This document shows positions 1 through 64,000 of a stretch of 64,000 nucleotides of DNA, piece after piece (position 1 is the first letter of the stretch; each line of letters starts with the position of its first letter). The DNA is taken from assembly GCA_013289955.1 (NCBI GenBank), contig JABCYZ010000018.1:1-64000 (forward strand). Direction: 5' to 3'. The DNA is from Acidobacteriota bacterium. GTDB lineage: Bacteria > Acidobacteriota > Terriglobia > Acidiferrales > UBA7541. Under the pieces are notes generated by a model. That model was not told where the DNA came from. It ran no database searches and worked only from the letters and a program-made list of their open reading frames with translations. Made by a program: the position numbers and the translations under genes.

Positions 1-94
1 TCACGGGGACCTCCTGTGACCCAAACTTATCTTAGCTCTACGGCAACCGCCTCTCCGGACATCCCACGCGAAGCGTCCGCCGCTGGGCGGCTAC

Positions 95-170
95 GTTCAA
101 ACGCGGTTACCGTCCATGTGGGCTTGGGTCAAAACCACTATTCCGATAACGGCGCGCGTTATCGGAAACT
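95..170. repeat. Dispersed palindromic repeat, copy 1
   Basis: The left arm (95-122) carries the core AAACGCGGTTACCG followed by a variant of CAAGTGG. The right arm begins at 135 with CCACTATTCCG. The right half also contains a perfect hairpin, TTCCGATAACG (141-151) against CGTTATCGGAA (157-167), with a 5-base loop. It lies upstream of the gene at 198. Confidence 0.6.
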
Positions 171-197
171 TGTATACACTCACTGCAGGAAATTAGA

Positions 198-485
198 ATG
201 CGGACGATTCTACCTTTTGTTGCTATGGTTACCTTCGGTGCCGGAGTCGTTTTATCTATTCTGGCTGGCCTTTTTGTCTTCTGTATTTTGGAAGGTGTGA
301 ACCAGAAGAGGGTTCCCGGAGACCACATCAGCAGGAATTCCATCCGCGTTAAGGTCTTCGAACTAGTTCGCCTTAACAAAGAGCTTTACCCTGAAAGCCG
401 GAAGCGCGCCGTCGTATACCTCTGTCTCTGCCTTGGAGCTGCACTTTTTTGTTTCGCATTGACCATTTTCAGTTCAATTCACTGA
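198..485 (+). CDS. Small two-TM membrane protein, unknown function
   Basis: A 95-residue protein I do not recognise. It has two clear hydrophobic stretches, about residues 4-30 and 72-92, separated by a basic, polar segment of about 40 residues. That pattern fits an inner-membrane hairpin with a charged loop. The start ATG has an AGGAAA-like ribosome binding site a few bases upstream, and a hairpin at 141-167 precedes it. Overlapping frames on both strands look like shadows: they lack membrane logic and are rich in Arg/Pro. No neighbour suggests a role. It could be a spurious frame, but the balanced composition and paired TM segments favour a real gene. Confidence 0.55.
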   Translation: MRTILPFVAMVTFGAGVVLSILAGLFVFCILEGVNQKRVPGDHISRNSIRVKVFELVRLNKELYPESRKRAVVYLCLCLGAALFCFALTIFSSIH

Positions 486-496
486 ACAATTGCGTC

Positions 497-523
497 ATTA
501 AACGCGGTTACAGGAAAAGTGGG
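497..523. repeat. Dispersed palindromic repeat, copy 2 (left arm only)
   Basis: Contains TTAAACGCGGTTACAGG followed by AAAGTGGG, matching the left arm of the repeat family. No right arm is visible before the next remnant. Confidence 0.5.
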
Positions 524-536
524 AACTAGAACACCG

Positions 537-611
537 ATGGCAAAAGAGCCAAAAGAAGAAAAACCAACGCCAAGACAATGCCCCCGATGCGGGCTTTTTG
601 GGGAGGCATAG
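537..611 (+). pseudogene. Possible truncated zinc-ribbon peptide (24 codons)
   Basis: A short frame starting ATG at 537 reads a Lys/Glu/Pro-rich N-terminus and then CPRCG, half of a zinc ribbon, before stopping at 609-611. The IS110 remnant begins about 25 bases later, so this may be the front of a zinc-ribbon protein cut by an old insertion. It is too short to be sure. Confidence 0.2.
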
Positions 612-635
612 TCTACCGCCAAACGGATAGCCTAG

Positions 636-806
636 TTATTTCATCGCCTCCGGTGTCGTCGCTAGTTTCTGTTCCAGAAGGACTTCGCCCGCTTCATCCA
701 AAACGCAAAGGTTCGACCAGCGATCGCCGAGGTCCAAACCAATCGTGAGCTTGTGTCCTTTGAAAATCGTCTTTCCATTTACGCGAACAGTGCTAGTCTT
801 CTTCAT
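636..806 (-). pseudogene. IS110-family transposase, N-terminal remnant
   Basis: The minus strand from ATG at 806 encodes 56 residues ending at a TAA at 636. The segment GLDLGDRWSNLCVLDEAG is the characteristic opening of the RNase H-like DEDD domain of IS110/IS1111-type transposases, and the first catalytic Asp lies in GLDLGD. Full-length IS110 transposases run to 300-400 residues, so the rest of the catalytic domain and the C-terminal Tnp20-type domain are missing. The match breaks off after TTPEAMK and unrelated sequence follows. The stretch 807-900 upstream is probably the untranslated element end. A dead insertion-sequence fragment. Confidence 0.75.
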
Positions 807-996
807 AGCCGGTCTCCTTTTCTTTGCGCCACGAGCGCGTCGATCCTTGGGAGCTTAATGCATCCCGCGGAGACCGGCCTTCTCATCCCATCAAAACGAA
901 GCTAGGGGAACGGCGCGCACCCGGCAAGGGTCGCTTGATGTATATTTGGCGCGCAGACCAGTTTGATAAGGACTTCCGTTAGCGGAGAGATACGCA

Positions 997-3900
997 ATGA
1001 TTCGAACCGCCCCGCGTTTTAACTGGCTTTGGATTTCTCTGACTGTTGCCCTCTGCTTCGCTGTCGGCACGTCGGCGCAGGTCGCCCCGGATTTGTTTTC
1101 CGGTTTGCAGTGGCGCAGCGTGGGTCCGTATCACGGCGGACGTATCGCTTCCGTGTCCGGCGTTATCGGTGAGCCGGGCACTTTTTATGTCGGCCTGCCG
1201 CAGGGCGGAATTTGGAAAACGACCAGCGGCGGCATGACTTGGTATCCGATATTTGATCAGATGATGGAGGTGGATAGCATCGGCGCCATCCAAGTCGCTC
1301 CATCGGACCCCAACATCATTTACGCGGGAAGCGGGGATGCAGTCTCCAGCCCCACCACCGGTACCAACGGGAACGGCATGTACAAGTCGACAGATGCCGG
1401 CAAGACCTGGGCGCACATCGGCCTCGAAGGCACAACCAAAATCCCGAAGATCATTGTTGATCCCAAGGATCCCAACATCGTGATCGTCGTCGCCATCGGC
1501 GGCGCCACCGGCACGCAACGCGGTATTTTCCGCACCGACAACGGTGGCCAGACCTGGACCAATGTCTTGCACATCGACGATGAGACCGGTGGCCGCGATC
1601 TCTCTTCGCCCTTTGACGAGCCCAATGTGATTTTTGCGGCCACGCAGACGGAGCGGAGGGGACCTCCGCCAACCGCAGCCGAACCGAACCCGCGCGCCCC
1701 AGGCCCCAGCCACACCAAGCTCTACAAATCTCTCGACGAAGGCAAGACCTGGACCGAAATCACTTCCAATCCCTTGACCACCGGACGCATTGGCGTCGCC
1801 GTAGCCATGCACACCCACGGGCAACGCATTTATTTGGTCGGCGCGCCCCAGCAGAATGCGTCCGGACTTTTCCGTTCGGACGACCAAGGCGCCACGTGGA
1901 AACACATGGCCGGCGACGATACGCGCATCGGCGGCAGAGACTACATCTGTGGCGTCTGGGTGGACACGCAAAATCCCGATGTGCTGTACACCCTCAGTAC
2001 CGCCGCCTATAAGTCGACTGATGGCGGCCAGACTTTCATCCCTTTCAAAGGTGCTCCGGGTGGCGAAGACATGCACGACATCTGGATTGATCCGAATGAC
2101 AGCAAGCGCATGCTTTTTGGCGTGGATCAAGGCGCAGCCATCACGTTTGACGGCGGGCTGGCGTGGAGCAGTTACTACGCCTTGCCCGTCGCGCAGGTCT
2201 ATCACATCTCTACCGACAACCGGTATCCGTATTGGGTCATGGCCACGCAGCAGGACACCGGCGCCGTCATGACGCGGACACGCGGCGACATCGGCCAAAT
2301 CTCAGAAGTAGATTGGTCGCCGCTGCCCGCGTCTGAATTCGGCACACTCACCGCTGATCCCAACGATCCCAACATCATCTATGGCCTCGGTTACGGCGCT
2401 GCCGGTGGCGGCAGCAGCTTGGTGAAAATTAACCTCACCACAGGCCAATGGGAAAACGTCGCGCCCAATTTCGGGGTGAATGCCACCAAATATCACGCGA
2501 GCCGGGATTCCTGGCGGAGAATCGACCCCTTCGATCCTCACACCATCTACACGAACATGCAGTGCTTGATGGTGTCGCGCGACATGGCCCATTCCTGGAA
2601 GATTTTCAGCCCCGACCTTACCGTGGAAAGAAACAAACCACAGGTCGCTTGTGGCGCGCAAACACCGCCACCGACGCCCGCGCCTTCGGCGGTTCCTGCC
2701 GAAACGCCTCCTCCAGCACCGGGCGCCGGACGGGCCAGCCCACCACCCCCGCCATTCATCAACGACTTCGCCATCTCGACCGTCCGCAAGGGCGTCTTCT
2801 GGACGGTCAGCAGCAATGGACAGGTCTACAACACGATGGATAACGGCGCGCACTGGAATAATGTGAGCGAAGTTCCCGAAAACACCGACGTTAACTTCAA
2901 TACGATTGAAGCCGGCCACGGCGATCTCAACACGGCCTATCTGTCGGGTCGTCGCCAGAGCCGTCCCGGACACCAGGTATCCGAGACCAACAGCAACTTC
3001 CCCTTGATCTGGCGCACGCGCGACGGCGGCAAAACCTGGAGCAAGATCGTCGATGGATTGCCCAGCGGACAGGCTACGGGAAGCTGGGTCAACGTAATCC
3101 GCGAGGACCCGCAACAAAAAGGGTTGCTCTTCGCCGGCACGGAGACCACCGTCTATGTGTCCTTCGACGACGGCGAGCATTGGCAATCGCTGCGCCAGAA
3201 TCTACCCAGCACTTCGATCCGCGACATGGTCTTTCACACCGACGACCACATGAGCGATCTCGTTATCGGAACTTACGGCCGCGGATTCTATGTTCTCGAT
3301 GACACTACTCCTCTCCGCGAAATCGCCGCCAAGTCGCAGGAAATCGTCGCGGCGCCCCTCTATTTTTTCAAGCCCGGCGATGCCATCCGTGCGCGCGTCA
3401 GCGATAACTGGGACCAGCCCCTCAATCCCGAATTGCCGCACGCGTCCAATCCACCCTACGGCGCCATCCTCGATTACTACCTGACGCGCCCGCCCGACGG
3501 CGAAATCAAACTGGAGGTCTTCGACCGCGAAGGCAGACTCGTTCGTACCATGTCGAACATTCCGCCGCTGCTTCCGGAGCGCTGGCCTTATCCCGAATAC
3601 TGGGTAGCTAAAGGCTCCGACCTCGCGTTGCCGACTAAAGTCGGTGCCAACCGAACGAATTGGGACTTGCGTTACGATGATCCACCCGCGATCAACCTGG
3701 ACCTCGAAAATCAAATGAATGTGGCTCCGGGCGGATTTGTCACTCCCGGTCCTCACGGTCCGCAAGTGATCCCCGGCGTTTACACTCTGAAGCTCATTGT
3801 GGACGGACAGAGTTACACGCAGTCGGTCACCGTGCGCAATGACCCGCGTGTCGGCGAGAGTCCCAAGGTCATGGCCGACCTCAGTGCGAAGAACAAACTC

Positions 3901-4443
3901 ATGATGTTGGCGTACCAAGGGGCCAAGGATTCCTTTGCCGGAAACTCGGAAGTGTTGGCGATCCGCCAGCAAGTGGCGTCCTTGAATCCACATCAGCTTC
4001 CGGAAGATGTGGCCAAAGCCACAAAAGACATCGATGTTAAACTCGCCAGCTTTGGCGGTGTCGTGGCTGGACACCTGGAAGGAGGCTTCGGAGGTCGTCG
4101 CGGAGAGACCCCTCCGGGCGCGATCAAGCCATTCAATACGCTGAATGGAAGCTTCAATACCATTGTCAGCACGTCACAGGTGGGGCTGGATGAAGCGCCC
4201 ACGCAGGCGCAGATCGATTCTTGGGAAGCCGCCTGCAAGGATTACAACGCCGCGGTTGCGGCATGGAAAAAAACGCAGTCGGAAGATCTCGTCGCCTTCA
4301 GTGCGCTGCTATCCAAAAGCCATCTCAGTCCTTTGCAGATGTCTCCCAGCACGCTGAGTAATCCGGCCTGCACATTCGCCGCAACCGCAGCACCCGCAAA
4401 GCCATCAGCAAAAGCACCGTCAAAGCGGCCAGTCAAAAAATAA
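997..4443 (+). CDS. Secreted BNR/sortilin-type beta-propeller protein
   Basis: This 1,148-residue protein begins with a signal peptide (hydrophobic residues 10-26, Ala-Gln cleavage region). The body has many Asp-box/BNR signatures: STDAGKTW, RTDNGGQTW, SLDEGKTW, RSDDQGATW, STDGGQTF, RTRDGGKTW and SFDDGEHW. These mark VPS10/sortilin-like or exo-sialidase-like propellers, probably two, split by a Pro-rich linker near residues 555-580. A C-terminal region (about 800-1148) contains an Ig-like fold segment and a basic, Ala/Lys/Pro-rich tail. Proteins of this build are very common in Acidobacteria and are annotated as glycosyl hydrolases, but no catalytic residues are assignable here. GGAGAG precedes the ATG. 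The large minus-strand frames across it are shadows. Confidence 0.9.
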   Translation: MIRTAPRFNWLWISLTVALCFAVGTSAQVAPDLFSGLQWRSVGPYHGGRIASVSGVIGEPGTFYVGLPQGGIWKTTSGGMTWYPIFDQMMEVDSIGAIQVAPSDPNIIYAGSGDAVSSPTTGTNGNGMYKSTDAGKTWAHIGLEGTTKIPKIIVDPKDPNIVIVVAIGGATGTQRGIFRTDNGGQTWTNVLHIDDETGGRDLSSPFDEPNVIFAATQTERRGPPPTAAEPNPRAPGPSHTKLYKSLDEGKTWTEITSNPLTTGRIGVAVAMHTHGQRIYLVGAPQQNASGLFRSDDQGATWKHMAGDDTRIGGRDYICGVWVDTQNPDVLYTLSTAAYKSTDGGQTFIPFKGAPGGEDMHDIWIDPNDSKRMLFGVDQGAAITFDGGLAWSSYYALPVAQVYHISTDNRYPYWVMATQQDTGAVMTRTRGDIGQISEVDWSPLPASEFGTLTADPNDPNIIYGLGYGAAGGGSSLVKINLTTGQWENVAPNFGVNATKYHASRDSWRRIDPFDPHTIYTNMQCLMVSRDMAHSWKIFSPDLTVERNKPQVACGAQTPPPTPAPSAVPAETPPPAPGAGRASPPPPPFINDFAISTVRKGVFWTVSSNGQVYNTMDNGAHWNNVSEVPENTDVNFNTIEAGHGDLNTAYLSGRRQSRPGHQVSETNSNFPLIWRTRDGGKTWSKIVDGLPSGQATGSWVNVIREDPQQKGLLFAGTETTVYVSFDDGEHWQSLRQNLPSTSIRDMVFHTDDHMSDLVIGTYGRGFYVLDDTTPLREIAAKSQEIVAAPLYFFKPGDAIRARVSDNWDQPLNPELPHASNPPYGAILDYYLTRPPDGEIKLEVFDREGRLVRTMSNIPPLLPERWPYPEYWVAKGSDLALPTKVGANRTNWDLRYDDPPAINLDLENQMNVAPGGFVTPGPHGPQVIPGVYTLKLIVDGQSYTQSVTVRNDPRVGESPKVMADLSAKNKLMMLAYQGAKDSFAGNSEVLAIRQQVASLNPHQLPEDVAKATKDIDVKLASFGGVVAGHLEGGFGGRRGETPPGAIKPFNTLNGSFNTIVSTSQVGLDEAPTQAQIDSWEAACKDYNAAVAAWKKTQSEDLVAFSALLSKSHLSPLQMSPSTLSNPACTFAATAAPAKPSAKAPSKRPVKK

Positions 4444-4585
4444 CGCAACCTCCAATTCGTGCGGCGCTTCCTTTGGCCGGATGGCCGACCCCTTGAGCTC
4501 GCACGCGTTACCGGACATGTGCGCTGTACGTTTGTTTCGTGTAGATTGCGCTGTGTCCCGCGTTCCAGACGTAATGGAGGACCTT

Positions 4586-4963
4586 ATGGCAAGGGAAATC
4601 ATTCGCACACCTAATGCTCCGTCATCGACGACATATAGCCAAGCGGTTCGGGCAGCAGGATTTGTGTTCGTCTCAGGCACCGGTCCGCAAGATCCGGTAA
4701 CCGGAAAGATTGTTGGGGATACGATTCAAGAGCAGACCAGACAGTGCTTGCAGAATTTATCTGCCGTACTCGAAGCCGGAGGAAGCTCGCTCGAACGAGT
4801 CGTGAGTGTCACAGTGATTCTTCTTGAGGAAGCAGACTTCGCCGGGATGAATGAAGAGTGGATTAAATGGTTTCCGACGGACCCACCTGCCCGGCAGGGC
4901 GCGAGATTACCCGTTAGAATCCCCGGCATGAGAGTCTCGATCGCAGCTATTGCGGAAGCTTGA
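4586..4963 (+). CDS. RidA family protein (YjgF/YER057c/UK114)
   Basis: A 125-residue protein of the usual RidA length. The family enzyme hydrolyses reactive enamine/imine intermediates from PLP-dependent dehydratases. Visible marks are the N-terminal YSQAVRAAGFVFVSGTGPQDP, which matches the family's Y/SQ and VSGQ-P pattern (here G-T-G-P), and the C-terminal RIPGMRVSIAAIA strand. The Arg that binds carboxylate in active RidA lies in R-x-P-V-R-I. I chose the ATG at 4586 because GGAGG sits just upstream. An in-frame start at 4481 would add 35 residues with no family similarity. It stands alone, about 140 bases after the BNR gene. Confidence 0.85.
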   Translation: MAREIIRTPNAPSSTTYSQAVRAAGFVFVSGTGPQDPVTGKIVGDTIQEQTRQCLQNLSAVLEAGGSSLERVVSVTVILLEEADFAGMNEEWIKWFPTDPPARQGARLPVRIPGMRVSIAAIAEA

Positions 4964-4980
4964 GGCTAGCAAATTGCTGG

Positions 4981-5016
4981 CCAAGTCCTGATTTGTCGGG
5001 TTACCGGTAACTTGGG
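4981..5016. repeat. Dispersed palindromic repeat, copy 3
   Basis: CAAGTCCTGATTTGTCGGG followed by TTACCGGTAACTTGGG matches the left arm. A second GGTTAC lies at 5033-5038. Confidence 0.45.
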
Positions 5017-5095
5017 TGCCGGAACCTGTCACGGTTACTGTTCTTTTTCTTTGTCTGGATTTGGTTGCGATTCGTCTGAGGGCACCGGATGTTTC

Positions 5096-5284
5096 ATAAA
5101 TTCAGAAAATCCTCGGGCACTACTTGGCTTAGCAAACGTTTCAGAGGAGCAAGGCGAGCCTGAGCTAGCGAAGAGCAACGCAGCCCGATGCTACAAGGCG
5201 CTCACGGATGGTGACGACTTCTTGAAGGACTCACTCCTCGAAAGGCTTTTGAACAAGTGGCCTGAGGTTTTACCACCTGATTAA
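5096..5284 (+). pseudogene. C-terminal fragment of an unknown helical (TPR-like) protein
   Basis: The last roughly 60 codons of this frame read like a real helical protein end (RALLGLANVSEEQGEP, then KSNAARCYKALTD and LLERLLNKWPEV) with a TPR-like helix pattern. The upstream part of the same frame runs through repeat copy 3 and looks noncoding, so the N-terminus seems lost. There is no convincing start codon or ribosome binding site. I read it as a gene remnant. Confidence 0.3.
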
Positions 5285-5327
5285 CGCGGTTCCATTGTCC
5301 GGCAACCCGACAAACCAGGAGTTGACC
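5279..5327. repeat. Dispersed palindromic repeat, copy 4
   Basis: GATTAACGCGGTTCC is followed by the inverted arm TTGTCCGGCAACCCGAC and CCAGGAGTTGACC. It overlaps the stop codon of the fragment before it. The rest of the gap 5328-5658 shows nothing further. Confidence 0.55.
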
Positions 5328-5658
5328 TGTGGCTGGAGGGACATGAGTTTGTCGAAGAGACCGTAACCCAGTGCCGGTGTTCAGTGAAGTCCAGATCCTT
5401 GCATATAGCGGCTGCACGAGTCGATTCTTGGGGTGATATTTGCGTATTTGTTTATAAGCCGCACTAACGCTCGGACTGCTCCTCGCAACCGACCCGCACC
5501 GCTCCATTCCCCACTTGCCCACTCCACAAATCCCGGCGGCGCATTCTTCCTTCCTTCCCGCTCCTCAATCGCCAGCCAATTGTCACAAATCCCGGTTGTC
5601 CCACGCCATGGCGCGGCCTTATAGTCACAGGTCTCTGGCCAAGCGTGTGGGTGACAGT

Positions 5659-6507
5659 ATGAACGATTTCTTACAACATGCCATTTCGCTTTCCCTCTTC
5701 GCGAAGTGTGTCGCGGCGGTGATCGGAATCATCTTTATTTACGCTACCTTTCACCTCCTCGAACAGACGCTTCCCCGCCGCTTTGGTCGAGCCGATGCCC
5801 GCTACAAAGTCCGCAAATTCGTCGCCTATTCCGGTTACCTCTCAATTCTCCTTTTCGTTGCGATTCTTTTTGAAGACCGTTTGGGTCGCCTCAGTTTTGC
5901 GATTGGTGCTATCGGCGCTGGTGTAGCCGTCGCCCTACAGGATGTCGTGGCCAGCATCGCTGGCGCATTCTCGATAGGTTTTTCCAAGCTCTATGCCGTC
6001 GGAGACCGCATTCAGATCGGCGAAACGCGTGGCGACGTCATTGACATCGGCCTCCTGCGTACCACCTTGATCGAAACCGGCAACTGGGTTGGCAATGATT
6101 TATACAACGGACGCATCGCTCGTATCCCCAACAGCGCGGTCTTGAAAGGTTCCGTTTTCAACTACTCCCAGGGCTTCCAGTTTATTTGGGACGAGATCAA
6201 GGTCCTGTTAACCGTCACCAGCGATTGCCAGTTTGCCCGCGACATGCTTTGCAGGATAGCCAAAGAATCCATTGGAGAGTACCTTGTCGAGGCGCGCGCT
6301 TCCTGGAAAAGCGTCAGCGACGATTATCAAAGCGTGAATCCTCCCCTCGAACCTACCGTCGCGCTCGTCGTTAATTCAGGCTCGCTCGAATTCACCCTTA
6401 GTTATGTCGTCGACTACACAAAACGCACCGCCATGGAAGATCAATTGTTTACGAAAATCGTTCAGGAAGTTGCCAATAGTAACGGCCTCCTAGTCTGGAA
6501 ATCCTAG
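5659..6507 (+). CDS. Mechanosensitive ion channel, MscS family
   Basis: This 282-residue protein is close in length to E. coli MscS (286). It would sit in the inner membrane and release solutes during osmotic downshock. TM segments lie near residues 10-30, 55-75 and 80-115. The pore helix and following beta domain carry the family signature: FAIGAIGAGVAVALQDVV, then KLYAVGDRIQIGETRGDV and the RTTLIET strand, with the RIPNSAVL motif after that. The C-terminal alpha/beta region is short. An in-frame ATG at 5608 or a longer start at 5515 is possible, but those residues are Pro/Ser-rich and not family-like. No operon partners. Confidence 0.88.
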   Translation: MNDFLQHAISLSLFAKCVAAVIGIIFIYATFHLLEQTLPRRFGRADARYKVRKFVAYSGYLSILLFVAILFEDRLGRLSFAIGAIGAGVAVALQDVVASIAGAFSIGFSKLYAVGDRIQIGETRGDVIDIGLLRTTLIETGNWVGNDLYNGRIARIPNSAVLKGSVFNYSQGFQFIWDEIKVLLTVTSDCQFARDMLCRIAKESIGEYLVEARASWKSVSDDYQSVNPPLEPTVALVVNSGSLEFTLSYVVDYTKRTAMEDQLFTKIVQEVANSNGLLVWKS

Positions 6508-6898
6508 GGCCTGCCCCAAAAAAGACGGCGATTCGTTTGATTCAGGAGCCATAGGGGCGAGTTAATCTGCCGCTCAGTCGCTCGCCGCCGAGAACGACCG
6601 CTTATCCGATTGGTTTGGACGCTTCTGCAACACCCAGGAGTACTGGTAGCCAACTTTCCGATTAGGCGACTACACAGGTAAGTGGATTTGGTTCCGAATT
6701 CTCCACCCCCCAATCGGCAAGTTGCAGATGGAATTCACGCCTTCTCTCTGACGGACCTCTGGACAGCGACTACCAGCACCTTCCAAAGTGCCCATCTTTT
6801 TTATGGTGGCCTGAGCCTCGTCCTTGGTCAGAGGTATCCGACAGGGCTGGAGCTGGGAGTGATCGGTCTATGACCATTGGGCGTCTGGCGTTATGGTG
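6508..6898. other. Intergenic gap with repeat copy 5
   Basis: About 390 bases between two genes. It holds repeat copy 5 (6634-6688) and no gene I can support. A 63-codon plus-strand frame at 6682-6873 has no ribosome binding site or recognisable motif. Confidence 0.5.
6634..6688. repeat. Dispersed palindromic repeat, copy 5
   Basis: The right arm is the best conserved part: TTTCCGATTAGGCGACTACA followed by CAGG. A weaker left arm (CCAGGAGTACTGGTAGCC) precedes it. Confidence 0.5.
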
Positions 6899-9160
6899 TT
6901 AAGCGACACTGATCACTTGCTCACCTCCCGCTGCCAAGAATGCGGCGTGTGTTTCGCGGCGGCGCTGTTCGGCCCGTTTCATAAGTTCAACGTAGAGAGG
7001 GAGGGATCGCAAAGAGGCGAACCATGGATCGCGCGAAATGGCGGAGGTGCAGAGGAATCCGCGGTCGATCGCGGCGGAGAGTGCGGAGATGGCGCGGTCG
7101 CTCTCGTTGATGCGAGCGAGGTGACGTGCCGAGTAGAACAGAATCTCCGGATCCCTGCGGATAGCGGCCTCCGCTGTCGCAATCGCGCTGAGACATTCTT
7201 GCCAGTTGCCTTCGAGGTAGGCGCGAAGAGAGCGCATGATTCCCTGTACCGCCCCGGTGGTGCCTCCGGATTGCTCTCGCTCTCGAAGCATGGAAAGGGC
7301 GGTCTGATTTTCCCCCAGAGCCACTAGCGCGGCGCAATCGAGATAATAAGCACCCTTTTTGCCATAGCAATCGAGCGTGCTGGCATACTCTCCCTGCAGG
7401 AAGTAGGTATGCGCGGCGCTTGTAACCAGGTGGGGATCCAGATGGCGGCCACGAAGGTGAGCAGCAACGGATGCCTCTAGTTCGTCGCAATAGCGGCAGG
7501 CCTGAACTAAACCGGCAAAGAGCTCGGGATCGTTTCGGCGGGAGCACGCCCGCTGTAGAAGCCTGAGCGTGGCCGCTTGCGCGCGGCCCTGATCGCACTC
7601 TACGGGCGTATAGAAATTGTGGGCGAGGGGCAGATCAGGATTGAGAGCAAAGGCACGGTTGAAGGCTTGTGCAGAGCGCTCGGCATCGCCGCCCGCATCG
7701 TCGCCGAATTTTCCCAGGAAATGGCAGACACGGCCGAGTCGCACCCACACCGGGGCATAGTCAGGGCTCTCTTCCACACACTGAAGGTAAAGGTCGCGGG
7801 CCAGGCTCATGCTATCCAAAGTGCGAGTGAGGGCAATCTGGTTGGCGCGAAGATAAAACTCATAGGCTCTGGCGCTGGCCGGGACATCGCGATGGGAGGA
7901 GCGGCGCTCCCGTTCGTCGAGCGGAAGTTGGAGTGATTGCAGGATGCGTTCGCACAACTCGTCCTGGATCATGAAGAGATCCTGCATTGAGGAATTCGCC
8001 GACTCCGACCAGATAACGGAACCGCCAGGCGCGTCGATGAGTTGGCAGGTGAGCCGAAAGCGATCCCCAGCGCGAAGCAACGAGCCCGTGAGGAAGGCAT
8101 CCACGTCGGCCTCGACGGCGACACGTTTGGGATCGGGCTGCCCTCCGAAATTGGCAGCCAGAAGCGTGGAACGCACGATAACGTTGTCCATGGCGGAGAG
8201 GGAATTGCTGATGGCGTCTGGGAGAGTGTAATTAAGAAAATCAGTTTGCTCGTCACTTTTCAGAGCGCGAAAGGGCAGGACGATAATTCGGGAAACTGTC
8301 CGGGTTCGCGAAGCGACGGCGGTGCTGCCGGAGAGTGAAACAGATTCAAGGGCCTGGAGCATTTCGCGGGCAGAAGAGTAACGGGCGTCGACGCGTTTGG
8401 CCATGGCGCGGCGAATTATACGGTCCAAAGCTTCAATTTCGCGCGATCCGCTAAGAGGGGGCGGGTTTTGATGCAAGACGGCATAAAGGACATCCACGAG
8501 GGAATGGCCTTCGAAGGGCCGCTTGCCAGTCAGCATTTCGTAAAGAATAGAGCCAACCGCGAAGATGTCCGCGGCCGGACCTGTCGGAAGGCCCTCGGCC
8601 TGTTCCGGCGCCATGTAATGGGGAGTTCCAACGATAAGTCCAGGCGCGGTCAACGACGCAGTGGTTCGCGTCTGATTTGGGTCGCCGCTGAAGGTTGCAT
8701 CCGTCACTCGGGCCAAGCCGAAATCGAGGAGCTTGGCACCGTGGTGTGTCAAGAAGACGTTGGAGGGTTTGAGGTCGCGGTGAACGATGCCCAGGTCGTG
8801 AAGGGCCTGTAGCGCGCCGAGGATCTGACGTCCAGTGCTCAAAGCTTCCGAGGTAGTAATCACGCCGGTGAGAAGGCGGTCCGCGAGGGACTGGCCGTCG
8901 AGCAACTCCAAGATGAGGACGAGCGACTCGCCTTCTTCGAGGACGTCGAAGACCTGGCAGACGTTGGGATGATTCACGCGGGCCAGGGATCGCGCCTCCC
9001 GCCAAAGCCTGGAGCGGGCTTCTTTGCTTTCATTTACTTCGAGGATGGTCTTTACCGCGACAGGGCGTTCGAGGTGCTCGTCCCATGCCTCAAACACAAC
9101 CCCCATTGCCCCTTGGCCGATCTTGCGCCGGATCCGGTAGTGGCCAATGGTTTCCAGCAT
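6899..9160 (-). CDS. Ser/Thr protein kinase with TolB-like and TPR C-terminal regions
   Basis: A 753-residue Hanks-type kinase. Residues 8-270 form the kinase domain, with glycine loop GQGAMGVVFEA (15-25), AVKTI with catalytic Lys37, HRDLKPSN (127-134) and DFGLA (146-150), so all catalytic residues are present. It is followed by a segment beginning RIIVLPFRALKSDEQTDFL, which resembles the TolB/CadC-associated N-terminal domain, and then TPR-type helices to the C-terminus. This kinase-TolB-TPR layout is common in Acidobacteria and is usually cytoplasmic signalling. No TM segment is obvious. The start at 9160 places the kinase domain at the N-terminus; an upstream in-frame ATG at 9313 would add 51 unsupported residues. 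Substrate unknown. Confidence 0.88.
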   Translation of the reverse strand: MLETIGHYRIRRKIGQGAMGVVFEAWDEHLERPVAVKTILEVNESKEARSRLWREARSLARVNHPNVCQVFDVLEEGESLVLILELLDGQSLADRLLTGVITTSEALSTGRQILGALQALHDLGIVHRDLKPSNVFLTHHGAKLLDFGLARVTDATFSGDPNQTRTTASLTAPGLIVGTPHYMAPEQAEGLPTGPAADIFAVGSILYEMLTGKRPFEGHSLVDVLYAVLHQNPPPLSGSREIEALDRIIRRAMAKRVDARYSSAREMLQALESVSLSGSTAVASRTRTVSRIIVLPFRALKSDEQTDFLNYTLPDAISNSLSAMDNVIVRSTLLAANFGGQPDPKRVAVEADVDAFLTGSLLRAGDRFRLTCQLIDAPGGSVIWSESANSSMQDLFMIQDELCERILQSLQLPLDERERRSSHRDVPASARAYEFYLRANQIALTRTLDSMSLARDLYLQCVEESPDYAPVWVRLGRVCHFLGKFGDDAGGDAERSAQAFNRAFALNPDLPLAHNFYTPVECDQGRAQAATLRLLQRACSRRNDPELFAGLVQACRYCDELEASVAAHLRGRHLDPHLVTSAAHTYFLQGEYASTLDCYGKKGAYYLDCAALVALGENQTALSMLREREQSGGTTGAVQGIMRSLRAYLEGNWQECLSAIATAEAAIRRDPEILFYSARHLARINESDRAISALSAAIDRGFLCTSAISRDPWFASLRSLPLYVELMKRAEQRRRETHAAFLAAGGEQVISVA

Positions 9161-9323
9161 GCGGTCATGATAGTCCCTCCGGGAGGAGGCTCGCAACGAT
9201 TCCGGCACGGCCCATAATCGTGGTTGTAGGAATCGAAATGATAACGTTCTGAGTGAGTCGTCGACTTGACGGAAGTTCTCCTGCAACCAGTTTCTACGAA
9301 GTAATCGAAGCAAACCGTCGCGG

Positions 9324-9407
9324 CACCTGGACGATTAACGCTGCGGTTATCGTACAAGTGCCGATCACAATTCCACAAGTCCGATTACACGACTACTCAG
9401 GAGTTTG
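9324..9407. repeat. Dispersed palindromic repeat, copy 6 (both arms)
   Basis: The left arm 9324-9361 (GATTAACGCTGCGGTTATCG, then TACAAGTG) and right arm 9370-9407 (CCACAAGTCCGATTACACGA, then CTACTCAGGAGTTTG) are inverted copies of each other. It overlaps the 3' end of the gene at 9393. Confidence 0.6.
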
Positions 9408-9878
9408 AACTCCGTGCTGTTTCAATACTTGGCTCAGGTACTTTTGCCAAGCGGCATGGCCACCAGATAACAGAACTTCAAGCTCGGCTGCGGACCTGCA
9501 CAAGACCGGCTCTCGGTTGCCAGACTGCAAATCCGGAGGTAGTTCGTTTCTCTGTTCCGGTGCAGAGAGAATCGGCACAAAGTCTTCCATTGCTGGCAAT
9601 ATGACCATGTCACCGGCCTTGGCGACCTCGAAGATGAAGGCTGCGAGATTAGAACTCAAGCCTCGCGTGTGGAAGGCGCAACCCGTGAAACTTCCACTCC
9701 CGTCCAACCCCTTTGCCGACAATTCAACATCTACGCCATCGGGAAACGTCACAATAAAATAGCCGTATTCATCGGGTCCACTGTGTGACGATGTCATGAG
9801 AACCGGTCGTACGCTTTCTGTGCGTACCTCGGCTGGTTCTCCACCAACAAACCTCTGCAAAAACACATCGAAGCTCAT
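9393..9878 (-). CDS. Hypothetical protein opening with MSFDVFLQRF
   Basis: A 161-residue soluble protein. The N-terminus MSFDVFLQRFVGGEPAE is one I associate with scattered hypothetical proteins found as single genes in many bacteria, some near toxins or immunity genes; no function is established to my knowledge. Two beta-rich halves are suggested by alternating hydrophobics around residues 35-60 and 75-100. No signal peptide, TM segment or metal motif. The last codons run into repeat copy 6, so the original C-terminus may have been altered by the repeat. Confidence 0.65.
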   Translation of the reverse strand: MSFDVFLQRFVGGEPAEVRTESVRPVLMTSSHSGPDEYGYFIVTFPDGVDVELSAKGLDGSGSFTGCAFHTRGLSSNLAAFIFEVAKAGDMVILPAMEDFVPILSAPEQRNELPPDLQSGNREPVLCRSAAELEVLLSGGHAAWQKYLSQVLKQHGVQTPE

Positions 9879-9920
9879 ATAACGCCAGTAGCATATCGCA
9901 CAAAATTCTTAGCGGCACGC

Positions 9921-10000
9921 TCAAGTCCTGCTAAACGCGGAAACCGGACAAATCAAAATGGTCCAAAAACCACTTCTCCGGCAATGCGACTACACAGGCA
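9921..10000. repeat. Dispersed palindromic repeat, copy 7 (both arms)
   Basis: The clearest full copy. The left arm 9921-9952 reads CAAGTCCTGCTAAACGCGG, then AAACCGGACAA. The right arm 9969-10000 reads CCACTTCTCCGGCAATGCG, then ACTACACAGG. The reverse complement of the right arm aligns along the whole left arm, with about 16 bases between them. Confidence 0.7.
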
Positions 10001-10074
10001 TGTGGATTGAGACAGTCCCGTTCTTTTGTCTCACGTACAGGACAGCGCCTTATTTGCGCGTCCGGCGGAGCATC

Positions 10075-11319
10075 TCAAAGTTTCCGCGTCTTTGCGCGGT
10101 CGCAGCATTTTCGTCCAAGCCCGACGAGGCCGAACACTGCACCTGCGGTCACGAGAGCAATAATCCAGTTCGGAGTGCTCGCTAGGAGCTCCTTTAGCGC
10201 GGCGGCAGACCGCTCAGGCAGAACGTACGGTTTACCCGCGAGGATGTTCTGGATAGCGGCGTTTATGTCCAGTCGCTTACTGTTCCCTTTGTTGGTCAGC
10301 ATAATGACCGTGACTCTGCCTGTAAGCCGCCGGCCGATAAATGCTCTGAAACCTGCGTGATTTCCTTGGTGCCACAGGTACTTGTTGCCGCTCTCGTTCA
10401 CTATGTTCCATCCGAAGCCGTAGGTCGAAACCCCTTGTTCCACTTTTCCGGGCGAAAATGCTTCGACCAACGCGGACTGAGGCACGAGCTTTTCCGTGTA
10501 CAGCGCTCGGTCCCACTCGGACAGGTCGTCTACTGTCGAATAAATGCCACCATCGCCGGGGATCGCAGTCGGGTCGCCGTCGTCCACTTCCCCAGACTGG
10601 CTGTACCCGATCGCTTTCCGCTCGTTTTTCTTCCCGTGACTGTCATAGACGAAAGTGTTGCTCATGCCGACAGGTTTAAAAATCTCTTGTTCCAGAAAAT
10701 CGCCAAACCGCTCGCCGGAGACTCTTTCGAGCACAATTCCCAATAGCGCATATCCGGGATTGCTGTATCTGTATTTCAACCCAGGTCTAGCAAGAGCCTC
10801 TTCTCTCTTCAGGAGAGCCGCGATTAATCCCTTTTGATCGAGACCGGAGTCGTCGATACCCAAATCGCCGTAGTCAGGGATTCCAGACGTGTGGGTCAAT
10901 AAGTGTCTCAGAGTAATTTTGCTGAAATGCGCGGAGGAGGAGAATTCTGGGATGTACTTCGAGACGGAGTCTTCATAGCCGAGCTTATTCCGTTCTGCGA
11001 GAATCATGATCGCCATGGCCGTAAATTGTTTCGTGACGGAGCCGATGTCGGAGGGAGTTTCGGGGGTGAAATCCGATCCCGTCTGAAAGTTCGCCTTTCC
11101 GAACGCCTTGCGGTAAATGATTTCGCCCTTTTCGGCGACGAGGACGGCACCATTAAACTGCCCTCGTTCAAACAGGGTTGACATCAGTTTATCGATCTCG
11201 TTAGCTCGGTCGGGGGGAGCCGCTTGGACCTCCGCGCACCACGTCAGCAGAACAGTGAGCAGAAGGCTCGCTGTCCACCACAAGGCTTTCGCCCAAACTC
11301 TGGTCGGGTGGTTCCACAT
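10075..11319 (-). CDS. Serine hydrolase of the beta-lactamase class C/penicillin-binding-like family
   Basis: A 414-residue exported protein with a signal peptide (hydrophobic residues about 13-34). The catalytic SxxK is S94-V-T-K97 in DIGSVTKQFTAMAI, and the second motif YxN appears as RYSNPGYALLG. These mark the AmpC/D-aminopeptidase/esterase family, which acts on peptides, esters or beta-lactams in the periplasm; the true substrate cannot be told from sequence. A C-terminal hydrophobic segment (NWIIALVTAGAVFGLVGLG) followed by basic residues suggests anchoring in the inner membrane. It is a stand-alone gene. A housekeeping peptidase/esterase is more likely than a resistance enzyme. Confidence 0.85.
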   Translation of the reverse strand: MWNHPTRVWAKALWWTASLLLTVLLTWCAEVQAAPPDRANEIDKLMSTLFERGQFNGAVLVAEKGEIIYRKAFGKANFQTGSDFTPETPSDIGSVTKQFTAMAIMILAERNKLGYEDSVSKYIPEFSSSAHFSKITLRHLLTHTSGIPDYGDLGIDDSGLDQKGLIAALLKREEALARPGLKYRYSNPGYALLGIVLERVSGERFGDFLEQEIFKPVGMSNTFVYDSHGKKNERKAIGYSQSGEVDDGDPTAIPGDGGIYSTVDDLSEWDRALYTEKLVPQSALVEAFSPGKVEQGVSTYGFGWNIVNESGNKYLWHQGNHAGFRAFIGRRLTGRVTVIMLTNKGNSKRLDINAAIQNILAGKPYVLPERSAAALKELLASTPNWIIALVTAGAVFGLVGLGRKCCDRAKTRKL

Positions 11320-11460
11320 GGCATTGATAATAGAGGGTACGCAAATTACCTTCAGTAAGTTCGTTAAGGCCTAACGCCGAACCTGCAATTTATGAGGGTT
11401 TCAGCGAACGACGCATTTTCTGTCGATTACTGCCGAATCGTCGCCAACCCGGAAGTAACC

Positions 11461-11495
11461 CTCAAGTCCTGGCAGCGGTTACCGGTAAAGTCGGC
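11461..11495. repeat. Dispersed palindromic repeat, copy 8 (left arm)
   Basis: CTCAAGTCCTGGCAGCGG followed by TTACCGGTAAAGTCGG. Its position inside a longer frame argues that the next gene starts downstream of it, at 11527. Confidence 0.5.
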
Positions 11496-11526
11496 GCTAT
11501 GCTCGGAAACTGATAACATCGAGGCC

Positions 11527-11994
11527 ATGTCGGCAAAGCCTCTTTTCGACAGTGGTTGGGAACTGCCCGGAATAAGAAGCGCGCAGGTTTTCTTCGCGGC
11601 ACTACCCGAAATCCTGCCCCTGCCTACGAATCTTTGCTTCGAAGGTACGAGCATCAAGTCAGATGTTCAATCCTTGCTTGCTTCAAATGAAGCCTCACAG
11701 ACCTTGCAAATACGGCCCGGAACCATCTGGCCGAAACCGAGTGTGTTTCATGTGCGTGCGACAGAACAATTCCTCGACCAACTCGCGGCACTCGCCCGGC
11801 ACCATCCTGAACCAGAGATTTGTGACCACTTTCACGCATACAGCGGCAATCAAGGATTGATGCAGTGGTATGACGCATTTAGCGGTGACGCCTTATTGAT
11901 CGCCGAGTCCATTGCAGAAGCTAAGGTGCAGACTTTTACCCGCAAACTCGGTGTGCCATACGCGCCCTGGCGTGCCCGAGAACGACGTCGCTAA
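11527..11994 (+). CDS. Hypothetical protein, unknown function
   Basis: A 155-residue soluble protein I do not recognise. Composition looks real, with a mixed helix/strand pattern and few Arg runs except at the extreme C-terminus (RARERRR). A longer frame begins at 11392, but its first 45 codons run through repeat copy 8, so the ATG at 11527 is preferred. No signal peptide, TM segment or cofactor motif is visible. Residues about 95-145 contain several His and aromatic residues (HHPEPEICDHFHAY) that could bind metal, which is only a guess. It stands alone between the hydrolase and the permease. Confidence 0.55.
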   Translation: MSAKPLFDSGWELPGIRSAQVFFAALPEILPLPTNLCFEGTSIKSDVQSLLASNEASQTLQIRPGTIWPKPSVFHVRATEQFLDQLAALARHHPEPEICDHFHAYSGNQGLMQWYDAFSGDALLIAESIAEAKVQTFTRKLGVPYAPWRARERRR

Positions 11995-12013
11995 AAGGGC
12001 AAAAAGGCCGAAA

Positions 12014-12050
12014 GGTCCTTGTAAACGCGGTTACCGTCCAAGTGGAACTT
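12014..12050. repeat. Dispersed palindromic repeat, copy 9 (left arm)
   Basis: GTCCTTGTAAACGCGGTTAC followed by CGTCCAAGTGG. One of the closest matches to the inferred consensus. Confidence 0.6.
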
Positions 12051-12118
12051 GATCAGCAGCCATTCCTTCCGAGAGGGGCGGGAATCGATTAGGCACGGAC
12101 GGGCTTCCCCAACCATGA

Positions 12119-14794
12119 TTACTCGTAACGCAAGGCCACCATGGGATCGACGCGCATGGCCCGACGCGCTGGAACGTAACAGGCAGTCATTGCGACGAAC
12201 ATCCAGAGTGCCGCGACAGACGCGAGAACGACAGGGTCAGCCGAGCTCACGCCGTAGAGGAGGCTCGCTATCAGGCGGCCCAGGACGAGAGATCCGGCCA
12301 AACCAATCGCCACGCCAATCAGGACCAGCCTTCCCCCTTCGCTCACGATTTGCCAAAGAATATCTTTTCGCCGCGCGCCGAGCGCCATGCGAATTCCAAT
12401 CTCGTGCGCTCGTTGCGAAACGGAATAGGCGATCGCACTGTAAAGTCCGGTGGTCGCCAGGGCGAGGGCAAGCAATCCGAACGCACCGAGAAGCGAAGCG
12501 CTCAGCCGCGCCGAGAAAAGTGGCACACTCATGTATTCGTCGAGCGTTTCTGTTTGCACAATCGGAACGTCGGGCTCGACCGCCTGGATTTCGCTTTTCA
12601 CAGCCGAGAGCATGGATGCGTTGCTGCCACTCGTTTGGACCACGAGCGTCGCTTCGGGGCTGTAGGAGCGAAGTAGCGGCCAATACATGAATGGCCGTGG
12701 ACTCTCATTAAGCCTTGCGTATTTTCCAGTCGGTGTTACACCAACCACTTCCAGGCTGTCATGCGTTTTCAGGTCCAGAGTGATGTGCTTCCCAATGGGG
12801 TCTTGGCCCGGCCAGTAGCGACGCACAAACTCCTCGTTAACAATGGCCACGCCTGGAGCATCATTGTCATCGGCCCGCCCGAACTCGCGGCCACTTAGAA
12901 GCGGTATTCCCATCGCGGCAAAATATCCTGGTCCAACTCGCGTGTACGGAACGGGAGTGGGGGGGAAATCCGAGGCAGGCTGATGGCCCTCGATGTACAC
13001 AGGTGCACTCAGGTTTGTAAACCCCAGCGGTAACCAACTGGCAAGACTCGCTGAGCGCACGCCGGGCATGACGGCGATCCGGTCGAGTAGCTCTCGATAG
13101 AATGCTCTGCCGCGAGTCTCTGAATAGCCCTCGATGCCCGGGTTAAGGGAAACCATCAGTCGATTAGTTGGGCTGAAACCAGGATTGATTGACTGCGCGT
13201 TGAGCAGGCTTCGCACGCATAAGCCGGCGCTGGCGAGCAGGGCAAGACTTAACGCTACTTGCGTCACGACCAGAAAATTCCGGAGGCGGCTCCCGTGGTA
13301 GTCGCCCTGGGGTTCTTCCTTTAGACGCGATGCCACGTTAACTTGGGAGCTTCGGAGCGCCGGGGCGAACCCAAAAGAAACCCCCGCGGCCAGCGCGACG
13401 CACATAGTGAAGCAGACTACGCGCCAGTCCGCCACAAGGTCGATGTGCACTACGGAAAGCATTTCGATGGGCGGCAAAAGTTTCAAGACGAGGGGGCCCG
13501 TCCAGAAGATGAACGTAATGCCAACTCCGCCGGCTGCGATCGCCAGCAAAACCGCCTCGATAAGCAGCTGCCTGATCAACCGGCCGCGACTCGCTCCCAA
13601 CGCAGCGCGGACCGCCATCTCTTTAGAGCGCGCGAAACCCCGGCTCAAGAGCAGATTCGCCACATTCGTGCATGCTATCAACAGCACGAGCCCTACAATG
13701 AGCATCAGCACAGCACCAAGTCCCAAGGCGTAGAGACGAAATTCGGGCGGAACGCCTGTATTAGAAAAGACGGAAGCATCCCAATCCTTTCGGGCACCGG
13801 GATATTCCAGATTGAGTTGGCGCGCCAAGACGCTCATGTTTCCTTGAGCCTGACTCCGTGAAATCCCCGGTTTCAAGCGTCCCACAGCAAAAATCCAATA
13901 CCCGTCGCGGTTGGTGAGCCGGTCTTCGCCAGGAATGATCACGCTCTGCGTCGTCATGGGAGTCCAAAATTCGGGAGCGAAGCCTGGTTGAAGTCCTGTC
14001 AAATCTTCCGGAGCCACGCCGACGACCACGAATTGATGGCCATTGAAGATGAGCGTCTTGCCGACAACGTTGGGATCAGAGTTCATCCGTGCATGCCAGA
14101 ACCGATAACTAAGAACGACCACTGGCACAGCTCCGGCAGTTGTGTCTTCACTGGGCAAGAACCCGCGTCCAAGAACTGGTTTAACACCAAGCAAGGAAAA
14201 ATAGTTCGCCGACACCAGTTGCGAATTCGCAACGCCAGTTTGGCCAGGCTGCACCCAGGACACTTGAACGGGATCGCTGCTATACGCCAGCAAACCGCTG
14301 AAAACTTTGTTGTGGTCCCGGAAATGCATGTACTCCGGATAGGAGAACTGCGTTTGGTTTCCGTTGGGCAAACGGTTCCACACAGATACGAGCTGATCTG
14401 CTGATGCCACGCCACCTGGCGGCCGGAATAACAGGGTGTCTGCGAACGCGAAGATTGTCGCGTTCGCGCCGATGCCGAGGGCTAGAGTGAGGACAGCGAC
14501 GGAACTAAAGCCGGGGTTCTTGCGCAGCATGCGAACGGCGAAGCGCAAATCCTGCCACGATGTCTCAAGAACGGATTCCCATCGCGCTGACCAGACGACT
14601 TCCTTCGAAACTTCGAGACTCCCCCGTTCCAAGCGCACCGCGCGATGCGCATCGGCGCGGCTCATCCCATCGTTCATCTTTTCCTCGGTCGCCATCTCGA
14701 GGAAGTCGCTGAGTTCTTCGTCCAATTCCTTGTTAACCTGCTCCTTTCGGAACAGTGATCGCAGCCCCCCCGCAATGCTTCGGAGAATTGCCAT
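12119..14794 (-). CDS. ADOP-type ABC transporter permease (MacB/FtsX duplicated)
   Basis: An 891-residue member of the 'acidobacterial duplicated orphan permease' class. It has an N-terminal cytoplasmic permease-prefix region (about 1-90, [18 protein letters not shown]), then two copies of a MacB periplasmic-core domain plus FtsX permease. The first TM is near residue 105 ([20 protein letters not shown]). FtsX-type TM triplets follow near 355-460 and at the C-terminus ([20 protein letters not shown] and [13 protein letters not shown]). No ATPase subunit is adjacent, as is usual for this class. Substrate unknown; these are thought to export peptides or lipids or to act in envelope stress. It is in operon with the PadR gene 10 bases upstream. 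Confidence 0.92.
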
Positions 14795-14803
14795 GGAACC
14801 TCC

Positions 14804-15139
14804 CTACGACGCCTCCAAAATTCTCGCAATCGCCGCCACTTGCCTACTCCATTCTCGGGTTTCGCTGTTGAGTCTCTTTTGCCCTTTTGCTGTTAAAGCG
14901 TAGTACTTTGCTCGCCTGCTGTTCTCCGTGGCCTTCCATTCGCCTCGGATCAAGCCATCTCGTTGCAGCCGCTGCACGGCTACAAAGAGCGATCCTGCAT
15001 TGAGGCGGAACACGCCTTGGCTCATCTGTTCGAGCCGCACGGCGATCCCGTACCCGTGCATAGGTTCGAGCGCCAGCATTTTTAGAATCAGCATGTCCAG
15101 TGTTCCCTGGACCAGATCCTGACTCGGCTTGTCCGCCAA
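14804..15139 (-). CDS. PadR family transcriptional regulator
   Basis: A 111-residue protein with the PadR winged helix: LVQGTLDMLILKMLALEPMH, then GYGIAVRLEQ, then the wing near SLFVAVQRLQRDGLI and YYALTAKGQKRL. PadR proteins are dimeric repressors that sense small molecules or, with ADOPs, unknown signals. It lies 10 bases upstream of the ADOP gene on the same strand, the standard acidobacterial pairing, so it very probably controls that permease and its own transcription. Family members normally carry a short C-terminal dimerisation helix, which here is RLNSETREWSRQVAAIARIL. Confidence 0.92.
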   Translation of the reverse strand: MADKPSQDLVQGTLDMLILKMLALEPMHGYGIAVRLEQMSQGVFRLNAGSLFVAVQRLQRDGLIRGEWKATENSRRAKYYALTAKGQKRLNSETREWSRQVAAIARILEAS

Positions 15140-15229
15140 GAGTCCTCCTGAGCGTCAAGAGGAAGAATACGCTTCTCCTATTGACTGTCAAGAGGAGAAC
15201 CGTGGAACAGGAAACCGCTTAAAACCGCC

Positions 15230-15300
15230 AGGTCCTGGTAAAACACGATTACCGGAGAAGTGGATTTTCAGGTTACCCGTAGGCCGACTAATCAGAGTTG
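15230..15300. repeat. Dispersed palindromic repeat, copy 10 (both arms)
   Basis: The left arm (15230-15263) has GGTCCTGGTAAAACACG, then ATTACCGGAGAAGTGG. The right arm (15267-15300) has GGTTACCCGTAGGCCGACTA, then ATCAGAGTTG. It lies between the divergent PadR gene and the zinc-ribbon gene. Confidence 0.55.
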
Positions 15301-15326
15301 AGAGGATTGGGTGCAGACTCCTGGTC

Positions 15327-16049
15327 GTGATTTGCCCATTGTGTCGCGCAGAATATCGCCCCGGCTTTACACATTGCTCTGACTGCAATGTGGGTCTGAT
15401 CGCTGAATTACGCAACGACAAAATGGAGACCGCCGAAATGCAAGGCTACGAGTACCGTAACCACGCTGAACAGCCCTTGCAGGTCATTTGGAACGGAGAC
15501 AGCGAATCTGGGTGCGTGGCGCTCTGCAAGGACCTCCAGAAGGTAGGTCTGTACTATCGAGTCGCGCAAGAAGTGAAATCTCGGTCGATCAGAATGGGAG
15601 TTGACTGGAGCTATCGGATCGGTGTCCTCGCTTCGGACTCTCAACGAGCAATAGAAACGCTGGGTCTTCAAGACGAATCGACTCGTAAAATGGAGCAGCA
15701 ATCGGAAAGCGAAGAAGACGAGGAAGAGGATCATTCCGAGTTCGCGCTTCCCGAATGCAATCCGAACGAAGCTGATCAAGCCATCGCGGAAGAGCGGGAA
15801 CGAAGCCGTTCGTACCTCAATGACAGGTATCCGGAGGATGCCACAGCGACTATATGGCAGCAGGAAAAATCTGAAATAGACTTCCGTCACGCAATCGAAA
15901 TGGGTCTGAAGGAAAATCTAATACACTGCCGTTCCGTAGCCGGTCCGGCCGGACTGTATAAAATCTGTGTGCTGCCCGAAGACGAGACCCGTGCACGTGA
16001 GATTGTGCGAGAAATCGTTGAAGTCGTTGACGATTGGCTGACCAGTTGA
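15327..16049 (+). CDS. Zinc-ribbon protein with two DUF2007-like halves
   Basis: About 240 residues from a GTG start. The N-terminus holds CPLC-x12-CSDC (CPLCRAEYRPGFTHCSDC), a zinc ribbon that opens many acidobacterial proteins of unknown function. Two similar alpha/beta segments follow, about residues 45-110 (ESGCVALCKDLQKVG) and 175-238 (DFRHAIEMGLKENLI). They look like DUF2007-type putative signal-transducing domains. A very acidic linker (SEEDEEEDHSEF) separates them. I chose GTG at 15327 because homologues begin directly with the CxxC motif; the longer frame upstream crosses repeat copy 10. Function is unknown; protein-protein signalling is a guess. Confidence 0.7.
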   Translation: MICPLCRAEYRPGFTHCSDCNVGLIAELRNDKMETAEMQGYEYRNHAEQPLQVIWNGDSESGCVALCKDLQKVGLYYRVAQEVKSRSIRMGVDWSYRIGVLASDSQRAIETLGLQDESTRKMEQQSESEEDEEEDHSEFALPECNPNEADQAIAEERERSRSYLNDRYPEDATATIWQQEKSEIDFRHAIEMGLKENLIHCRSVAGPAGLYKICVLPEDETRAREIVREIVEVVDDWLTS

Positions 16050-16127
16050 GCTCGCAGCGGTAGCCGTACAAGTCAAGTAATGGTGCGGGAGGGGACTTGT
16101 CCGCCAACGCGACTTAGCAAGATTTGG
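16050..16127. repeat. Dispersed palindromic repeat, copy 11 (both arms)
   Basis: Left arm 16050-16077 (CTCGCAGCGGTAGCCGTACA, then AGTC) and right arm 16093-16127 (GGACTTGTCCGCCAACGCGA, then CTTAGCAAGATTTGG). It sits directly after the stop codon of the zinc-ribbon gene. Confidence 0.5.
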
Positions 16128-16209
16128 CTCTGTTTGTTGCTAACTGACTTGCGGTAGGGCCACCTGCGCCATAGACTAACTGCTCGGACGCTCACAGATA
16201 TACAACTCC

Positions 16210-16872
16210 ATGTCTATCCCTTTTGTTGAGCTTAAGAGTGAGCCCCCCATTCGAGGTTTCCTGCACGAGCCTCCGCAGCCGAGTCGGAACGCCATTGTGC
16301 TCACGCACGGTGCGGGCGCAGACTGCCAGTCTCAACTGTTGGTGGAGATCTCCGACGCGCTGGCGCTGTCGGGATTTACCGTTTTGCGGTTCGACCTGCC
16401 ATTCCGCGTCGCACGACCGCATGGACCACCTTCTCCCGGCAGCGCGATCCGGGATCGAGACGGTCTCCGCCACGCTGTGGCGGTCATGAGAGATAAAACG
16501 AAGGGCCGGATGTTTATGGGTGGCCATTCCTACGGCGGACGACAGGCTAGCATGCTCGCGTCTGAAGAGCCGCAGTTGGTGGATGGCTTGCTCCTGCTCT
16601 CCTACCCACTTCATCCTCCCAGAAAACCGAATGAACTTCGCACTGGACATTTCCCGAAGCTGGCCACGCCCACGTTCTTCGTTCACGGCACTCGCGATCC
16701 CTTCGGCACGACTGCGGAAATGAAATCCGCTCTAGAACTGATCCCCGCCTCACATGCACTCTTTGAAGTGCCAAGCGCTGGCCATGAGATTCTCTCCAAG
16801 AGAGCTGTCGGTGAATTGCCCGTTCAAATTGTGAACTGCTTTGAAGCGTTCCTGAAAACTCCACCCAAGTGA
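16210..16872 (+). CDS. Alpha/beta-hydrolase, KANL3/Tex30-like
   Basis: A 220-residue cytoplasmic hydrolase. The oxyanion strand reads AIVLTHGAGADCQSQL. The nucleophile elbow is GGHSYGGRQ (Ser near residue 103). The acid lies in VHGTRDPFG and the catalytic His in SAGHEIL, so the triad is complete. This is the DUF/KANL3-Tex30 type of small alpha/beta-hydrolase related to dienelactone hydrolases; substrates are generally unknown. It starts at ATG 16210 without a strong ribosome binding site and appears to be monocistronic. The MFS gene follows 119 bases later on the same strand, so co-transcription is possible but not shown. Confidence 0.85.
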   Translation: MSIPFVELKSEPPIRGFLHEPPQPSRNAIVLTHGAGADCQSQLLVEISDALALSGFTVLRFDLPFRVARPHGPPSPGSAIRDRDGLRHAVAVMRDKTKGRMFMGGHSYGGRQASMLASEEPQLVDGLLLLSYPLHPPRKPNELRTGHFPKLATPTFFVHGTRDPFGTTAEMKSALELIPASHALFEVPSAGHEILSKRAVGELPVQIVNCFEAFLKTPPK

Positions 16873-16880
16873 AGTATTAC

Positions 16881-16915
16881 TTCTCCTCTCCGGTAAGGCG
16901 ACTACACAAGAGTTA
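16881..16915. repeat. Dispersed palindromic repeat, copy 12 (right arm)
   Basis: TTCTCCTCTCCGGTAAGGCG followed by ACTACACAAGAGTTAC. A good match to the right arm of copy 7. The left arm is not evident. Confidence 0.55.
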
Positions 16916-16991
16916 CCTCGTAGCGGAGTCCTTCGTTTACTGATAATCTACGCGAATTTGATAGGCCGTCTGGGTCGTCCCGGTGAGGGCT

Positions 16992-18290
16992 ATGACCGTG
17001 TCCGCTGTGAATCAGGGCAGCACGAGCGCCGCCCTAAGGCGAGTGGTGTGGTCGAGTGTGCTAGGCTCTACGGTCGAATGGTACGACTTTCTCGTGTACG
17101 GAACGGCTGCTGCGCTCCTCTTTAACAAACTGTTCTTCCCAGGTTTCAGTTCCGCGCTCGGCACCATTGCTGCCTTCGGTTCGTACGGGGTTGGCTTCGT
17201 GGCCCGTCCGCTGGGCGGCGCAATTTTCGGCCACTTCGGCGACCGCATAGGCCGCAAGGCGATGCTAACGATGACAATTCTCATCATGGGCTTCGGGACA
17301 TTCCTGATCGGTTGCCTTCCGACGTATGGACAGATCGGGATTGTTGCACCGCTGCTGCTCATAACGCTGCGTGTTCTTCAGGGCATAGGTATTGGAGGCG
17401 AATGGGGAGGAGCCGTGCTGATGGTCATCGAGAACGTTCCGAACGAGCAACGCGGCTATTATGGAAGTCTGGTGCAGCTTGGCTATCCGATTGGAGTCAT
17501 TTGTTCGACCGGTGTTTTCGCCATAGCATCGAGATTGCCCGAGGCGCAGCTCCTGACGTGGGGCTGGCGAGTGCCATTCCTTCTCAGCGCCATACTCGTT
17601 GGAATCGGTCTGTTCATCCGCCTGCGGCTTGAAGAAACGCCGGCGTTCCGTCAAGTCCAGGCGCGGCAAAACGTCGCGAAGATACCATTGTTGGAAATCT
17701 TGGCAAAACATCGCCGCACGTTTCTCGTGGCGGTTGGGCTCAAGCTCTCCGAGATTGCCTATGTCAGCGTTGCAACCGTCTTTTCCATTACCTACGTAAC
17801 AGGATACTTAGGAATGCCTCGCAGCGCGATTCTAAATGGCATCCTTTTGGCAGCTCTCATCGAGCTGTTCACAATCCCCGCGTTTGGATGGCTGTCGGAC
17901 CGTTATGGGCGCAAACCCTTGTTCGTTGTGGGCTGCCTCTTTTCGATTCTATTCGCTTTCCCAATGTTCTGGCTCTTCCGAACCCACAATGCCATGGTCA
18001 TCGCTATTACGGTCGCCGTGTCGGTCAGCTTCGGGCAAGGCGTCATGTTTGGGCCGGAGGCAACCTGGGTTGCAGAGCTCTTCGCCGCTCGCTTGCGTTA
18101 CAGCGGTGCCTCACTCGGATTCCAGATTGGTGCGGCCCTGAGCGGCGGGTTGACACCGCTGATTGCCTCGGCCCTACTGCTGTGGACCGGTGCGACTTGG
18201 CCGATCTCGCTGTACCTGATCGTTATCGCACTGTTGACACTCACCGCCACGTCTGCGGCCCCTGAAACATCGCGCCAGTCCCTCGCTTGA
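16992..18290 (+). CDS. MFS transporter, metabolite:H+ symporter (MHS) type
   Basis: About 432 residues with 12 TM segments. The opening SSVLGSTVEWYDFLVYGTAA is the signature of the MHS family (KgtP, ProP, ShiA and others), which import organic acids, osmolytes or aromatic compounds with protons. The cytoplasmic loop 2-3 motif is GHFGDRIGRKAMLT, repeated in weaker form at loop 8-9 as GWLSDRYGRKPLF. I prefer ATG 16992 to the GTG at 16983. The substrate cannot be assigned from sequence. C-terminal residues end shortly after the last TM segment. No regulator is adjacent. Confidence 0.88.
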   Translation: MTVSAVNQGSTSAALRRVVWSSVLGSTVEWYDFLVYGTAAALLFNKLFFPGFSSALGTIAAFGSYGVGFVARPLGGAIFGHFGDRIGRKAMLTMTILIMGFGTFLIGCLPTYGQIGIVAPLLLITLRVLQGIGIGGEWGGAVLMVIENVPNEQRGYYGSLVQLGYPIGVICSTGVFAIASRLPEAQLLTWGWRVPFLLSAILVGIGLFIRLRLEETPAFRQVQARQNVAKIPLLEILAKHRRTFLVAVGLKLSEIAYVSVATVFSITYVTGYLGMPRSAILNGILLAALIELFTIPAFGWLSDRYGRKPLFVVGCLFSILFAFPMFWLFRTHNAMVIAITVAVSVSFGQGVMFGPEATWVAELFAARLRYSGASLGFQIGAALSGGLTPLIASALLLWTGATWPISLYLIVIALLTLTATSAAPETSRQSLA

Positions 18291-18410
18291 GTGCAACATG
18301 ATACGAGGCAGGCCCTTCGCGATCTGGCCCCAGCTGCCGGGTGAGCCACAAAGAATTTATTGACGTCGTGCCGTTCTTGGCGGCGAGCGGACTGACAGAG
18401 TTTCCGCAAG

Positions 18411-18488
18411 TTAATCCACTTGATTAACGCCACAATCGGAAACTTGACCTACGAGGGCGGGACTCGTCCGACCTCTCAGGAGTTGCAG
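18411..18488. repeat. Dispersed palindromic repeat, copy 13 (both arms)
   Basis: Left arm GATTAACGCCACAATCGG, then AAACTTGACC (18422-18449); right arm GGGACTCGTCCGACCTCTCA, then GGAGTTGC (18460-18487). More diverged than copy 7. It is the last clear copy in the window. Confidence 0.45.
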
Positions 18489-18491
18489 GAC

Positions 18492-19160
18492 TTATTGTGG
18501 AATCGATTTATGGAGTTTGTCAGCTTGTTGTTTGAAAGACTTCAGCAAGAATTGCATGGTATGGCTGAATTCTTGGGGCGTTTGACCAGTTTGCTGGGTC
18601 GCAGTCAGCGCGGTGCGAACGATATAGACCGGGCCAGAGTCGGGCTTGTCACTGAACGCCTGCTGATACTGGTCGCGGTTCCAATTCTGATCCAATCCCC
18701 GCTGTAATATCGCGGCAGCGTCTTCATCCTCGGAGGCGCGCAGAGCGCGATAGTTGAAGATATTGCTTGCCCATTTGGGTGGGTCAAAAGATTCGCCGTC
18801 AGCCCAGACACCCGCGATTACTTCCACTTTGTCAGGTAGAGCGTTTCCAATGACGGGATTGAGAGGACGTAAGACCGTCTGACCCGGTTCGATGGGAGTG
18901 TCACCTTGCCCCAGCGCATCCCAGACTGTCGTTGTTTTCCTTGCGCCTTGCGACGGATAGGATTGTTCGAAGACGCAGGCGGTTACGGTCTTGGCAGTGA
19001 GATTCGTGACGGCGAAACTTGGTCCTTGTCCTTTTTCACCGGTGGCACGAATCTCGATCTTGAATTTAGGTCGTTCTGGGGTTGTCGATGTTCCCTGAGC
19101 TGCTGTTGAGAAAAGCACTCCCCCGCCGAGGACGCAAAAAGCCGTGGTCAGCATCTTCAT
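18492..19160 (-). CDS. Exported hypothetical protein
   Basis: A 222-residue protein with a signal peptide in its first 24 residues (KMLTTAFCVLGGGVLFSTAA). The mature part has an immunoglobulin-like flavour in its first half (strand-rich, FAVTNLTAKTVTACVFE) and a helical C-terminal half containing Gln-rich stretches. GGAG is placed correctly before the ATG at 19160; a longer frame from 19214 lacks this. I do not recognise the family. Periplasmic or cell-surface location is likely. The gene is alone on the minus strand, with repeat copy 13 just past its stop. Confidence 0.65.
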   Translation of the reverse strand: MKMLTTAFCVLGGGVLFSTAAQGTSTTPERPKFKIEIRATGEKGQGPSFAVTNLTAKTVTACVFEQSYPSQGARKTTTVWDALGQGDTPIEPGQTVLRPLNPVIGNALPDKVEVIAGVWADGESFDPPKWASNIFNYRALRASEDEDAAAILQRGLDQNWNRDQYQQAFSDKPDSGPVYIVRTALTATQQTGQTPQEFSHTMQFLLKSFKQQADKLHKSIPQ

Positions 19161-19301
19161 CGAAATCTCCGATAGCCAGTGTGTGTATGCTTCCTGAATC
19201 ATTTCTAACATCAAACTGCCGCTATTGGTAACAGAGTTTGGGCGGCCCGATTAGCGCAGTAAACTGAAGCCCCGGCCAGCGGTCGGCAGCTGCAGCCCTT
19301 G

Positions 19302-19691
19302 TCAGGCTGCAGAGAGCGCACTGATCGTAACGTAATATCCGTCCGGATCTCGGAGCGAGAACTCCTTCGTCTGAGTGTTCGGATTCACGTGTGGCTCCTG
19401 TTCGAGCCGAGTGACGAGAGAGCGTGCCCTTTGAAGCGCCAGGTCGAAATCATCGACACGGAAGAACAACAGGAGCCCGTTGCCGGGTGTCACGTGATCG
19501 GGGCTCATCAGTGAGGGATGCTCGTGGGCACCCCACTCGTGGAGGCAGAGCAAAATAGTTCCATCTGAATCGATGATTTGCCCGAAGTAATCATGCGCAG
19601 GAAGGGTAGGCGGCTGACCAAACAGCGCCTGGTACCATTTGAAGCTGCCCGGCACGTCGCCTACCCCTATGATCGTCCACGTGCGCTTCAT
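19302..19691 (-). CDS. VOC (glyoxalase/bleomycin-resistance-like) protein
   Basis: A 129-residue single-domain vicinal-oxygen-chelate protein. It shows the two beta-alpha-beta-beta-beta units: WTIIGVGDVPGSFKWYQALF at the start, and NGLLLFFRVDDFDLALQRAR then FSLRDPDGYYVTISAL at the end. The C-terminal RDPDGY motif is typical of the glyoxalase/dioxygenase superfamily. Candidate metal ligands are His residues near positions 34 and 51 and an acidic residue near the C-terminus. The reaction is not determinable; many such genes encode orphan lyases or antibiotic-binding proteins. Monocistronic. Confidence 0.82.
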   Translation of the reverse strand: MKRTWTIIGVGDVPGSFKWYQALFGQPPTLPAHDYFGQIIDSDGTILLCLHEWGAHEHPSLMSPDHVTPGNGLLLFFRVDDFDLALQRARSLVTRLEQEPHVNPNTQTKEFSLRDPDGYYVTISALSAA

Positions 19692-19792
19692 CGGGTCCCC
19701 CTCCGCGGACTAATTCTTGTTTAGACCGACGCCAAAACGCTCCTGGTCGTTAGATAGCCGCTCAGTCATTATCCTTCGTTCTCAAGAGGCAT

Positions 19793-20104
19793 TTATTTCT
19801 TGCCTACGATTTCGTACTTTATTTCTTTGTTATTTTCGTTGAGTACATAGAAATGGTTCTTTCCTACCCGATACTGTATCTTCTGCCCGGCACTCATCTC
19901 CGTTTTGGTCGTGTGGTTCGCGATCTGGTACACCACCTTCCCCGACTGAATGAAATACACGACTTGGTTCCCGGAGGTGTCAGCACTCTCTGAATCTGGC
20001 CTCATTTCTGACTTCAAGACGGTTCCGGTTTCATAGTCCTGGGCTTCTGACTCCGTTACCAACAGACCAGTGACAAGCAGGACAAAGAGAAATGTCTTTA
20101 GCAT
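19793..20104 (-). CDS. Small exported protein, unknown function
   Basis: A 103-residue protein with a clear signal peptide (LKTFLFVLLVTGLLVTESEA-Q). The mature part of about 80 residues is beta-rich and Lys/Glu-rich, with strands such as VVYFIQSGKVVYQIA and KIQYRVGKNHFYVLN. That suggests a small periplasmic barrel or Ig-like fold. Similar secreted proteins of about 100 residues with an 'xYxVGKxHFYVL' C-terminus occur in Acidobacteria as orphans of unknown role. The ATG at 20104 overlaps the end (TAA at 20098-20100) of a short upstream frame that may be a decayed coupled gene. Confidence 0.65.
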   Translation of the reverse strand: MLKTFLFVLLVTGLLVTESEAQDYETGTVLKSEMRPDSESADTSGNQVVYFIQSGKVVYQIANHTTKTEMSAGQKIQYRVGKNHFYVLNENNKEIKYEIVGKK

Positions 20105-20582
20105 GTCTTATCCTCGCGCCTAGACTGCGCTGCTTTATCCATAGTGGCAGGTTCCGTCGACGTTGTATCCGCCGATTTGGTTTTTGCCAGCTCCCAGTCC
20201 GCCACGGACGAACTTCGCGCGGCGCTTTCATTTCTTTCTTCACCATGACAAGCTGCGCCTCGCCGGAATTCTTACGGCAAGCTTTCTCCATCCTCATAGC
20301 TTGCACTCGAACCTGGATGAATACAGTTCGGTACGATTTAGACCCCGCAAGGCGGCATCGCGACAAGCAGACCAGTCTGGTACACGAGTGTCCACAACGG
20401 AACAGACACGAATCTTCCCCGCGCCTAGCATCCTGCTGAGGTGTTCACACATGCGACCTCAACCGCAGGAGAAGGTCGGCCGAGCAGATAGAATCGAGGG
20501 GTCTATCGTTCTATTTCGCTCGGCAGCAAGAAGCCAGGTCAAACCACAACGGCCGCTCAGCCGTGGCGAGCCGTGGTGGAAT
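20105..20582. other. Gap without a supported gene
   Basis: About 480 bases. On the minus strand one open frame reads a plausible protein tail (SVADWELAKTKSADTTSTEP and on) and ends at 20098, overlapping the next gene's start, but it has no start codon beyond a stop some 60 codons upstream. I see no other structure. Confidence 0.35.
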
Positions 20583-20969
20583 ATGGTCTTCGGGGTCCCG
20601 CTCTTTCTCCGGACATTGCTTCGTCTTGTTTTTGTCTGTCCTCATCGGCATAAGGGTCCTCCGGTTACACTGCGCGAGTCCATCCCATCCAGCCTTTCCG
20701 GAAGCCGACCTGTCTCTGGGCGAGGAAGCTACATCACTTGTTTGGATTGCGGTCAAAAATTCGCTTACGACCACAGGATTGGCCACCTGGTGGACTTCTG
20801 GGGGGTCCATGACAAAGAAGCACTGGCAGGAGTTCGCCGGGGACTTGAGGGACTGTTTTCGTTTCTCCGAGGTCTCGCTGGAAGAGGCGGGAAGTTGAAT
20901 AGAAGGACTCAGATGAGTCAGCGGGTCAAGTCCGTGCATCGCCTCGGAATTCTGACGAAGGGCCAGTAG
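20583..20969 (+). CDS. Small zinc-finger-like protein, unknown function
   Basis: A 128-residue protein. After an N-terminal hydrophobic stretch (VFGVPLFLRTLLRLVFVC) it has CPHRHK and then ITCLDCGQKFAYD. That gives a C-P-H plus C-x2-C pattern able to bind zinc, a layout I recognise from acidobacterial hypothetical proteins of about the same length. A helical Arg/Gly-rich C-terminus follows. ATG at 20583 has GGTGGA upstream. The same frame is open far upstream, but those codons look noncoding. An opposite-strand frame of 175 codons (20511-21038) is the alternative; I prefer this strand because of the Cys motifs. Confidence 0.5.
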   Translation: MVFGVPLFLRTLLRLVFVCPHRHKGPPVTLRESIPSSLSGSRPVSGRGSYITCLDCGQKFAYDHRIGHLVDFWGVHDKEALAGVRRGLEGLFSFLRGLAGRGGKLNRRTQMSQRVKSVHRLGILTKGQ

Positions 20970-21187
20970 AGTAGATCCCCATGCCAGATGGCCAGTGAAA
21001 TAGGTGCCGCCGTCAGATTTGGAACAAACGCAGATCAAAAAACGGCTAGACCGCTGGCAAGGCGTTTAGGAAATGTGACGATTCGAGCGTCGCCCTTTCC
21101 TGCCCGTCAGCCGTTACCGGCACTGAAGTTTAGAATCCTCTAGGAAAGCCAAAGGCCAGAACCCCAGGTTCCCGGCCCCCATTCCTT

Positions 21188-21442
21188 TTAGTGATCGTGA
21201 TCCTTACCGAACTCCCGGACTTTGTGGTGCTGGCGGAAGTGGCCATCTTCGCCATATTCCCAAACGTCGCCGCTGCGGGCATCGAAGAACGCATGGTTAC
21301 CGCCGCTATACGAGAATTGGACACCGGCGTACTTTCCTTCCGCCAAGGCCGGCTGGGGTTGAAATAGTGGTTTCACTACGATTACCGCAAGAAGCAATGC
21401 GATGATTGTGAGGATCGTCTTTGTGTAAAGGTCGATGCGCAT
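21188..21442 (-). CDS. Small membrane-anchored/exported protein
   Basis: An 84-residue protein. Residues 8-30 are hydrophobic (TILTIIALLLAVIVVKPLF) and act as a signal anchor or uncleaved signal. The rest is a single small soluble unit (YAGVQFSYSGGNHAFFDARS, GDVWEYGEDGHF) ending in a His-rich tail KDHDH. The AGGAG at proper distance fixes the start at 21442; the longer frame to 21628 is not supported. This 'YSGGNHAFFD..GDVW.Y' module recurs in acidobacterial and cyanobacterial small proteins, function unknown to me. The His tail could bind metal (guess). Confidence 0.62.
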   Translation of the reverse strand: MRIDLYTKTILTIIALLLAVIVVKPLFQPQPALAEGKYAGVQFSYSGGNHAFFDARSGDVWEYGEDGHFRQHHKVREFGKDHDH

Positions 21443-21750
21443 GTGAGCGGCTCCTAGTTTCCGCAGATTGCGGGATTTCTCAAATTCAGCATTTTCGGGA
21501 CCAACACCAGATCGCTCGAAGCCGGGCAGCGGGCTGACCGTTGAGCTCAACCCGCTTTCCCTTCCGAATAGCAGCGCGGTCCTGAGGGAAACGTACGCCA
21601 CGGCGGAAGTGCCCGATGCTATCTCCATATACCAAACGCCTATTACTGAAACTGTTCAATTTTGCACAACCGGCATGCGCACGGCGTGGCTATCCCGCTC
21701 CAGCTCCTCGAGCGCTGACGGGAACTTGCTTCCAGTTTTGTTTCCTTCCG

Positions 21751-24189
21751 CTATTCGTGGCGCAATGCGTCCACGGGCTGCACCCTGGTAGCGGTGTATG
21801 CCGGGACACCGCACGCCAGCAAGGCCGCGATGGCCAGGACGCCGGTAACAGCAAGGAGTATCACCGGGCTGGCAAGGCCGATGCCTTCGAGTTTGCCGGC
21901 CAGAGCGCGATCCGACACCGCGCTGAGGATTGCTCCGAGAACGAATCCTATGGCCAGCACGCGGCCCGTTGAGCCGAGCACCAGTCGCAGCACGTTGCCC
22001 GGAGTGGCACCAAGAGCCATACGGATGCCAAATTCGCGCGTGCGGCGGGAGACGGCATAAGAGACCACGCTGAAGATCCCGGTACATGCGAGCGTCAGGC
22101 CGATCGCGCCGAAGATCCCGAACAGAAAGGTGGCAAATCGTGGGTAGGCGAGATCGGTTTTGAGGAAATCGTCGAGAGTGCGGACGAACGCGATGGGTTG
22201 GGTGGCATCCACCGCGCTCACGGCTTGGCGCGCGGAGTTGGAAAGCGCGAGCGGGTCCGGATTGGCGGTGCGAATCGAGAACTGCATTCCCGGCGGAAAC
22301 AGGTGCGAGACCGGCAGATACACAGCGGGCTCCGGCGCATCGCGGAGGCCGGAGTTCCGGACGGTACCGCAGACTCCAACGATCTCGTAGCCTTTCGATG
22401 TTGTGGGAGGTTTCACGAAACCGGGCGGCAGCCCATCGACGGGCAGGTCCACGCGAATCTGCCGGCCAATGGGATCTTGGCCCGACGGAACGTATTTCTT
22501 GACGAAGTCTTCGGTGACGACAGCGACCGGGGTCGCGCGAGTCACCTCTCTAGAGTCGAAATATCGACCCTTGAGGAGAGGAATGCCGATGGTTTTGAAG
22601 TAACCCTCGCTGACCAGGTTGACTCGAATCCGCGTTCCCTGTGTCGCGAGCCCGTCCATGTCGAATTTCAAATTCGCGCCGGAGTAGGGAGGTACGCCTG
22701 TCGCGGCGGCAGCGACCGATTCCACATCGGGAAGCTTCTGCAGTTGTTCGACAATATCCGCGAAGAACGTGCGGCGCTGGCTCCACGCGGGATACCGGGC
22801 GGCCGGCATGGGGACGTACAGGGTCAGGACGCCGTTGGGCTGATAACCCAGTTTCTGTTTGGTGAGTTCCAGCATGCCGGAAGCGGCAAGGGCGGCACCG
22901 GTGAGAAGAACGAGCGAAAGGGTCACCTCGGAAACGATGAGTATGTCACGTAGACGGTGCCCGGCAGCGCCTGCACCGGAATCCCGGCCGGCGAGCTTCA
23001 GAAAGGCGGCCTGATTTTGACGGGAAAGCTGCAGGGCCGGCGCGAGACCAAACAAAATCCCAGTGAGCACGGAAACCGCCACGGCAAAACACAAAACCAG
23101 CAGGTTGATGGCGATTACGGCCTCGTGCGGCACCGAGTACTCCGGCATCAGCGCGACCACCGCCTTCACGCCGAGATAGGCGAGGGCCACGCCCAGGATG
23201 CCTCCGGTCAGCGAGAGGATCGTACTTTCTGTCAGCAATTGCTGGATCACTCGCCTGCGGCCCGCGCCCAAGGCGACGCGCACTGCGATTTCGCCCTGCC
23301 GCGCGCTGGCTCGCGCCAGCAGGAGATTCGCGACGTTGGCGCACGCGATGAGCAGCAGGAATCCGACGGCAGCCAGCAGCGCCAAGAGCGTGTTGGCGAA
23401 ATTTCCGAGGATGCCCTCGTTGACGGACTTGAACTCCGTGCGGAAGGGTGGATCGGGATAAGCGAACGACGGAGCGCCTTTTAGGAACTCCTCATGGAAG
23501 CTCTGAAATTCGGCGTTGATCTGCGCCCTGGGGATGCCGGGCTTCACCTTAAGCACCACGCCATAACGCTCGTCGCTGCTGGGCTGGATGGCGAGCGGGG
23601 TGTATGCGTCGGCATCGTTCCATGTAAACCGGGCCGGAAGCACGCCGATAACGGTGAAGAACTTGTCGTCCAAGCGGATTTGCTGCCCCAGGATATCGCG
23701 GCGACCGGAGAAATGGCGCTGCCAGAACAAATAACTCAGCACTGCTACGGGTTCGACTTTCGCTTCATCGCCGGTGTCCTTTGATGAGAAGGTGCGGCCA
23801 AAGAGCGGCGGAACGCCAAAAAACTCGAACGCGTTGGGAGAAAAGTCCTCTTGAATCACGGCTTCCGGGATGCCCGCCTCGGTCATCACCACACTGCGCC
23901 GGTTGTTAACGATCATGCTGTCGATGGTCTTCGAGCGGGCTTTCATCTCGAGATATTCGGCCAAGGTGTAGCCGATGTAATGGTCGCCCTTGGGATTCAG
24001 GACGTGCGCACCCCCAATGCGTTCAGCCCCTGCGTAGGGATACGGATCGACCAAGACGGCATAGACAACGCTGAAAATTGCGGTGGTCGCACCGATACCT
24101 AGAGCCAGAGAGAGGATTGCTACGGTCGTGGACACACGGCTCTTGACCAGCATGCGTAGCGCGTAGCGGATGTCCTGAAAGATCGACAT
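21751..24189 (-). CDS. ADOP-type ABC transporter permease, short N-terminus
   Basis: An 812-residue duplicated MacB/FtsX permease, the second of its class here. It opens directly with the first membrane unit (YALRMLVKSRVSTTVAILSL, then ALGIGATTAIFSVVYAVL) and lacks the cytoplasmic permease-prefix region seen in the gene at 12119. FtsX-like TM blocks occur near residues 270-380 and at the C-terminus, where [17 protein letters not shown] is the conserved coupling segment. There is no ATPase and no PadR gene beside it. It is likely an envelope exporter or mechanotransmission complex of unknown substrate. Confidence 0.9.
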   Translation of the reverse strand: MSIFQDIRYALRMLVKSRVSTTVAILSLALGIGATTAIFSVVYAVLVDPYPYAGAERIGGAHVLNPKGDHYIGYTLAEYLEMKARSKTIDSMIVNNRRSVVMTEAGIPEAVIQEDFSPNAFEFFGVPPLFGRTFSSKDTGDEAKVEPVAVLSYLFWQRHFSGRRDILGQQIRLDDKFFTVIGVLPARFTWNDADAYTPLAIQPSSDERYGVVLKVKPGIPRAQINAEFQSFHEEFLKGAPSFAYPDPPFRTEFKSVNEGILGNFANTLLALLAAVGFLLLIACANVANLLLARASARQGEIAVRVALGAGRRRVIQQLLTESTILSLTGGILGVALAYLGVKAVVALMPEYSVPHEAVIAINLLVLCFAVAVSVLTGILFGLAPALQLSRQNQAAFLKLAGRDSGAGAAGHRLRDILIVSEVTLSLVLLTGAALAASGMLELTKQKLGYQPNGVLTLYVPMPAARYPAWSQRRTFFADIVEQLQKLPDVESVAAAATGVPPYSGANLKFDMDGLATQGTRIRVNLVSEGYFKTIGIPLLKGRYFDSREVTRATPVAVVTEDFVKKYVPSGQDPIGRQIRVDLPVDGLPPGFVKPPTTSKGYEIVGVCGTVRNSGLRDAPEPAVYLPVSHLFPPGMQFSIRTANPDPLALSNSARQAVSAVDATQPIAFVRTLDDFLKTDLAYPRFATFLFGIFGAIGLTLACTGIFSVVSYAVSRRTREFGIRMALGATPGNVLRLVLGSTGRVLAIGFVLGAILSAVSDRALAGKLEGIGLASPVILLAVTGVLAIAALLACGVPAYTATRVQPVDALRHE

Positions 24190-24432
24190 GGGCAGCCCCC
24201 GAGGAGAGATTTTGGAGCATATGACTTACTGACGCCGTAAGGTTTGAATTGGTTCCCCGGAACTTATTGGCCAGCCTTTGTTCCGTCACGATTTACACCC
24301 CCTGAACGCGCAAGGTCTCTAAGAGCGTATCGTTTCTGCCACTCCTTGGTTGCTACGGAACGAATTTCTGGCTACACTCGCGCCGCAAATCCTGGAGTTT
24401 ATCTTCCATAGAAATTCAAAGGGAGGCTTGCC

Positions 24433-24903
24433 GTGAATCGCCGATTTGGTTTTTTAGTGGTCGCCCTGGTTATTGCGGGAATTCTTACTGTTACCGGAGC
24501 ATTTTCCGAGCCTGTGCCGCAAAGCACACGGAAAGCGTTCAATGCGCCGGAGAAAACGGTGCAGGCCCCTTTCAGCGACGGAATCCTTGCCGGGAATACG
24601 CTGTATTTGGCTGGAAGAATCGGTCTCGATCCCAAAACCGGGAAGCCGCCCGAGGCCATCGAGGATGAGATCAAGCTCATGCTCGATAGTCTGAAGGGAA
24701 CTCTGACGCAGGCGGGCATGTCGATGGACGACCTCGTGTACGTGCAGATTGCCTCGACGGATTTGTCGCTGTTCGACAAATTCAATCTCATCTATAAGAG
24801 CTATTTCACGACGAAGGATTTGCCGGCGCGCGAATTTATTGGAGCGTCCGCTCTTCTCCGCGGGGGGCACTTCGAATTGCAGGCTATTGCCGTTCGCCGC
24901 TGA
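24433..24903 (+). CDS. Secreted RidA-like protein
   Basis: A 156-residue RidA/YjgF-fold protein preceded by a signal peptide (GFLVVALVIAGILTVTGAFS). The mature domain carries QAPFSDGILAGNTLYLAG, then a D-P-KTGKPP loop and the C-terminal ASALLRGGHFELQAIAVRR. In canonical RidA the C-terminal motif has an active-site Arg in R-x-x-V-E; here it reads RGGHFELQAIA, so the catalytic Arg seems changed or moved. The GTG start follows GGGAGG. Periplasmic RidA proteins are less common than cytoplasmic ones, and the cytoplasmic copy lies at 4586. Confidence 0.85.
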   Translation: MNRRFGFLVVALVIAGILTVTGAFSEPVPQSTRKAFNAPEKTVQAPFSDGILAGNTLYLAGRIGLDPKTGKPPEAIEDEIKLMLDSLKGTLTQAGMSMDDLVYVQIASTDLSLFDKFNLIYKSYFTTKDLPAREFIGASALLRGGHFELQAIAVRR

Positions 24904-25171
24904 CTTGTAGAGAGCAAGCGCGGACAGGCCGACTACCTCTGAAAATAGTCCGCTAGGAGAACCAGCCTGACGTTCGGCTGCTTTTCCGTTTCTTTTGGAT
25001 CGCCAGGATTTCTTCCGGGAATCGCGCCCTAAAATCGGTCGACCATCCTCTTTTTTATACCCGGGCCTCCTCGCCCAAGCGCCTACCGGTGAGACAAAAG
25101 GGAGGCGAGTGTCATCCAAGGAATGAGGCAACCAGGATAGGAATGACCAAATACAGTCAGTAAGTTTTTGT

Positions 25172-25196
25172 CCACATAATGCCTTTTGCCCACATA
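25172..25196 (+). promoter_or_regulatory. Two CCACATA direct repeats upstream of the efflux operon
   Basis: CCACATA occurs at 25172-25178 and again at 25190-25196, 18 bases apart start to start, in an AT-rich stretch about 90 bases before the operon start. That spacing is near two helix turns and could be an operator. No regulator gene is adjacent and no confident -35/-10 pair can be set. Confidence 0.25.
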
Positions 25197-25284
25197 TAGT
25201 CTATCAGTTTTGAACCCGCCAGCTCGATTTTCCAGTAAGTCATTTTTAATGAACAACTTAATTATGGATAAGAATTAACATCGT

Positions 25285-26985
25285 ATGGAGGACCTGATGC
25301 ATCTACTGAAGCCTAGCAGGATAGCCTCGATGCTAAGAATCACTATAGACAAAAAACGTGGCAAGACCGTGTTGAGCGTCGAGGGACGCCTGGCGGGACC
25401 CTGGGTAGGGACACTCGAGCAGTGCTGGCGCGAGCGCGCGGCAGGGGAGAAGTTCAACGTGGATTTGTGCGGAGTGAGCTTCATTGATGCGGCCGGCAAG
25501 GTCCTTCTGAAGGAGATCCACCAGCAGGGCGGGAAACTCATCGCGGAGGGATGCTTGAACCAGGCGATTGTTGAGGAGATCGAGGGTCGCGACCGAACCG
25601 GCAAGGGCAATTGCTGGGGCCGGAAAAAAGGCTCTCACATTATTTTCTATGTGGCGTTTTTCAGCCTGTTGATCACTCCCGTGGTTGCCGAAGCGCAGAC
25701 AGCGGGACAGAGTGGATTGCCCGGAAGCGCTCCGTCCGGAGTGATGCGGCTGACCCTGGATCAGGCCGTAAGCCTGGCGCTAAAACAGAATCCCACCGCC
25801 CAGATCGCCATCCTAACGGCGGCGGAAAGCGTCCAGGACAAAAACGTGGCCCGCTCGGCTTTGCTCCCGCAGGCGAACCTAGCCGTGTCGGACACCGTCG
25901 AGCGCATCAACCTTCAGGCCTTCCTGGGCGCGCGAATACCAGGATTTCCCGAGCATGCGGGTCCTTTCCAGGTCTTTTCTGCGGGTCCGGCCTTTACCGC
26001 TCCGGTCTTTGATTTGACGCTGTTCCGGCGGTATCAGGAGGCCCGCCGAACTGCGAACGCTGGCAAAGCAGACAGTCTCTCGACCCGCGAGCAGGTGATA
26101 TTGCTGGTCGTGTCGCAATACATCGGGACGTTGCGGGCCGTAGCCAACGTCCAAGCCTCGCAGTCGCGCGTGGACCTGGCGCAGGCGCTCTACGACCAAG
26201 CCGCGGATGTGCAGAAGGAAGGCGTGGGAACGGGAATTGACACGCTGCGCGCAAACGTCGAACTGCAAAACGAGAAGCAGAGACTTCTCGAGGCCCAGGA
26301 CGACCGGGACACCTCGCTTTTCGGATTAAGCCGGTTGTTGAATCTGGATCCCCGGCAAGCAATTGAATTGGCAGACTCGCTCGGCTTTTTTGATACACCG
26401 CAGCCCGAAGTCGGGGCCAGCATCGATACCGCGCTAAACCAGCGCCAGGAATGGAAGGCCATGGAAGAGCGCGTGAAGGCTGCCGGGCTCGAAAAAAAAG
26501 CTTCCGCGGAATCGCGGCTGCCCAAAGTGGACTTCACCGGCAACTGGGCCTACCTCGGCGGATCGTCGACGACCGGCATTCCGACCTACAACTACGAGGC
26601 CGAGGTCAGCGTGCCCATCTTTACCGGCGGCCGGATTCACGCCGAGATCGTGAAGGCAGATCTGGAGATCCAGAAGCTGCAGCAGCAGGAAGACGATTTG
26701 CGGAATCAGATCGCGCTCGACGTGAAGACCGCGCTGATCAATCTGGACTCGGCGCGCAACCAGGTAACCGTGGCGAATTTGGGTGTGCAGCTCTCGAAAG
26801 AGGAAGTGGATCAGGCGCGGGACCGTTTCCGGGCCGGTGTGGCGAACAATATCGAGGTTATCCAGGCGCAGGATTCGCTGGCGCGTGCGAACGACAATCA
26901 GATTGCAGCGCTGTACCGGTTCAATCAGGCGCGCGCGGACTATGCGCGTTCCATTGGACAGATGGAAAGAGTTTACTCGAAGTGA
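25285..26985 (+). CDS. STAS domain fused to a TolC-type outer-membrane efflux protein
   Basis: A 566-residue frame in two parts. Residues about 16-100 form a STAS/SpoIIAA-like domain (TVLSVEGRLAGPWVGTLEQC, then VDLCGVSFIDAAGKVLLKEI). Near residues 113-136 there is a signal-peptide-like stretch (IIFYVAFFSLLITPVVAEAQ), followed by a complete TolC family protein: two outer-membrane-efflux repeats with long coiled coils. In related operons a separate STAS gene usually precedes tolC. Here they are joined in one frame, with a run of six A at 25624-25629 at the junction, so slippage or a sequencing error may matter. An alternative start is ATG 25330 with AGGA upstream. A signal peptide in mid-protein would not work normally, which is the oddity. 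Confidence 0.8.
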   Translation: MEDLMHLLKPSRIASMLRITIDKKRGKTVLSVEGRLAGPWVGTLEQCWRERAAGEKFNVDLCGVSFIDAAGKVLLKEIHQQGGKLIAEGCLNQAIVEEIEGRDRTGKGNCWGRKKGSHIIFYVAFFSLLITPVVAEAQTAGQSGLPGSAPSGVMRLTLDQAVSLALKQNPTAQIAILTAAESVQDKNVARSALLPQANLAVSDTVERINLQAFLGARIPGFPEHAGPFQVFSAGPAFTAPVFDLTLFRRYQEARRTANAGKADSLSTREQVILLVVSQYIGTLRAVANVQASQSRVDLAQALYDQAADVQKEGVGTGIDTLRANVELQNEKQRLLEAQDDRDTSLFGLSRLLNLDPRQAIELADSLGFFDTPQPEVGASIDTALNQRQEWKAMEERVKAAGLEKKASAESRLPKVDFTGNWAYLGGSSTTGIPTYNYEAEVSVPIFTGGRIHAEIVKADLEIQKLQQQEDDLRNQIALDVKTALINLDSARNQVTVANLGVQLSKEEVDQARDRFRAGVANNIEVIQAQDSLARANDNQIAALYRFNQARADYARSIGQMERVYSK

Positions 26986-26992
26986 GGGAACG

Positions 26993-28291
26993 ATGAGCGT
27001 TGAGATCGAAGTAGGGCCGGAGAACGCGACCAAGGCACAGCCATTTCTTGACGTGCCGGTAGAGAAAGAACAGCCAAAAGGGTTCGCGAATCCGAAGATG
27101 CAGCGGCTGGCCGTTCTCGGCGGCGTAGTGCTGATCGCCGTGCTGGTGGGACTGTTCCTTTACTACCACAACCGCGAGAGCACGGATGACGCGCAGATCG
27201 ACGGGCATATCACGCCGATCGCTTCGAAGATTTACGGAAAAGTGGCCAATGTTTTGGTGGACGACAACCAGCCGGTAAAGGCGGGCCAGGAGCTCGTGAA
27301 GATCGATCCGCGCGATTACCAGTCCGCCGTGGATCAGGCCAAGGCGGCGCTGGAGTTGGCGGAGAGCGAAGCGCAGTCGGCGGGAGTGGACGTGCCGCGG
27401 ACAGCGGAAAATGTGGCCAGCGGAACTTCCAGCGCCGACGCGCAATTGCTTGGAGCGCAGGCAGACGTAGCGAAAGCCGAAGCAACCTACGGACAGGCGC
27501 AGACCGCGGACCTCGAGTATGCGCAGGCGAACGTAAACAAGAGCATGGCCAACGCGGCGCTGGCGCAAGCGGATTTGGCGCGCTACAAGCCGCTGATGGA
27601 GAGAGACGAGATTTCAAAGCAGCAGTACGACGCAGCAAAGGCGAATGCCGATGCCACAGCGAGCGCCCTCAAGGCAGACCAGGAAAAACTGGCGCAAGCG
27701 CAGCGCAATGTGGAAGTGGTGAAAGCACAACTGGACGCGGCGAAGGCGCGGGTGCTGCAGGCGCGCGCAGGAGTCGAAGGCGCGCTGGCGGACAGAAAAC
27801 AGGTGGGCATGCGCACGGCCGATGCGCAGGCAAAAGTTGCAAAAGTGGCCGAGGCGCGCGCGGCATTGGATGCAGCGCAGTTGAATCTGAGCTACACCGA
27901 CGTGGTTGCGCCGGTGGACGGCGTGGCCACCCACAAGCAGGTCGAGACAGGACAGATTGTGCAGGCCGGACAGGGATTGCTGGTCGTCGTGCCGCTCCAG
28001 GATGTTTGGGTGACGGCAAATTTCAAGGAGACGCAGCTGCGAAACATGCACGCCGGGCAGAAGGCGGAAGTGAAAGTCGATACGTACGGAAAGACCTTCA
28101 GCGGGCATGTGGACTCCATTGCCGGAGCGACCGGCGGAGTGCTGAGCCTGCTGCCGCCCGAGAACGCGACCGGCAACTACGTAAAGGTGGTACAGCGCAT
28201 ACCGGTGAAGATCGTGCTGGACCGGGATTCCGTGGGCTCGGCTGTGCTTCGGCCAGGAATGAACGTCGATGCGACGGTCATCACCAAGTAA
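26993..28291 (+). CDS. HlyD/EmrA-type membrane fusion protein
   Basis: A 432-residue periplasmic adaptor for the efflux operon. One TM segment (LAVLGGVVLIAVLVGLFLYY, about 38-58) is followed by STDDAQIDGHITPIASKIYG (biotinyl-lipoyl half-motif), a long Ala/Gln-rich coiled-coil hairpin (about 120-300), the second lipoyl half (LSYTDVVAPVDGVATHKQVE), and a beta-barrel. The ATG at 26993 lies 5 bases after the tolC stop with GAGGGA before it; the same frame extends upstream into tolC but that part is a shadow. It links the EmrB-like pump to the TolC-like channel. Confidence 0.92.
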   Translation: MSVEIEVGPENATKAQPFLDVPVEKEQPKGFANPKMQRLAVLGGVVLIAVLVGLFLYYHNRESTDDAQIDGHITPIASKIYGKVANVLVDDNQPVKAGQELVKIDPRDYQSAVDQAKAALELAESEAQSAGVDVPRTAENVASGTSSADAQLLGAQADVAKAEATYGQAQTADLEYAQANVNKSMANAALAQADLARYKPLMERDEISKQQYDAAKANADATASALKADQEKLAQAQRNVEVVKAQLDAAKARVLQARAGVEGALADRKQVGMRTADAQAKVAKVAEARAALDAAQLNLSYTDVVAPVDGVATHKQVETGQIVQAGQGLLVVVPLQDVWVTANFKETQLRNMHAGQKAEVKVDTYGKTFSGHVDSIAGATGGVLSLLPPENATGNYVKVVQRIPVKIVLDRDSVGSAVLRPGMNVDATVITK

Positions 28292-28378
28292 TGCGCCGAA
28301 TAAAGAAAGTACCTGAAGCATTTGTGCGTAGGAATGGGTAGAGGGCTCTCTGGCCCGGTAGAACGAGAGCGACGCGCG

Positions 28379-29968
28379 ATGAAACACAGAATTCTAGCGA
28401 AATTGAGGATGCCGGACGGGTCGATCAACCCCTGGGTGATCGCCGTTACGGTGACGCTCGCGACGTTCATGGAGGTGCTGGACACGTCGATCGCGAACGT
28501 GGCCCTGCCGCACATTTCCGGAAATCTTTCGGCGGGCGCGGACGAATCCACCTGGGTTCTGACGTCGTACTTGGTTTCAAACGCCATCGTGCTGCCTCTT
28601 TCGGGATGGCTTTCGGGATTGATCGGCCGCAAGCGGTTTTACATGTCTTGCGTGGCGCTATTTACGGTGAGCTCGTTTTTGTGCGGGCTGGCGCCGAGCC
28701 TGGGCGTGCTCGTGTTTTTCAGGATTTTGCAGGGAGCCGGCGGCGGAGGGCTGCAGCCGAGCGAGCAGGCCATCTTAAACGACACGTTTCCGCTGGCAAA
28801 GCGCGGGATGGCGTTTGCAGTTTACGGGATTGCGGTGGTGGTGGCCCCGACGATTGGGCCGTGGCTCGGCGGATGGATTACCGACAATTTTTCGTGGAGA
28901 TGGATTTTCTACATCAACGTGCCGGTAGGAATTATTTCGCTGCTGCTGACGTCGGTGCTGATTTCTGACCCGCCGTACATGAAGCGCGCGAGCGTCAAGC
29001 GCGGATTCCGGATCGACTACATCGGTATCGGATTGATCAGCCTCGGGCTCGGCAGCATGCAGATTGTCCTGGATAAAGGGCAGCGTGACGACTGGCTGTC
29101 TTCCGGGTTCATCCAGGTTTTCTTTGCGCTGATGCTCGTCGGAATTCTCGCGGGAATCGTATGGGAGTGGCGGCACAAGGAGCCGGTCGTCGATTTGAAG
29201 ATGCTGAAGGACCGCAATTTCGCGATTTCGACGGTGGCGATGTTTTTCCTGGGCTTCGTGCTGTATTCGAGCACCGTGCTGATTCCTCAGTTCTTGCAAG
29301 AGATGCTGGGCTATACCGCGGAGCTTGCCGGGAAGGCCCTTTCGCCCGGCGGCGCGGTGATCATGCTGATGATGCCAGTCGTCGGAATTCTGGTGTCAAA
29401 GGTGGATACGCGGATTTTGATCACGTTTGGCTGCGCGGTATGCGCGATCGCGCTGTTCTGGATGGCGGGCTGGGATTTGCAGCTCGATTACAGCCATGCC
29501 GTGCGCGCGCGCATGCTGCAGAGCTTCGGTCTGGCGTTTTTGTTTATTCCGATCAACGTGGCGGCGTTTGCCTACGTGCCAAAAGAAAAAACGAACATGG
29601 GGACGGGGATCATCAATCTGGCGCGCAACATCGGGGCAAGCGTGGGCATTGCCACGGTGACGACGATGCTCGAGCGGCGGACGCAGCTTCACCAGGCGCA
29701 TCTGGTCGAGAGCGTGAACAGCCTGAATCCGGCACTCCTCAAGATGACCAACGGAAACGCGGCGCGTCTAATCTCTTACGGGTCGAGTGCTTCGCATGCG
29801 TCGATGCAAGCGAAGGGCATGGTCTATAACCTCGTGCAAGGCCAGTCGGCGATGCTGGCTTTCATCGACAACTTCAAGATGTTGGGCGTGGTCTTCCTGG
29901 CAGTCATCCCCGTCTTGTTGATGATGAAGAAGCCGAGAGTGCCGGCCGGAGGTGTTCCGGCTCACTGA
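28379..29968 (+). CDS. DHA2-family (EmrB-like) MFS efflux pump, 14 TM
   Basis: A 529-residue drug:H+ antiporter. Family motif LDTSIANVALPHI is in TM1 (motif D1), SGWLSGLIGRKRFYM is motif A, and VAPTIGPWLGGWITDNFSWR is motif C/G. About 14 hydrophobic segments are present. I prefer the ATG at 28379; an in-frame start at 28322 would add 19 polar residues. It is the third gene of the STAS-TolC/HlyD/EmrB export operon, so drugs, fatty acids or secondary metabolites are likely substrates, unspecified by sequence. Confidence 0.92.
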   Translation: MKHRILAKLRMPDGSINPWVIAVTVTLATFMEVLDTSIANVALPHISGNLSAGADESTWVLTSYLVSNAIVLPLSGWLSGLIGRKRFYMSCVALFTVSSFLCGLAPSLGVLVFFRILQGAGGGGLQPSEQAILNDTFPLAKRGMAFAVYGIAVVVAPTIGPWLGGWITDNFSWRWIFYINVPVGIISLLLTSVLISDPPYMKRASVKRGFRIDYIGIGLISLGLGSMQIVLDKGQRDDWLSSGFIQVFFALMLVGILAGIVWEWRHKEPVVDLKMLKDRNFAISTVAMFFLGFVLYSSTVLIPQFLQEMLGYTAELAGKALSPGGAVIMLMMPVVGILVSKVDTRILITFGCAVCAIALFWMAGWDLQLDYSHAVRARMLQSFGLAFLFIPINVAAFAYVPKEKTNMGTGIINLARNIGASVGIATVTTMLERRTQLHQAHLVESVNSLNPALLKMTNGNAARLISYGSSASHASMQAKGMVYNLVQGQSAMLAFIDNFKMLGVVFLAVIPVLLMMKKPRVPAGGVPAH

Positions 29969-30064
29969 GGGAAACGGGTGTCCATCGATCCGGCGAACGG
30001 GATGGTTCGAGTCATTTTTTGCATCACGCAGTCGAGCGAGTTTGTGCAGTAATGGGGGGGAACA

Positions 30065-30736
30065 ATGGCAACGCAAGCGGCAGTAACGACACAAACGGCA
30101 GTGGCACCGCAATTCAGTGAAGACAAGCTGATTCGCGCCGGGCAGCGGGGCGATGCGCAGGCGGTGGAGACGCTGTTCCGCCGTTATCAGCGGCCGTTAT
30201 TTCAGACGGCGCTGCGCGTCCTCGGGAATACCGAGGATGCGGAAGATGCTTTGCAGGATGGGCTGCTTTCCGCCTACCGCAACATGAAACGCTTTGAGGG
30301 GCGGTCGCAGTTTTCGACCTGGCTCACGCGGATTGTGATCAACGCGGCGCTCATGAGGCGGCGGAGCGCGAAAGCCCGGCCGGCGGTTTCTCTGGATGAG
30401 CCGCCCCGGGAAGACGAACTGCCGATCGCCGAGCGCTTCGCAGCCGAAGGGCCGAACCCGGAGCAGGTGTTTGCGGGAACGGAGCTGCGGGAGATGATCA
30501 GCGAAAATCTCGATGAACTTTCGCCGCTATTGCGCACGGCATTTGTGCTGCGCGAGGTCGAGGGTTACTCGACCGGCGAAGCGGCGAAGAAACTCGGAGT
30601 GACCGAGAACACCCTGAAGGCGCGGCTGTGGCGCGCGCGGCATCAGCTTGCCGAGCGGCTCGGGCAGCGCCTGCGTCGCATCAAGGACGATATGACCGGC
30701 GGCGGTATGGCCGACGCCGAATGCAGCTATTGCTGA
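30065..30736 (+). CDS. RNA polymerase sigma factor, ECF type
   Basis: A 223-residue sigma factor. Region 2 spans about residues 20-95, with the family-typical DAEDALQDGLLSAYRNMKRF and FSTWLTRIVINAALMRRR. Region 4 spans about 150-205 (ELSPLLRTAFVLREVEGYST, GEAAKKLGVTENTLKARLWR). A GGGGGG-like Shine-Dalgarno precedes the ATG. No anti-sigma gene follows; the 3' end is a short Gly/Met/Cys tail (ending ECSYC) and then the terminator. It lies 96 bases after the EmrB gene, so it may be read through from the efflux operon or have its own promoter in that gap. Confidence 0.93.
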   Translation: MATQAAVTTQTAVAPQFSEDKLIRAGQRGDAQAVETLFRRYQRPLFQTALRVLGNTEDAEDALQDGLLSAYRNMKRFEGRSQFSTWLTRIVINAALMRRRSAKARPAVSLDEPPREDELPIAERFAAEGPNPEQVFAGTELREMISENLDELSPLLRTAFVLREVEGYSTGEAAKKLGVTENTLKARLWRARHQLAERLGQRLRRIKDDMTGGGMADAECSYC

Positions 30737-30791
30737 CGGGCGGAAGCAATGGCGTAAAAATGCAGGGACGCAAACAAATCGATCCATCAAG

Positions 30792-30819
30792 GGCCGGCGA
30801 AATTTGCCGGCCTTTTTTT
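30792..30819 (+). terminator. Rho-independent terminator after the sigma gene
   Basis: GGCCGGC (30792-30798) pairs with GCCGGCC (30806-30812) across a 7-base loop and is followed by seven T (30813-30819). A strong stem with a U-tract, 56 bases past the sigma stop, ending the efflux/sigma operon. Confidence 0.9.
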
Positions 30820-31143
30820 CGCCTGGCATGAAAAAAACGGCATCGGCGTTTTAGCGGGGCTTGGGGGGCTCGATCGGGCGGAGGCAGGCTTGAAAGGTTT
30901 TCGTCTTTGTGGATCTTCGAGAAGGTTTCGACATCCTGGAGGGACTGCGCAATTTCCATGGGCAATCGAAATCTACCTTCGTAAAGATCGTCCGGTAAAA
31001 GTGGCAGCGTGCAGAGTCACCGCACCCTCAGAATCGAAGGGCGCGCTCCGCCAGTCTCTGCCCCACTCGCCCGGTGCGTCCGGGCCACTCTCCCGTCCTG
31101 CTTTCCTTCAAGGTCCCAGCCAGCCATACTAGCGGCGTCGGCC
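30820..31143. other. Gap before the ethanolamine ammonia-lyase genes
   Basis: About 320 bases with no supported gene. I looked for a cobalamin riboswitch, since the next genes need B12, and saw no convincing B12 box or stem pattern by eye. Confidence 0.4.
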
Positions 31144-32535
31144 ATGCGGGATCACTTTCGCTTTTCCAATCTCCGCGAGCTACTCGCGAAGGCCAATGAA
31201 GAAAAATCCGGCGATCAGCTGGCCGGAATCGCAGCCTCCTCGGAGCGTGAGCGGGTGGCCGCAAAGAGAGCCCTGGCCGATTTGCCGCTGACCGAGCTGC
31301 TGAACAATCCCTTGATTCCTCCGGAAACGGACGAGGTCTCCCGCCTCCTTCTCGAGTCCCACGATTCCTCCGCCTTTGGGCCCATCCAGCGCATGACTCT
31401 TGGCGAGTTTCGCGAATTCATTCTCGACAGCCAGACCACGGAAGCGGATTTGAAGTCTCTCAAGTGGGGTATCACTCCCGAAATGGCAGCCGCCGTAGCC
31501 AAGCTGATGGGCAACAAGGACCTGGTGCTTGCGGCGGCCAAGATTCGCAACGTTACGCGCTGTCGAAACACCCTCGGCGAGCGCGGCGTACTCGGCATTC
31601 GCTTGCAGCCAAACCACCCCTCCGATGACGTTGGCGGCATCTTGCTGGCTGCGTTCGATGGCCTGCTGTATGGATGCGGGGACGCCGTCATTGGAGTGAA
31701 TCCGGCCACCGATTCCGTCGAGGGTGTCGCGGCCATACTAAGAGCGCTCGATCGCCTGATTACGGAGTTCGCCATTCCGACGCAGGCGTGTTGCCTGGCG
31801 CATATCTCAACGCAGCTCGCATGTTTGGATCGCGGCGCAGCCATCGATTTGCTCTTTCAATCGGTTGCCGGCACCCAGGCCGCGAACGCCAGCTTTGGCA
31901 TCACTCTTTCGCTGCTGCGAGAAGGCCAGGAACGCGTCCTCGAACATCACCGGGCGCGCAAGGTTCCCTGGGCGGGCGACAACGTTATGTACTTCGAAAC
32001 CGGGCAAGGCAGCGCTCTTTCGGCGGAAGCACATCACGGAATCGACCAGCTGACTCTCGAAGCGCGCGCCTACGGGGTCGCTCGCGCCTTCGATCCATTC
32101 CTTGTGAATAGCGTGGTGGGCTTCATCGGGCCGGAATATCTGTACGACGAGCGACAGATCATTCGCGCCGGACTGGAAGATCACTTCATGGGCAAATTGC
32201 TGGGGCTACCGATGGGATGCGACGTCTGCTACACCAATCACGCCGTCGCCGACCAGAACTCCGCAGACAATCTCATGCTTTTGCTGGCGGCCGCCGGATG
32301 CAATTACTTCATGGGCGTGCCCGGCGCCGACGACATCATGCTCAACTACCAGTCCACCAGCTTTCATGACTCGCTCGCCGCTCGTAAAATCTTTAATCTG
32401 CGTCCCGCTCCGGAATTCCTCGAGTGGCTGGAGCGTACTGGTATCTACCGGGATGGCGAACCGATGGCGCTCGACGCTGGCAGCCGACAGAAACTTTTGC
32501 GCGGACTCGAAGGATTATTGCCGGCGCCGGCCTGA
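31144..32535 (+). CDS. eutB: Ethanolamine ammonia-lyase large subunit
   Basis: A 463-residue EutB, close to the E. coli length of 453. With EutC it forms the adenosylcobalamin-dependent enzyme that splits ethanolamine into acetaldehyde and ammonia. Recognisable blocks are RNVTRCRNTLGERGVLGIRL (here as I-R-N-V-T-R-C-R), QPNHPSDDVGGILLAAFDGL, YFETGQGSALSAEAHHGIDQ and GLPMGCDVCYTNHAVADQNS. These include residues lining the TIM-barrel active site. The ATG at 31144 begins the conserved N-terminus (FRFSNLRELLAKANEEKSGD); earlier in-frame codons are noncoding. eutC follows 8 bases after its stop. No shell or reductase genes of a eut microcompartment are present. Confidence 0.95.
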   Translation: MRDHFRFSNLRELLAKANEEKSGDQLAGIAASSERERVAAKRALADLPLTELLNNPLIPPETDEVSRLLLESHDSSAFGPIQRMTLGEFREFILDSQTTEADLKSLKWGITPEMAAAVAKLMGNKDLVLAAAKIRNVTRCRNTLGERGVLGIRLQPNHPSDDVGGILLAAFDGLLYGCGDAVIGVNPATDSVEGVAAILRALDRLITEFAIPTQACCLAHISTQLACLDRGAAIDLLFQSVAGTQAANASFGITLSLLREGQERVLEHHRARKVPWAGDNVMYFETGQGSALSAEAHHGIDQLTLEARAYGVARAFDPFLVNSVVGFIGPEYLYDERQIIRAGLEDHFMGKLLGLPMGCDVCYTNHAVADQNSADNLMLLLAAAGCNYFMGVPGADDIMLNYQSTSFHDSLAARKIFNLRPAPEFLEWLERTGIYRDGEPMALDAGSRQKLLRGLEGLLPAPA

Positions 32536-32543
32536 CCAAAGAC

Positions 32544-33314
32544 ATGGGAGACGACCACAACCTTTCCCCACAGCCCGCGTGGCCCGAAATTGTCCGGAAG
32601 ATCCGGGCGCGCACGGCAGCGCGCATTTTTGTGGAGCGTGGAGCCTCTTACACCACGCAAATGGAACTGGAGCTTCGCGCCGCCCACGCCAGCGCGGTCG
32701 ACGCGGTGTGGACGGAGTTCGACCTTCATAAGGATTTCCCGCCCGACTTCGTCAGGCAGTCGAAATTGTTCCTGGTTTCGAGTCAGGCCGAATCGAAATC
32801 GCAGTTCTTGCTGCGGCCTGATCTCGGCCGCCGGCTGAGCAGCGCCGCGAAAGGACTTGTCGCCGAGCGTTGCCAGAGGGCGCTTGACTTCCAGATTGTG
32901 ATCGGAGATGGCTTGTCCGCCGCCGCCGTGTCCGAGCAGGTTCCCCGCTTGTTTGCATCTCTGGAGCAGCACGCGCGGGCGAAGGGATGGTCGCTAGGCC
33001 TTTCCTTCGCCGTGCGCTACTGCAGAGTTGGCATCATGAACGATATCGGCGACCTGCTCAGGCCGCGCGTCCTCGTGCTGCTGATCGGCGAGCGCCCTGG
33101 CCTGGCGACCGCGGAAAGTCTGTCCGCTTATATGGCCTATGGCCCCGTCTCCGGGCACACCGACGCTGACAGAAATCTCATTTCGAACATTCACGCTCGC
33201 GGCGTTTCTGTCGAGGATGCCGCTGGTCGCATCACGAATCTGGCGTCGCGCATGATGGCATTGAAACGCAGTGGCACGACCCTCAAGGAAGATGCAGCGC
33301 GGCTGCCGTATTAG
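32544..33314 (+). CDS. eutC: Ethanolamine ammonia-lyase small subunit
   Basis: A 256-residue EutC, shorter than E. coli EutC (295) mainly at the N-terminus. Typical blocks are ARIFVERGASYTTQMELELR, HAAHASAVDAVW-type helices, QIVIGDGLSAAAV (cobalamin-binding region), CRVGIMNDIGDLLRPRVLVL, LIGERPGLATAESLSAYMAY and the C-terminal RITNLASRMMALKRSGTTLK. It binds the cobalamin cofactor with EutB and is required for activity. The ATG at 32544 is in operon with eutB. Convergent with the receptor gene that ends at 33350, 36 bases on; no clear terminator is seen between them. Confidence 0.95.
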   Translation: MGDDHNLSPQPAWPEIVRKIRARTAARIFVERGASYTTQMELELRAAHASAVDAVWTEFDLHKDFPPDFVRQSKLFLVSSQAESKSQFLLRPDLGRRLSSAAKGLVAERCQRALDFQIVIGDGLSAAAVSEQVPRLFASLEQHARAKGWSLGLSFAVRYCRVGIMNDIGDLLRPRVLVLLIGERPGLATAESLSAYMAYGPVSGHTDADRNLISNIHARGVSVEDAAGRITNLASRMMALKRSGTTLKEDAARLPY

Positions 33315-33349
33315 GTTTGGGGCGGCACGGGATTCGAGAACTTCGGTGG

Positions 33350-35839
33350 TTATTTGCGGCCGATGAAGCGGACGCGGAGAGTGAAGGCCAGGCCTTGGCC
33401 GCCGGAGAAGGCGCCGAAGTTGGGGGCGTCGATATTGTTGACGACGGTGTTCGGATTTTGGCGGTCGAGGATGTTGACGGCTTCGACGCGGACGCCCCAG
33501 AGGTAGCCGCGGAAGCCGAATTTTTTTTCCAGGCCGATATTGAGACTGGCGTAAGCGGGGAAACGGGCGGAGTTGGCAGGCCCGACAAGTTGCTGCTCGA
33601 GGTTGACGATGCTGTAGGGGTAGCCGGTGCGGTACTCGAGGAAATAGCTGAGCTGGATGCCCCAGATGTGAGTGGGTGCCCAGCCCCAGGTGACGATGCG
33701 GTTGGGGGCGTCCCAGGCTTCCGGAGCGGATTGCTGGGCGGCATAGAAGATGGAGCCGAGAGCGGGATTGAGGACTTCGTTCGAGTGCGCCACGCTGCGC
33801 GTGTAGGCGGCGTAGATTTCGGTCGATTCGGAGAAGACATGGCGGACGGTGGCGGTGGCGGAGCGGTAGCGGTCCTTGCGGGTGTCTTCGAGCAGGAACG
33901 TGCCGCCCGGTTGGGAGGGTTGCTGATCGACGTAGGCGAAGCCGTGGTAGCCGTTGCGGGCGAGGAGGCTAAGGGTGAGCAGGGTGCTGTGTGCGAATTT
34001 TTGCTGCCATCCGGCGCTCGAGATGTTGAAGCGGGGCTGCTCGAGGCCCGCGACGGGAAGTGCGAATTGGGAGACTACCGGGCTCGGGGCGACGGTGTTG
34101 CCGGCGTTGTCGTAGAAGGTGTCGATCTGGCGCTGGTCGAGCGTCTGGCCGATCAGGGAGAGATTGAGCGGTGCGTTATAAATGCCCCAGCCTGCGGTAA
34201 TTTTTGAGGTGTCGTCGCCGAAGGGGAGGAGGTTGGCGGAAAGGCGAGGGCCCGCCATGGCGCTTTGGGTGAAGCGGTCCCAGTCGGTGCGGAGGCCGGC
34301 CTGGAGGACGAGGAATTTCGAGAGGGACCAGGTGTCCTGGACATAGGCGCCGGCTTGGGTGTTCGAGACTTCGGGTGCGGCGGGGCCGGTGAAGGTGGAG
34401 GTGCGCACGACGCAGCCGGGGATGGGTGCGGTGCAGGCGGGGTTGGTCGAGACGCCGCCTTCAAAGGCCTGGAGCGCCTGGATTTCGGTGCGATCGGCGG
34501 CGAGGGAATAGGTCAGGGCGGCGACGTTCGTGCCCGCGGCCAATTGATGAGTGCCATGCCAATGGCGGGTGGCGGCGGGCATACCGGCTAAGGCCTGGAG
34601 GCGCCGGCCGCGCTGGTGGAGGCGCTGGAAATAGTTGCCAGTGGAACCGTTGACGAGAAGAACAAAAGACTCGGTGCCTTGGGGGATGTAATCGAGAGTG
34701 CCGGTGTCGGCGGCGATGCCGAAATCGAAGAGAGTGTCGGCGAGCCAGACCTGGTCTTTTGCGGCGGCAAAGAAACGCTGCTGGTTGCCGGTGACGGTGG
34801 TCGAGACGGGGTCGAGGGCGTCGAGGCCGATGTTGGTGTAGCGGGCGCGATTGTAGAGAAGCGTGGCGTGAAGGATGTGCTTGGGCGTGATGTTGTATTC
34901 GAGGCGCAGAAGATTGTCGCCGGACCAGTTTTCCCAGGTGTTGGCGCCGGCGGGCTGTTGTTTAACGACGGCGAAGGTGTGCTGGATGCTGATCGAATCC
35001 GAGAACCAGAAGCGGCCGCGCTGGAGGGGACCGGAGAAAGTGAAGCGCGGGTACCAGTTGCCGAGGTGGACGCCTTCCTGGACGTTGATGCCGGGAAAGG
35101 GATTGGTGGTTCCGAAGCGCCAGCGGTCGTCGCCGTCGGGAGTCTCGAGACTGAGGATGCTGGTGCCTGCGTGTGCGTAGCCGGCGCTGAAATTTCCCGT
35201 TTGGACTTCGGCGGCGCGGGTGGCATCGACATTGAAGCGCGTGGTGAGCTGGCCGTTGACGGGATCGCCGATTTCGAAACCGTCAAGGAGATATTGCGTT
35301 TCGCCGGAACGGGCGCCGGCGATGTGGAGGTTGTTGGCGTTGTCCTGCGTGATTTCGGGGAGAGCGACCAGGCTTTCCGCCAGCACGTGGGGGCTCGGGA
35401 CGGGAATGTCGCGAATGTCGCGGGCGGTGAGAGTGTCGCGCTCGGCGGTGTCTTGCGGATCGATCTGGTTGGCGGGAGCCGTGACCTGGACTTGTTCGTG
35501 AAGCTCTTCGGCGTGATTCAGAATCAAAGAGAATTCGTTGGGGCCAGGCTGAAGGGCGATGGGGCGGTTGGTGACCAGGAAGAAGCCTTCTTTCCGGATT
35601 TCGAGTTTGTAATCGCCGGGAGGGAGATTTTTCAAAGTGAAGCGGCCAGCGCCGTCGGTTTCGGCACGGAAGACGTGAGCGGAGGCGTCTTCAAGTTTTA
35701 TCTGGGCGGCCGGGACGGGAACATTGTTTTCATCGAGGATAATGGCCGAGCAGACGGCCAAGTCTGCCGCGCGAGCCGGCAGAGAGGCGAGCACCATGAG
35801 GCCGGCGAATAGAGAAGTAAATAGACGAGCGATCCTCAT
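33350..35839 (-). CDS. TonB-dependent receptor-like outer-membrane protein (Oar-like)
   Basis: An 829-residue outer-membrane protein with a signal peptide (FTSLFAGLMVLASLPARA). A carboxypeptidase-regulatory/CNA-B-like domain (about 30-110, TDGAGRFTLKNLPPGDYKLE) precedes a plug (DIRDIPVPSPHVLAESLVAL, YLLDGFEIGDPVNGQL) and a long beta-barrel ending in aromatic FTLRVRFIGRK. This build matches the Oar/TonB-receptor family expanded in Acidobacteria. No obvious TonB box lies before the plug. It is on the same strand as the MNIO operon, 99 bases after it, and could be read from it; if so it may handle the operon's product. Substrate unknown. Confidence 0.88.
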   Translation of the reverse strand: MRIARLFTSLFAGLMVLASLPARAADLAVCSAIILDENNVPVPAAQIKLEDASAHVFRAETDGAGRFTLKNLPPGDYKLEIRKEGFFLVTNRPIALQPGPNEFSLILNHAEELHEQVQVTAPANQIDPQDTAERDTLTARDIRDIPVPSPHVLAESLVALPEITQDNANNLHIAGARSGETQYLLDGFEIGDPVNGQLTTRFNVDATRAAEVQTGNFSAGYAHAGTSILSLETPDGDDRWRFGTTNPFPGINVQEGVHLGNWYPRFTFSGPLQRGRFWFSDSISIQHTFAVVKQQPAGANTWENWSGDNLLRLEYNITPKHILHATLLYNRARYTNIGLDALDPVSTTVTGNQQRFFAAAKDQVWLADTLFDFGIAADTGTLDYIPQGTESFVLLVNGSTGNYFQRLHQRGRRLQALAGMPAATRHWHGTHQLAAGTNVAALTYSLAADRTEIQALQAFEGGVSTNPACTAPIPGCVVRTSTFTGPAAPEVSNTQAGAYVQDTWSLSKFLVLQAGLRTDWDRFTQSAMAGPRLSANLLPFGDDTSKITAGWGIYNAPLNLSLIGQTLDQRQIDTFYDNAGNTVAPSPVVSQFALPVAGLEQPRFNISSAGWQQKFAHSTLLTLSLLARNGYHGFAYVDQQPSQPGGTFLLEDTRKDRYRSATATVRHVFSESTEIYAAYTRSVAHSNEVLNPALGSIFYAAQQSAPEAWDAPNRIVTWGWAPTHIWGIQLSYFLEYRTGYPYSIVNLEQQLVGPANSARFPAYASLNIGLEKKFGFRGYLWGVRVEAVNILDRQNPNTVVNNIDAPNFGAFSGGQGLAFTLRVRFIGRK

Positions 35840-35938
35840 GCCACACCCGTTTTGCCTGGGTCTCGAATTATTAGACTACGGATTGCCAGGGCGGGATGTC
35901 TTTTTACGTTTGGGATTGCCACGAGAGAGCCAAATCCG

Positions 35939-36214
35939 CTAGTGCACAAAGCGGAAGAAACGAAAACGCGAGAGACGCGTTTTGAGGGCGGCGAACCAGG
36001 TGCGGCGGCGTTTTTGGTGACGCTTTTTGGCGAAGCTGCGCGCGGCCATTTCAAGGCCGATCCAGTCGAGCCTTTCAAGGGCGGCTGATTGCTCTTCCGA
36101 GAGGCCGGCTCTTTTGGCTTCCTCGCGCGGATTGGCTTTGAAATCAGCGCGGGCATGGGCGTCCGTGTAGAGGCGGGCGAGGAAGATTTCGAGTTGCGTG
36201 GCGTCGGAACTCAT
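35939..36214 (-). CDS. Small basic partner protein of the DUF692 enzyme
   Basis: A 91-residue protein whose ATG overlaps the stop of the DUF692 gene (ATGA), a strong sign of translational coupling. The first 60 residues are helical (LEIFLARLYTDAHARADFKA, NPREEAKRAGLSEEQSAALE, RLDWIGLEMAARSFAKK). I recognise the pattern 'LYTD-x-R-x-F-x-A-x-P-x-x-x-A-x-x-AGL' from small proteins next to DUF692 genes. The C-terminus is extremely basic and aromatic (RRRTWFAALKTRLSRFRFFR). MNIO systems usually need a partner that binds the leader of the precursor; this could be that partner or a reduced DUF2063/BufC-like protein. Function not proven. Confidence 0.72.
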   Translation of the reverse strand: MSSDATQLEIFLARLYTDAHARADFKANPREEAKRAGLSEEQSAALERLDWIGLEMAARSFAKKRHQKRRRTWFAALKTRLSRFRFFRFVH

Positions 36215-37080
36215 CGGACGGCCTCGACGGGATGATATCGGCGGGCACGGCCTTTGGCGAGGGCGCGGCGAGCTTCCCCAATTTGCGCGAGGAGAGAGTC
36301 CATGGAGGGGTAGTCGCCGTCGCGTTCGAGGATTACGGTGAGCGGGGCGGGGGCGCGGGCGGCCGTCTCTTCGAGGAGGTCGAAGACGGGATCGGGAACG
36401 TCGTGAAGATGATCGTCGAGAAGGCGTTGGGAGCCGTCGGGGGCGGAGACGAATTTGCCGCCGGCGATGTGAATGCCGGCGATGCGCTCGGGGGGAATCT
36501 GGCGTATGAATTCGAAAGGATCGTAACCGTGGTTGAAGCCGTTGGCGAGGACGTTGTGAAGATCGAGGAGCAGGGCGCAAGGGGAGGCGGCGAGGATGCC
36601 GTTGAGCCACTCGGATTCAGAGAGCGGGCTCGCCGGCGGATCGATCAGCGTGGCGATATTTTCAACCAAAGGCTTGGCGCCGACGGCAGCCTCAGCGCGA
36701 TCGAGATTGGCGGCGGTGGCGTCTACCGTTGAGCGGTTGCGAGGCGGTGCGGCGAGATGGCCGATTTCAATGCCGCCGGCGCGGACGAAAGCCAGATGCT
36801 CGGACCAGAATTCCGGGCGGACTTGGTCCACAAGGCGCGCCATTTGATCGAGGCGCCTGGTTTCGGCGGGAGCCGAAGAGGCCAGGCCGAGACTGATGCC
36901 GTGGAGAACGACAGGGACCTGCGCCGCCAGCGTTTTGAGGGCGCGGACTTGGCTGTGCGGCGCGGCGAAAAAATCGTCAGCGATGACTTCGAGAAGATCG
37001 ATGTCATCTAGATGCTCGAGAATCCCGGCAGCCAGATCGGGGCGCCAGCCGAGGCCGACTCTGTCAGTGAGGCTGTCCAT
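36211..37080 (-). CDS. DUF692/UPF0276 family, multinuclear non-heme iron oxidase (MNIO)
   Basis: A 289-residue TIM-barrel enzyme of the DUF692 family, known from MbnB, TglH and BufB to modify cysteine residues in ribosomally made peptides. All expected iron-ligand segments are visible: LHGISLGLAS (His60), WSEHLAF (Glu94/His95), LVENIATL (Glu140), LLLDLHNVLANG (Asp173, His175, Asn176), AGIHIAGG (His204), LDDHLHDVPD (Asp223, His224) and ILERDGD (Glu252). Length fits the family. It starts 6 bases after the TIGR04222-like gene and overlaps the small partner gene. The Cys-rich C-terminal tail of the gene upstream is the natural substrate candidate, which is an inference. Confidence 0.93.
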   Translation of the reverse strand: MDSLTDRVGLGWRPDLAAGILEHLDDIDLLEVIADDFFAAPHSQVRALKTLAAQVPVVLHGISLGLASSAPAETRRLDQMARLVDQVRPEFWSEHLAFVRAGGIEIGHLAAPPRNRSTVDATAANLDRAEAAVGAKPLVENIATLIDPPASPLSESEWLNGILAASPCALLLDLHNVLANGFNHGYDPFEFIRQIPPERIAGIHIAGGKFVSAPDGSQRLLDDHLHDVPDPVFDLLEETAARAPAPLTVILERDGDYPSMDSLLAQIGEARRALAKGRARRYHPVEAVR

Positions 37081-37086
37081 TTTATT

Positions 37087-38034
37087 TTAGCCCCCGCAAC
37101 CGCCGCAGCCGCCGCCGCAACCACCACCGCCTCCGCAGCCACCCCCGCCGCCACTGCCACAGCTGCTGGATGTACCGCACGAAGAGCTGCCGGAACCCCA
37201 ACCGGAGAAGCCCGGTCCGCGGGCCGGTCCCGGCGGGCGCAGCGCCATCACCGAGGGAAAGAGGATGGGGGAGACTTCCGCGAGTCCGTAGGCGGAGGCT
37301 AGCCAGACCAGGTCGGAAGTTGCGCCGCCGGGACGAAGAGAAGCGGCACGCTGGCGGAGCGAGCTGAAAAGAGATTTTACGTCCTCGAGAAATTTTTCAC
37401 CGCGCACGGTGCGAAAGGGATTGCTGGTTCTGAAAACGACGAAAGCGGCGAGACCGGAAAGAAGGATGAGAAAGAAAATGTTGGTGCGGCCACGGGAAAG
37501 AGCGACAAGGATTTTGACAAGTGCGACGCCGAGGAGGATCCCGATGGCAATGGAAACGCGGAGGAGGCGGGCTCGACGAATTTCTTCGTCGGGGAGGAGG
37601 CCGAATTTTTCGAGGTTGGTGGCGTACTCGAAACAGGCCGTGCAGCCTTCGAGGGATGCGAGTGTTGAGTGAATGGGCTGAGCCGTTTTGAAGGCTTCAA
37701 GGATGCGCTTTTCTATGGGGCGTTTCACGGTGCCGATAAGGGCGGGGTCGGTGAGTAGGAGGCGGCTGTCGGCGCTTAGGGGTGAGAGGGTGGAAGTTCC
37801 GGAGCTTTTTAGAGTGAGGAGACCGCGGTCGATAAGAGAGAGCGAGGCAACGCGAAGGGCTTCGCTTTCGCCGCCCCGCAAGTAGGCGACAAAGTAGGGA
37901 TCGTCGATGGGAGGCTTGCCGGTGTCGCGATTCTCACTGAGGCGGCGAAGAAGGGTGAGGGCTACGAGGACCAGCCAGGAAAAAAAGATGTAGAAGACGA
38001 GAAATTCCGGGCCGCGAAGATCAAAGGGATTCAC
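37087..38034 (-). CDS. TIGR04222-like membrane protein with Cys/Gly-rich tail
   Basis: A 315-residue membrane protein. An N-terminal TM (FLVFYIFFSWLVLVALTLL) leads into a cytoplasmic domain with DDPYFVAYLRGGESEALRVA, then SLIDRGLLTL and EKFGLLPDEE-type helices. Two TM segments follow near residues 165-205 (SIAIGILLGVALVKILVAL and FFLILLSGLAAFVVF). The last 35 residues are almost only Gly, Ser and six Cys (SSSCG, SSSCG, GGCGG, GCGGC). This is the plan of the 'near_uncomplex' TIGR04222 family, often next to DUF692. I set the start at GTG 38034, overlapping the gene upstream by 14 bases; a longer frame to 38295 is Pro/Arg-rich shadow. The tail may be modified by the MNIO. Confidence 0.85.
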   Translation of the reverse strand: MNPFDLRGPEFLVFYIFFSWLVLVALTLLRRLSENRDTGKPPIDDPYFVAYLRGGESEALRVASLSLIDRGLLTLKSSGTSTLSPLSADSRLLLTDPALIGTVKRPIEKRILEAFKTAQPIHSTLASLEGCTACFEYATNLEKFGLLPDEEIRRARLLRVSIAIGILLGVALVKILVALSRGRTNIFFLILLSGLAAFVVFRTSNPFRTVRGEKFLEDVKSLFSSLRQRAASLRPGGATSDLVWLASAYGLAEVSPILFPSVMALRPPGPARGPGFSGWGSGSSSCGTSSSCGSGGGGGCGGGGGCGGGCGGCGG

Positions 38035-38794
38035 GAGGCACCTCGGCAGAGAGCGCTTCGGCTCGGGAGTGCATGCGGCAGGCAAGATCGAGGAGAGGAA
38101 AGAAAAGGCGCGGGGCTTCGCCGGGAGTGGAGACGTGTGTTTCCTGCGTGGCGGCGAGGCGAGCGGAGAGCTGGGACCAACCGGGAATGGCGAGCTCTGC
38201 GCCCATCGACTGCAGGGCCTCGGAAGGGGAAGGCGCGGGGCGTCCTTCGAGGTCCAGGAGAACAGCGGCGTAGGAACGGAGAGGACCAAGTGCACCCGCG
38301 ATCAACAAGCTGAGTTGTTCTTCGCGGAGGCTGCGCCCCACGTAGGCGGCGCGCAGGCGAAGAATGAAGTTGAGTAGCTGCTGGCGGAGTTGACGGATTT
38401 CGGCGTCGCGAGGGATCGTGAGAGACGCGAAGGGATCATCGCCGAAGAGAATGGCGCGGCGGTGTCGAATATCGGCAAACTTGGGGGCGAAGGAACGAGC
38501 GGCCTGAGGAATTTCGTCCTTCAAAAGAAACATGGGATGGAGCTGGATGGCGGCTTGGGCGACGCGCAGAGCCTGACGGAGTCGGTCGGCCTTGTCCTGT
38601 GGGAAAGAGACAAGGACCAGAATCAGATTTAAGTCCGAGGTCGCGCGAAGTTTGCCTTCCGCGGCGCTTCCGAAGAGCACGACGGAAAGAAGGTCGGGGC
38701 CGAAAGCATCTTTTGCGGATTGCAAAAAGAAATTCAGAACCTCGGCGAAAGGAGGAGGTAGCTGCGGCAGAGGAAGTGGCGTGGAGGAACTCAT
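38021..38794 (-). CDS. Nucleotidyltransferase-fold protein
   Basis: A 257-residue protein with an N-terminal nucleotidyltransferase domain: the signature VVLFGSAAEGKLRATSDLNL. In active enzymes the loop is G-S-x8-10-D-x-D; here it reads S-D-L-N, so the second metal-binding Asp is Asn. Residues about 130-250 are helical (LRQQLLNFILRLRAAYVGRS, LIAGALGPLRSYAAVLLDLE) and resemble a substrate-binding/HEPN-like bundle. It is the first gene of the four-gene MNIO operon and overlaps the next by 14 bases. Possible roles are modification of a partner or a regulatory fold that has lost catalysis. Function unknown. Confidence 0.8.
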   Translation of the reverse strand: MSSSTPLPLPQLPPPFAEVLNFFLQSAKDAFGPDLLSVVLFGSAAEGKLRATSDLNLILVLVSFPQDKADRLRQALRVAQAAIQLHPMFLLKDEIPQAARSFAPKFADIRHRRAILFGDDPFASLTIPRDAEIRQLRQQLLNFILRLRAAYVGRSLREEQLSLLIAGALGPLRSYAAVLLDLEGRPAPSPSEALQSMGAELAIPGWSQLSARLAATQETHVSTPGEAPRLFFPLLDLACRMHSRAEALSAEVPRESL

Positions 38795-38896
38795 CGAAGA
38801 CCTCGCGCGTCACGGAATAATGCTAAGACGATGCTAGGATGCCGCGAGGGGAAAGTCAACGAATGCAAAACCAGATGCAAAACCAGAAAGTTGGAG

Positions 38897-39412
38897 TCAG
38901 TCTGCCATCCATTCCGCTTTGACAAGCATTTCACGGGCAACATCGCTCACGGAACGGTTTTCGCTGGTGACGCGGAAATCTTCCAGATGCGCGCGGTCAA
39001 GGATCGTGTTGAATATTCGGGCGCGAGCAACGTATTCGTGCTGCGATATGCCCGTTTCGCGCATCTTGACGCGCTGCTGCATCGTTTCGACGCTTGCCGT
39101 AAGGCGGCAGACGACTGTATTGGCTGCTGAAAAAATGCCGAGACAGAGTTCCAGTTCCGCGCGGTCTTCTATCGCGCGCGCCAGCAGGAATCGCACTACG
39201 CCGATCGAAGTATAGTTCAGGCAGACAGACTGAAGGTTGCGGTACATCACGGCATCGTTGGCGCCTCCAGGCGGAAGATGCCGAAGCCCGAGCGCATCCA
39301 GGTCAATTGCCGCGTGCGGAATTTGCCGCGACAGGAGGATGTCCGACGCTTCGCCCAGAACCGTCGTCTTGCCTGCTCCCATGGTGCCGGTGATGATCAG
39401 GAGCGATCCCAT
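38897..39412 (-). CDS. P-loop nucleotide kinase-like ATPase
   Basis: A 171-residue P-loop protein. Walker A is GTMGAGKTTVLGEA (residues 9-22). A DxD-type Walker B/substrate motif follows (HAAIDLDALGLRHL), and CRLTASVETMQQRVKMRE resembles the lid of small-molecule kinases (shikimate/adenylate/AAA_33 types). It lacks a TM segment or signal. It sits 17 bases after the TrkA-N gene on the same strand, so the two probably form an operon. The substrate cannot be assigned; a Zeta-toxin or phosphotransferase-like role is possible but not supported further. Confidence 0.78.
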   Translation of the reverse strand: MGSLLIITGTMGAGKTTVLGEASDILLSRQIPHAAIDLDALGLRHLPPGGANDAVMYRNLQSVCLNYTSIGVVRFLLARAIEDRAELELCLGIFSAANTVVCRLTASVETMQQRVKMRETGISQHEYVARARIFNTILDRAHLEDFRVTSENRSVSDVAREMLVKAEWMAD

Positions 39413-39429
39413 AAACGCTCCAAGGCTCT

Positions 39430-40146
39430 TCAGCGAGCCGCGCCGAGAGAATCGAGGTGCGAGGAGATGCCGCTGAAGGCGCTTTTGGAGCTGCTGATGA
39501 CTTCGTTGGCGCCAAGGCTTTCAAGGATCTCCGTGAACTCGTCGAGGTAGCAGCGGACAATGATGTGCGTTTTTTTGTTGCGATCGCGGGCGCGCTTGGT
39601 GACGAGGAGTGCGGTTTCGATGTTGTTGGAAGTGATGATGACGAGCCTGGCGTGGTCGATGCCTGCATCAGCGAGCGAGCTTTCCTGCTTGGCGTCGTCG
39701 ACGATGATGGGTTCGCCGTCGCGAATGAGGTCATCGACGGCGGCGGCGTCTCGGTCAATGAGAACGTAAGGCTGCTTGGCGCGGCGGAGGTGCTCGACGA
39801 TGCGAATGCCAAGGTGAGTGTAACCGACGATGACAACATGGTTTTGCATTTCTTTGGCGAGCATGCGGCAACCTTCCTGCGGATTGTAACGCTGCAACGC
39901 CTGCAGCAAGAAGATGGAAATGACGATCCCGAACAGGACGCATTGTCCCCAGAAGGAGTAGAGAGCCCAGAAGGAATCGGCACGATAGCGGAAATAGATG
40001 GCGTTGAGAAAGGAGTCGCTCAGGGAAAGATGTTCCCAGTAGTGAAAAGCAATCGTGCCGAGGGCGAACCAGAATCCGATAAGCACGAAACCCCAGCGGC
40101 TTTGCCGGAGGAAGATAAGCAGGCGGATCCAGAAGAAGCGGCGCAT
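39430..40146 (-). CDS. TrkA-N (RCK) domain membrane protein without a K+ selectivity filter
   Basis: A 238-residue protein. Two TM segments flank a re-entrant region (WGFVLIGFWFALGTIAFHYW, and WGQCVLFGIVISIFLLQAL), then a cytoplasmic Rossmann/RCK domain with HVVIVGYTHLGIRIVEHL (G-x-G-x-x-G variant) and LIDRD binding the nucleotide ribose. It has the plan of a two-TM K+ channel, but the pore region reads YFRYRADSFWALYSFWGQ and has no TVGYG or GYGD filter. It may be a regulatory subunit or an unusual channel. I set the start at 40146 because the upstream 33 codons are basic and unlike the family. Confidence 0.8.
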   Translation of the reverse strand: MRRFFWIRLLIFLRQSRWGFVLIGFWFALGTIAFHYWEHLSLSDSFLNAIYFRYRADSFWALYSFWGQCVLFGIVISIFLLQALQRYNPQEGCRMLAKEMQNHVVIVGYTHLGIRIVEHLRRAKQPYVLIDRDAAAVDDLIRDGEPIIVDDAKQESSLADAGIDHARLVIITSNNIETALLVTKRARDRNKKTHIIVRCYLDEFTEILESLGANEVISSSKSAFSGISSHLDSLGAAR

Positions 40147-40501
40147 GGGCTGTCGGCCAGAGCGACAGGGCGCATTGTAGCCTTCTGGCAAAGGCTTCCG
40201 CCAGAGGTTCTCCGCGCGGCGAGCGCTTCTTTCCTGGCCCACCACTCGTGCTAAACTAACTGGATTCTAGGCACGCAGCTCAGGATCCAAGGATTCATGT
40301 CATTTTCCTCCCAACGGATTATAGATTGGATATCGGAATCGACGAACTTGAGGCAAATGTTACTGTGCTGTTATAGCTGGGATTCGGCTGGCGGCTTGAC
40401 GTAGTTGGAGGGATTGAGACGGTTTGGTGAGATTGTGGAAATGTATGGACAAATCAGAAGTCTTCCGAAGTGGGGCCGATGCACGTGTCACCAGGCAATG
40501 C
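40147..40501. other. Gap without a supported gene
   Basis: About 350 bases between the TrkA-N gene and the end of the 820-codon gene. I see no ORF, RNA or clear terminator. It marks the change from core-like genes to the accessory block. Confidence 0.4.
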
Positions 40502-42964
40502 TCACGGGCGAGCGGGGCCATCAAAGGGTAGTGTTAGTTGGGTCGAGTAGTCGGATTTTGCTCCGACCAAAATGACCTCGACTGACTTTTCTTTGTACCA
40601 CACCTCGAATTCAAGGTCAGGATTCCGAAAGTATATACGGCTGGGACCTCGCAGCCGATTTGGGACAGTGGGGATGAGTGGGATTATTATTCGGTCGTGG
40701 CGAGTCTTCAGGCGTCTCCCAGCCGCGACAATTGCTTGGTAGGAATTCTTAGCCTCTCTAATGCGCCCCACATTGAACAGACCGTTTCCTGAGCGAATCT
40801 CCAGAAGAGGCAAATCCTCTGTTTGGACCAACATTAGACCCTTCCCGAAACCGCCTACCTTTCGGCGCTTTTTAGCAGCAAGTTTTTGCAGCCTTTTAAG
40901 TGAAGTTCCACTCACTCTGCCTAGGGCAATCAACACCTCAAGCACGTCCGCCATTTCCTCTTGGAGCGATTCGGGGGAGTGCGCCGACAACACCTCCATC
41001 GCCTCTTCGACCACTTTGGCTTTGAGAACGTCGAGGAGCTCGCCCTCAGGAAGGTTTATAGCAACAACTTTCTCGCCCTGTGTTTGAATCCGGACTGGGA
41101 TTTTGTCACGTACTAGTTTCGCAAATCTGCTCCGAACGTTACGCGGCTTAATTGGGTCGACGCATGCAATGTGTGCCCCCGTGCGCCTAAGGACGTAATA
41201 AGTGTGGGACAGAGGACTCCCCTCCAAATCAATGCGTAGCTCCTTCGAGCGCACAATTGCTCCGAGCTCCTCGAGAAATCCGCTGTCGCGTAGATGTGGG
41301 CCGTCAGGTTTCAAGACAACTGAGGAGATTGGATCTTTTTGTTCCTTCAGGCGACCCAGGTCCTCGCCGTTTCGAACAAAGAACGGTCTGCTGAGGAAGT
41401 ATTCGCTAATTATCGATTCGACTTGTCTTGGTTCTCTTTCAGTGGTGTAACGCCAAGGAATGAGACTCGGATGACCGCTTACCGCAGGTATCCTGGCAAA
41501 CCACATGATTACGATAGTTTCTTTGAGACCCTCGGCAAGCTTTCTACTGAGAGTAGCGATCTCGCGGACAGTATTGTCGTCGAGGGACGGTCGCCAGTCC
41601 CATGGGGGTGCGAGCGGCATGGCTTTCCAGGAGCCGTCCGGTGTTGCCGCGAGGAAGGTTGGCTTATACCTTATTTTTTTTCCGATGATGGCCCCGTTAC
41701 GAGCGTTGACGTCGAATGAGTCGTGGGCGCAGAACTCCAGGCCGTCGGGCAGTCCCCAGAGCGAATCGATGGTGACTCGGTTCCCATTTGCTGTTGCCAT
41801 GGAGAACGCGGAGGCATGGGCAGGAATGAATCGATGGGCTATAAAGCAGATATTCTTGGGCGCGACTCCTGCGTTTGCCAAGTGGCTCGCCGTGTCGCGC
41901 ATGAATTCAATGGCTGGCTCTGGCCTAGAGAGGCCGTCTGTTCTGTTCGCAAAAAAGGTCGTCTCGCCGGCAATGTCGGTGCGAACAACGAGAGGGACCT
42001 GGGTCAGCACCTTAAGATCGAGTGCCAGGCCAGGCAGGGCTTCTCGCTTCGCCAATTTACGAAGCTCCGCCGCTCCGTTTAAGACAAACAGAGGGGTGGT
42101 CGGAAGGCCCATTGAGCGGAAGGTCTCCACACATTTCAATTTTTGCCACCGCTTAGCGTCGGAAGAGGAGAATAGCCGGAATTGTTTGAGGGATCCTGCC
42201 CTTACGGGCGGCGGTGCAGGTGTCTCATCTGATTCTGGTGATTCGCCTGATGGGTCGGGTGCATGATCATTTTGTACGATCCAAAGACGATTTCCATCCC
42301 ACACCCACTCGAGATGCCTCCGCTCTTTCTTTTCGTAGATGTATCTACCCAATGATCTGAGTGTGCTCCACAATCGTTTTCGGTCCTCGCACATGAGCTC
42401 GTTCGCTCGGAGGACGTTAGCCTTTTCCACTCGCAACTTGATAACACGCGGCCCCATCTCCTTGCCGAGTTGGCTCGAGGAATCGATCTCGCAAATCCAT
42501 CGACGGATTGCTTCAGATACACGGCGTTCGTTGGAAAGGTGCCCAGATAGGACGGGGGCGCAGAAGCTCTGGACAATGAGCCCCATCGGAGTGACAATCC
42601 CGGCCTCCGCGGCGGATCTAAAAACTTCCATGGCGGCGTCGAAAATCGCCTCGACAGTGCCGTCGCATCGGAAGCTTTTTAGGAGTCCTCGCTGCTCAAG
42701 ACCTTCTTCTCGGGCATTTGATCGCACGATTAGTGAGACGGATTCGGGTCGGTCGCCTAAGTTGCTTACATGAGTCTGAATCCAGTTCTTCTCGACGGGA
42801 TCTAGGATGTCTGTTGCCTCGGTCGTTGCGCGACTCCCCTGGTCGATCCAGCGCCTGTGAAACTCTTGGGAGATAGAAAAGAAATACGGGACCCAGTTTC
42901 TCGGCAGGGGTGCAAGTCCCTCTAGTTTTCCTCCCCGGGATTCAAAATCAAAAAAGTAAGTCAT
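40502..42964 (-). CDS. PPDK-like ATP-grasp protein fused to an NTP pyrophosphohydrolase domain
   Basis: An 820-residue multidomain protein. Residues about 50-235 and 300-420 each resemble the ATP-grasp half of PEP synthase/pyruvate phosphate dikinase (SVSLIVRSNAREEGLEQRG; HLEWVWDGNRLWIVQNDHA, like the usual 'DIEWA..LYILQ.RP'; and VPLVVRTDIAGETTFFANRT). Residues 615-712 are a MazG-like NTP-PPase of the COG4997 type: KLVRDKIPVRIQTQGEKVV, then EEAMEVL and EEMADVLEVLIAL, giving the E-x2-E and E-x2-D metal sites, and GGFGKG. No swivelling phosphohistidine domain is seen. It is the last gene of a cassette with a membrane protein and a HIT protein. Function unknown; a nucleotide-sensing or nucleotide-depleting role is inferred. 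Confidence 0.8.
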   Translation of the reverse strand: MTYFFDFESRGGKLEGLAPLPRNWVPYFFSISQEFHRRWIDQGSRATTEATDILDPVEKNWIQTHVSNLGDRPESVSLIVRSNAREEGLEQRGLLKSFRCDGTVEAIFDAAMEVFRSAAEAGIVTPMGLIVQSFCAPVLSGHLSNERRVSEAIRRWICEIDSSSQLGKEMGPRVIKLRVEKANVLRANELMCEDRKRLWSTLRSLGRYIYEKKERRHLEWVWDGNRLWIVQNDHAPDPSGESPESDETPAPPPVRAGSLKQFRLFSSSDAKRWQKLKCVETFRSMGLPTTPLFVLNGAAELRKLAKREALPGLALDLKVLTQVPLVVRTDIAGETTFFANRTDGLSRPEPAIEFMRDTASHLANAGVAPKNICFIAHRFIPAHASAFSMATANGNRVTIDSLWGLPDGLEFCAHDSFDVNARNGAIIGKKIRYKPTFLAATPDGSWKAMPLAPPWDWRPSLDDNTVREIATLSRKLAEGLKETIVIMWFARIPAVSGHPSLIPWRYTTEREPRQVESIISEYFLSRPFFVRNGEDLGRLKEQKDPISSVVLKPDGPHLRDSGFLEELGAIVRSKELRIDLEGSPLSHTYYVLRRTGAHIACVDPIKPRNVRSRFAKLVRDKIPVRIQTQGEKVVAINLPEGELLDVLKAKVVEEAMEVLSAHSPESLQEEMADVLEVLIALGRVSGTSLKRLQKLAAKKRRKVGGFGKGLMLVQTEDLPLLEIRSGNGLFNVGRIREAKNSYQAIVAAGRRLKTRHDRIIIPLIPTVPNRLRGPSRIYFRNPDLEFEVWYKEKSVEVILVGAKSDYSTQLTLPFDGPARP

Positions 42965-43011
42965 TGGATTCGGTTCTGGACACCAGCTGAAATGCGAGAG
43001 AGGGCTAGTGG

Positions 43012-43605
43012 CTAGCGGTCACTGCCGGATCTCTCGTTCCGTCGATGAGTCGGCCCGAAGAGCGTCTGCGCCACCTCCGCCAACTTAGCGAGGGCATTGT
43101 CTGAAAAGAGCCCTATTAGGAACCCCACTGCAGTTGTACGTCCGTCCGTAGATACGAGGTTGGGGTCGAAGCCGCCAAAGGACTTAATCACGAGTATCAT
43201 CGCGAATGCCAGTCCTCCGGAAATAACTGGCGTAAAGTAGCGCCACCATCTTCTGTCTAGATTCCAAATTTGTTTTGCTACGCTGTGATATAGCCATTTC
43301 ATTGCAAAAAGTACGCCACCGAGGATCCCACTTAGCCCAGCGAGACAATGCCGGGCGAAAATGATTCCACGTTGATCCGTTAATCCGAGTCGCCGCTGGG
43401 GGTATCCCCACCAAACCAAAAACATCCCGCCTATCGTCAAGACGAAAACGATCGTTAGGTATGCTGCCTCCCAGCGAATGGCTGCCAGTGCTTCGCCCTC
43501 GTATCTTGAGCGCCAGTCGCCTGGTTTTCGGCCATCTGTGTAGTCCCCGGGAGCGAAACCCGGGTCTATGGGTTCTCCGCTCCTCTGGCCAGTATGTTCG
43601 CTCAT
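43012..43605 (-). CDS. Four-TM membrane protein of the cassette
   Basis: A 197-residue inner-membrane protein. A polar N-terminus of about 45 residues is followed by four TM segments: about 46-67 (AYLTIVFVLTIGGMFLVWW), 80-104, 123-142 (YFTPVISGGLAFAMILVIKS) and 156-176 (TAVGFLIGLFSDNALAKLAE). The last two form the most distinctive part, with GFLIGLFSDNALAKL entering an amphipathic helix. The start overlaps the HIT gene's stop by 4 bases, so they are coupled. I do not recognise a named family; small multi-TM proteins in this position often act as membrane effectors in nucleotide-signalling systems. That role is inferred here. Confidence 0.75.
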   Translation of the reverse strand: MSEHTGQRSGEPIDPGFAPGDYTDGRKPGDWRSRYEGEALAAIRWEAAYLTIVFVLTIGGMFLVWWGYPQRRLGLTDQRGIIFARHCLAGLSGILGGVLFAMKWLYHSVAKQIWNLDRRWWRYFTPVISGGLAFAMILVIKSFGGFDPNLVSTDGRTTAVGFLIGLFSDNALAKLAEVAQTLFGPTHRRNERSGSDR

Positions 43606-44237
43606 GGAGTTCGGTGCGGGAGCTTGTCGAGTGTCGAGATTACATTTGAAAGATGTGGGAACTTACTGTAGTCGTATTCAGCCGGTATTCCAATCTCAGA
43701 GGCGATGGCGCGACGGAAAAACTGTTTCGTCCCGCGGGGCGGACTGCATATAAACATTCGGCCATTCGGCTCCTGGACAAACCCATAGTCAACTCGGGAT
43801 TCGAATAATGCAGAGGTACTCGACAGGCCCATGACGGATTCCCATTTGACTTCGTGGAATAATTTGTTGGTTGCTTTTCGCAGCGAGAATGAAAGCGGCG
43901 CCACATGAAGGTGGAGATGATCAATCCCACAACCCAAGGACGTGCCGGCTTCGGATGGACCATGTTCGAAGACTGTCGGCTCGCCAAAATTGTCTCGTAC
44001 CATCTGTTGTGCCGTGCGTACGCAATCTGCGAGCTCGGGGAGTTCTGAAACAGATATTGCGCCGGAGCAGAGCACGTGCCGTTTGGCGACAACGAGTAAC
44101 CATCCCGGGACCAACGCGCCCTTTGTCGGCGTAATGATGAAGGATCCGGAATCGCAAAAGACTCTATCCCACGGCGCTTCAGATGCACCGCGAGCGACAC
44201 CATCGCAGAAGCAGCAGCTACGTGTTTTGAGACCCAT
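43602..44237 (-). CDS. HIT (histidine triad) family protein
   Basis: A 211-residue protein whose first 120 residues are a HIT domain: CCFCDG near the start (Cys8/9/11, zinc-binding in many HIT proteins), GWLLVVAKRHVL, FEHGPSEAG, and the triad HLHLHVAP (His107, His109, His111). HIT enzymes hydrolyse or transfer nucleotidyl groups from substrates such as AMP-lysine or diadenosine polyphosphates. The second half (about 125-211) carries another ordered region with KQFFRRAIASEIGIPAEYDY, as seen in longer bacterial HIT proteins. First gene of the three-gene cassette. Base composition looks less GC-biased than the core genes here, by eye. Confidence 0.85.
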   Translation of the reverse strand: MGLKTRSCCFCDGVARGASEAPWDRVFCDSGSFIITPTKGALVPGWLLVVAKRHVLCSGAISVSELPELADCVRTAQQMVRDNFGEPTVFEHGPSEAGTSLGCGIDHLHLHVAPLSFSLRKATNKLFHEVKWESVMGLSSTSALFESRVDYGFVQEPNGRMFICSPPRGTKQFFRRAIASEIGIPAEYDYSKFPHLSNVISTLDKLPHRTP

Positions 44238-44339
44238 AGGCGAAGTCTACCTTCGTGTTGTTTTGAAGGCAACAACGAGCGTTTTAAGCGTTATGAAAAG
44301 GATGTGATTTGAGTTCCTGGTGGCGAGGGAGGCTTTACG

Positions 44340-44498
44340 ATGGGCGACGGAGCAATAGGTATAGGGCAGCTTGTAATCGGCGCGGATTTCAGCGGTCCCG
44401 ACACTTTGTGGCACAAGATTTTACAAGATGGCTGGAGAAAGCGGGCGGATCGCCCGCGAGAAGTGGGCGACCGTCAGAAAGAATTCGATCCATATTAG
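44340..44498 (+). CDS. 52-residue small protein, unknown function
   Basis: An ATG at 44340 follows GAGGGAGG at ideal distance, one of the best ribosome binding sites in the window. The frame encodes 52 residues: a hydrophobic-Gly start (MGDGAIGIGQLVIGADFSGP), a middle WHKILQDGW and a basic C-terminus (RKRADRPREVGDRQKEFDPY). No signal or TM segment. It points away from the HIT cassette (divergent, with a shared gap of about 100 bases), so it may be linked to it as a small regulator, toxin or antitoxin. I do not recognise it and there is no second line of evidence. Confidence 0.45.
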   Translation: MGDGAIGIGQLVIGADFSGPDTLWHKILQDGWRKRADRPREVGDRQKEFDPY

Positions 44499-44659
44499 GG
44501 ATAACACGCTAGACCTTCTTCAGCTCGGAACCCCCGCAGCCTCCTCGTTGCGAATTGCAAGACGGTGAAAAAGACGGAGAATGACTGGAGTGTTTGGCCT
44601 ACTTCAACGCGTTAGAATGGGACTACGGGTCTGGCGCGTTGGAAACGCAGGCCCAACTG

Positions 44660-46609
44660 TCATCGCGTCCCATGTTTTGGGACGCCCGTCCTGGCCTTGA
44701 GGCTCAAGACGCGAGCCAGATTCTGCCTAAAACCTTTGTCAGCGGGGTTAAGTTCCATGGCCTTCTGGTACTCGGTGATCGCCTCGTCTAGCTTGTTCCT
44801 ATCCCTGAGGATGTTCCCTAGCCCGTTGTGGGCTCCAGCCAGTCCTGGGTTGATCTCAATTGCTTTCTCGAACTTTGAAGCAGATTCATCGAGCTTGTGC
44901 TGCATATAAAGAACATGGCCCCAGTTTTCGTAACAGAGGTCGCACGAGGGGTCTACACCGACGGCCTTTAGCTGCATAGCGGCAGCGTCGTCGAATCGTC
45001 CTTGATCCTGCAAGAGGTTTCCCCAATTGGTATAGGCGAACGGATCTTTGGAGTTGAGCTGGAGTGCTTTTTCGAAGTGGGAGACTGCTTCATCAAAGCG
45101 ACCTTGTTCGTGCAAAATGCGGCCCCAGATATCATGCGCGTCGCCCAGCGTTGGGTTTATTTCTAGGGCTCTCTGCAGGGACAGAATTGCCTTGTCTAGC
45201 ATTCCAAGCGTTTGTAGCGCGAAACCGTAATTGTAGAACGCAAGGGCGTTGTTCGGGTCGAGTACAGTAGCTTTGTCATAGTTTGAGACTGCTTCCGCTG
45301 CGTTGCCTTCAGCCAACAGCAAGTTTCCCAAGTTGCTATAGGCTATGGCCAATCCTGGATCAAGCCTAATCGCTTCCTGGTAGCTCGATTTCGCTTCCCT
45401 GGGATTACCGTGTGCCCGGAGTACTCTCCCTAGGTTGTTGTAAGCTAGGGCAAAGGTGGGATCGAGGTCAATCGCTCTGCGGTATTTGGAGATTGCTTCC
45501 GTTGTTTTCCCGGGCTGTTCACGTAAAGCGTTACCCCAACCGTTGTAAGCGGAGGCGAAACCAGGGTCGAGTTCGGTGGCTCTCTCAAACTTAGAAAGAG
45601 CTTCTGTCGAGTTCCCCTCGTCATTGAGTGTATTGCCCCAACCATTGAATGCATCAGCTGAGCCCCGATTTAATTTTAATGCGGTCTGGAATTTCGGAAT
45701 TGCGTCGCTCGGCGCTTTCTTCAGGCGGAGCGCTTCGCCCCAATTGACGTATGCATTCGCGAACTTTGGATCGACGTGGATCGCCTCTCGGCACTTCTCT
45801 ATGGCTCCGTCGAAGTCGCCTTCCTCCATTAGGATATCGGACCACAAAAGATCGCCCCACGTCCGCAACTTGCCGCTAGGATGATTTAAGCTCTCATGGA
45901 CGAGATCCAGCGCTGTCTTATGATCGTGTTTGTCGTAGCTCTCCACTGCAAGGATATAGGGATTCAGTCGTCGCAATATACGCCTGCTCAATTCGTCGAC
46001 TGCTTGATTTACATCAACTACTCGCGTGGTGAAGCGTTCGGACGAACGGCTACCGTCCCCTTCAACAATACGAAAACTGAATTCCATCACCCGCGGATCG
46101 GGCGTAACCATCTTTTGCATAGGTGGATTGACCGCAGGGAGAAAAGCAATTTCTCCAGAGATTTGTGTCGGTTGTTTCCTGAGGAAGCTTCGTACAAATT
46201 GGAGCAACAAGCGCAATGACACGTGAGTCTCAGGCACTTCGAAATCAGGAATTGCTGCTTCATGCGTTAGGCAGTGGTCTTTTGTGGCGTTTGTCCGCAC
46301 TGATTTTTCAATTTCATCGATATCGTCGGAAATGAGGTTGGCAACTCCTTGTGGGCTATATCCGATTTCCTCCATTGCCTTGGGAACTCCAAAAGGTTCA
46401 ATTACAATCACTTCGCGAACCGCTTCTCTGTATACGGTCCACGAAAACATAACGGTGAGGAGAAAAAAGAACACAAACTTGAGGGTGAGCTCGCTGAACA
46501 GCCTGTGAAACCAGTGAGATGAAAAGGAACTCTGTCGCCAAACAGGCCGTCGAACCGTCTTTAACCGCATAATGAGAAAGATCGTACTACGCGTTTGGTT
46601 TTTACACAT
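44660..46609 (-). CDS. Membrane-anchored TPR-repeat protein
   Basis: A 649-residue protein. One N-terminal TM (LKFVFFFLLTVMFSWTVY, about 43-62) is followed by a globular domain of about 180 residues (VIVIEPFGVPKAMEEIGYSP; PQGVANLISDDIDEIEKSVR) and then about twelve tandem TPRs to the C-terminus (repeats of the type NWGEALRLKKAPSDAIPKFQ, AYNNLGRVLRAHGNPREAKS). The TPRs would be outside the cytoplasm if the single TM is oriented N-in. The globular part resembles the adenylate-cyclase-linked or caspase-linked 'TolB-like' regions seen in some TPR proteins, weakly. The start could be the ATG at 46570. Unknown function; protein-protein scaffold likely. Confidence 0.75.
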   Translation of the reverse strand: MCKNQTRSTIFLIMRLKTVRRPVWRQSSFSSHWFHRLFSELTLKFVFFFLLTVMFSWTVYREAVREVIVIEPFGVPKAMEEIGYSPQGVANLISDDIDEIEKSVRTNATKDHCLTHEAAIPDFEVPETHVSLRLLLQFVRSFLRKQPTQISGEIAFLPAVNPPMQKMVTPDPRVMEFSFRIVEGDGSRSSERFTTRVVDVNQAVDELSRRILRRLNPYILAVESYDKHDHKTALDLVHESLNHPSGKLRTWGDLLWSDILMEEGDFDGAIEKCREAIHVDPKFANAYVNWGEALRLKKAPSDAIPKFQTALKLNRGSADAFNGWGNTLNDEGNSTEALSKFERATELDPGFASAYNGWGNALREQPGKTTEAISKYRRAIDLDPTFALAYNNLGRVLRAHGNPREAKSSYQEAIRLDPGLAIAYSNLGNLLLAEGNAAEAVSNYDKATVLDPNNALAFYNYGFALQTLGMLDKAILSLQRALEINPTLGDAHDIWGRILHEQGRFDEAVSHFEKALQLNSKDPFAYTNWGNLLQDQGRFDDAAAMQLKAVGVDPSCDLCYENWGHVLYMQHKLDESASKFEKAIEINPGLAGAHNGLGNILRDRNKLDEAITEYQKAMELNPADKGFRQNLARVLSLKARTGVPKHGTR

Positions 46610-46716
46610 AGAGATATTGCTGGTTGTAACAGAACGCTAGTCGGGTATAAGCTCTCGAAGTTACGGGAGCTTTCAGAGAACTATCACACATAGGACTAGA
46701 ACTATTGGAGGTAAAA

Positions 46717-47019
46717 ATGATAAATGCGAGTAAGGTGATACTCGCCGGGGCGGCATTAGCGGGTCTGCTCGCTGGCGCTAACGGCGCGACCTTTGCGTCA
46801 AGCGTGCCAGCGAAGCTCAAATCGTCTCTAGATCCACAGGGAACCAAAGATCAAAGTGGCTCCGATAGCAAAGTCAAAAAAGAAAAGCATGCATGCAAAG
46901 GTAAGAACTCCTGCAAAGGCAAAGGCGGCTGCAAAGTGAGCGACAATGGTTGCAAAGGCAAGAACACTTGCAAGGGCAAGGGTGGCTGCGCGACCGACGG
47001 CTCCAAGATGCCAAGTTAA
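46717..47019 (+). CDS. Secreted Cys-Lys-Gly-repeat peptide (bufferin-like precursor)
   Basis: A 100-residue protein with an N-terminal signal peptide (ASKVILAGAALAGLLAGANG). After a Ser/Lys-rich spacer its last 45 residues have two near-identical repeats: CKGKNSCKGKGGC and CKGKNTCKGKGGC, giving six cysteines with the one before them. The pattern is that of small exported peptides proposed to be MNIO substrates (bufferin-like, copper/metal-binding), a family resemblance, not proof. GGAGGT sits 5 bases before the ATG at 46717; an upstream TTG is not needed. There is no MNIO gene directly adjacent; the nearest DUF692 gene is at 36211. Recombinase debris follows. Opposite-strand coding at this locus is unlikely. 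Confidence 0.82.
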   Translation: MINASKVILAGAALAGLLAGANGATFASSVPAKLKSSLDPQGTKDQSGSDSKVKKEKHACKGKNSCKGKGGCKVSDNGCKGKNTCKGKGGCATDGSKMPS

Positions 47020-47216
47020 AATAAATATCTGATTGGGCAAGGGTGTTAATGATCCGTGCGCAGAGAATCGACGTGGACGGGTCTCCAGGTCTTCACGCAG
47101 AATTTGGCGCGTGGGTTTAGCTGGCGACTGGCACAAAACCATCTGTTTGTGGACAGCACTGACAGCGCGAGAGCCGGCACGTAGAGTCAGGCAGTTACGG
47201 ACACGGAACGCGAGGA

Positions 47217-47807
47217 GTTTTTGGACAAGGCTGTAGAAGGCCCGCTTGGCTGTGCCAGGACTGATTCCCCGCTGACGCGTGATCGTCTGCAAGGGTGCGC
47301 CCGATGTTCGTAGGCTGGTGATCTTGGCGCTATCCACGGCAACGCGCGGCCTGCCTAACGTTTTCCCTTTTCCACATGCGTTCCGAAGGCCGGCTCGGAC
47401 GCGTTCCACTGTCAGGCTGCGTTCAGGCTCTTCTACGGCGCCCAAGACTGTGAAGACCATTTTTCCGGCAGGCGTCGAGGTGTCCATTTGTTCAGAAAAC
47501 GAAACGAAGTCGATTCCCAATGCCTTGAATGTTTCGAGCGCACGAAGAAGGTGAGATACGGAGCGCGCAAACCTATCGAACCGCCACACGAAAACCACGT
47601 CGAATCGCCTCTTGTGCGCGTCGGCCATCAGTCGATTTAATTCCGGCCGGGAATCCTTCGCGCCGCTCACTCCCTCGTCGATGTACTCGCCCGCCACCGT
47701 CCAGCCGCGGGCTTCTGCAATTGCCGCAGCTCCCGTGTCTACAAGCCAACGTTTTGATTATGGTTGGTGGTACTAACTCTGGCGTAAATCGCAACTCTGG
47801 TCGTCAT
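47217..47807 (-). pseudogene. Serine recombinase (resolvase/invertase type), frameshifted
   Basis: The start MTTRVAIYARVSTTNHNQNV (ATG at 47807) is the catalytic N-terminus of a small serine recombinase, with the nucleophile Ser in ARVST. The frame is then broken near 47740 and resumes in another frame as AGEYIDEGVSGAKDSRPEL, RRFDVVFVWRFDRFARS, and the helix-turn-helix region GKTLGRPRVAV and GISPGTAKRAFYSLVQK, near 47217. After that the frame runs on without similarity, crossing the opposite-strand peptide gene. A dead copy. Homologues normally encode about 190-200 residues in one frame. Confidence 0.82.
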
Positions 47808-47939
47808 AGCGCCATCAGCTCCACTTCCAGATGCATGAGGCAATCGCGGACGTTGTTCCGAGAGTCCTTCGCCAAACGCGCCAAGTTTGGCGCGTTTCCG
47901 TTTGCGCCCTCCGCGTGCCACACGTGGTCGAGATAGGCG

Positions 47940-48553
47940 GCAATCTGATCGGACAGACCGTAGCTTGAGAATTCCAGCATTAACGGGAGAGAAACCTACG
48001 TTCCAAGCGTTCCGTATCGTTTGCGAAGGGAGGCCCATTCTCCTTACACAACCCGCTTGGGCAACTCTTCATTACTGGGCGGAGCGATTTCCAGGGCGTC
48101 GGTCGGAGCATTTTGTGTTTCCGGCATGTGAAAACGGGAAGGTTGACCCCACTCGCGGCACGAACTGGCGCACAACGTGTCGTCGCGTTACACGAGCCAT
48201 TTCAACGTCCAGCGCGCAGCGAGATACAGAGTCCGAGAAAAATCTGCCGCAATGTAGAATGCCGGGCGGAGATAGGCGGCATCAAGAACCCACTCGAGGG
48301 GCTTCGCTTCCACGATCTCCGTCACTCGACGGCCACCAAACTTTTGGAGCAGGGTACACCGTTTGCAGACGTTGCACGGATCCTTGGGTGGTCAGCGAGT
48401 ACTGCCGTGAGGATGGCCAAGCGTTACGGCCATTTCCGTCCTGAAGCCCAACGGCAAGCGCTGGCGGGGATTGCCACACAAGAAGTTCGGGTAGGGGTGA
48501 ACCAATTTGTGCACCAACCGTCGCGTGCGCTAGAATGTGGTTTGCGTAACTGA
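47940..48553 (+). pseudogene. Tyrosine recombinase/integrase, C-terminal half, frameshifted
   Basis: The first part (47940-48200) reads AWATLHYWAERFPGRRSEHF, VFPACENG, typical of the core domain of a phage-type integrase. The second part in another frame (about 48200-48553) reads GLRFHDLRHSTATKLLEQGT, then ILGWSASTAVRMAKRYGHF. This contains the H-x-L-R-H active-site box and the nucleophilic Tyr in KRYGHF. A zinc-binding-type CRNVEC segment lies just before. The frameshift near 48200 and missing N-terminus make it nonfunctional. The stop is 16 bases before the tRNA gene. Confidence 0.8.
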
Positions 48554-48569
48554 ATGATTTCACAGCACT

Positions 48570-48646
48570 AGGCTCGTAGCTCAGTTGGTTAGAGCGCCAC
48601 CTTGACACGGTGGAGGTCTGGGGTTCGAGTCCCCACGAGCCTACCA
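48570..48646 (+). tRNA. tRNA-Val (anticodon GAC)
   Basis: A complete cloverleaf. The acceptor AGGCTCG (48570-48576) pairs with CGAGCCT (48636-48642). The D-stem is GCTC/GAGC, and the anticodon stem CCACC/GGTGG holds loop TTGACAC with anticodon GAC (48604-48606). The T-arm is GGGGTTCGAGTCCCC. Discriminator A and an encoded CCA (48644-48646) follow. Confidence 0.97.
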
Positions 48647-48958
48647 TTTCTTTCCAATCACATTCCGATGAACGGTTGTCTTGGTTTGTGCGTTCGTGTC
48701 GCCGTTTGTGGCACAACCCTGTCCTTGTGCCAGCCCGTCTAACGCTTTGCGTTTGCCTTCCTTTCGGACATGTGAGTAGCCGGCAAGCATCTTGGGGGAA
48801 ACCTGTCCAGACTCGCAACGAAGGGGACACACCGGCTCGGGCCGAACGTGACCAGCGATCCTGGACCGGATTCCGCCTCGTTTATACTTACGTAGTGCGC
48901 GGCGAATGCGCCACCTCTCTCACTGGCCCTGCCCTCTAAAATAGATTCGCCTGATCCT
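48647..48958. other. Gap after the tRNA
   Basis: About 310 bases with no supported gene. A TTTATACTT stretch near 48880-48890 could serve as a -10 region for the kinase gene, which is a guess. Confidence 0.35.
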
Positions 48959-50770
48959 ATGTCTTCTTCCAAAACCATCGTCCGCATGGCGGGCACCTGG
49001 CTCGTGTTTCTCCTCGTTTATTCGATTGTGTCGCTCTCTCTTCCACGGGGGAGCCATGGTCTTACCGCGTTTGGCGATTTGTCGCAGTGCCTTGTGCCGA
49101 TTATCGCGAACGCCGGTCTTCTCCTGAATGCCGGCACTCCGCAATGGCGCAGAAATCTTTTTTGGATGCTGCTCGCCATGGGCTGCACGCTCTGGATGAT
49201 CGGGCAGTTCCAGTGGACGTATTACGAGCTCTATCTGCACCGCGCCATGCCCGACAACGATCCGATCGACATCGTGTTCTTCCTGCGCGGCATTCCCATC
49301 ATGGCTGCGCTGGCGCTGCGCCCGCACCTCAGTCGCGGCGAGATGCGCCTTCGCTTCGGCTATTTGGATTTTGCCCTGCTGCTCACCTGGTGGATCTTCC
49401 TTTATATTTTCATCGTGTTGCCGTGGATGTACGCTGTTCCCTCGCTGGCGGAGTACAACTACAACTACATACTCCTTCACAATACCGAGAACATCGTCAT
49501 CGTCGGCGGCTTCGGCTACCTCTGGCTGCGGTCGTCCGGAGCCTGGCGAGCGGTCTATGCCCATCTCTTCGGCGCCTCCGCGATGTACATGCTTTCTTCT
49601 CTCACCATCAACATCGCTCTCGAGTTCAACCTCTACTACACAGGCAGCTTGTACGATCTTCCGATGGTTGCCTCGTTTCTCTGGTTCGCTCTTGCCGGCG
49701 CTGTCGCTTACCAAAGACGGGCAGCTCTCGACGCCCCGTCGGAAAATGATTTCGGTGCTGAGTCCGACAGCTCGCGCGGAGAAAGTGTCGTGCCGGCGCG
49801 TCTGGCCATGGCCGCGGTGATCTCATTGCCATTGTTTGCCATCTTCACGCTGCGGTACGCGCATCAAAATCCGGCAGTCCGAGATTTCCGCCTGATGACG
49901 GTTCTGATCGCGTCCATTCCGCTGGCGCTGCTTTTGTTTGTGAGAACCTATCTGGCCGACGCCGACCGCACGCGTCTGCTGTCGCAATCCGAGCGGTCCG
50001 TCGAGAACCTCCAGAGGCTTCAGGCGCAGATTGTCCAATCCGAAAAACTCGTCTCTCTGGGGCAGTTGGCCGCCGGCGCCGCTCATGAAATCAACAATCC
50101 ATTGACGGCGATTCTCGGCTTCTCGGACCTCCTGGCCGACGACACCACACTTCCAGAAAAGGCCCGCTCCACCGCATCGAAAATTCGCGACCAGGCCCGC
50201 CGCACCAAAACCCTGGTGGGAAATCTTCTGAGTTTTGCGAGACAGGTCCCGACCGAACGCACGCTCCTGGACATAAACACCGTGGTCACCAATGCCGTTC
50301 AGCTGCGCTACCTCGACCTGCGCACCGGTACCGTCCGCATCGAGCTTCAGCTTGAGTCGGTTCTCCCGGGCGTTCGCGGCGACGGCAACCAGCTGATGCA
50401 GGTCTTCTTCAACATGATCAGTAACGCGGTCGATGCCATGGAAGCGGCCGAAGGCGGCGTCCTCACGATCAAGACCATGCGCGATCGCGCGTATGTCGTC
50501 GTGCTCTTCCTCGACAGCGGGCCCGGCATCAAGGAACCTCACCGCGTCTTCGATCCTTTCTATACGACCAAGCCCGTCGGTAAGGGCACGGGCCTGGGTC
50601 TCAGCATTTGCTTCGGCATTGTGCAGGAGCACGGCGGCAGGATTCTCTGCTACAACCGGCAAGAAGGCGGCGCCGCGTTTCGCGTGGAGTTGCCGGCTGT
50701 GCTTGCGGTTATGCCCACAAAGGAGGCGCAGCTTGCGGGCGCGAGTTCAAATCCGCTGAAACCCTCGTGA
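48959..50770 (+). CDS. Membrane sensor histidine kinase
   Basis: A 603-residue kinase. The first roughly 300 residues contain about eight TM segments with no recognisable periplasmic sensor, plus short conserved bits such as GQFQWTYYELY and DIVFFLRGIPIMAAL. A coiled linker (RLLSQSERSVENLQRLQAQI) leads to HisKA with H376 in AGAAHEINNPLTAILGFSDL, then the ATPase with N-box NQLMQVFFNMISNAVDAM, G1 LDSGPGI and G2 GKGTGLGLSICFGIVQEHG. All catalytic residues are present. No response regulator gene is adjacent, so it is an orphan. The ATG at 48959 begins the first TM region directly. Confidence 0.92.
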   Translation: MSSSKTIVRMAGTWLVFLLVYSIVSLSLPRGSHGLTAFGDLSQCLVPIIANAGLLLNAGTPQWRRNLFWMLLAMGCTLWMIGQFQWTYYELYLHRAMPDNDPIDIVFFLRGIPIMAALALRPHLSRGEMRLRFGYLDFALLLTWWIFLYIFIVLPWMYAVPSLAEYNYNYILLHNTENIVIVGGFGYLWLRSSGAWRAVYAHLFGASAMYMLSSLTINIALEFNLYYTGSLYDLPMVASFLWFALAGAVAYQRRAALDAPSENDFGAESDSSRGESVVPARLAMAAVISLPLFAIFTLRYAHQNPAVRDFRLMTVLIASIPLALLLFVRTYLADADRTRLLSQSERSVENLQRLQAQIVQSEKLVSLGQLAAGAAHEINNPLTAILGFSDLLADDTTLPEKARSTASKIRDQARRTKTLVGNLLSFARQVPTERTLLDINTVVTNAVQLRYLDLRTGTVRIELQLESVLPGVRGDGNQLMQVFFNMISNAVDAMEAAEGGVLTIKTMRDRAYVVVLFLDSGPGIKEPHRVFDPFYTTKPVGKGTGLGLSICFGIVQEHGGRILCYNRQEGGAAFRVELPAVLAVMPTKEAQLAGASSNPLKPS

Positions 50771-50876
50771 ACAGATCTCCAGTCTTCCGGCGCACGCTTT
50801 CCTTCGATCGTCGTGACGCCTGCCTGACTCATGCTAGAGTCTTGATTCGAACTACGTTCAACAACTGGGAGACGCG

Positions 50877-51665
50877 ATGACGGATGCAGCCATCGTGACG
50901 CAGAAACTTACACGCCGCTTCGGCAACCTGATTGCGGTTGACGGCGTCGACCTCACCGTCGCTGCCGGGCAGTTCTTCGGTTTTCTGGGACCCAATGGTG
51001 CTGGCAAGTCCACGACCATCAAGATGCTCACGGGTTTGCTGGCCCCGAGTTCCGGGCGCGCGGAACTACTCGGGCTGGACTTCGCGGCGCATCCCGTCGA
51101 GGTCAAGCGGCAAATTGGCGTCGTTCCCGAAGGCATGGGCCTTTTTGAACGGCTGACGGGCGCCGAGTATCTTCAGTTTGTCGGCCGCATGTACGGACTC
51201 GATCGTCCAACCACGCAACGCCGCTCCGAAGAGTTGCTCGATTTCATGCAGCTCTCCGACCGGCCGAAAACTCTCATCGCAGATTATTCCCATGGCATGC
51301 AGAAAAAACTCGCGCTGGCAGCGGCGGTGATCCACGGTCCGCGCATTCTTTTTCTCGACGAGCCGTTCGAGGGCGTGGATGCTCTTGCCGCGGGCGCCCT
51401 CAAAGCGCTGCTGGGGCGCATGACCGAGCGCGGCGTCACCATCTTTCTGACCTCGCATGTCCTCGAAATTGTCGAGCGTCTCTGCAGCCACGTGGCCATC
51501 ATTGACAAGGGCCGCCTCGTCGCTCAGGGTTCGCTCGAAGAATTGCGCGCAGGCGTGGCTGGAGAAGAAGGCAGCAAAACGACCCTCGAACAGATTTTCC
51601 TTTCCATCGTAGGCCAGGACGGCGGACAGCGGCCACAACTTGAGGAACTTTCGTGGCTGATGTAG
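50877..51665 (+). CDS. ABC transporter ATP-binding protein
   Basis: A 262-residue ABC ATPase: Walker A LGPNGAGKSTTIK, Q-loop region GVVPEGMGLF, signature DYSHGMQKKLALA (variant of LSGGQ), Walker B RILFLDEPF followed by Glu and D-loop GVDAL, and switch His in LTSHVLE. The MDR/ABC-2 type C-terminal tail ends SWLM. GGGAGA lies upstream of the ATG. Its stop overlaps the permease start by 13 bases. It powers export through the permease at 51653, with the substrate not indicated. Confidence 0.95.
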   Translation: MTDAAIVTQKLTRRFGNLIAVDGVDLTVAAGQFFGFLGPNGAGKSTTIKMLTGLLAPSSGRAELLGLDFAAHPVEVKRQIGVVPEGMGLFERLTGAEYLQFVGRMYGLDRPTTQRRSEELLDFMQLSDRPKTLIADYSHGMQKKLALAAAVIHGPRILFLDEPFEGVDALAAGALKALLGRMTERGVTIFLTSHVLEIVERLCSHVAIIDKGRLVAQGSLEELRAGVAGEEGSKTTLEQIFLSIVGQDGGQRPQLEELSWLM

Positions 51666-53305
51666 CTCATCTCCCCGGCGTCTGGGAACAGATCCGCCTG
51701 GTCGCCGGGCTGCGCTGGCGAATTCTGGCCAATAATCTTCGCAAAAAACACAACCAGTGGGACCTGATTGGGCTGATTTTCGCGGGCATCTTTGGCGGGC
51801 TGTTCGTGATCGGTCTCTGCTTCGCGTTTTACTTTGGCGCTTATTCGTTTCTCTCGGGCGGCCGCGAAGCCTGGATGGCCTTGCTCTTTTGGGCGATTTT
51901 TCTCTTCTGGCAGCTCTTTCCCATTTTCACGGCGGGCTTTGGCGTGGGTTTTGAATTCCGCACCCTCCTGCGGTTTCCGCTCAGCCTTCGCGCGTTCTAC
52001 GTCATCGGCCTCGCCTATGGGCTCGCGGATTTTGCCGCTATCGCCTCGATCTGCTGGCTAGCCGCCATGATCCTCGGCGCCACCGTTGCAAATCCGAGCG
52101 TCCTGCCCGCCATGCTGTTTGTCGCCGCGCTCTTCGTGCTGATGAATATCACGCTCGAGCGCATGATTGGTTCCTGGCTCGAACGCATCCTGGCTCGCCG
52201 CCGCACTCGCGAAATGTTTTTCGCTTTATTCATTCTGTTTGCCGTCTCCGTTCAGTTCATCAATCCTCTTGTGCAAAGATACGGCCGTACAGCGCAGCCA
52301 TGGGTCCGGCAAGTGATCCCCTTCCTCTCCGTTTTCCCGCCGTCGCTTGCGGGACGCGCTATTGCGGGTGCCGCTCAAAATCATTTCACGGACACGCTTC
52401 TCGGCGTGGCCGGCATTTCAGCTTATATGCTGGTCTTCAGCCTGCTCCTCTGGCTGCGTTTCGCCACGCAATACCGCGGCGAAGAACTGAGCGAGTCGGC
52501 CGCCCCCGTTCGCGCGCCGGTTCGTCCCGTTTCTCGGATCGCGGGAGGGGCCGACGCCCTGCGGTTGCTCACGCCGCAAGTCGCCGCCGTCCTTCGCAAG
52601 GAGTTCCGCTACCTCACTCGCAACAGCTTTGCCTTTTTTCTGCTGATCATGCCCCCGGTGTTTGTCCTGCTTTTCACGACGCAATTTGCTGGAAAGCATC
52701 CTACGGCCACCAAGCACCCGGTCTCGGTCGAATTCTTTTTCCCGGCCATGATGGGCTATCTCATGCTTATTCTGATGGCGCCCGCCTATAACAGCTTTGC
52801 TTACGACGGCAAGGGCATTCAAACGTATTTCACTTCGCCAGTGAGTTTCCGCGAAGTTTTTCTCGGGAAAAATCTCTTGCAGCTGGCGATGCTCGCTTTT
52901 GAATTGACCCTTTCCATGATTGCGTTTTCCTACCTTGTCGGAATGCCTTCGCTTCCCCTTCTGCTGGCCACTCTGGCTGCGATCATCTTCAACTTCACGG
53001 GGCAGTTGGTCATCGCCAATTGGTCCTCGCTGTGTTTCCCGCGCAAGCTGAATTTCGGGCAGATGCGCGGGCAGCGGCAATCGGGTATGGCAGTGCTCGT
53101 CTCGTTTGGCACGCAGATTCTTTTGGGCGGCATTAGCGCGCCCATTTTGTTCATGAGCCGCTGGACCGGCGACAAGTGGGTTCCCTTGGAGGTATTTGCG
53201 TTTCTCGCAGCGGCCGCGATCGCGGGCTACTCTTCCTCGCTTGAACCTTTGGCCTCGCTCGCTGAAAAAAAGAAAGAAACCTTGATTGACGCGCTGTCCC
53301 GCTAA
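51653..53305 (+). CDS. ABC transporter permease (ABC-2-like exporter)
   Basis: A 550-residue permease with about 12 TM segments in two halves. Examples are LIGLIFAGIFGGLFVIGLCF, LLLIMPPVFVLLFTTQ-type and MAFELTLSMIAFSYLVGMP-type stretches. A soluble Ala/Pro/Arg segment (EELSESAAPVRAPVRPVSRI) lies between the halves. It starts at GTG 51653, overlapping the ATPase end, so the pair is translationally coupled. It ends with a charged tail (AEKKKETLIDALSR). A complete ABC transporter is formed with the neighbour. Confidence 0.9.
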   Translation: MADVAHLPGVWEQIRLVAGLRWRILANNLRKKHNQWDLIGLIFAGIFGGLFVIGLCFAFYFGAYSFLSGGREAWMALLFWAIFLFWQLFPIFTAGFGVGFEFRTLLRFPLSLRAFYVIGLAYGLADFAAIASICWLAAMILGATVANPSVLPAMLFVAALFVLMNITLERMIGSWLERILARRRTREMFFALFILFAVSVQFINPLVQRYGRTAQPWVRQVIPFLSVFPPSLAGRAIAGAAQNHFTDTLLGVAGISAYMLVFSLLLWLRFATQYRGEELSESAAPVRAPVRPVSRIAGGADALRLLTPQVAAVLRKEFRYLTRNSFAFFLLIMPPVFVLLFTTQFAGKHPTATKHPVSVEFFFPAMMGYLMLILMAPAYNSFAYDGKGIQTYFTSPVSFREVFLGKNLLQLAMLAFELTLSMIAFSYLVGMPSLPLLLATLAAIIFNFTGQLVIANWSSLCFPRKLNFGQMRGQRQSGMAVLVSFGTQILLGGISAPILFMSRWTGDKWVPLEVFAFLAAAAIAGYSSSLEPLASLAEKKKETLIDALSR

Positions 53306-53347
53306 CGCTGTATTCTTCAGGACATTGTTTGAAGGAAAGGGGCAATT

Positions 53348-55552
53348 GTGAATCACCGCATTTACGTTTTCCCCATTGCGGTTGCGCTCTTCGCCGTGGC
53401 TCGTCCGGCGACGGCGCAATTTCTTGCGGATCCTAACCGAGTCTATGAAATTCCCGCGGTTACCGGCTACGAACAAACCCTGGCCGGAATGATTCGCGAG
53501 CAGCTGAAAGATCTCTCTCCGAAAACTGACAATCTCGGAAATGTTTACGTCACCGTGGGGAGCGGCGCACCTCATCGCCTGATCGTTACTCCCATGGACG
53601 AACCCGGCTACGTCGTGAGCGACATCACTCCCGACGGTTATTTGCGCGTGCAACGGTTGCCGCAGGCCGCCCCCAATGCCGTTTTCGACTTGCTCCATGC
53701 GACAGAGCCCGTTTGGATCATGACGCGCAGCGGAAAAAAGGTCTCGGGCGTATTTGCCGGTCTCTCCATCCACCTGGAGCCTGCCAGACAGAACCCGCCG
53801 AAAATGTCGCATCCGGATGAAATGTACGTGGACATCGGCGCGTCGTCTGCCGAAGAGGTCCGTGCAGCCGGCGTCGACTTATTGGACCCCATCGCGCTCA
53901 GCCGCAAGTCCCGACCGGTTGGCAATAGTGGCGTGGCGGGCCCAGGTGTGGGTGACCGCTTCGGCTGTGAAACTTTCCTTGGGTTACTGAACCACATCCG
54001 GGAATCCAAGATTGCCGGGACAACCACGGTAGCGTTTGCCGCCGAGCAATGGACGGGAGGCCGCGGGCTGGATCGCTTGCTAAACGAACTGCAACCGGAA
54101 GAGGTCATCTTTGTGGGCCGCCTCGTTCCGCCTCGTACGACCGAAGACAAAGCATCGCCGGAACAAGCACACCCTGCCCCGGCGGGAGTGCTCCTGGCGG
54201 TAGACGATCTGTCCAAACCTCCGACCGTATTCGCCGGGGAACTCGCCGGGCTTGCAGCGAAAAGTAATCTGTCCATCACGTCGGTAGTCGCTGCACGCCC
54301 CAGAATCAGCGGCTACGCCAAAACCAGCGCATTCCCGGAGCGCTTCGCACAACTTGGCGTTCCGACTCGCTGGCCTGTAACGCCTGTCGAATTTGTCGCC
54401 TACCGTGATCTCGGCAATCTTCTCGAATTGCTCGAGGCCTATCTGCAGATCCCCAAACCGACCGGCGGCTTTGGAGGCGGCATCGGAGCCGGCGTTTCAG
54501 ATACACCGTTACTGAAGGCATTGGTGGAAGCCTACGGCCCTAGCGGCCACGAAGAACAAGTCCGCGAACAGGTAAAAGCATGGCTCCCGCACGGCGCGAA
54601 GACGGTGACGGACTCGGCCGGCAATCTTATCCTTCACCTTGGTGATGCGAAGCCGGACGGCAAGACCACGCGCATTGCATTCGTCGCGCATATGGATGAA
54701 ATCGGCTACCAAGTGCGCTCCATCGAACCGGATGGCCGCCTTCTTGTTGACCCTATCGGCGGCGGATACACCGAGTATTTTCAGGGGCACCTTGTCCGCA
54801 TCAACAACGACAAATCTCCCGTCGGAGGCGTCCTTGAGCTGCCCGATGGCTGGGACAAGCCTGGATTTGAATGGCCGCATGGGCCACGATCCATGGACGA
54901 GCCAGTTCACGTTTACGTGGGCACCCATTCGGCCGAGGAGACGCAGAAGCTCGGCGTCAAAGCGGGAGACTGGATGACGATTCCCAAGGAGTATCGCCCA
55001 CTGGTTGGAACACGGGCCAACGGCCGGAGCTTCGATGACCGGGTTGGTTGCGCCGCCCTCATCGAGGCAGTCAACGCGCTCGCGCGGCAGGGCTTGCCGG
55101 GCCGCGATGTCACCTTCGTTTGGTCCACTGAGGAAGAAGTCGGTTTGAAAGGGGCAGCGGCTTATGCCGAACGCGCGGCGAAGGAAGGCAACGTGCCGGA
55201 TTTCGTCTTTGGCATTGACACCTTCGTCAGCTCGGACTCGCCTCTTGAAAGCAAGCGCTTCGCCGACGCCGGACTCGGCAAGGGCTTTGTTATTCGTGCC
55301 GTCGACAACTCGAACATCGCGCCACGGGAGTTTGTCGACCGCGTCGTCAGGCTGGCGCGCGACAATCATATCGCCGTGCAATATGGCGTCACCGGCGGCG
55401 GGAATGACGGCGCGGTGTTCGTTCGCTACGGCTCCGTCGACATTCCGCTCGGCTGGCCGCTGCGTTACGCGCACTCGCCGGGTGAAGTTGTGGATACGGT
55501 CGATGTGGACGCGCTGGCCAAAATTGTTACCGTGCTTGCAAAGAGCTGGTGA
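53348..55552 (+). CDS. Tandem M42-family metallo-aminopeptidase, first half degenerate
   Basis: A 734-residue exported protein (signal peptide YVFPIAVALFAVARPATAQ). It contains two M42/glutamyl-aminopeptidase domains. The second (about 385-734) has intact metal ligands: HMDEIGYQVRS (His448), FDDRVGCAALIEA (Asp), STEEEVGLKGAA (Glu pair), FGIDTF (Asp) and AHSPGEVVD (His). The first (about 25-375) has the same order of blocks, but the ligand positions read PMDEPG (His to Pro at residue 82), GVGDRFGCE and AAEQWTGGRG, so it is probably inactive. M42 enzymes form large dodecamers that trim peptides. Preceded by a GAAGGAAAGG ribosome binding site. Confidence 0.88.
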   Translation: MNHRIYVFPIAVALFAVARPATAQFLADPNRVYEIPAVTGYEQTLAGMIREQLKDLSPKTDNLGNVYVTVGSGAPHRLIVTPMDEPGYVVSDITPDGYLRVQRLPQAAPNAVFDLLHATEPVWIMTRSGKKVSGVFAGLSIHLEPARQNPPKMSHPDEMYVDIGASSAEEVRAAGVDLLDPIALSRKSRPVGNSGVAGPGVGDRFGCETFLGLLNHIRESKIAGTTTVAFAAEQWTGGRGLDRLLNELQPEEVIFVGRLVPPRTTEDKASPEQAHPAPAGVLLAVDDLSKPPTVFAGELAGLAAKSNLSITSVVAARPRISGYAKTSAFPERFAQLGVPTRWPVTPVEFVAYRDLGNLLELLEAYLQIPKPTGGFGGGIGAGVSDTPLLKALVEAYGPSGHEEQVREQVKAWLPHGAKTVTDSAGNLILHLGDAKPDGKTTRIAFVAHMDEIGYQVRSIEPDGRLLVDPIGGGYTEYFQGHLVRINNDKSPVGGVLELPDGWDKPGFEWPHGPRSMDEPVHVYVGTHSAEETQKLGVKAGDWMTIPKEYRPLVGTRANGRSFDDRVGCAALIEAVNALARQGLPGRDVTFVWSTEEEVGLKGAAAYAERAAKEGNVPDFVFGIDTFVSSDSPLESKRFADAGLGKGFVIRAVDNSNIAPREFVDRVVRLARDNHIAVQYGVTGGGNDGAVFVRYGSVDIPLGWPLRYAHSPGEVVDTVDVDALAKIVTVLAKSW

Positions 55553-55561
55553 GACGGTCAG

Positions 55562-56659
55562 TCACTCCGCGGAACGCAACGCCTCCGCATAGCGCGCGGC
55601 GATGGCCTTCCAGGAAAAGTATTTGTCCTGCGCGCGGCGGCTGCGTTCCGCCAGCACGGCGCGATACTCCGGATCGGACAAAACCTTGAGCAATGCTTCC
55701 CCCAAGCCGCGTTGCCGCTTCGGGTCGGCGAACACAACTCCCGCTTCCGTGATGGGTGACGCTGTTTCCGGGCCGTCCAGCGCCACTACCGGCAGTCCGC
55801 ACGCAATTCCCGCGATGGCGCTGCCCCGCCGCGATGAGATGCCTCCGCGCACAAAAAGCAAAACGTCGCAGGACGCCATGTGCCGCACGATTTCCGCGCC
55901 TGGCAGGATTCCGAGCGCAGAGACTTCAATCGGCTGTTTGTCCATCAGATTCTTTAGCGCTTTCTCCGCCGTGTCCGAATGACGCCCCATCACGACGAGC
56001 CGCAGCTTTCCGAGACGCTCCGTTACGGTGTGCAATGCCTCGGAGATGCTTGCGATCTCCCAGATGCCGCTTTCTCCGCCGGTAATTCCGAATACAGCGA
56101 TGGCCGGCAACCGGTCCGCCGCGGCGCGGGGAACTGACCATGCGGTTTCCGGAGCCGGCAGATTGGCGCCCACGGGAATAAAAATCGCTCGTGTGTGTTT
56201 TTTCCCAATCCAAGGGATTTTGCTGATGGGCACGGTGAGTACGCCGAGATCGCAAGATCGCAGCGCTTCGCTCATAGCGTGATTCTGGGCGCGGCGGCGC
56301 AGCTTATCTATGGTGCGGTTGCCATGGTAGGGCAGCACGTCATGGTAGACCATTGCCACGCGCGCGCCCGCTTGCCGGAGGATTCGCAGCACTCGCAGAA
56401 ATCGCAGTGGAAAACCCCGCTCGGACCAGGACAGCGCCGTGTATTGCACCAGCACCCAGCAGCCCCGCCACTCACGCGCTTGACGCTCGAGCTCGCGCAT
56501 GCCCGCAGGCCAGCCGTCTTCGAGCCACGCTACGCGCACCAGCTCCAGCTCAAAATCGTGCGCGCGCAGCGCCTCTCCCAGATATTGGCAATATTCTTCA
56601 AGGGCATCTGTCGGCACATCCCGCCGGCCGAGCAGTGCGATGGCGCGGTGCCCGCTCAC
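55562..56659 (-). CDS. Glycosyltransferase, GT4-like
   Basis: A 365-residue GT-B-fold enzyme. The N-terminal Rossmann half shows VAMVYHDVLPYHGN and the C-terminal half shows the family's donor site: IFGITGGESGIWEIASISEA, LVVMGRHSD, ALGILPGAEIVRHMASCDVL, then GSAIAGIACGLPVVALDGPE, with the E-x7-E region at FADPKRQRGLGEALL. It likely transfers a sugar from a nucleotide donor in polysaccharide assembly. Last gene of the minus-strand locus. The TGA of the M42 peptidase on the other strand is 10 bases away, so the two genes are convergent. Confidence 0.85.
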   Translation of the reverse strand: MSGHRAIALLGRRDVPTDALEEYCQYLGEALRAHDFELELVRVAWLEDGWPAGMRELERQAREWRGCWVLVQYTALSWSERGFPLRFLRVLRILRQAGARVAMVYHDVLPYHGNRTIDKLRRRAQNHAMSEALRSCDLGVLTVPISKIPWIGKKHTRAIFIPVGANLPAPETAWSVPRAAADRLPAIAVFGITGGESGIWEIASISEALHTVTERLGKLRLVVMGRHSDTAEKALKNLMDKQPIEVSALGILPGAEIVRHMASCDVLLFVRGGISSRRGSAIAGIACGLPVVALDGPETASPITEAGVVFADPKRQRGLGEALLKVLSDPEYRAVLAERSRRAQDKYFSWKAIAARYAEALRSAE

Positions 56660-56804
56660 GTTTGGATACTCATTTTTCGACGAGAAAGTTCCTGACTCCG
56701 TCAGCCCATTTCCGGATCGAAGGATTTGCGAATCAGTTCCATCGGTGTGTTCACAATGCTATCGCCTCACCCAGCTGCGATCCAATCGAAATTTCCGGGT
56801 CGAA

Positions 56805-58487
56805 TCACGGTCCTTTTTCTACAAGGAAGGGGCCGATAACCAGCGCATCCATGCCCGAGCTGAAGAAAGTACGCACCGCGTCCGTCGGCGTGTGCACGAT
56901 GGCTTCGCCGCGCAGATTGAAGGATGTATTCATGAGGACCGGCACGCCGGTGCGTTTGTCAAATTCGTCGATTACGCGCCAGTAGAGGGGGTTGATCTCT
57001 TTCTCCACAGTTTGCGGCCGTGCGCTTCCGTCAACGTGAGTGACGGAGGGGATCACGCTGCGCTTTTCCTTGCGGACCTGCGCTGTCAGAACCATGAAAG
57101 GAGAATCCGTAACGCTCTCGAGATAATCGCCAGCGGTCTCCTTCTTGAGCGAAGGTGCAAAAGGTCTCCACCACTCGCGAAATTTCACCGCGTTATTTAC
57201 CTTGGCGTTCATTTCCGGATCTCGCGGATCGGCGAGGATCGAACGGCTGCCTAGCGCACGCGGCCCAAACTCCATTCGTCCCTGAAACCAACCAAGAATC
57301 TTCCCCTCGGATAACAGCTCTGCCGCTGCCGCTCCTGGATCTTCGAGGCGCGTATATCGCAGCTTGTAAGTACGCAAGGCAGCCTCAATCGTGTCATCGT
57401 CGAACGAAGGGCCAAGATAGGCTTGACGCATAGGCTTGTTCGGCAACTTGCCGCCACTATCGAGATATGGGGCGAGCGCCGCGCCGAGCGCAACACCGTC
57501 ATCCGACGCAGCGGGCTGCACGAATATTTCGTCTACGAGGCCGGCGGTTAGTATTTTCCCATTGGCTTTCGAATTCAGAGCCACGCCACCTGCGAGGCAC
57601 AAATTGCGGCAACGCGTTTTGTCGATCGCCAAACGCACCACGTTCATCATCGCGGTTTCGCAGGCATCCTGAACAGCATAGGCAATGTTCTTGTACCTGT
57701 CGTCAATCTCGCTTTCCGCAACGCGAGGCGGACCGAGCAATGAAGTCATAAGGGCAAACGGAGCCACTCCATTCGCCACGAGTTTTCTAGTGTGGACGCG
57801 GTAGGGCACAGCGCGCAGATCGATGAACGCACTGAGGTCCACTCCCGGTTGCCCGTACGGTGCGAGCCCCATCACTTTCCATTCATCGCTGTTTCGGTGA
57901 AACCCAAGAAACTCAGTGAACTCGCTGTAGAAATATCCCACCGAGTCGGGGAACGGGATCGTCAATACGTGATCAAGTCGCCCATCGTGTCCTCGCCAGA
58001 TGGATGTGCCTTCCCACGCGCCTCGTCCGTCCATGACTACTACCGCAGCGTCGTTATAGCCAGAGTAGCCGTAGGCGCTAAGCGCATGCGCGAGGTGGTG
58101 ATCCACGAACCTCATGCGTGCTTTCACTCGGCCGAAGCGCTGCGCGAAGGTCTTGGCGCCCCCGCTTTGGTGCCAGTTGCTTGCGAAGTAACGGGTAGAA
58201 TTCAGCAGGTTCAGATAGTTGAATGGCATGCGGCGTGTCGCAAAGCATTTAAGATCGTGCCGGAAGAACGGTCCAGGGGCCGGCCAGCCAAAACATACTT
58301 CGTCCAGCTGGTCAGGATTGGACTTGGCAAAGGCAAGACATGCCCGGATCGCAAGATGCGGAAAGCTAGCATCGTGCTTTAGTCGGCTAAGACGCTCTTC
58401 GGCAACGGCGAAAAGCAATTCGCCATCTCGCACGATGCACGCCGAAGAATCGTGCATTTGAGAGTAATTGATCCCCAGCGTCAGCAT
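56805..58487 (-). CDS. Carbamoyltransferase, NodU/CmcH family
   Basis: A 560-residue protein of the usual NodU length. It uses carbamoyl phosphate and ATP to put a carbamoyl group on a hydroxyl of a sugar or antibiotic. The N-terminal Kae1-like domain shows LGINYSQMHDSSACIVRDGE and FVDHHLAHALSAYGYSG (His pair binding metal/carbamoyladenylate), and VVVMDGRGAWEGTSIW. The C-terminal domain has GWFQGRMEFGPRALGSRSI, PFAPSLKKETAGDYLE and VPVLMNTSFNLRGEAIVHTP. All are family hallmarks. It is placed between glycosyltransferases, so carbamoylation of a surface sugar is the likely job. Confidence 0.93.
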   Translation of the reverse strand: MLTLGINYSQMHDSSACIVRDGELLFAVAEERLSRLKHDASFPHLAIRACLAFAKSNPDQLDEVCFGWPAPGPFFRHDLKCFATRRMPFNYLNLLNSTRYFASNWHQSGGAKTFAQRFGRVKARMRFVDHHLAHALSAYGYSGYNDAAVVVMDGRGAWEGTSIWRGHDGRLDHVLTIPFPDSVGYFYSEFTEFLGFHRNSDEWKVMGLAPYGQPGVDLSAFIDLRAVPYRVHTRKLVANGVAPFALMTSLLGPPRVAESEIDDRYKNIAYAVQDACETAMMNVVRLAIDKTRCRNLCLAGGVALNSKANGKILTAGLVDEIFVQPAASDDGVALGAALAPYLDSGGKLPNKPMRQAYLGPSFDDDTIEAALRTYKLRYTRLEDPGAAAAELLSEGKILGWFQGRMEFGPRALGSRSILADPRDPEMNAKVNNAVKFREWWRPFAPSLKKETAGDYLESVTDSPFMVLTAQVRKEKRSVIPSVTHVDGSARPQTVEKEINPLYWRVIDEFDKRTGVPVLMNTSFNLRGEAIVHTPTDAVRTFFSSGMDALVIGPFLVEKGP

Positions 58488-58878
58488 CTCGGCTCAGGCA
58501 CGGACCACCTTGATTCCGCAGCACCAAGTCATCGGAATATTCACCCCTGACATTTCAAGGATTCTCCGGAACTCGATTGCACACTGTCTCCGTCAAGATT
58601 TGCAGCTATCGCCGCGCCAGGTCTTGCCGGCTGCAGTTGGGGCTAATCCAATTATTGTCTGAAAATAGGGCATGGAAACAGTTCAAATGATTAATCACAG
58701 CCACGCAACAATCGAAAGTTCGCATCAAAGCCGAATGATTCACGACCGGATCTGCTGCGTTTGCGGCGCGAATAGTTTGCTTGACCACTCAAATTAAGAC
58801 AAGGGAGAGCTGCCCAACGTGTTTAAGTGTACTGCGAATCGTACATGCCTTCATGTTCGCGAGCGGTACAAGCGGTTC
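58488..58878. other. Gap inside the polysaccharide locus
   Basis: About 390 bases, less GC-rich than its surroundings by eye, with no supported gene. It could carry a promoter for the carbamoyltransferase gene; none is clear. Confidence 0.35.
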
Positions 58879-59949
58879 TCATCTATTATCTCTCGGCCGC
58901 TGTTCAACAATCGGCGCGGCAGCGGTCGGCTTGCCGATCAAATTCCGAAAATGGTGAAGTTCATTGGAGCCATACCATTGCTGAATCTTGTAAAAACTGC
59001 GCGGAGGCAAGACCAGAGTTGCCCCAAGGACAAGGGCTTTGAATAAACGGTAGCCCACCGGCCGGTCCTTGTAGCTGTAGTTATAGGCCGCCTTTTCAAT
59101 ACGATAGGTCTCCCAAGGCATCCCGCCATCGAGCCCGAGGCGCATGCGGCCTGCATCGACCCAAATAGGCTCGATGACGGCGGCAATGATGTCATCACGA
59201 ATACCCAGTGCACGAAGGCGCGGGGGCAAACACTGCTGTAATACTTCGAGAACTCTCTGTTTTCGTCTTGTCTTCTTGTCGTCCTTTTCGGAGTGCTGAA
59301 AGAGATTACCCTCGTGAAAGCGGTAATAAAACAACGGCTTGTCCAATACCAGCGCAGGAGCCAGCGCGGGAGCAAGCGTAAACATGTATTCGTCGGCCTC
59401 AATCACTAATTCCTCCGGGAACGGGAGGATTTGATCGAGAAGTTTCCTGCGAATGGTCATCTTCGTGGTCCCGAGGAAACAACGCAGGTGAGTGAAGAGA
59501 ACAGCGGTTGGCAAGTCCTGCAGATGGAGCAATGTGTTTTTTTCTGGAACTACGACACCGTTAGGACGACCGTCAGCATACACCTCATACTGACCATGGC
59601 CGACGGCCCCCAGCTCCGGGTTCTTTCTTAGTTCGGACACAGCAAGTTGGAGTTTCGTGGGAACCCACCAATCGTCACCGTCAAGAAATGAAACAATTTC
59701 GCCTTTGCATTCGGGAATCCCCGCGTTAAACGCCGATGCCTGTCCTCCATTTGGCTTGCGAATCAGACGCACCTGCGGCTCAAACTTTCGAACGATTTCC
59801 GGCGTGCCATCGCTCGATCCGTCGTCAACAACAATAATTTCCCGTTCCGCCGCCGGGAAATCCTGCTCTATCGCGCTGAGGATCGCCTGCTCGATGAACT
59901 TTTCGTGGTTATACGTATCGATGAGTATGCTGACAAAAGGTTTTGGCAT
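58879..59949 (-). CDS. Glycosyltransferase family 2
   Basis: A 356-residue GT-A enzyme. The opening VSILIDTYNHEKFIEQAILS, VVDDGSSDGTPEIVRKF, and the metal-binding FLDGDDWWVPTKL (DGDD) are GT2 hallmarks. KPNGGQASAFNAGI is the N-terminal acceptor strand typical of the family. The C-terminal roughly 120 residues are helical with some aromatic clusters. Its build matches the gene at 62406, so the two are probably paralogues with different acceptors or donors. Confidence 0.9.
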   Translation of the reverse strand: MPKPFVSILIDTYNHEKFIEQAILSAIEQDFPAAEREIIVVDDGSSDGTPEIVRKFEPQVRLIRKPNGGQASAFNAGIPECKGEIVSFLDGDDWWVPTKLQLAVSELRKNPELGAVGHGQYEVYADGRPNGVVVPEKNTLLHLQDLPTAVLFTHLRCFLGTTKMTIRRKLLDQILPFPEELVIEADEYMFTLAPALAPALVLDKPLFYYRFHEGNLFQHSEKDDKKTRRKQRVLEVLQQCLPPRLRALGIRDDIIAAVIEPIWVDAGRMRLGLDGGMPWETYRIEKAAYNYSYKDRPVGYRLFKALVLGATLVLPPRSFYKIQQWYGSNELHHFRNLIGKPTAAAPIVEQRPRDNR

Positions 59950-60135
59950 CTGCTAGTAATCGTCGGCTGACTACTTGATTCTCTTCAAAAAAAGCTCGCG
60001 CCAGCGCGCGGATGTCCCCCGATCAAGTCTACGACATCTTCGCCACGGGGGTCTTTTCTTTGGCCCGGGCATCCGGAAGATCTGTTGTCGGGGAACCGGC
60101 AGGAACGGAGATTCGTCTAGAAGTCCTCGCGAACT

Positions 60136-62200
<2,065 letters not shown>

Positions 62201-62405
62201 GAGCGCTCTTTCTTGTCTTTGGCGTTCCCTAAATCGGTTGAGTCTAGGCTCAATATCATTATCTTGAGATGCCTCTTTATTCTATAAGCCATATCGGAAA
62301 ATACAAACGAATGCTCTTTCTCTAGTTCTTTGCGGCAGGCTTCCTCTGTCTTCCGGAGACCCGGCGAGCCATTCAACCCGCAACGGGGAACGTCAAGGCG
62401 AAGAA

Positions 62406-63458
62406 CTATGGCGACGGGGATGCGGAACCACCGTCTGATCGGCGGTGTTTCCGGCGGGTCAGCGTTTCGCGCCATTCGTCCAGCCAGTGAAAATGTTCGT
62501 ATCCAACGACCAACGAACCCATCATATTGAGGTAATTAATCAGTCGAAGGCGCCGCGTCATCAGGCCAAAGTGATTCCGGTTGGATTCAAAAAGATGCCT
62601 GAAGAAGCGGATGCGCCCCGGCGAAGTGACCGCAAACTCTTCGCGTTCGAGAATCGTTTTCCAGCGGCTCAGAGTTGCGCGGACCGTAGGCTGAGCCAAG
62701 TCGTAGCCGTGCGATCGAAACCATTGCGTCAGGCCGTCGACAAGCGCGCCGAGCGTCACCACCCGGCGGTTGCGTCTCTCCATGTCCTTGTTTTTGTCTT
62801 CGCTTGCCTCAGAAAGGTAATAGAGATTTGATCCGTGAAACCTGTATACGCCCAGAGGCTCATCGATGGCCGCTACGGGCGCGAGAAACAGCGCGAGCGC
62901 CTGAATGTAGCCGTCTGCCTGTATCCTGATCTCCTCCGGAATCGGCAGAACTCTCTCGAGTATGGACTTGCGAAAGGCGAGACTGGACATCGACGTGGGA
63001 TGGAACGTAAGAATTGTTTCTGTGGTGGCCGCCAGGTTCCCGCTCATGGGCATAAACAGACCGTCGCGAAGCTTGCCGGTGCGGGCGTCCAACTCCCGCA
63101 TGCGGTGATGAACCATGCCCGCCTGAGGATTCGCTTCAAAGGCCTCGATCACGCGGCGCACCTTTTCAGGCAACCAGTAGTCGTCCGCGTCGAGCAGGAC
63201 TATGAATTCCCCTCTGGCTTTCTCGACTCCGAAATTGACCGCCGAACCTTGTCCGCCATTCTGTTTGAGGAAATACTGAACCCGCGAACCATACTTCGTG
63301 ACACGTGAGGACGTATCATCCGTCGAGCCATCATCGACGATCAACACTTCCATTTGTTCGGCGGGAAAATCCTGGCCGAGTGTGCTGCCGATGGCTTCCT
63401 CGATGAAGTGCCCATAATTATACGTGTCGATGAGAACCGTGACGCGCGGATGCGGCAT
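62406..63458 (-). CDS. Glycosyltransferase family 2
   Basis: A 350-residue GT-A transferase. Key blocks are VTVLIDTYNYGHFIEEAIGS, VLIVDDGSTDDTSS, LKQNGGQGSAVNFGVEKARG, and the metal-binding FIVLLDADDYWLPEKV (DADD). The tail contains GMVHHRMRELDARTGKLRDG and basic helices. The start is set at the ATG 63458, where the first beta-strand begins; an earlier in-frame start at 63509 is not needed. Similar build to the gene at 58879. Confidence 0.9.
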   Translation of the reverse strand: MPHPRVTVLIDTYNYGHFIEEAIGSTLGQDFPAEQMEVLIVDDGSTDDTSSRVTKYGSRVQYFLKQNGGQGSAVNFGVEKARGEFIVLLDADDYWLPEKVRRVIEAFEANPQAGMVHHRMRELDARTGKLRDGLFMPMSGNLAATTETILTFHPTSMSSLAFRKSILERVLPIPEEIRIQADGYIQALALFLAPVAAIDEPLGVYRFHGSNLYYLSEASEDKNKDMERRNRRVVTLGALVDGLTQWFRSHGYDLAQPTVRATLSRWKTILEREEFAVTSPGRIRFFRHLFESNRNHFGLMTRRLRLINYLNMMGSLVVGYEHFHWLDEWRETLTRRKHRRSDGGSASPSP

Positions 63459-63521
63459 TGCTTTCTGATTATGCGTGAAGCCGGAGTCGAAATAAAGCAA
63501 CCCCCGCAAGCGTCGCAGAGA

Positions 63522-64000
63522 TCACGGCTTTGTCTGGGGTCTTTGCTGAGCTTTTGACCTGAGTCCGAGTGCCGACCTCAACGGGCGTGTAACATCGAGG
63601 AAGAAAAACCAAACCGGGTGCCACACAGTGGCGAGGACGTCAGAATACCAGGAGAGCGTGGGGTTCCGCTGCAGAGCGTGGCCGAATCTTTTCCAGTTGT
63701 TCTTGATCTGGTCCGATACCAAGACCAGGGGAGCATCCGAGATTATCCGCATGCGTTTCCAGCCGCCTGCCAACTTGAAGTTATACTTGGCTTCCTCCCC
63801 GTCGTAAACGCCCGTTTTTCCTTCCGGATGGTGCAGATAGTCGTGGTTCTGGTGGATCGCGACGAGTGTCCTCGACGCGTCGATGACCGGGTTGCCTGAC
63901 TCGATTCCTTTCCAGACCATCCAATTGTCCCATCCGGCCCGGCCAACAAGAAGCGGTGGCAGGTCTGCTCCAAAAAGCCCTCGAGAAAATGCGAAATAAT
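63522..64000 (-). CDS. Glycosyltransferase-associated protein, partial at window edge
   Basis: The minus-strand frame runs from the window edge to a stop at 63522. Reading inward it shows YFAFSRGLFGADLPPLLVGR, AGWDNWMVWKG, LVAIHQNHDYLHHPEGKTGV and a C-terminal VWFFFLDVTRPLRSALGLRS hydrophobic stretch. These are blocks I know from proteins of about 300-350 residues in polysaccharide loci, often annotated glycosyltransferase. The start lies beyond 64000. Its frame is open to the edge, so the missing part is probably 150-250 residues, an estimate. Confidence 0.7.
   Translation of the reverse strand, partial: YFAFSRGLFGADLPPLLVGRAGWDNWMVWKGIESGNPVIDASRTLVAIHQNHDYLHHPEGKTGVYDGEEAKYNFKLAGGWKRMRIISDAPLVLVSDQIKNNWKRFGHALQRNPTLSWYSDVLATVWHPVWFFFLDVTRPLRSALGLRSKAQQRPQTKP

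Follow-up and report, generated by a model that had tools for sequence, protein, structure and literature searches.

A four-gene MNIO cassette predicted to modify the cysteine-rich tail of a membrane protein in situ

We describe a cassette of four adjoining genes in an acidobacterial genome whose most probable role is the in-situ modification of a Cys-rich Gly/Ser tail on a membrane-anchored protein, with thiooxazoles as the likeliest products and a metal ligand or sensor as the result, a reading to which we assign a probability of about two in three. The window, by which we mean the whole 64,000-nucleotide stretch of contig JABCYZ010000018.1 that was analyzed, carries the cassette on its minus strand (38794–35939) in the order nucleotidyltransferase-like (NTase) gene, TIGR04222 gene, MNIO gene and small-protein gene (Table 1). 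In the mechanism that we propose, the small leader-like protein would hold or guide the MNIO, which would oxidize the tail cysteines, most likely to thiooxazoles with the loss of four hydrogens per cysteine. The modified tail could then serve as a membrane-tethered ligand or sensor for a metal, probably copper by analogy with bufferins, and the NTase-fold protein could act on, or hold, either the Gly-rich tail or the membrane protein that bears it.

Table 1. Features of the cassette and its surroundings in the window
Feature	Position	Strand	Remarks
NTase-like protein, 257 aa	38021..38794	-	AadA-type nucleotidyltransferase domain and HEPN-like helical bundle; D54-x-N56 and E94 kept
TIGR04222-domain membrane protein, 315 aa, GTG start	37087..38034	-	three transmembrane segments and one borderline hydrophobic stretch
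C-terminal Gly/Ser tail with six Cys, proposed MNIO substrate	37090..37212	-	part of the TIGR04222 protein
MNIO (DUF692) enzyme, 289 aa	36211..37080	-	PF05114 match
Small protein, 91 aa, without Cys	35939..36214	-	LigA/Os1348/SonA-leader-like; proposed partner of the MNIO, to which it is fused in some relatives
TrkA-N ion-channel-like protein	39430..40245	-	possible link, outside the core; a TrkA-N channel recurs beside related cassettes

Part of this reading has a precedent. Antoine et al. (2025, PMC12452194, cited throughout for selected sections) report that genes for TIGR04222 membrane proteins often lie ahead of MNIO genes and encode Cys-containing Ser/Gly tails that may be MNIO substrates, and their clusters resemble ours in placing a TIGR04222 protein with a C-proximal Cys-rich segment beside an MNIO. 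The identity of the proposed substrate is therefore not new. Those sections hold no mention of a nucleotidyltransferase, a LigA/Os1348 partner, an MNIO–partner fusion, SbtM replacement or a scaffold swap, and the conserved NTase, the leader-like partner, the fusion and the two swaps are likewise absent from the literature that we searched. With these elements the published idea becomes specific, in that it predicts thiooxazoles in the tail of a membrane protein.

The genes are tightly packed. The TIGR04222 gene starts at a GTG at position 38034 (family consensus MNPFDL) and overlaps the NTase gene by 14 bases, a 6-base gap separates its end from the MNIO start, and the ATG of the small protein falls inside the MNIO stop region. 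The original prediction had described this packing together with six cysteines in the Gly/Ser tail, a DUF692 enzyme with all of its iron ligands and the absence of a separate precursor, and each of these features is present as claimed, the last in the sense that the tail is the only Cys-rich candidate on the operon strand of the window. All four genes are under purifying selection, with a dN/dS of 0.10–0.23 at a dS of ~0.7 when the window is compared with locus L017, its closest relative; these values, together with recurrence of the cassette in many phyla, argue that it is not a chance arrangement.

The enzyme belongs to the MNIO/DUF692 family, scoring 230.4 bits against PF05114 (cutoff 25, E=3e-68), and retains His, Asp, Glu and Asn positions that it has in common with TglH (H60, H95, E140, D173, H175, N176, H204, D222, H224 and E252). 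A model of the natural MNIO–small-protein fusion of L031 aligns with TglH over 267 residues (Z 29.3, rmsd 2.4) in a fold search whose listed matches cover the MNIO part alone. The closest characterized MNIO model is BufB (NF050167), against which the window enzyme scores 192.7 bits, below the equivalog cutoff of 310 and thus outside the BufB family. Bufferin operons (BufA/BufB/BufC) share with the proposed system their Cys substrates and a thiooxazole product, which bufferin MNIOs form (PMC12452194, PMC12538549), but they combine small Sec-exported precursors with DUF2063 partners, whereas the cassette has a polytopic membrane protein and a small protein without a DUF2063 match.

The membrane protein matches the NCBIfam model TIGR04222 at 90.5 bits (cutoff 43) and ends in the tail GSGSSSCGTSSSCGSGGGGGCGGGGGCGGGCGGCGG, with its six cysteines. 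Hydropathy analysis gives three segments and a borderline fourth ahead of the tail. Because the N-terminus carries few positive charges and many follow segment 1, the folded part is probably cytosolic, and the tail would be cytosolic as well if the fourth stretch does not span the membrane. We consider a cytosolic tail more likely than a periplasmic one, in contrast to Antoine et al., who predict periplasmic tails for TIGR04222 proteins and note many exceptions (PMC12452194); a periplasmic tail would require modification before export. Searches for a solved structure resembling the TIGR04222 protein gave only implausible, low-complexity matches. Among small ORFs on the operon strand of the window, none encodes a separate Cys-rich precursor, which leaves the tail as the sole candidate there; the remaining small ORFs with Cys lie on the opposite strand. 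The cassette thus departs from a classical RiPP system, with its short precursor of leader and core, in that the proposed substrate is the end of a 315-residue membrane protein.

With the window's MNIO as query, 55 loci were recovered from 84,980 genomes, and another locus set was found through TIGR04222. According to their record labels, which may err since many of the genomes are metagenome bins, the loci come from Acidobacteria, Chloroflexi, several classes of Proteobacteria (many of them Janthinobacterium), Myxococcales, Verrucomicrobia, Armatimonadetes, Planctomycetota, Acidimicrobiia and FCPU426, and the cassette is kept in at least eight phyla. Profile searches find the gene order of the window in most loci; where there is room for all genes, the small protein is present in 48 of 50 and the NTase in 38. 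Every full-length tail linked to an MNIO carries cysteines, three to eight of them (55 of 55). The original prediction had held that MNIO genes beside TIGR04222 genes with Cys-less tails would count against it, and such a case exists in the Streptomyces-like genomes L183–L185. The architecture there is different, with a peptidyl-tRNA-hydrolase-like gene and neither NTase nor small protein, and we therefore limit the claim to this subfamily.

The tail persists when the enzyme or the scaffold is exchanged, events that we observe in one genome each for a characterized SbtM-type enzyme and for the scaffold. In the acidobacterium G062, an NTase gene and a TIGR04222 gene with seven tail cysteines are followed by a channel gene and then by a radical SAM gene whose start overlaps the channel stop, and the whole assembly, rated 99% complete, has no MNIO. 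This radical SAM enzyme scores 496.7 bits against the SbtM model TIGR04082 (cutoff 350, profile positions 195–516), which places it in that family, and G062 is the only one of 247 genomes with a match above the cutoff. SbtM, from a thio(seleno)oxazole system, converts Cys to thiooxazole with the loss of four hydrogens (PMC11002830); it has a fold unrelated to that of the MNIOs and in the studied case acts on a free precursor peptide, but in G062 it replaces the MNIO beside the same NTase–TIGR04222 pair. Because both SbtM and the bufferin MNIOs make thiooxazole, we predict this product for the cassette. In G507 and G587, both without an MNIO, a weaker relative of the G062 enzyme directly follows the TIGR04222 gene; no additional SbtM-like case emerged when TIGR04222 was searched for again around G062 and G587. 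G144 has a PqqD-radical SAM gene that comes after the gene for a DUF2207/TIGR04222-like protein with CHSA repeats in its tail. The scaffold swap is found at L227 (genome G116), where a membrane protein of ~174 residues with no Pfam or NCBIfam match lies between the NTase and the MNIO, a divergent small protein follows, and the tail CGSASGSCSSGGGGCGGGGCGGGGCGGCGGD is again rich in Cys and Gly; tail and enzyme are kept and the TIGR04222 domain is not. Charges around the hydrophobic segments of this protein, judged by inspection, suggest a cytosolic tail. The claim that the tail is a tethered MNIO substrate, although a prediction and one already published, is thus well supported by the constant Cys tails, the two swaps and the lack of a separate Cys-rich precursor in the window.

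We read the small protein, from its sequence features, as the partner of the MNIO and not as its substrate. Its signature, LExFLARLYTD...GLS...ID..GL..AA.SF..KR, includes no conserved Cys, and what follows the domain is variable and often missing altogether, which would make it a poor substrate. LigA/Os1348-like matches have marginal sequence scores, and PDB profile matches are to the borosin precursor SonA and to nitrile-hydratase-alpha regions. The likeness to SonA/NHLP leaders is thus that of a LigA-like leader fold detected by profile, but the small protein has neither a core peptide nor Cys and is either separate from the modifying enzyme or fused to it. PME-type 2 MNIO partners (PMC12452194) are recognized by their structural likeness to the DUF2063/RRE partner NGO1945 or to TglI; for the small protein, the sequence profile indicates LigA/SonA leaders. 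Fusions to the MNIO C-terminus occur in L031, L035 and L069, with a degraded form in L004/L062. Of 247 acidobacterial genomes, 10 match the small-protein profile, and each of the 10 has an MNIO cassette (nine with TIGR04222 and MNIO, the tenth being the L227 scaffold variant), and among 398 pseudomonadote genomes it finds the starting Janthinobacterium and none of the 397 others. The unexplained very small proteins after MNIO genes termed adjamnio-V (PMC12452194) may be the same protein.

The leading NTase scores 19.3 against PF01909, just below the gathering score of 21, and its identity therefore rests on fold: both domains of an AlphaFold model (pLDDT 91.9) align with those of AadA adenylyltransferases (Z 13.1 to 4cs6), a two-domain arrangement shared with ANT(3'')(9) enzymes and MNT-HEPN pairs. 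In the closest AadA alignment, D54-x-N56 corresponds to the two metal-binding Asp residues, and E94 is spaced from them as the base is in AadA, where the three residues are D47, D49 and E87. Asn occupies the position of the second catalytic Asp in every cassette member examined and in nine relatives, some relatives have lost the base counterpart, and the pattern of an active nucleotidyltransferase (GS...DxD with two catalytic Asp and a third acid) is thus incomplete; its catalytic function is probably impaired or changed, and it is linked to Gly-tailed membrane proteins instead of antibiotics or a toxin. Its profile reaches at least 321 bits in exactly four of 247 acidobacterial genomes, always beside TIGR04222, and the next score is 106. 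Distant relatives, which have no MNIO beside them, are flanked on one side by the gene for a TPM-domain protein whose tail is Gly-rich and on the other, mostly, by a LemA gene; in nine such operons (eight with LemA) the tails have no Cys, apart from one tail with a single Cys. The company that these relatives keep points to an association of the NTase with Gly-tailed membrane proteins and not with MNIOs, and across NTase operons of both kinds tail cysteines appear to go with the presence of a Cys-modifying enzyme. An NTase had been called unusual for an MNIO system; it is indeed undescribed there, and our searches for literature on an NTase with MNIO or with LemA/TPM found nothing relevant, but it is not an oddity of one operon.

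These relationships raise the question of which protein is modified, and by which enzyme. The NTase itself could be the main modifier, nucleotidylating Ser or Thr in Gly/Ser tails, with Cys oxidation by the MNIO secondary. MNT-type nucleotidyltransferases AMPylate partner proteins, the fold matches, and relatives follow Gly-rich-tailed membrane proteins with or without an MNIO; nevertheless, the Asn at the second catalytic position, the loss of the AadA-base counterpart in some relatives and the 12 of 50 cassettes that have no NTase make this improbable. We regard as very improbable a role of the small protein as a RiPP precursor modified at non-Cys residues, with the membrane protein as exporter or immunity partner. 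Resemblance to Os1348/NHLP and SonA leader domains would fit such a role, as would the ability of some MNIOs to modify non-Cys residues (PMC12452194), but a precursor should not have an unconserved and frequently absent C-terminus, and fusion at the MNIO C-terminus is better explained by a partner.

It is also conceivable, but unlikely, that the Cys/Gly tail stays unmodified, binding metal or forming disulfides, while the MNIO and its helper act on an unlinked peptide. G059 and G605 carry TIGR04222 tails with three and two Cys in genomes without an MNIO and with no SbtM-like gene in ~12 kb, and so a Cys tail needs no known maturase; in G604, G700, G721 and G593 an MNIO lies elsewhere in the genome. 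The window's own genome encodes a candidate for the unlinked peptide, a bufferin-like precursor at G000:C2, but this precursor has its own adjacent MNIO. Moreover, every cassette MNIO of this subfamily has a Cys tail encoded next to it, and the tail survives both swaps. A purely incidental linkage, with the tail no more than a flexible low-complexity linker, could appeal to the abundance of Gly/Ser tails in TIGR04222/DUF2207 and TPM proteins; it is scarcely credible given overlapping genes across many phyla, constant cysteines in an operon type with a Cys-modifying enzyme, the fusions and the swaps.

More broadly, if the tail is modified as we propose, machinery known for free natural-product peptides serves fixed parts of membrane proteins and would create permanent copper-binding groups at the membrane. 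Exchange of an oxygen-using enzyme for a radical SAM enzyme on one substrate would then represent two unrelated chemistries with one function, from which the product can be predicted. More tentatively, the cassette may exemplify a general class in which scaffolds (TIGR04222, the unnamed small membrane protein and DUF2207-like proteins) carry interchangeable Cys-rich tails acted on by unrelated maturases (oxygen-dependent MNIO, radical SAM SbtM and possibly PqqD-radical SAM), the first two giving the same thiooxazole, and in which the degenerate nucleotidyltransferase is a dedicated Gly-tail factor common to TPM-LemA operons. The proposed modification would also provide a first context for TIGR04222 proteins, for Gly-rich TPM tails and for an orphan nucleotidyltransferase family, and the presence of the whole cassette in culturable Janthinobacterium makes the idea testable.

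Two other assignments were considered for the locus and rejected: plasmid carriage gave no match, and PADLOC returned just weak generic NTase matches for a defence system. Beyond the cassette, no neighbor is conserved across the locus set except the TrkA-N channel, which is present in five loci.

A TrkA-N/RCK channel gene neighbors the NTase-TIGR04222 cassette or its counterpart in five loci (the window, its closest relative L017, and L019, L024 and L134), raising the possibility of a connection between the cassette and ion transport. On the same strand as the window's operon lie a P-loop kinase-like gene upstream and, ~100 bases downstream, a gene whose outer-membrane product is TonB-receptor-like and carries a carboxypeptidase-regulatory domain.

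Coordinates of cassette neighbors and related loci
Locus	Position	Strand	Feature	Context
Window	39430-40245	-	TrkA-N/RCK channel gene	adjoins cassette
L017	3394-4197		TrkA-N/RCK channel gene	adjoins cassette
L019	2491-4233		TrkA-N/RCK channel gene	abuts NTase
L024	824-2305		TrkA-N/RCK channel gene	adjoins cassette
L134	6011-8083	-	TrkA-N/RCK channel gene	between TIGR04222 and radical SAM
Window	33350-35839	-	TonB-receptor-like gene	
Window	38897-39412	-	P-loop kinase-like gene	
L149 (G144)	4035-8083		DUF2207/TIGR04222-like gene and PqqD-radical SAM/SPASM gene	coupled, in this order
L127 (G000:C2)	near 451704		bufferin-like operon	signal-peptide precursor, MNIO, DUF2063-like gene, DoxX-like gene
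L235 (G000:C25)	near 4746		TPM-NTase-LemA operon	

TIGR04222 proteins also occur in other settings. Those of L135 and L140 bear Cys/Gly tails in genomes (G059 and G605, respectively) that contain no MNIO, and no SbtM-like radical SAM gene lies near either TIGR04222 locus. In L137 and L140, whose genomes have their MNIO elsewhere or lack one, the TIGR04222 gene is preceded by a small ORF and enclosed by the ffh-rpsP-rimM-trmD-rplS operon. The DUF2207/TIGR04222-like protein of L149 ends in a CHSA-repeat tail with many cysteines. Three Streptomyces-like loci (L183, L184 and L185) combine a peptidyl-tRNA-hydrolase-like gene, an MNIO with a C-terminal extension and a TIGR04222 protein without a Cys tail; in L183 and L184, an additional membrane-associated gene separates the MNIO and TIGR04222 genes.

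The window's genome carries a second, distant NTase-family member (L235) and a separate bufferin-like operon (L127), whose precursor, equipped with a signal peptide, contains repeated CKGKNSCKGKGGC.
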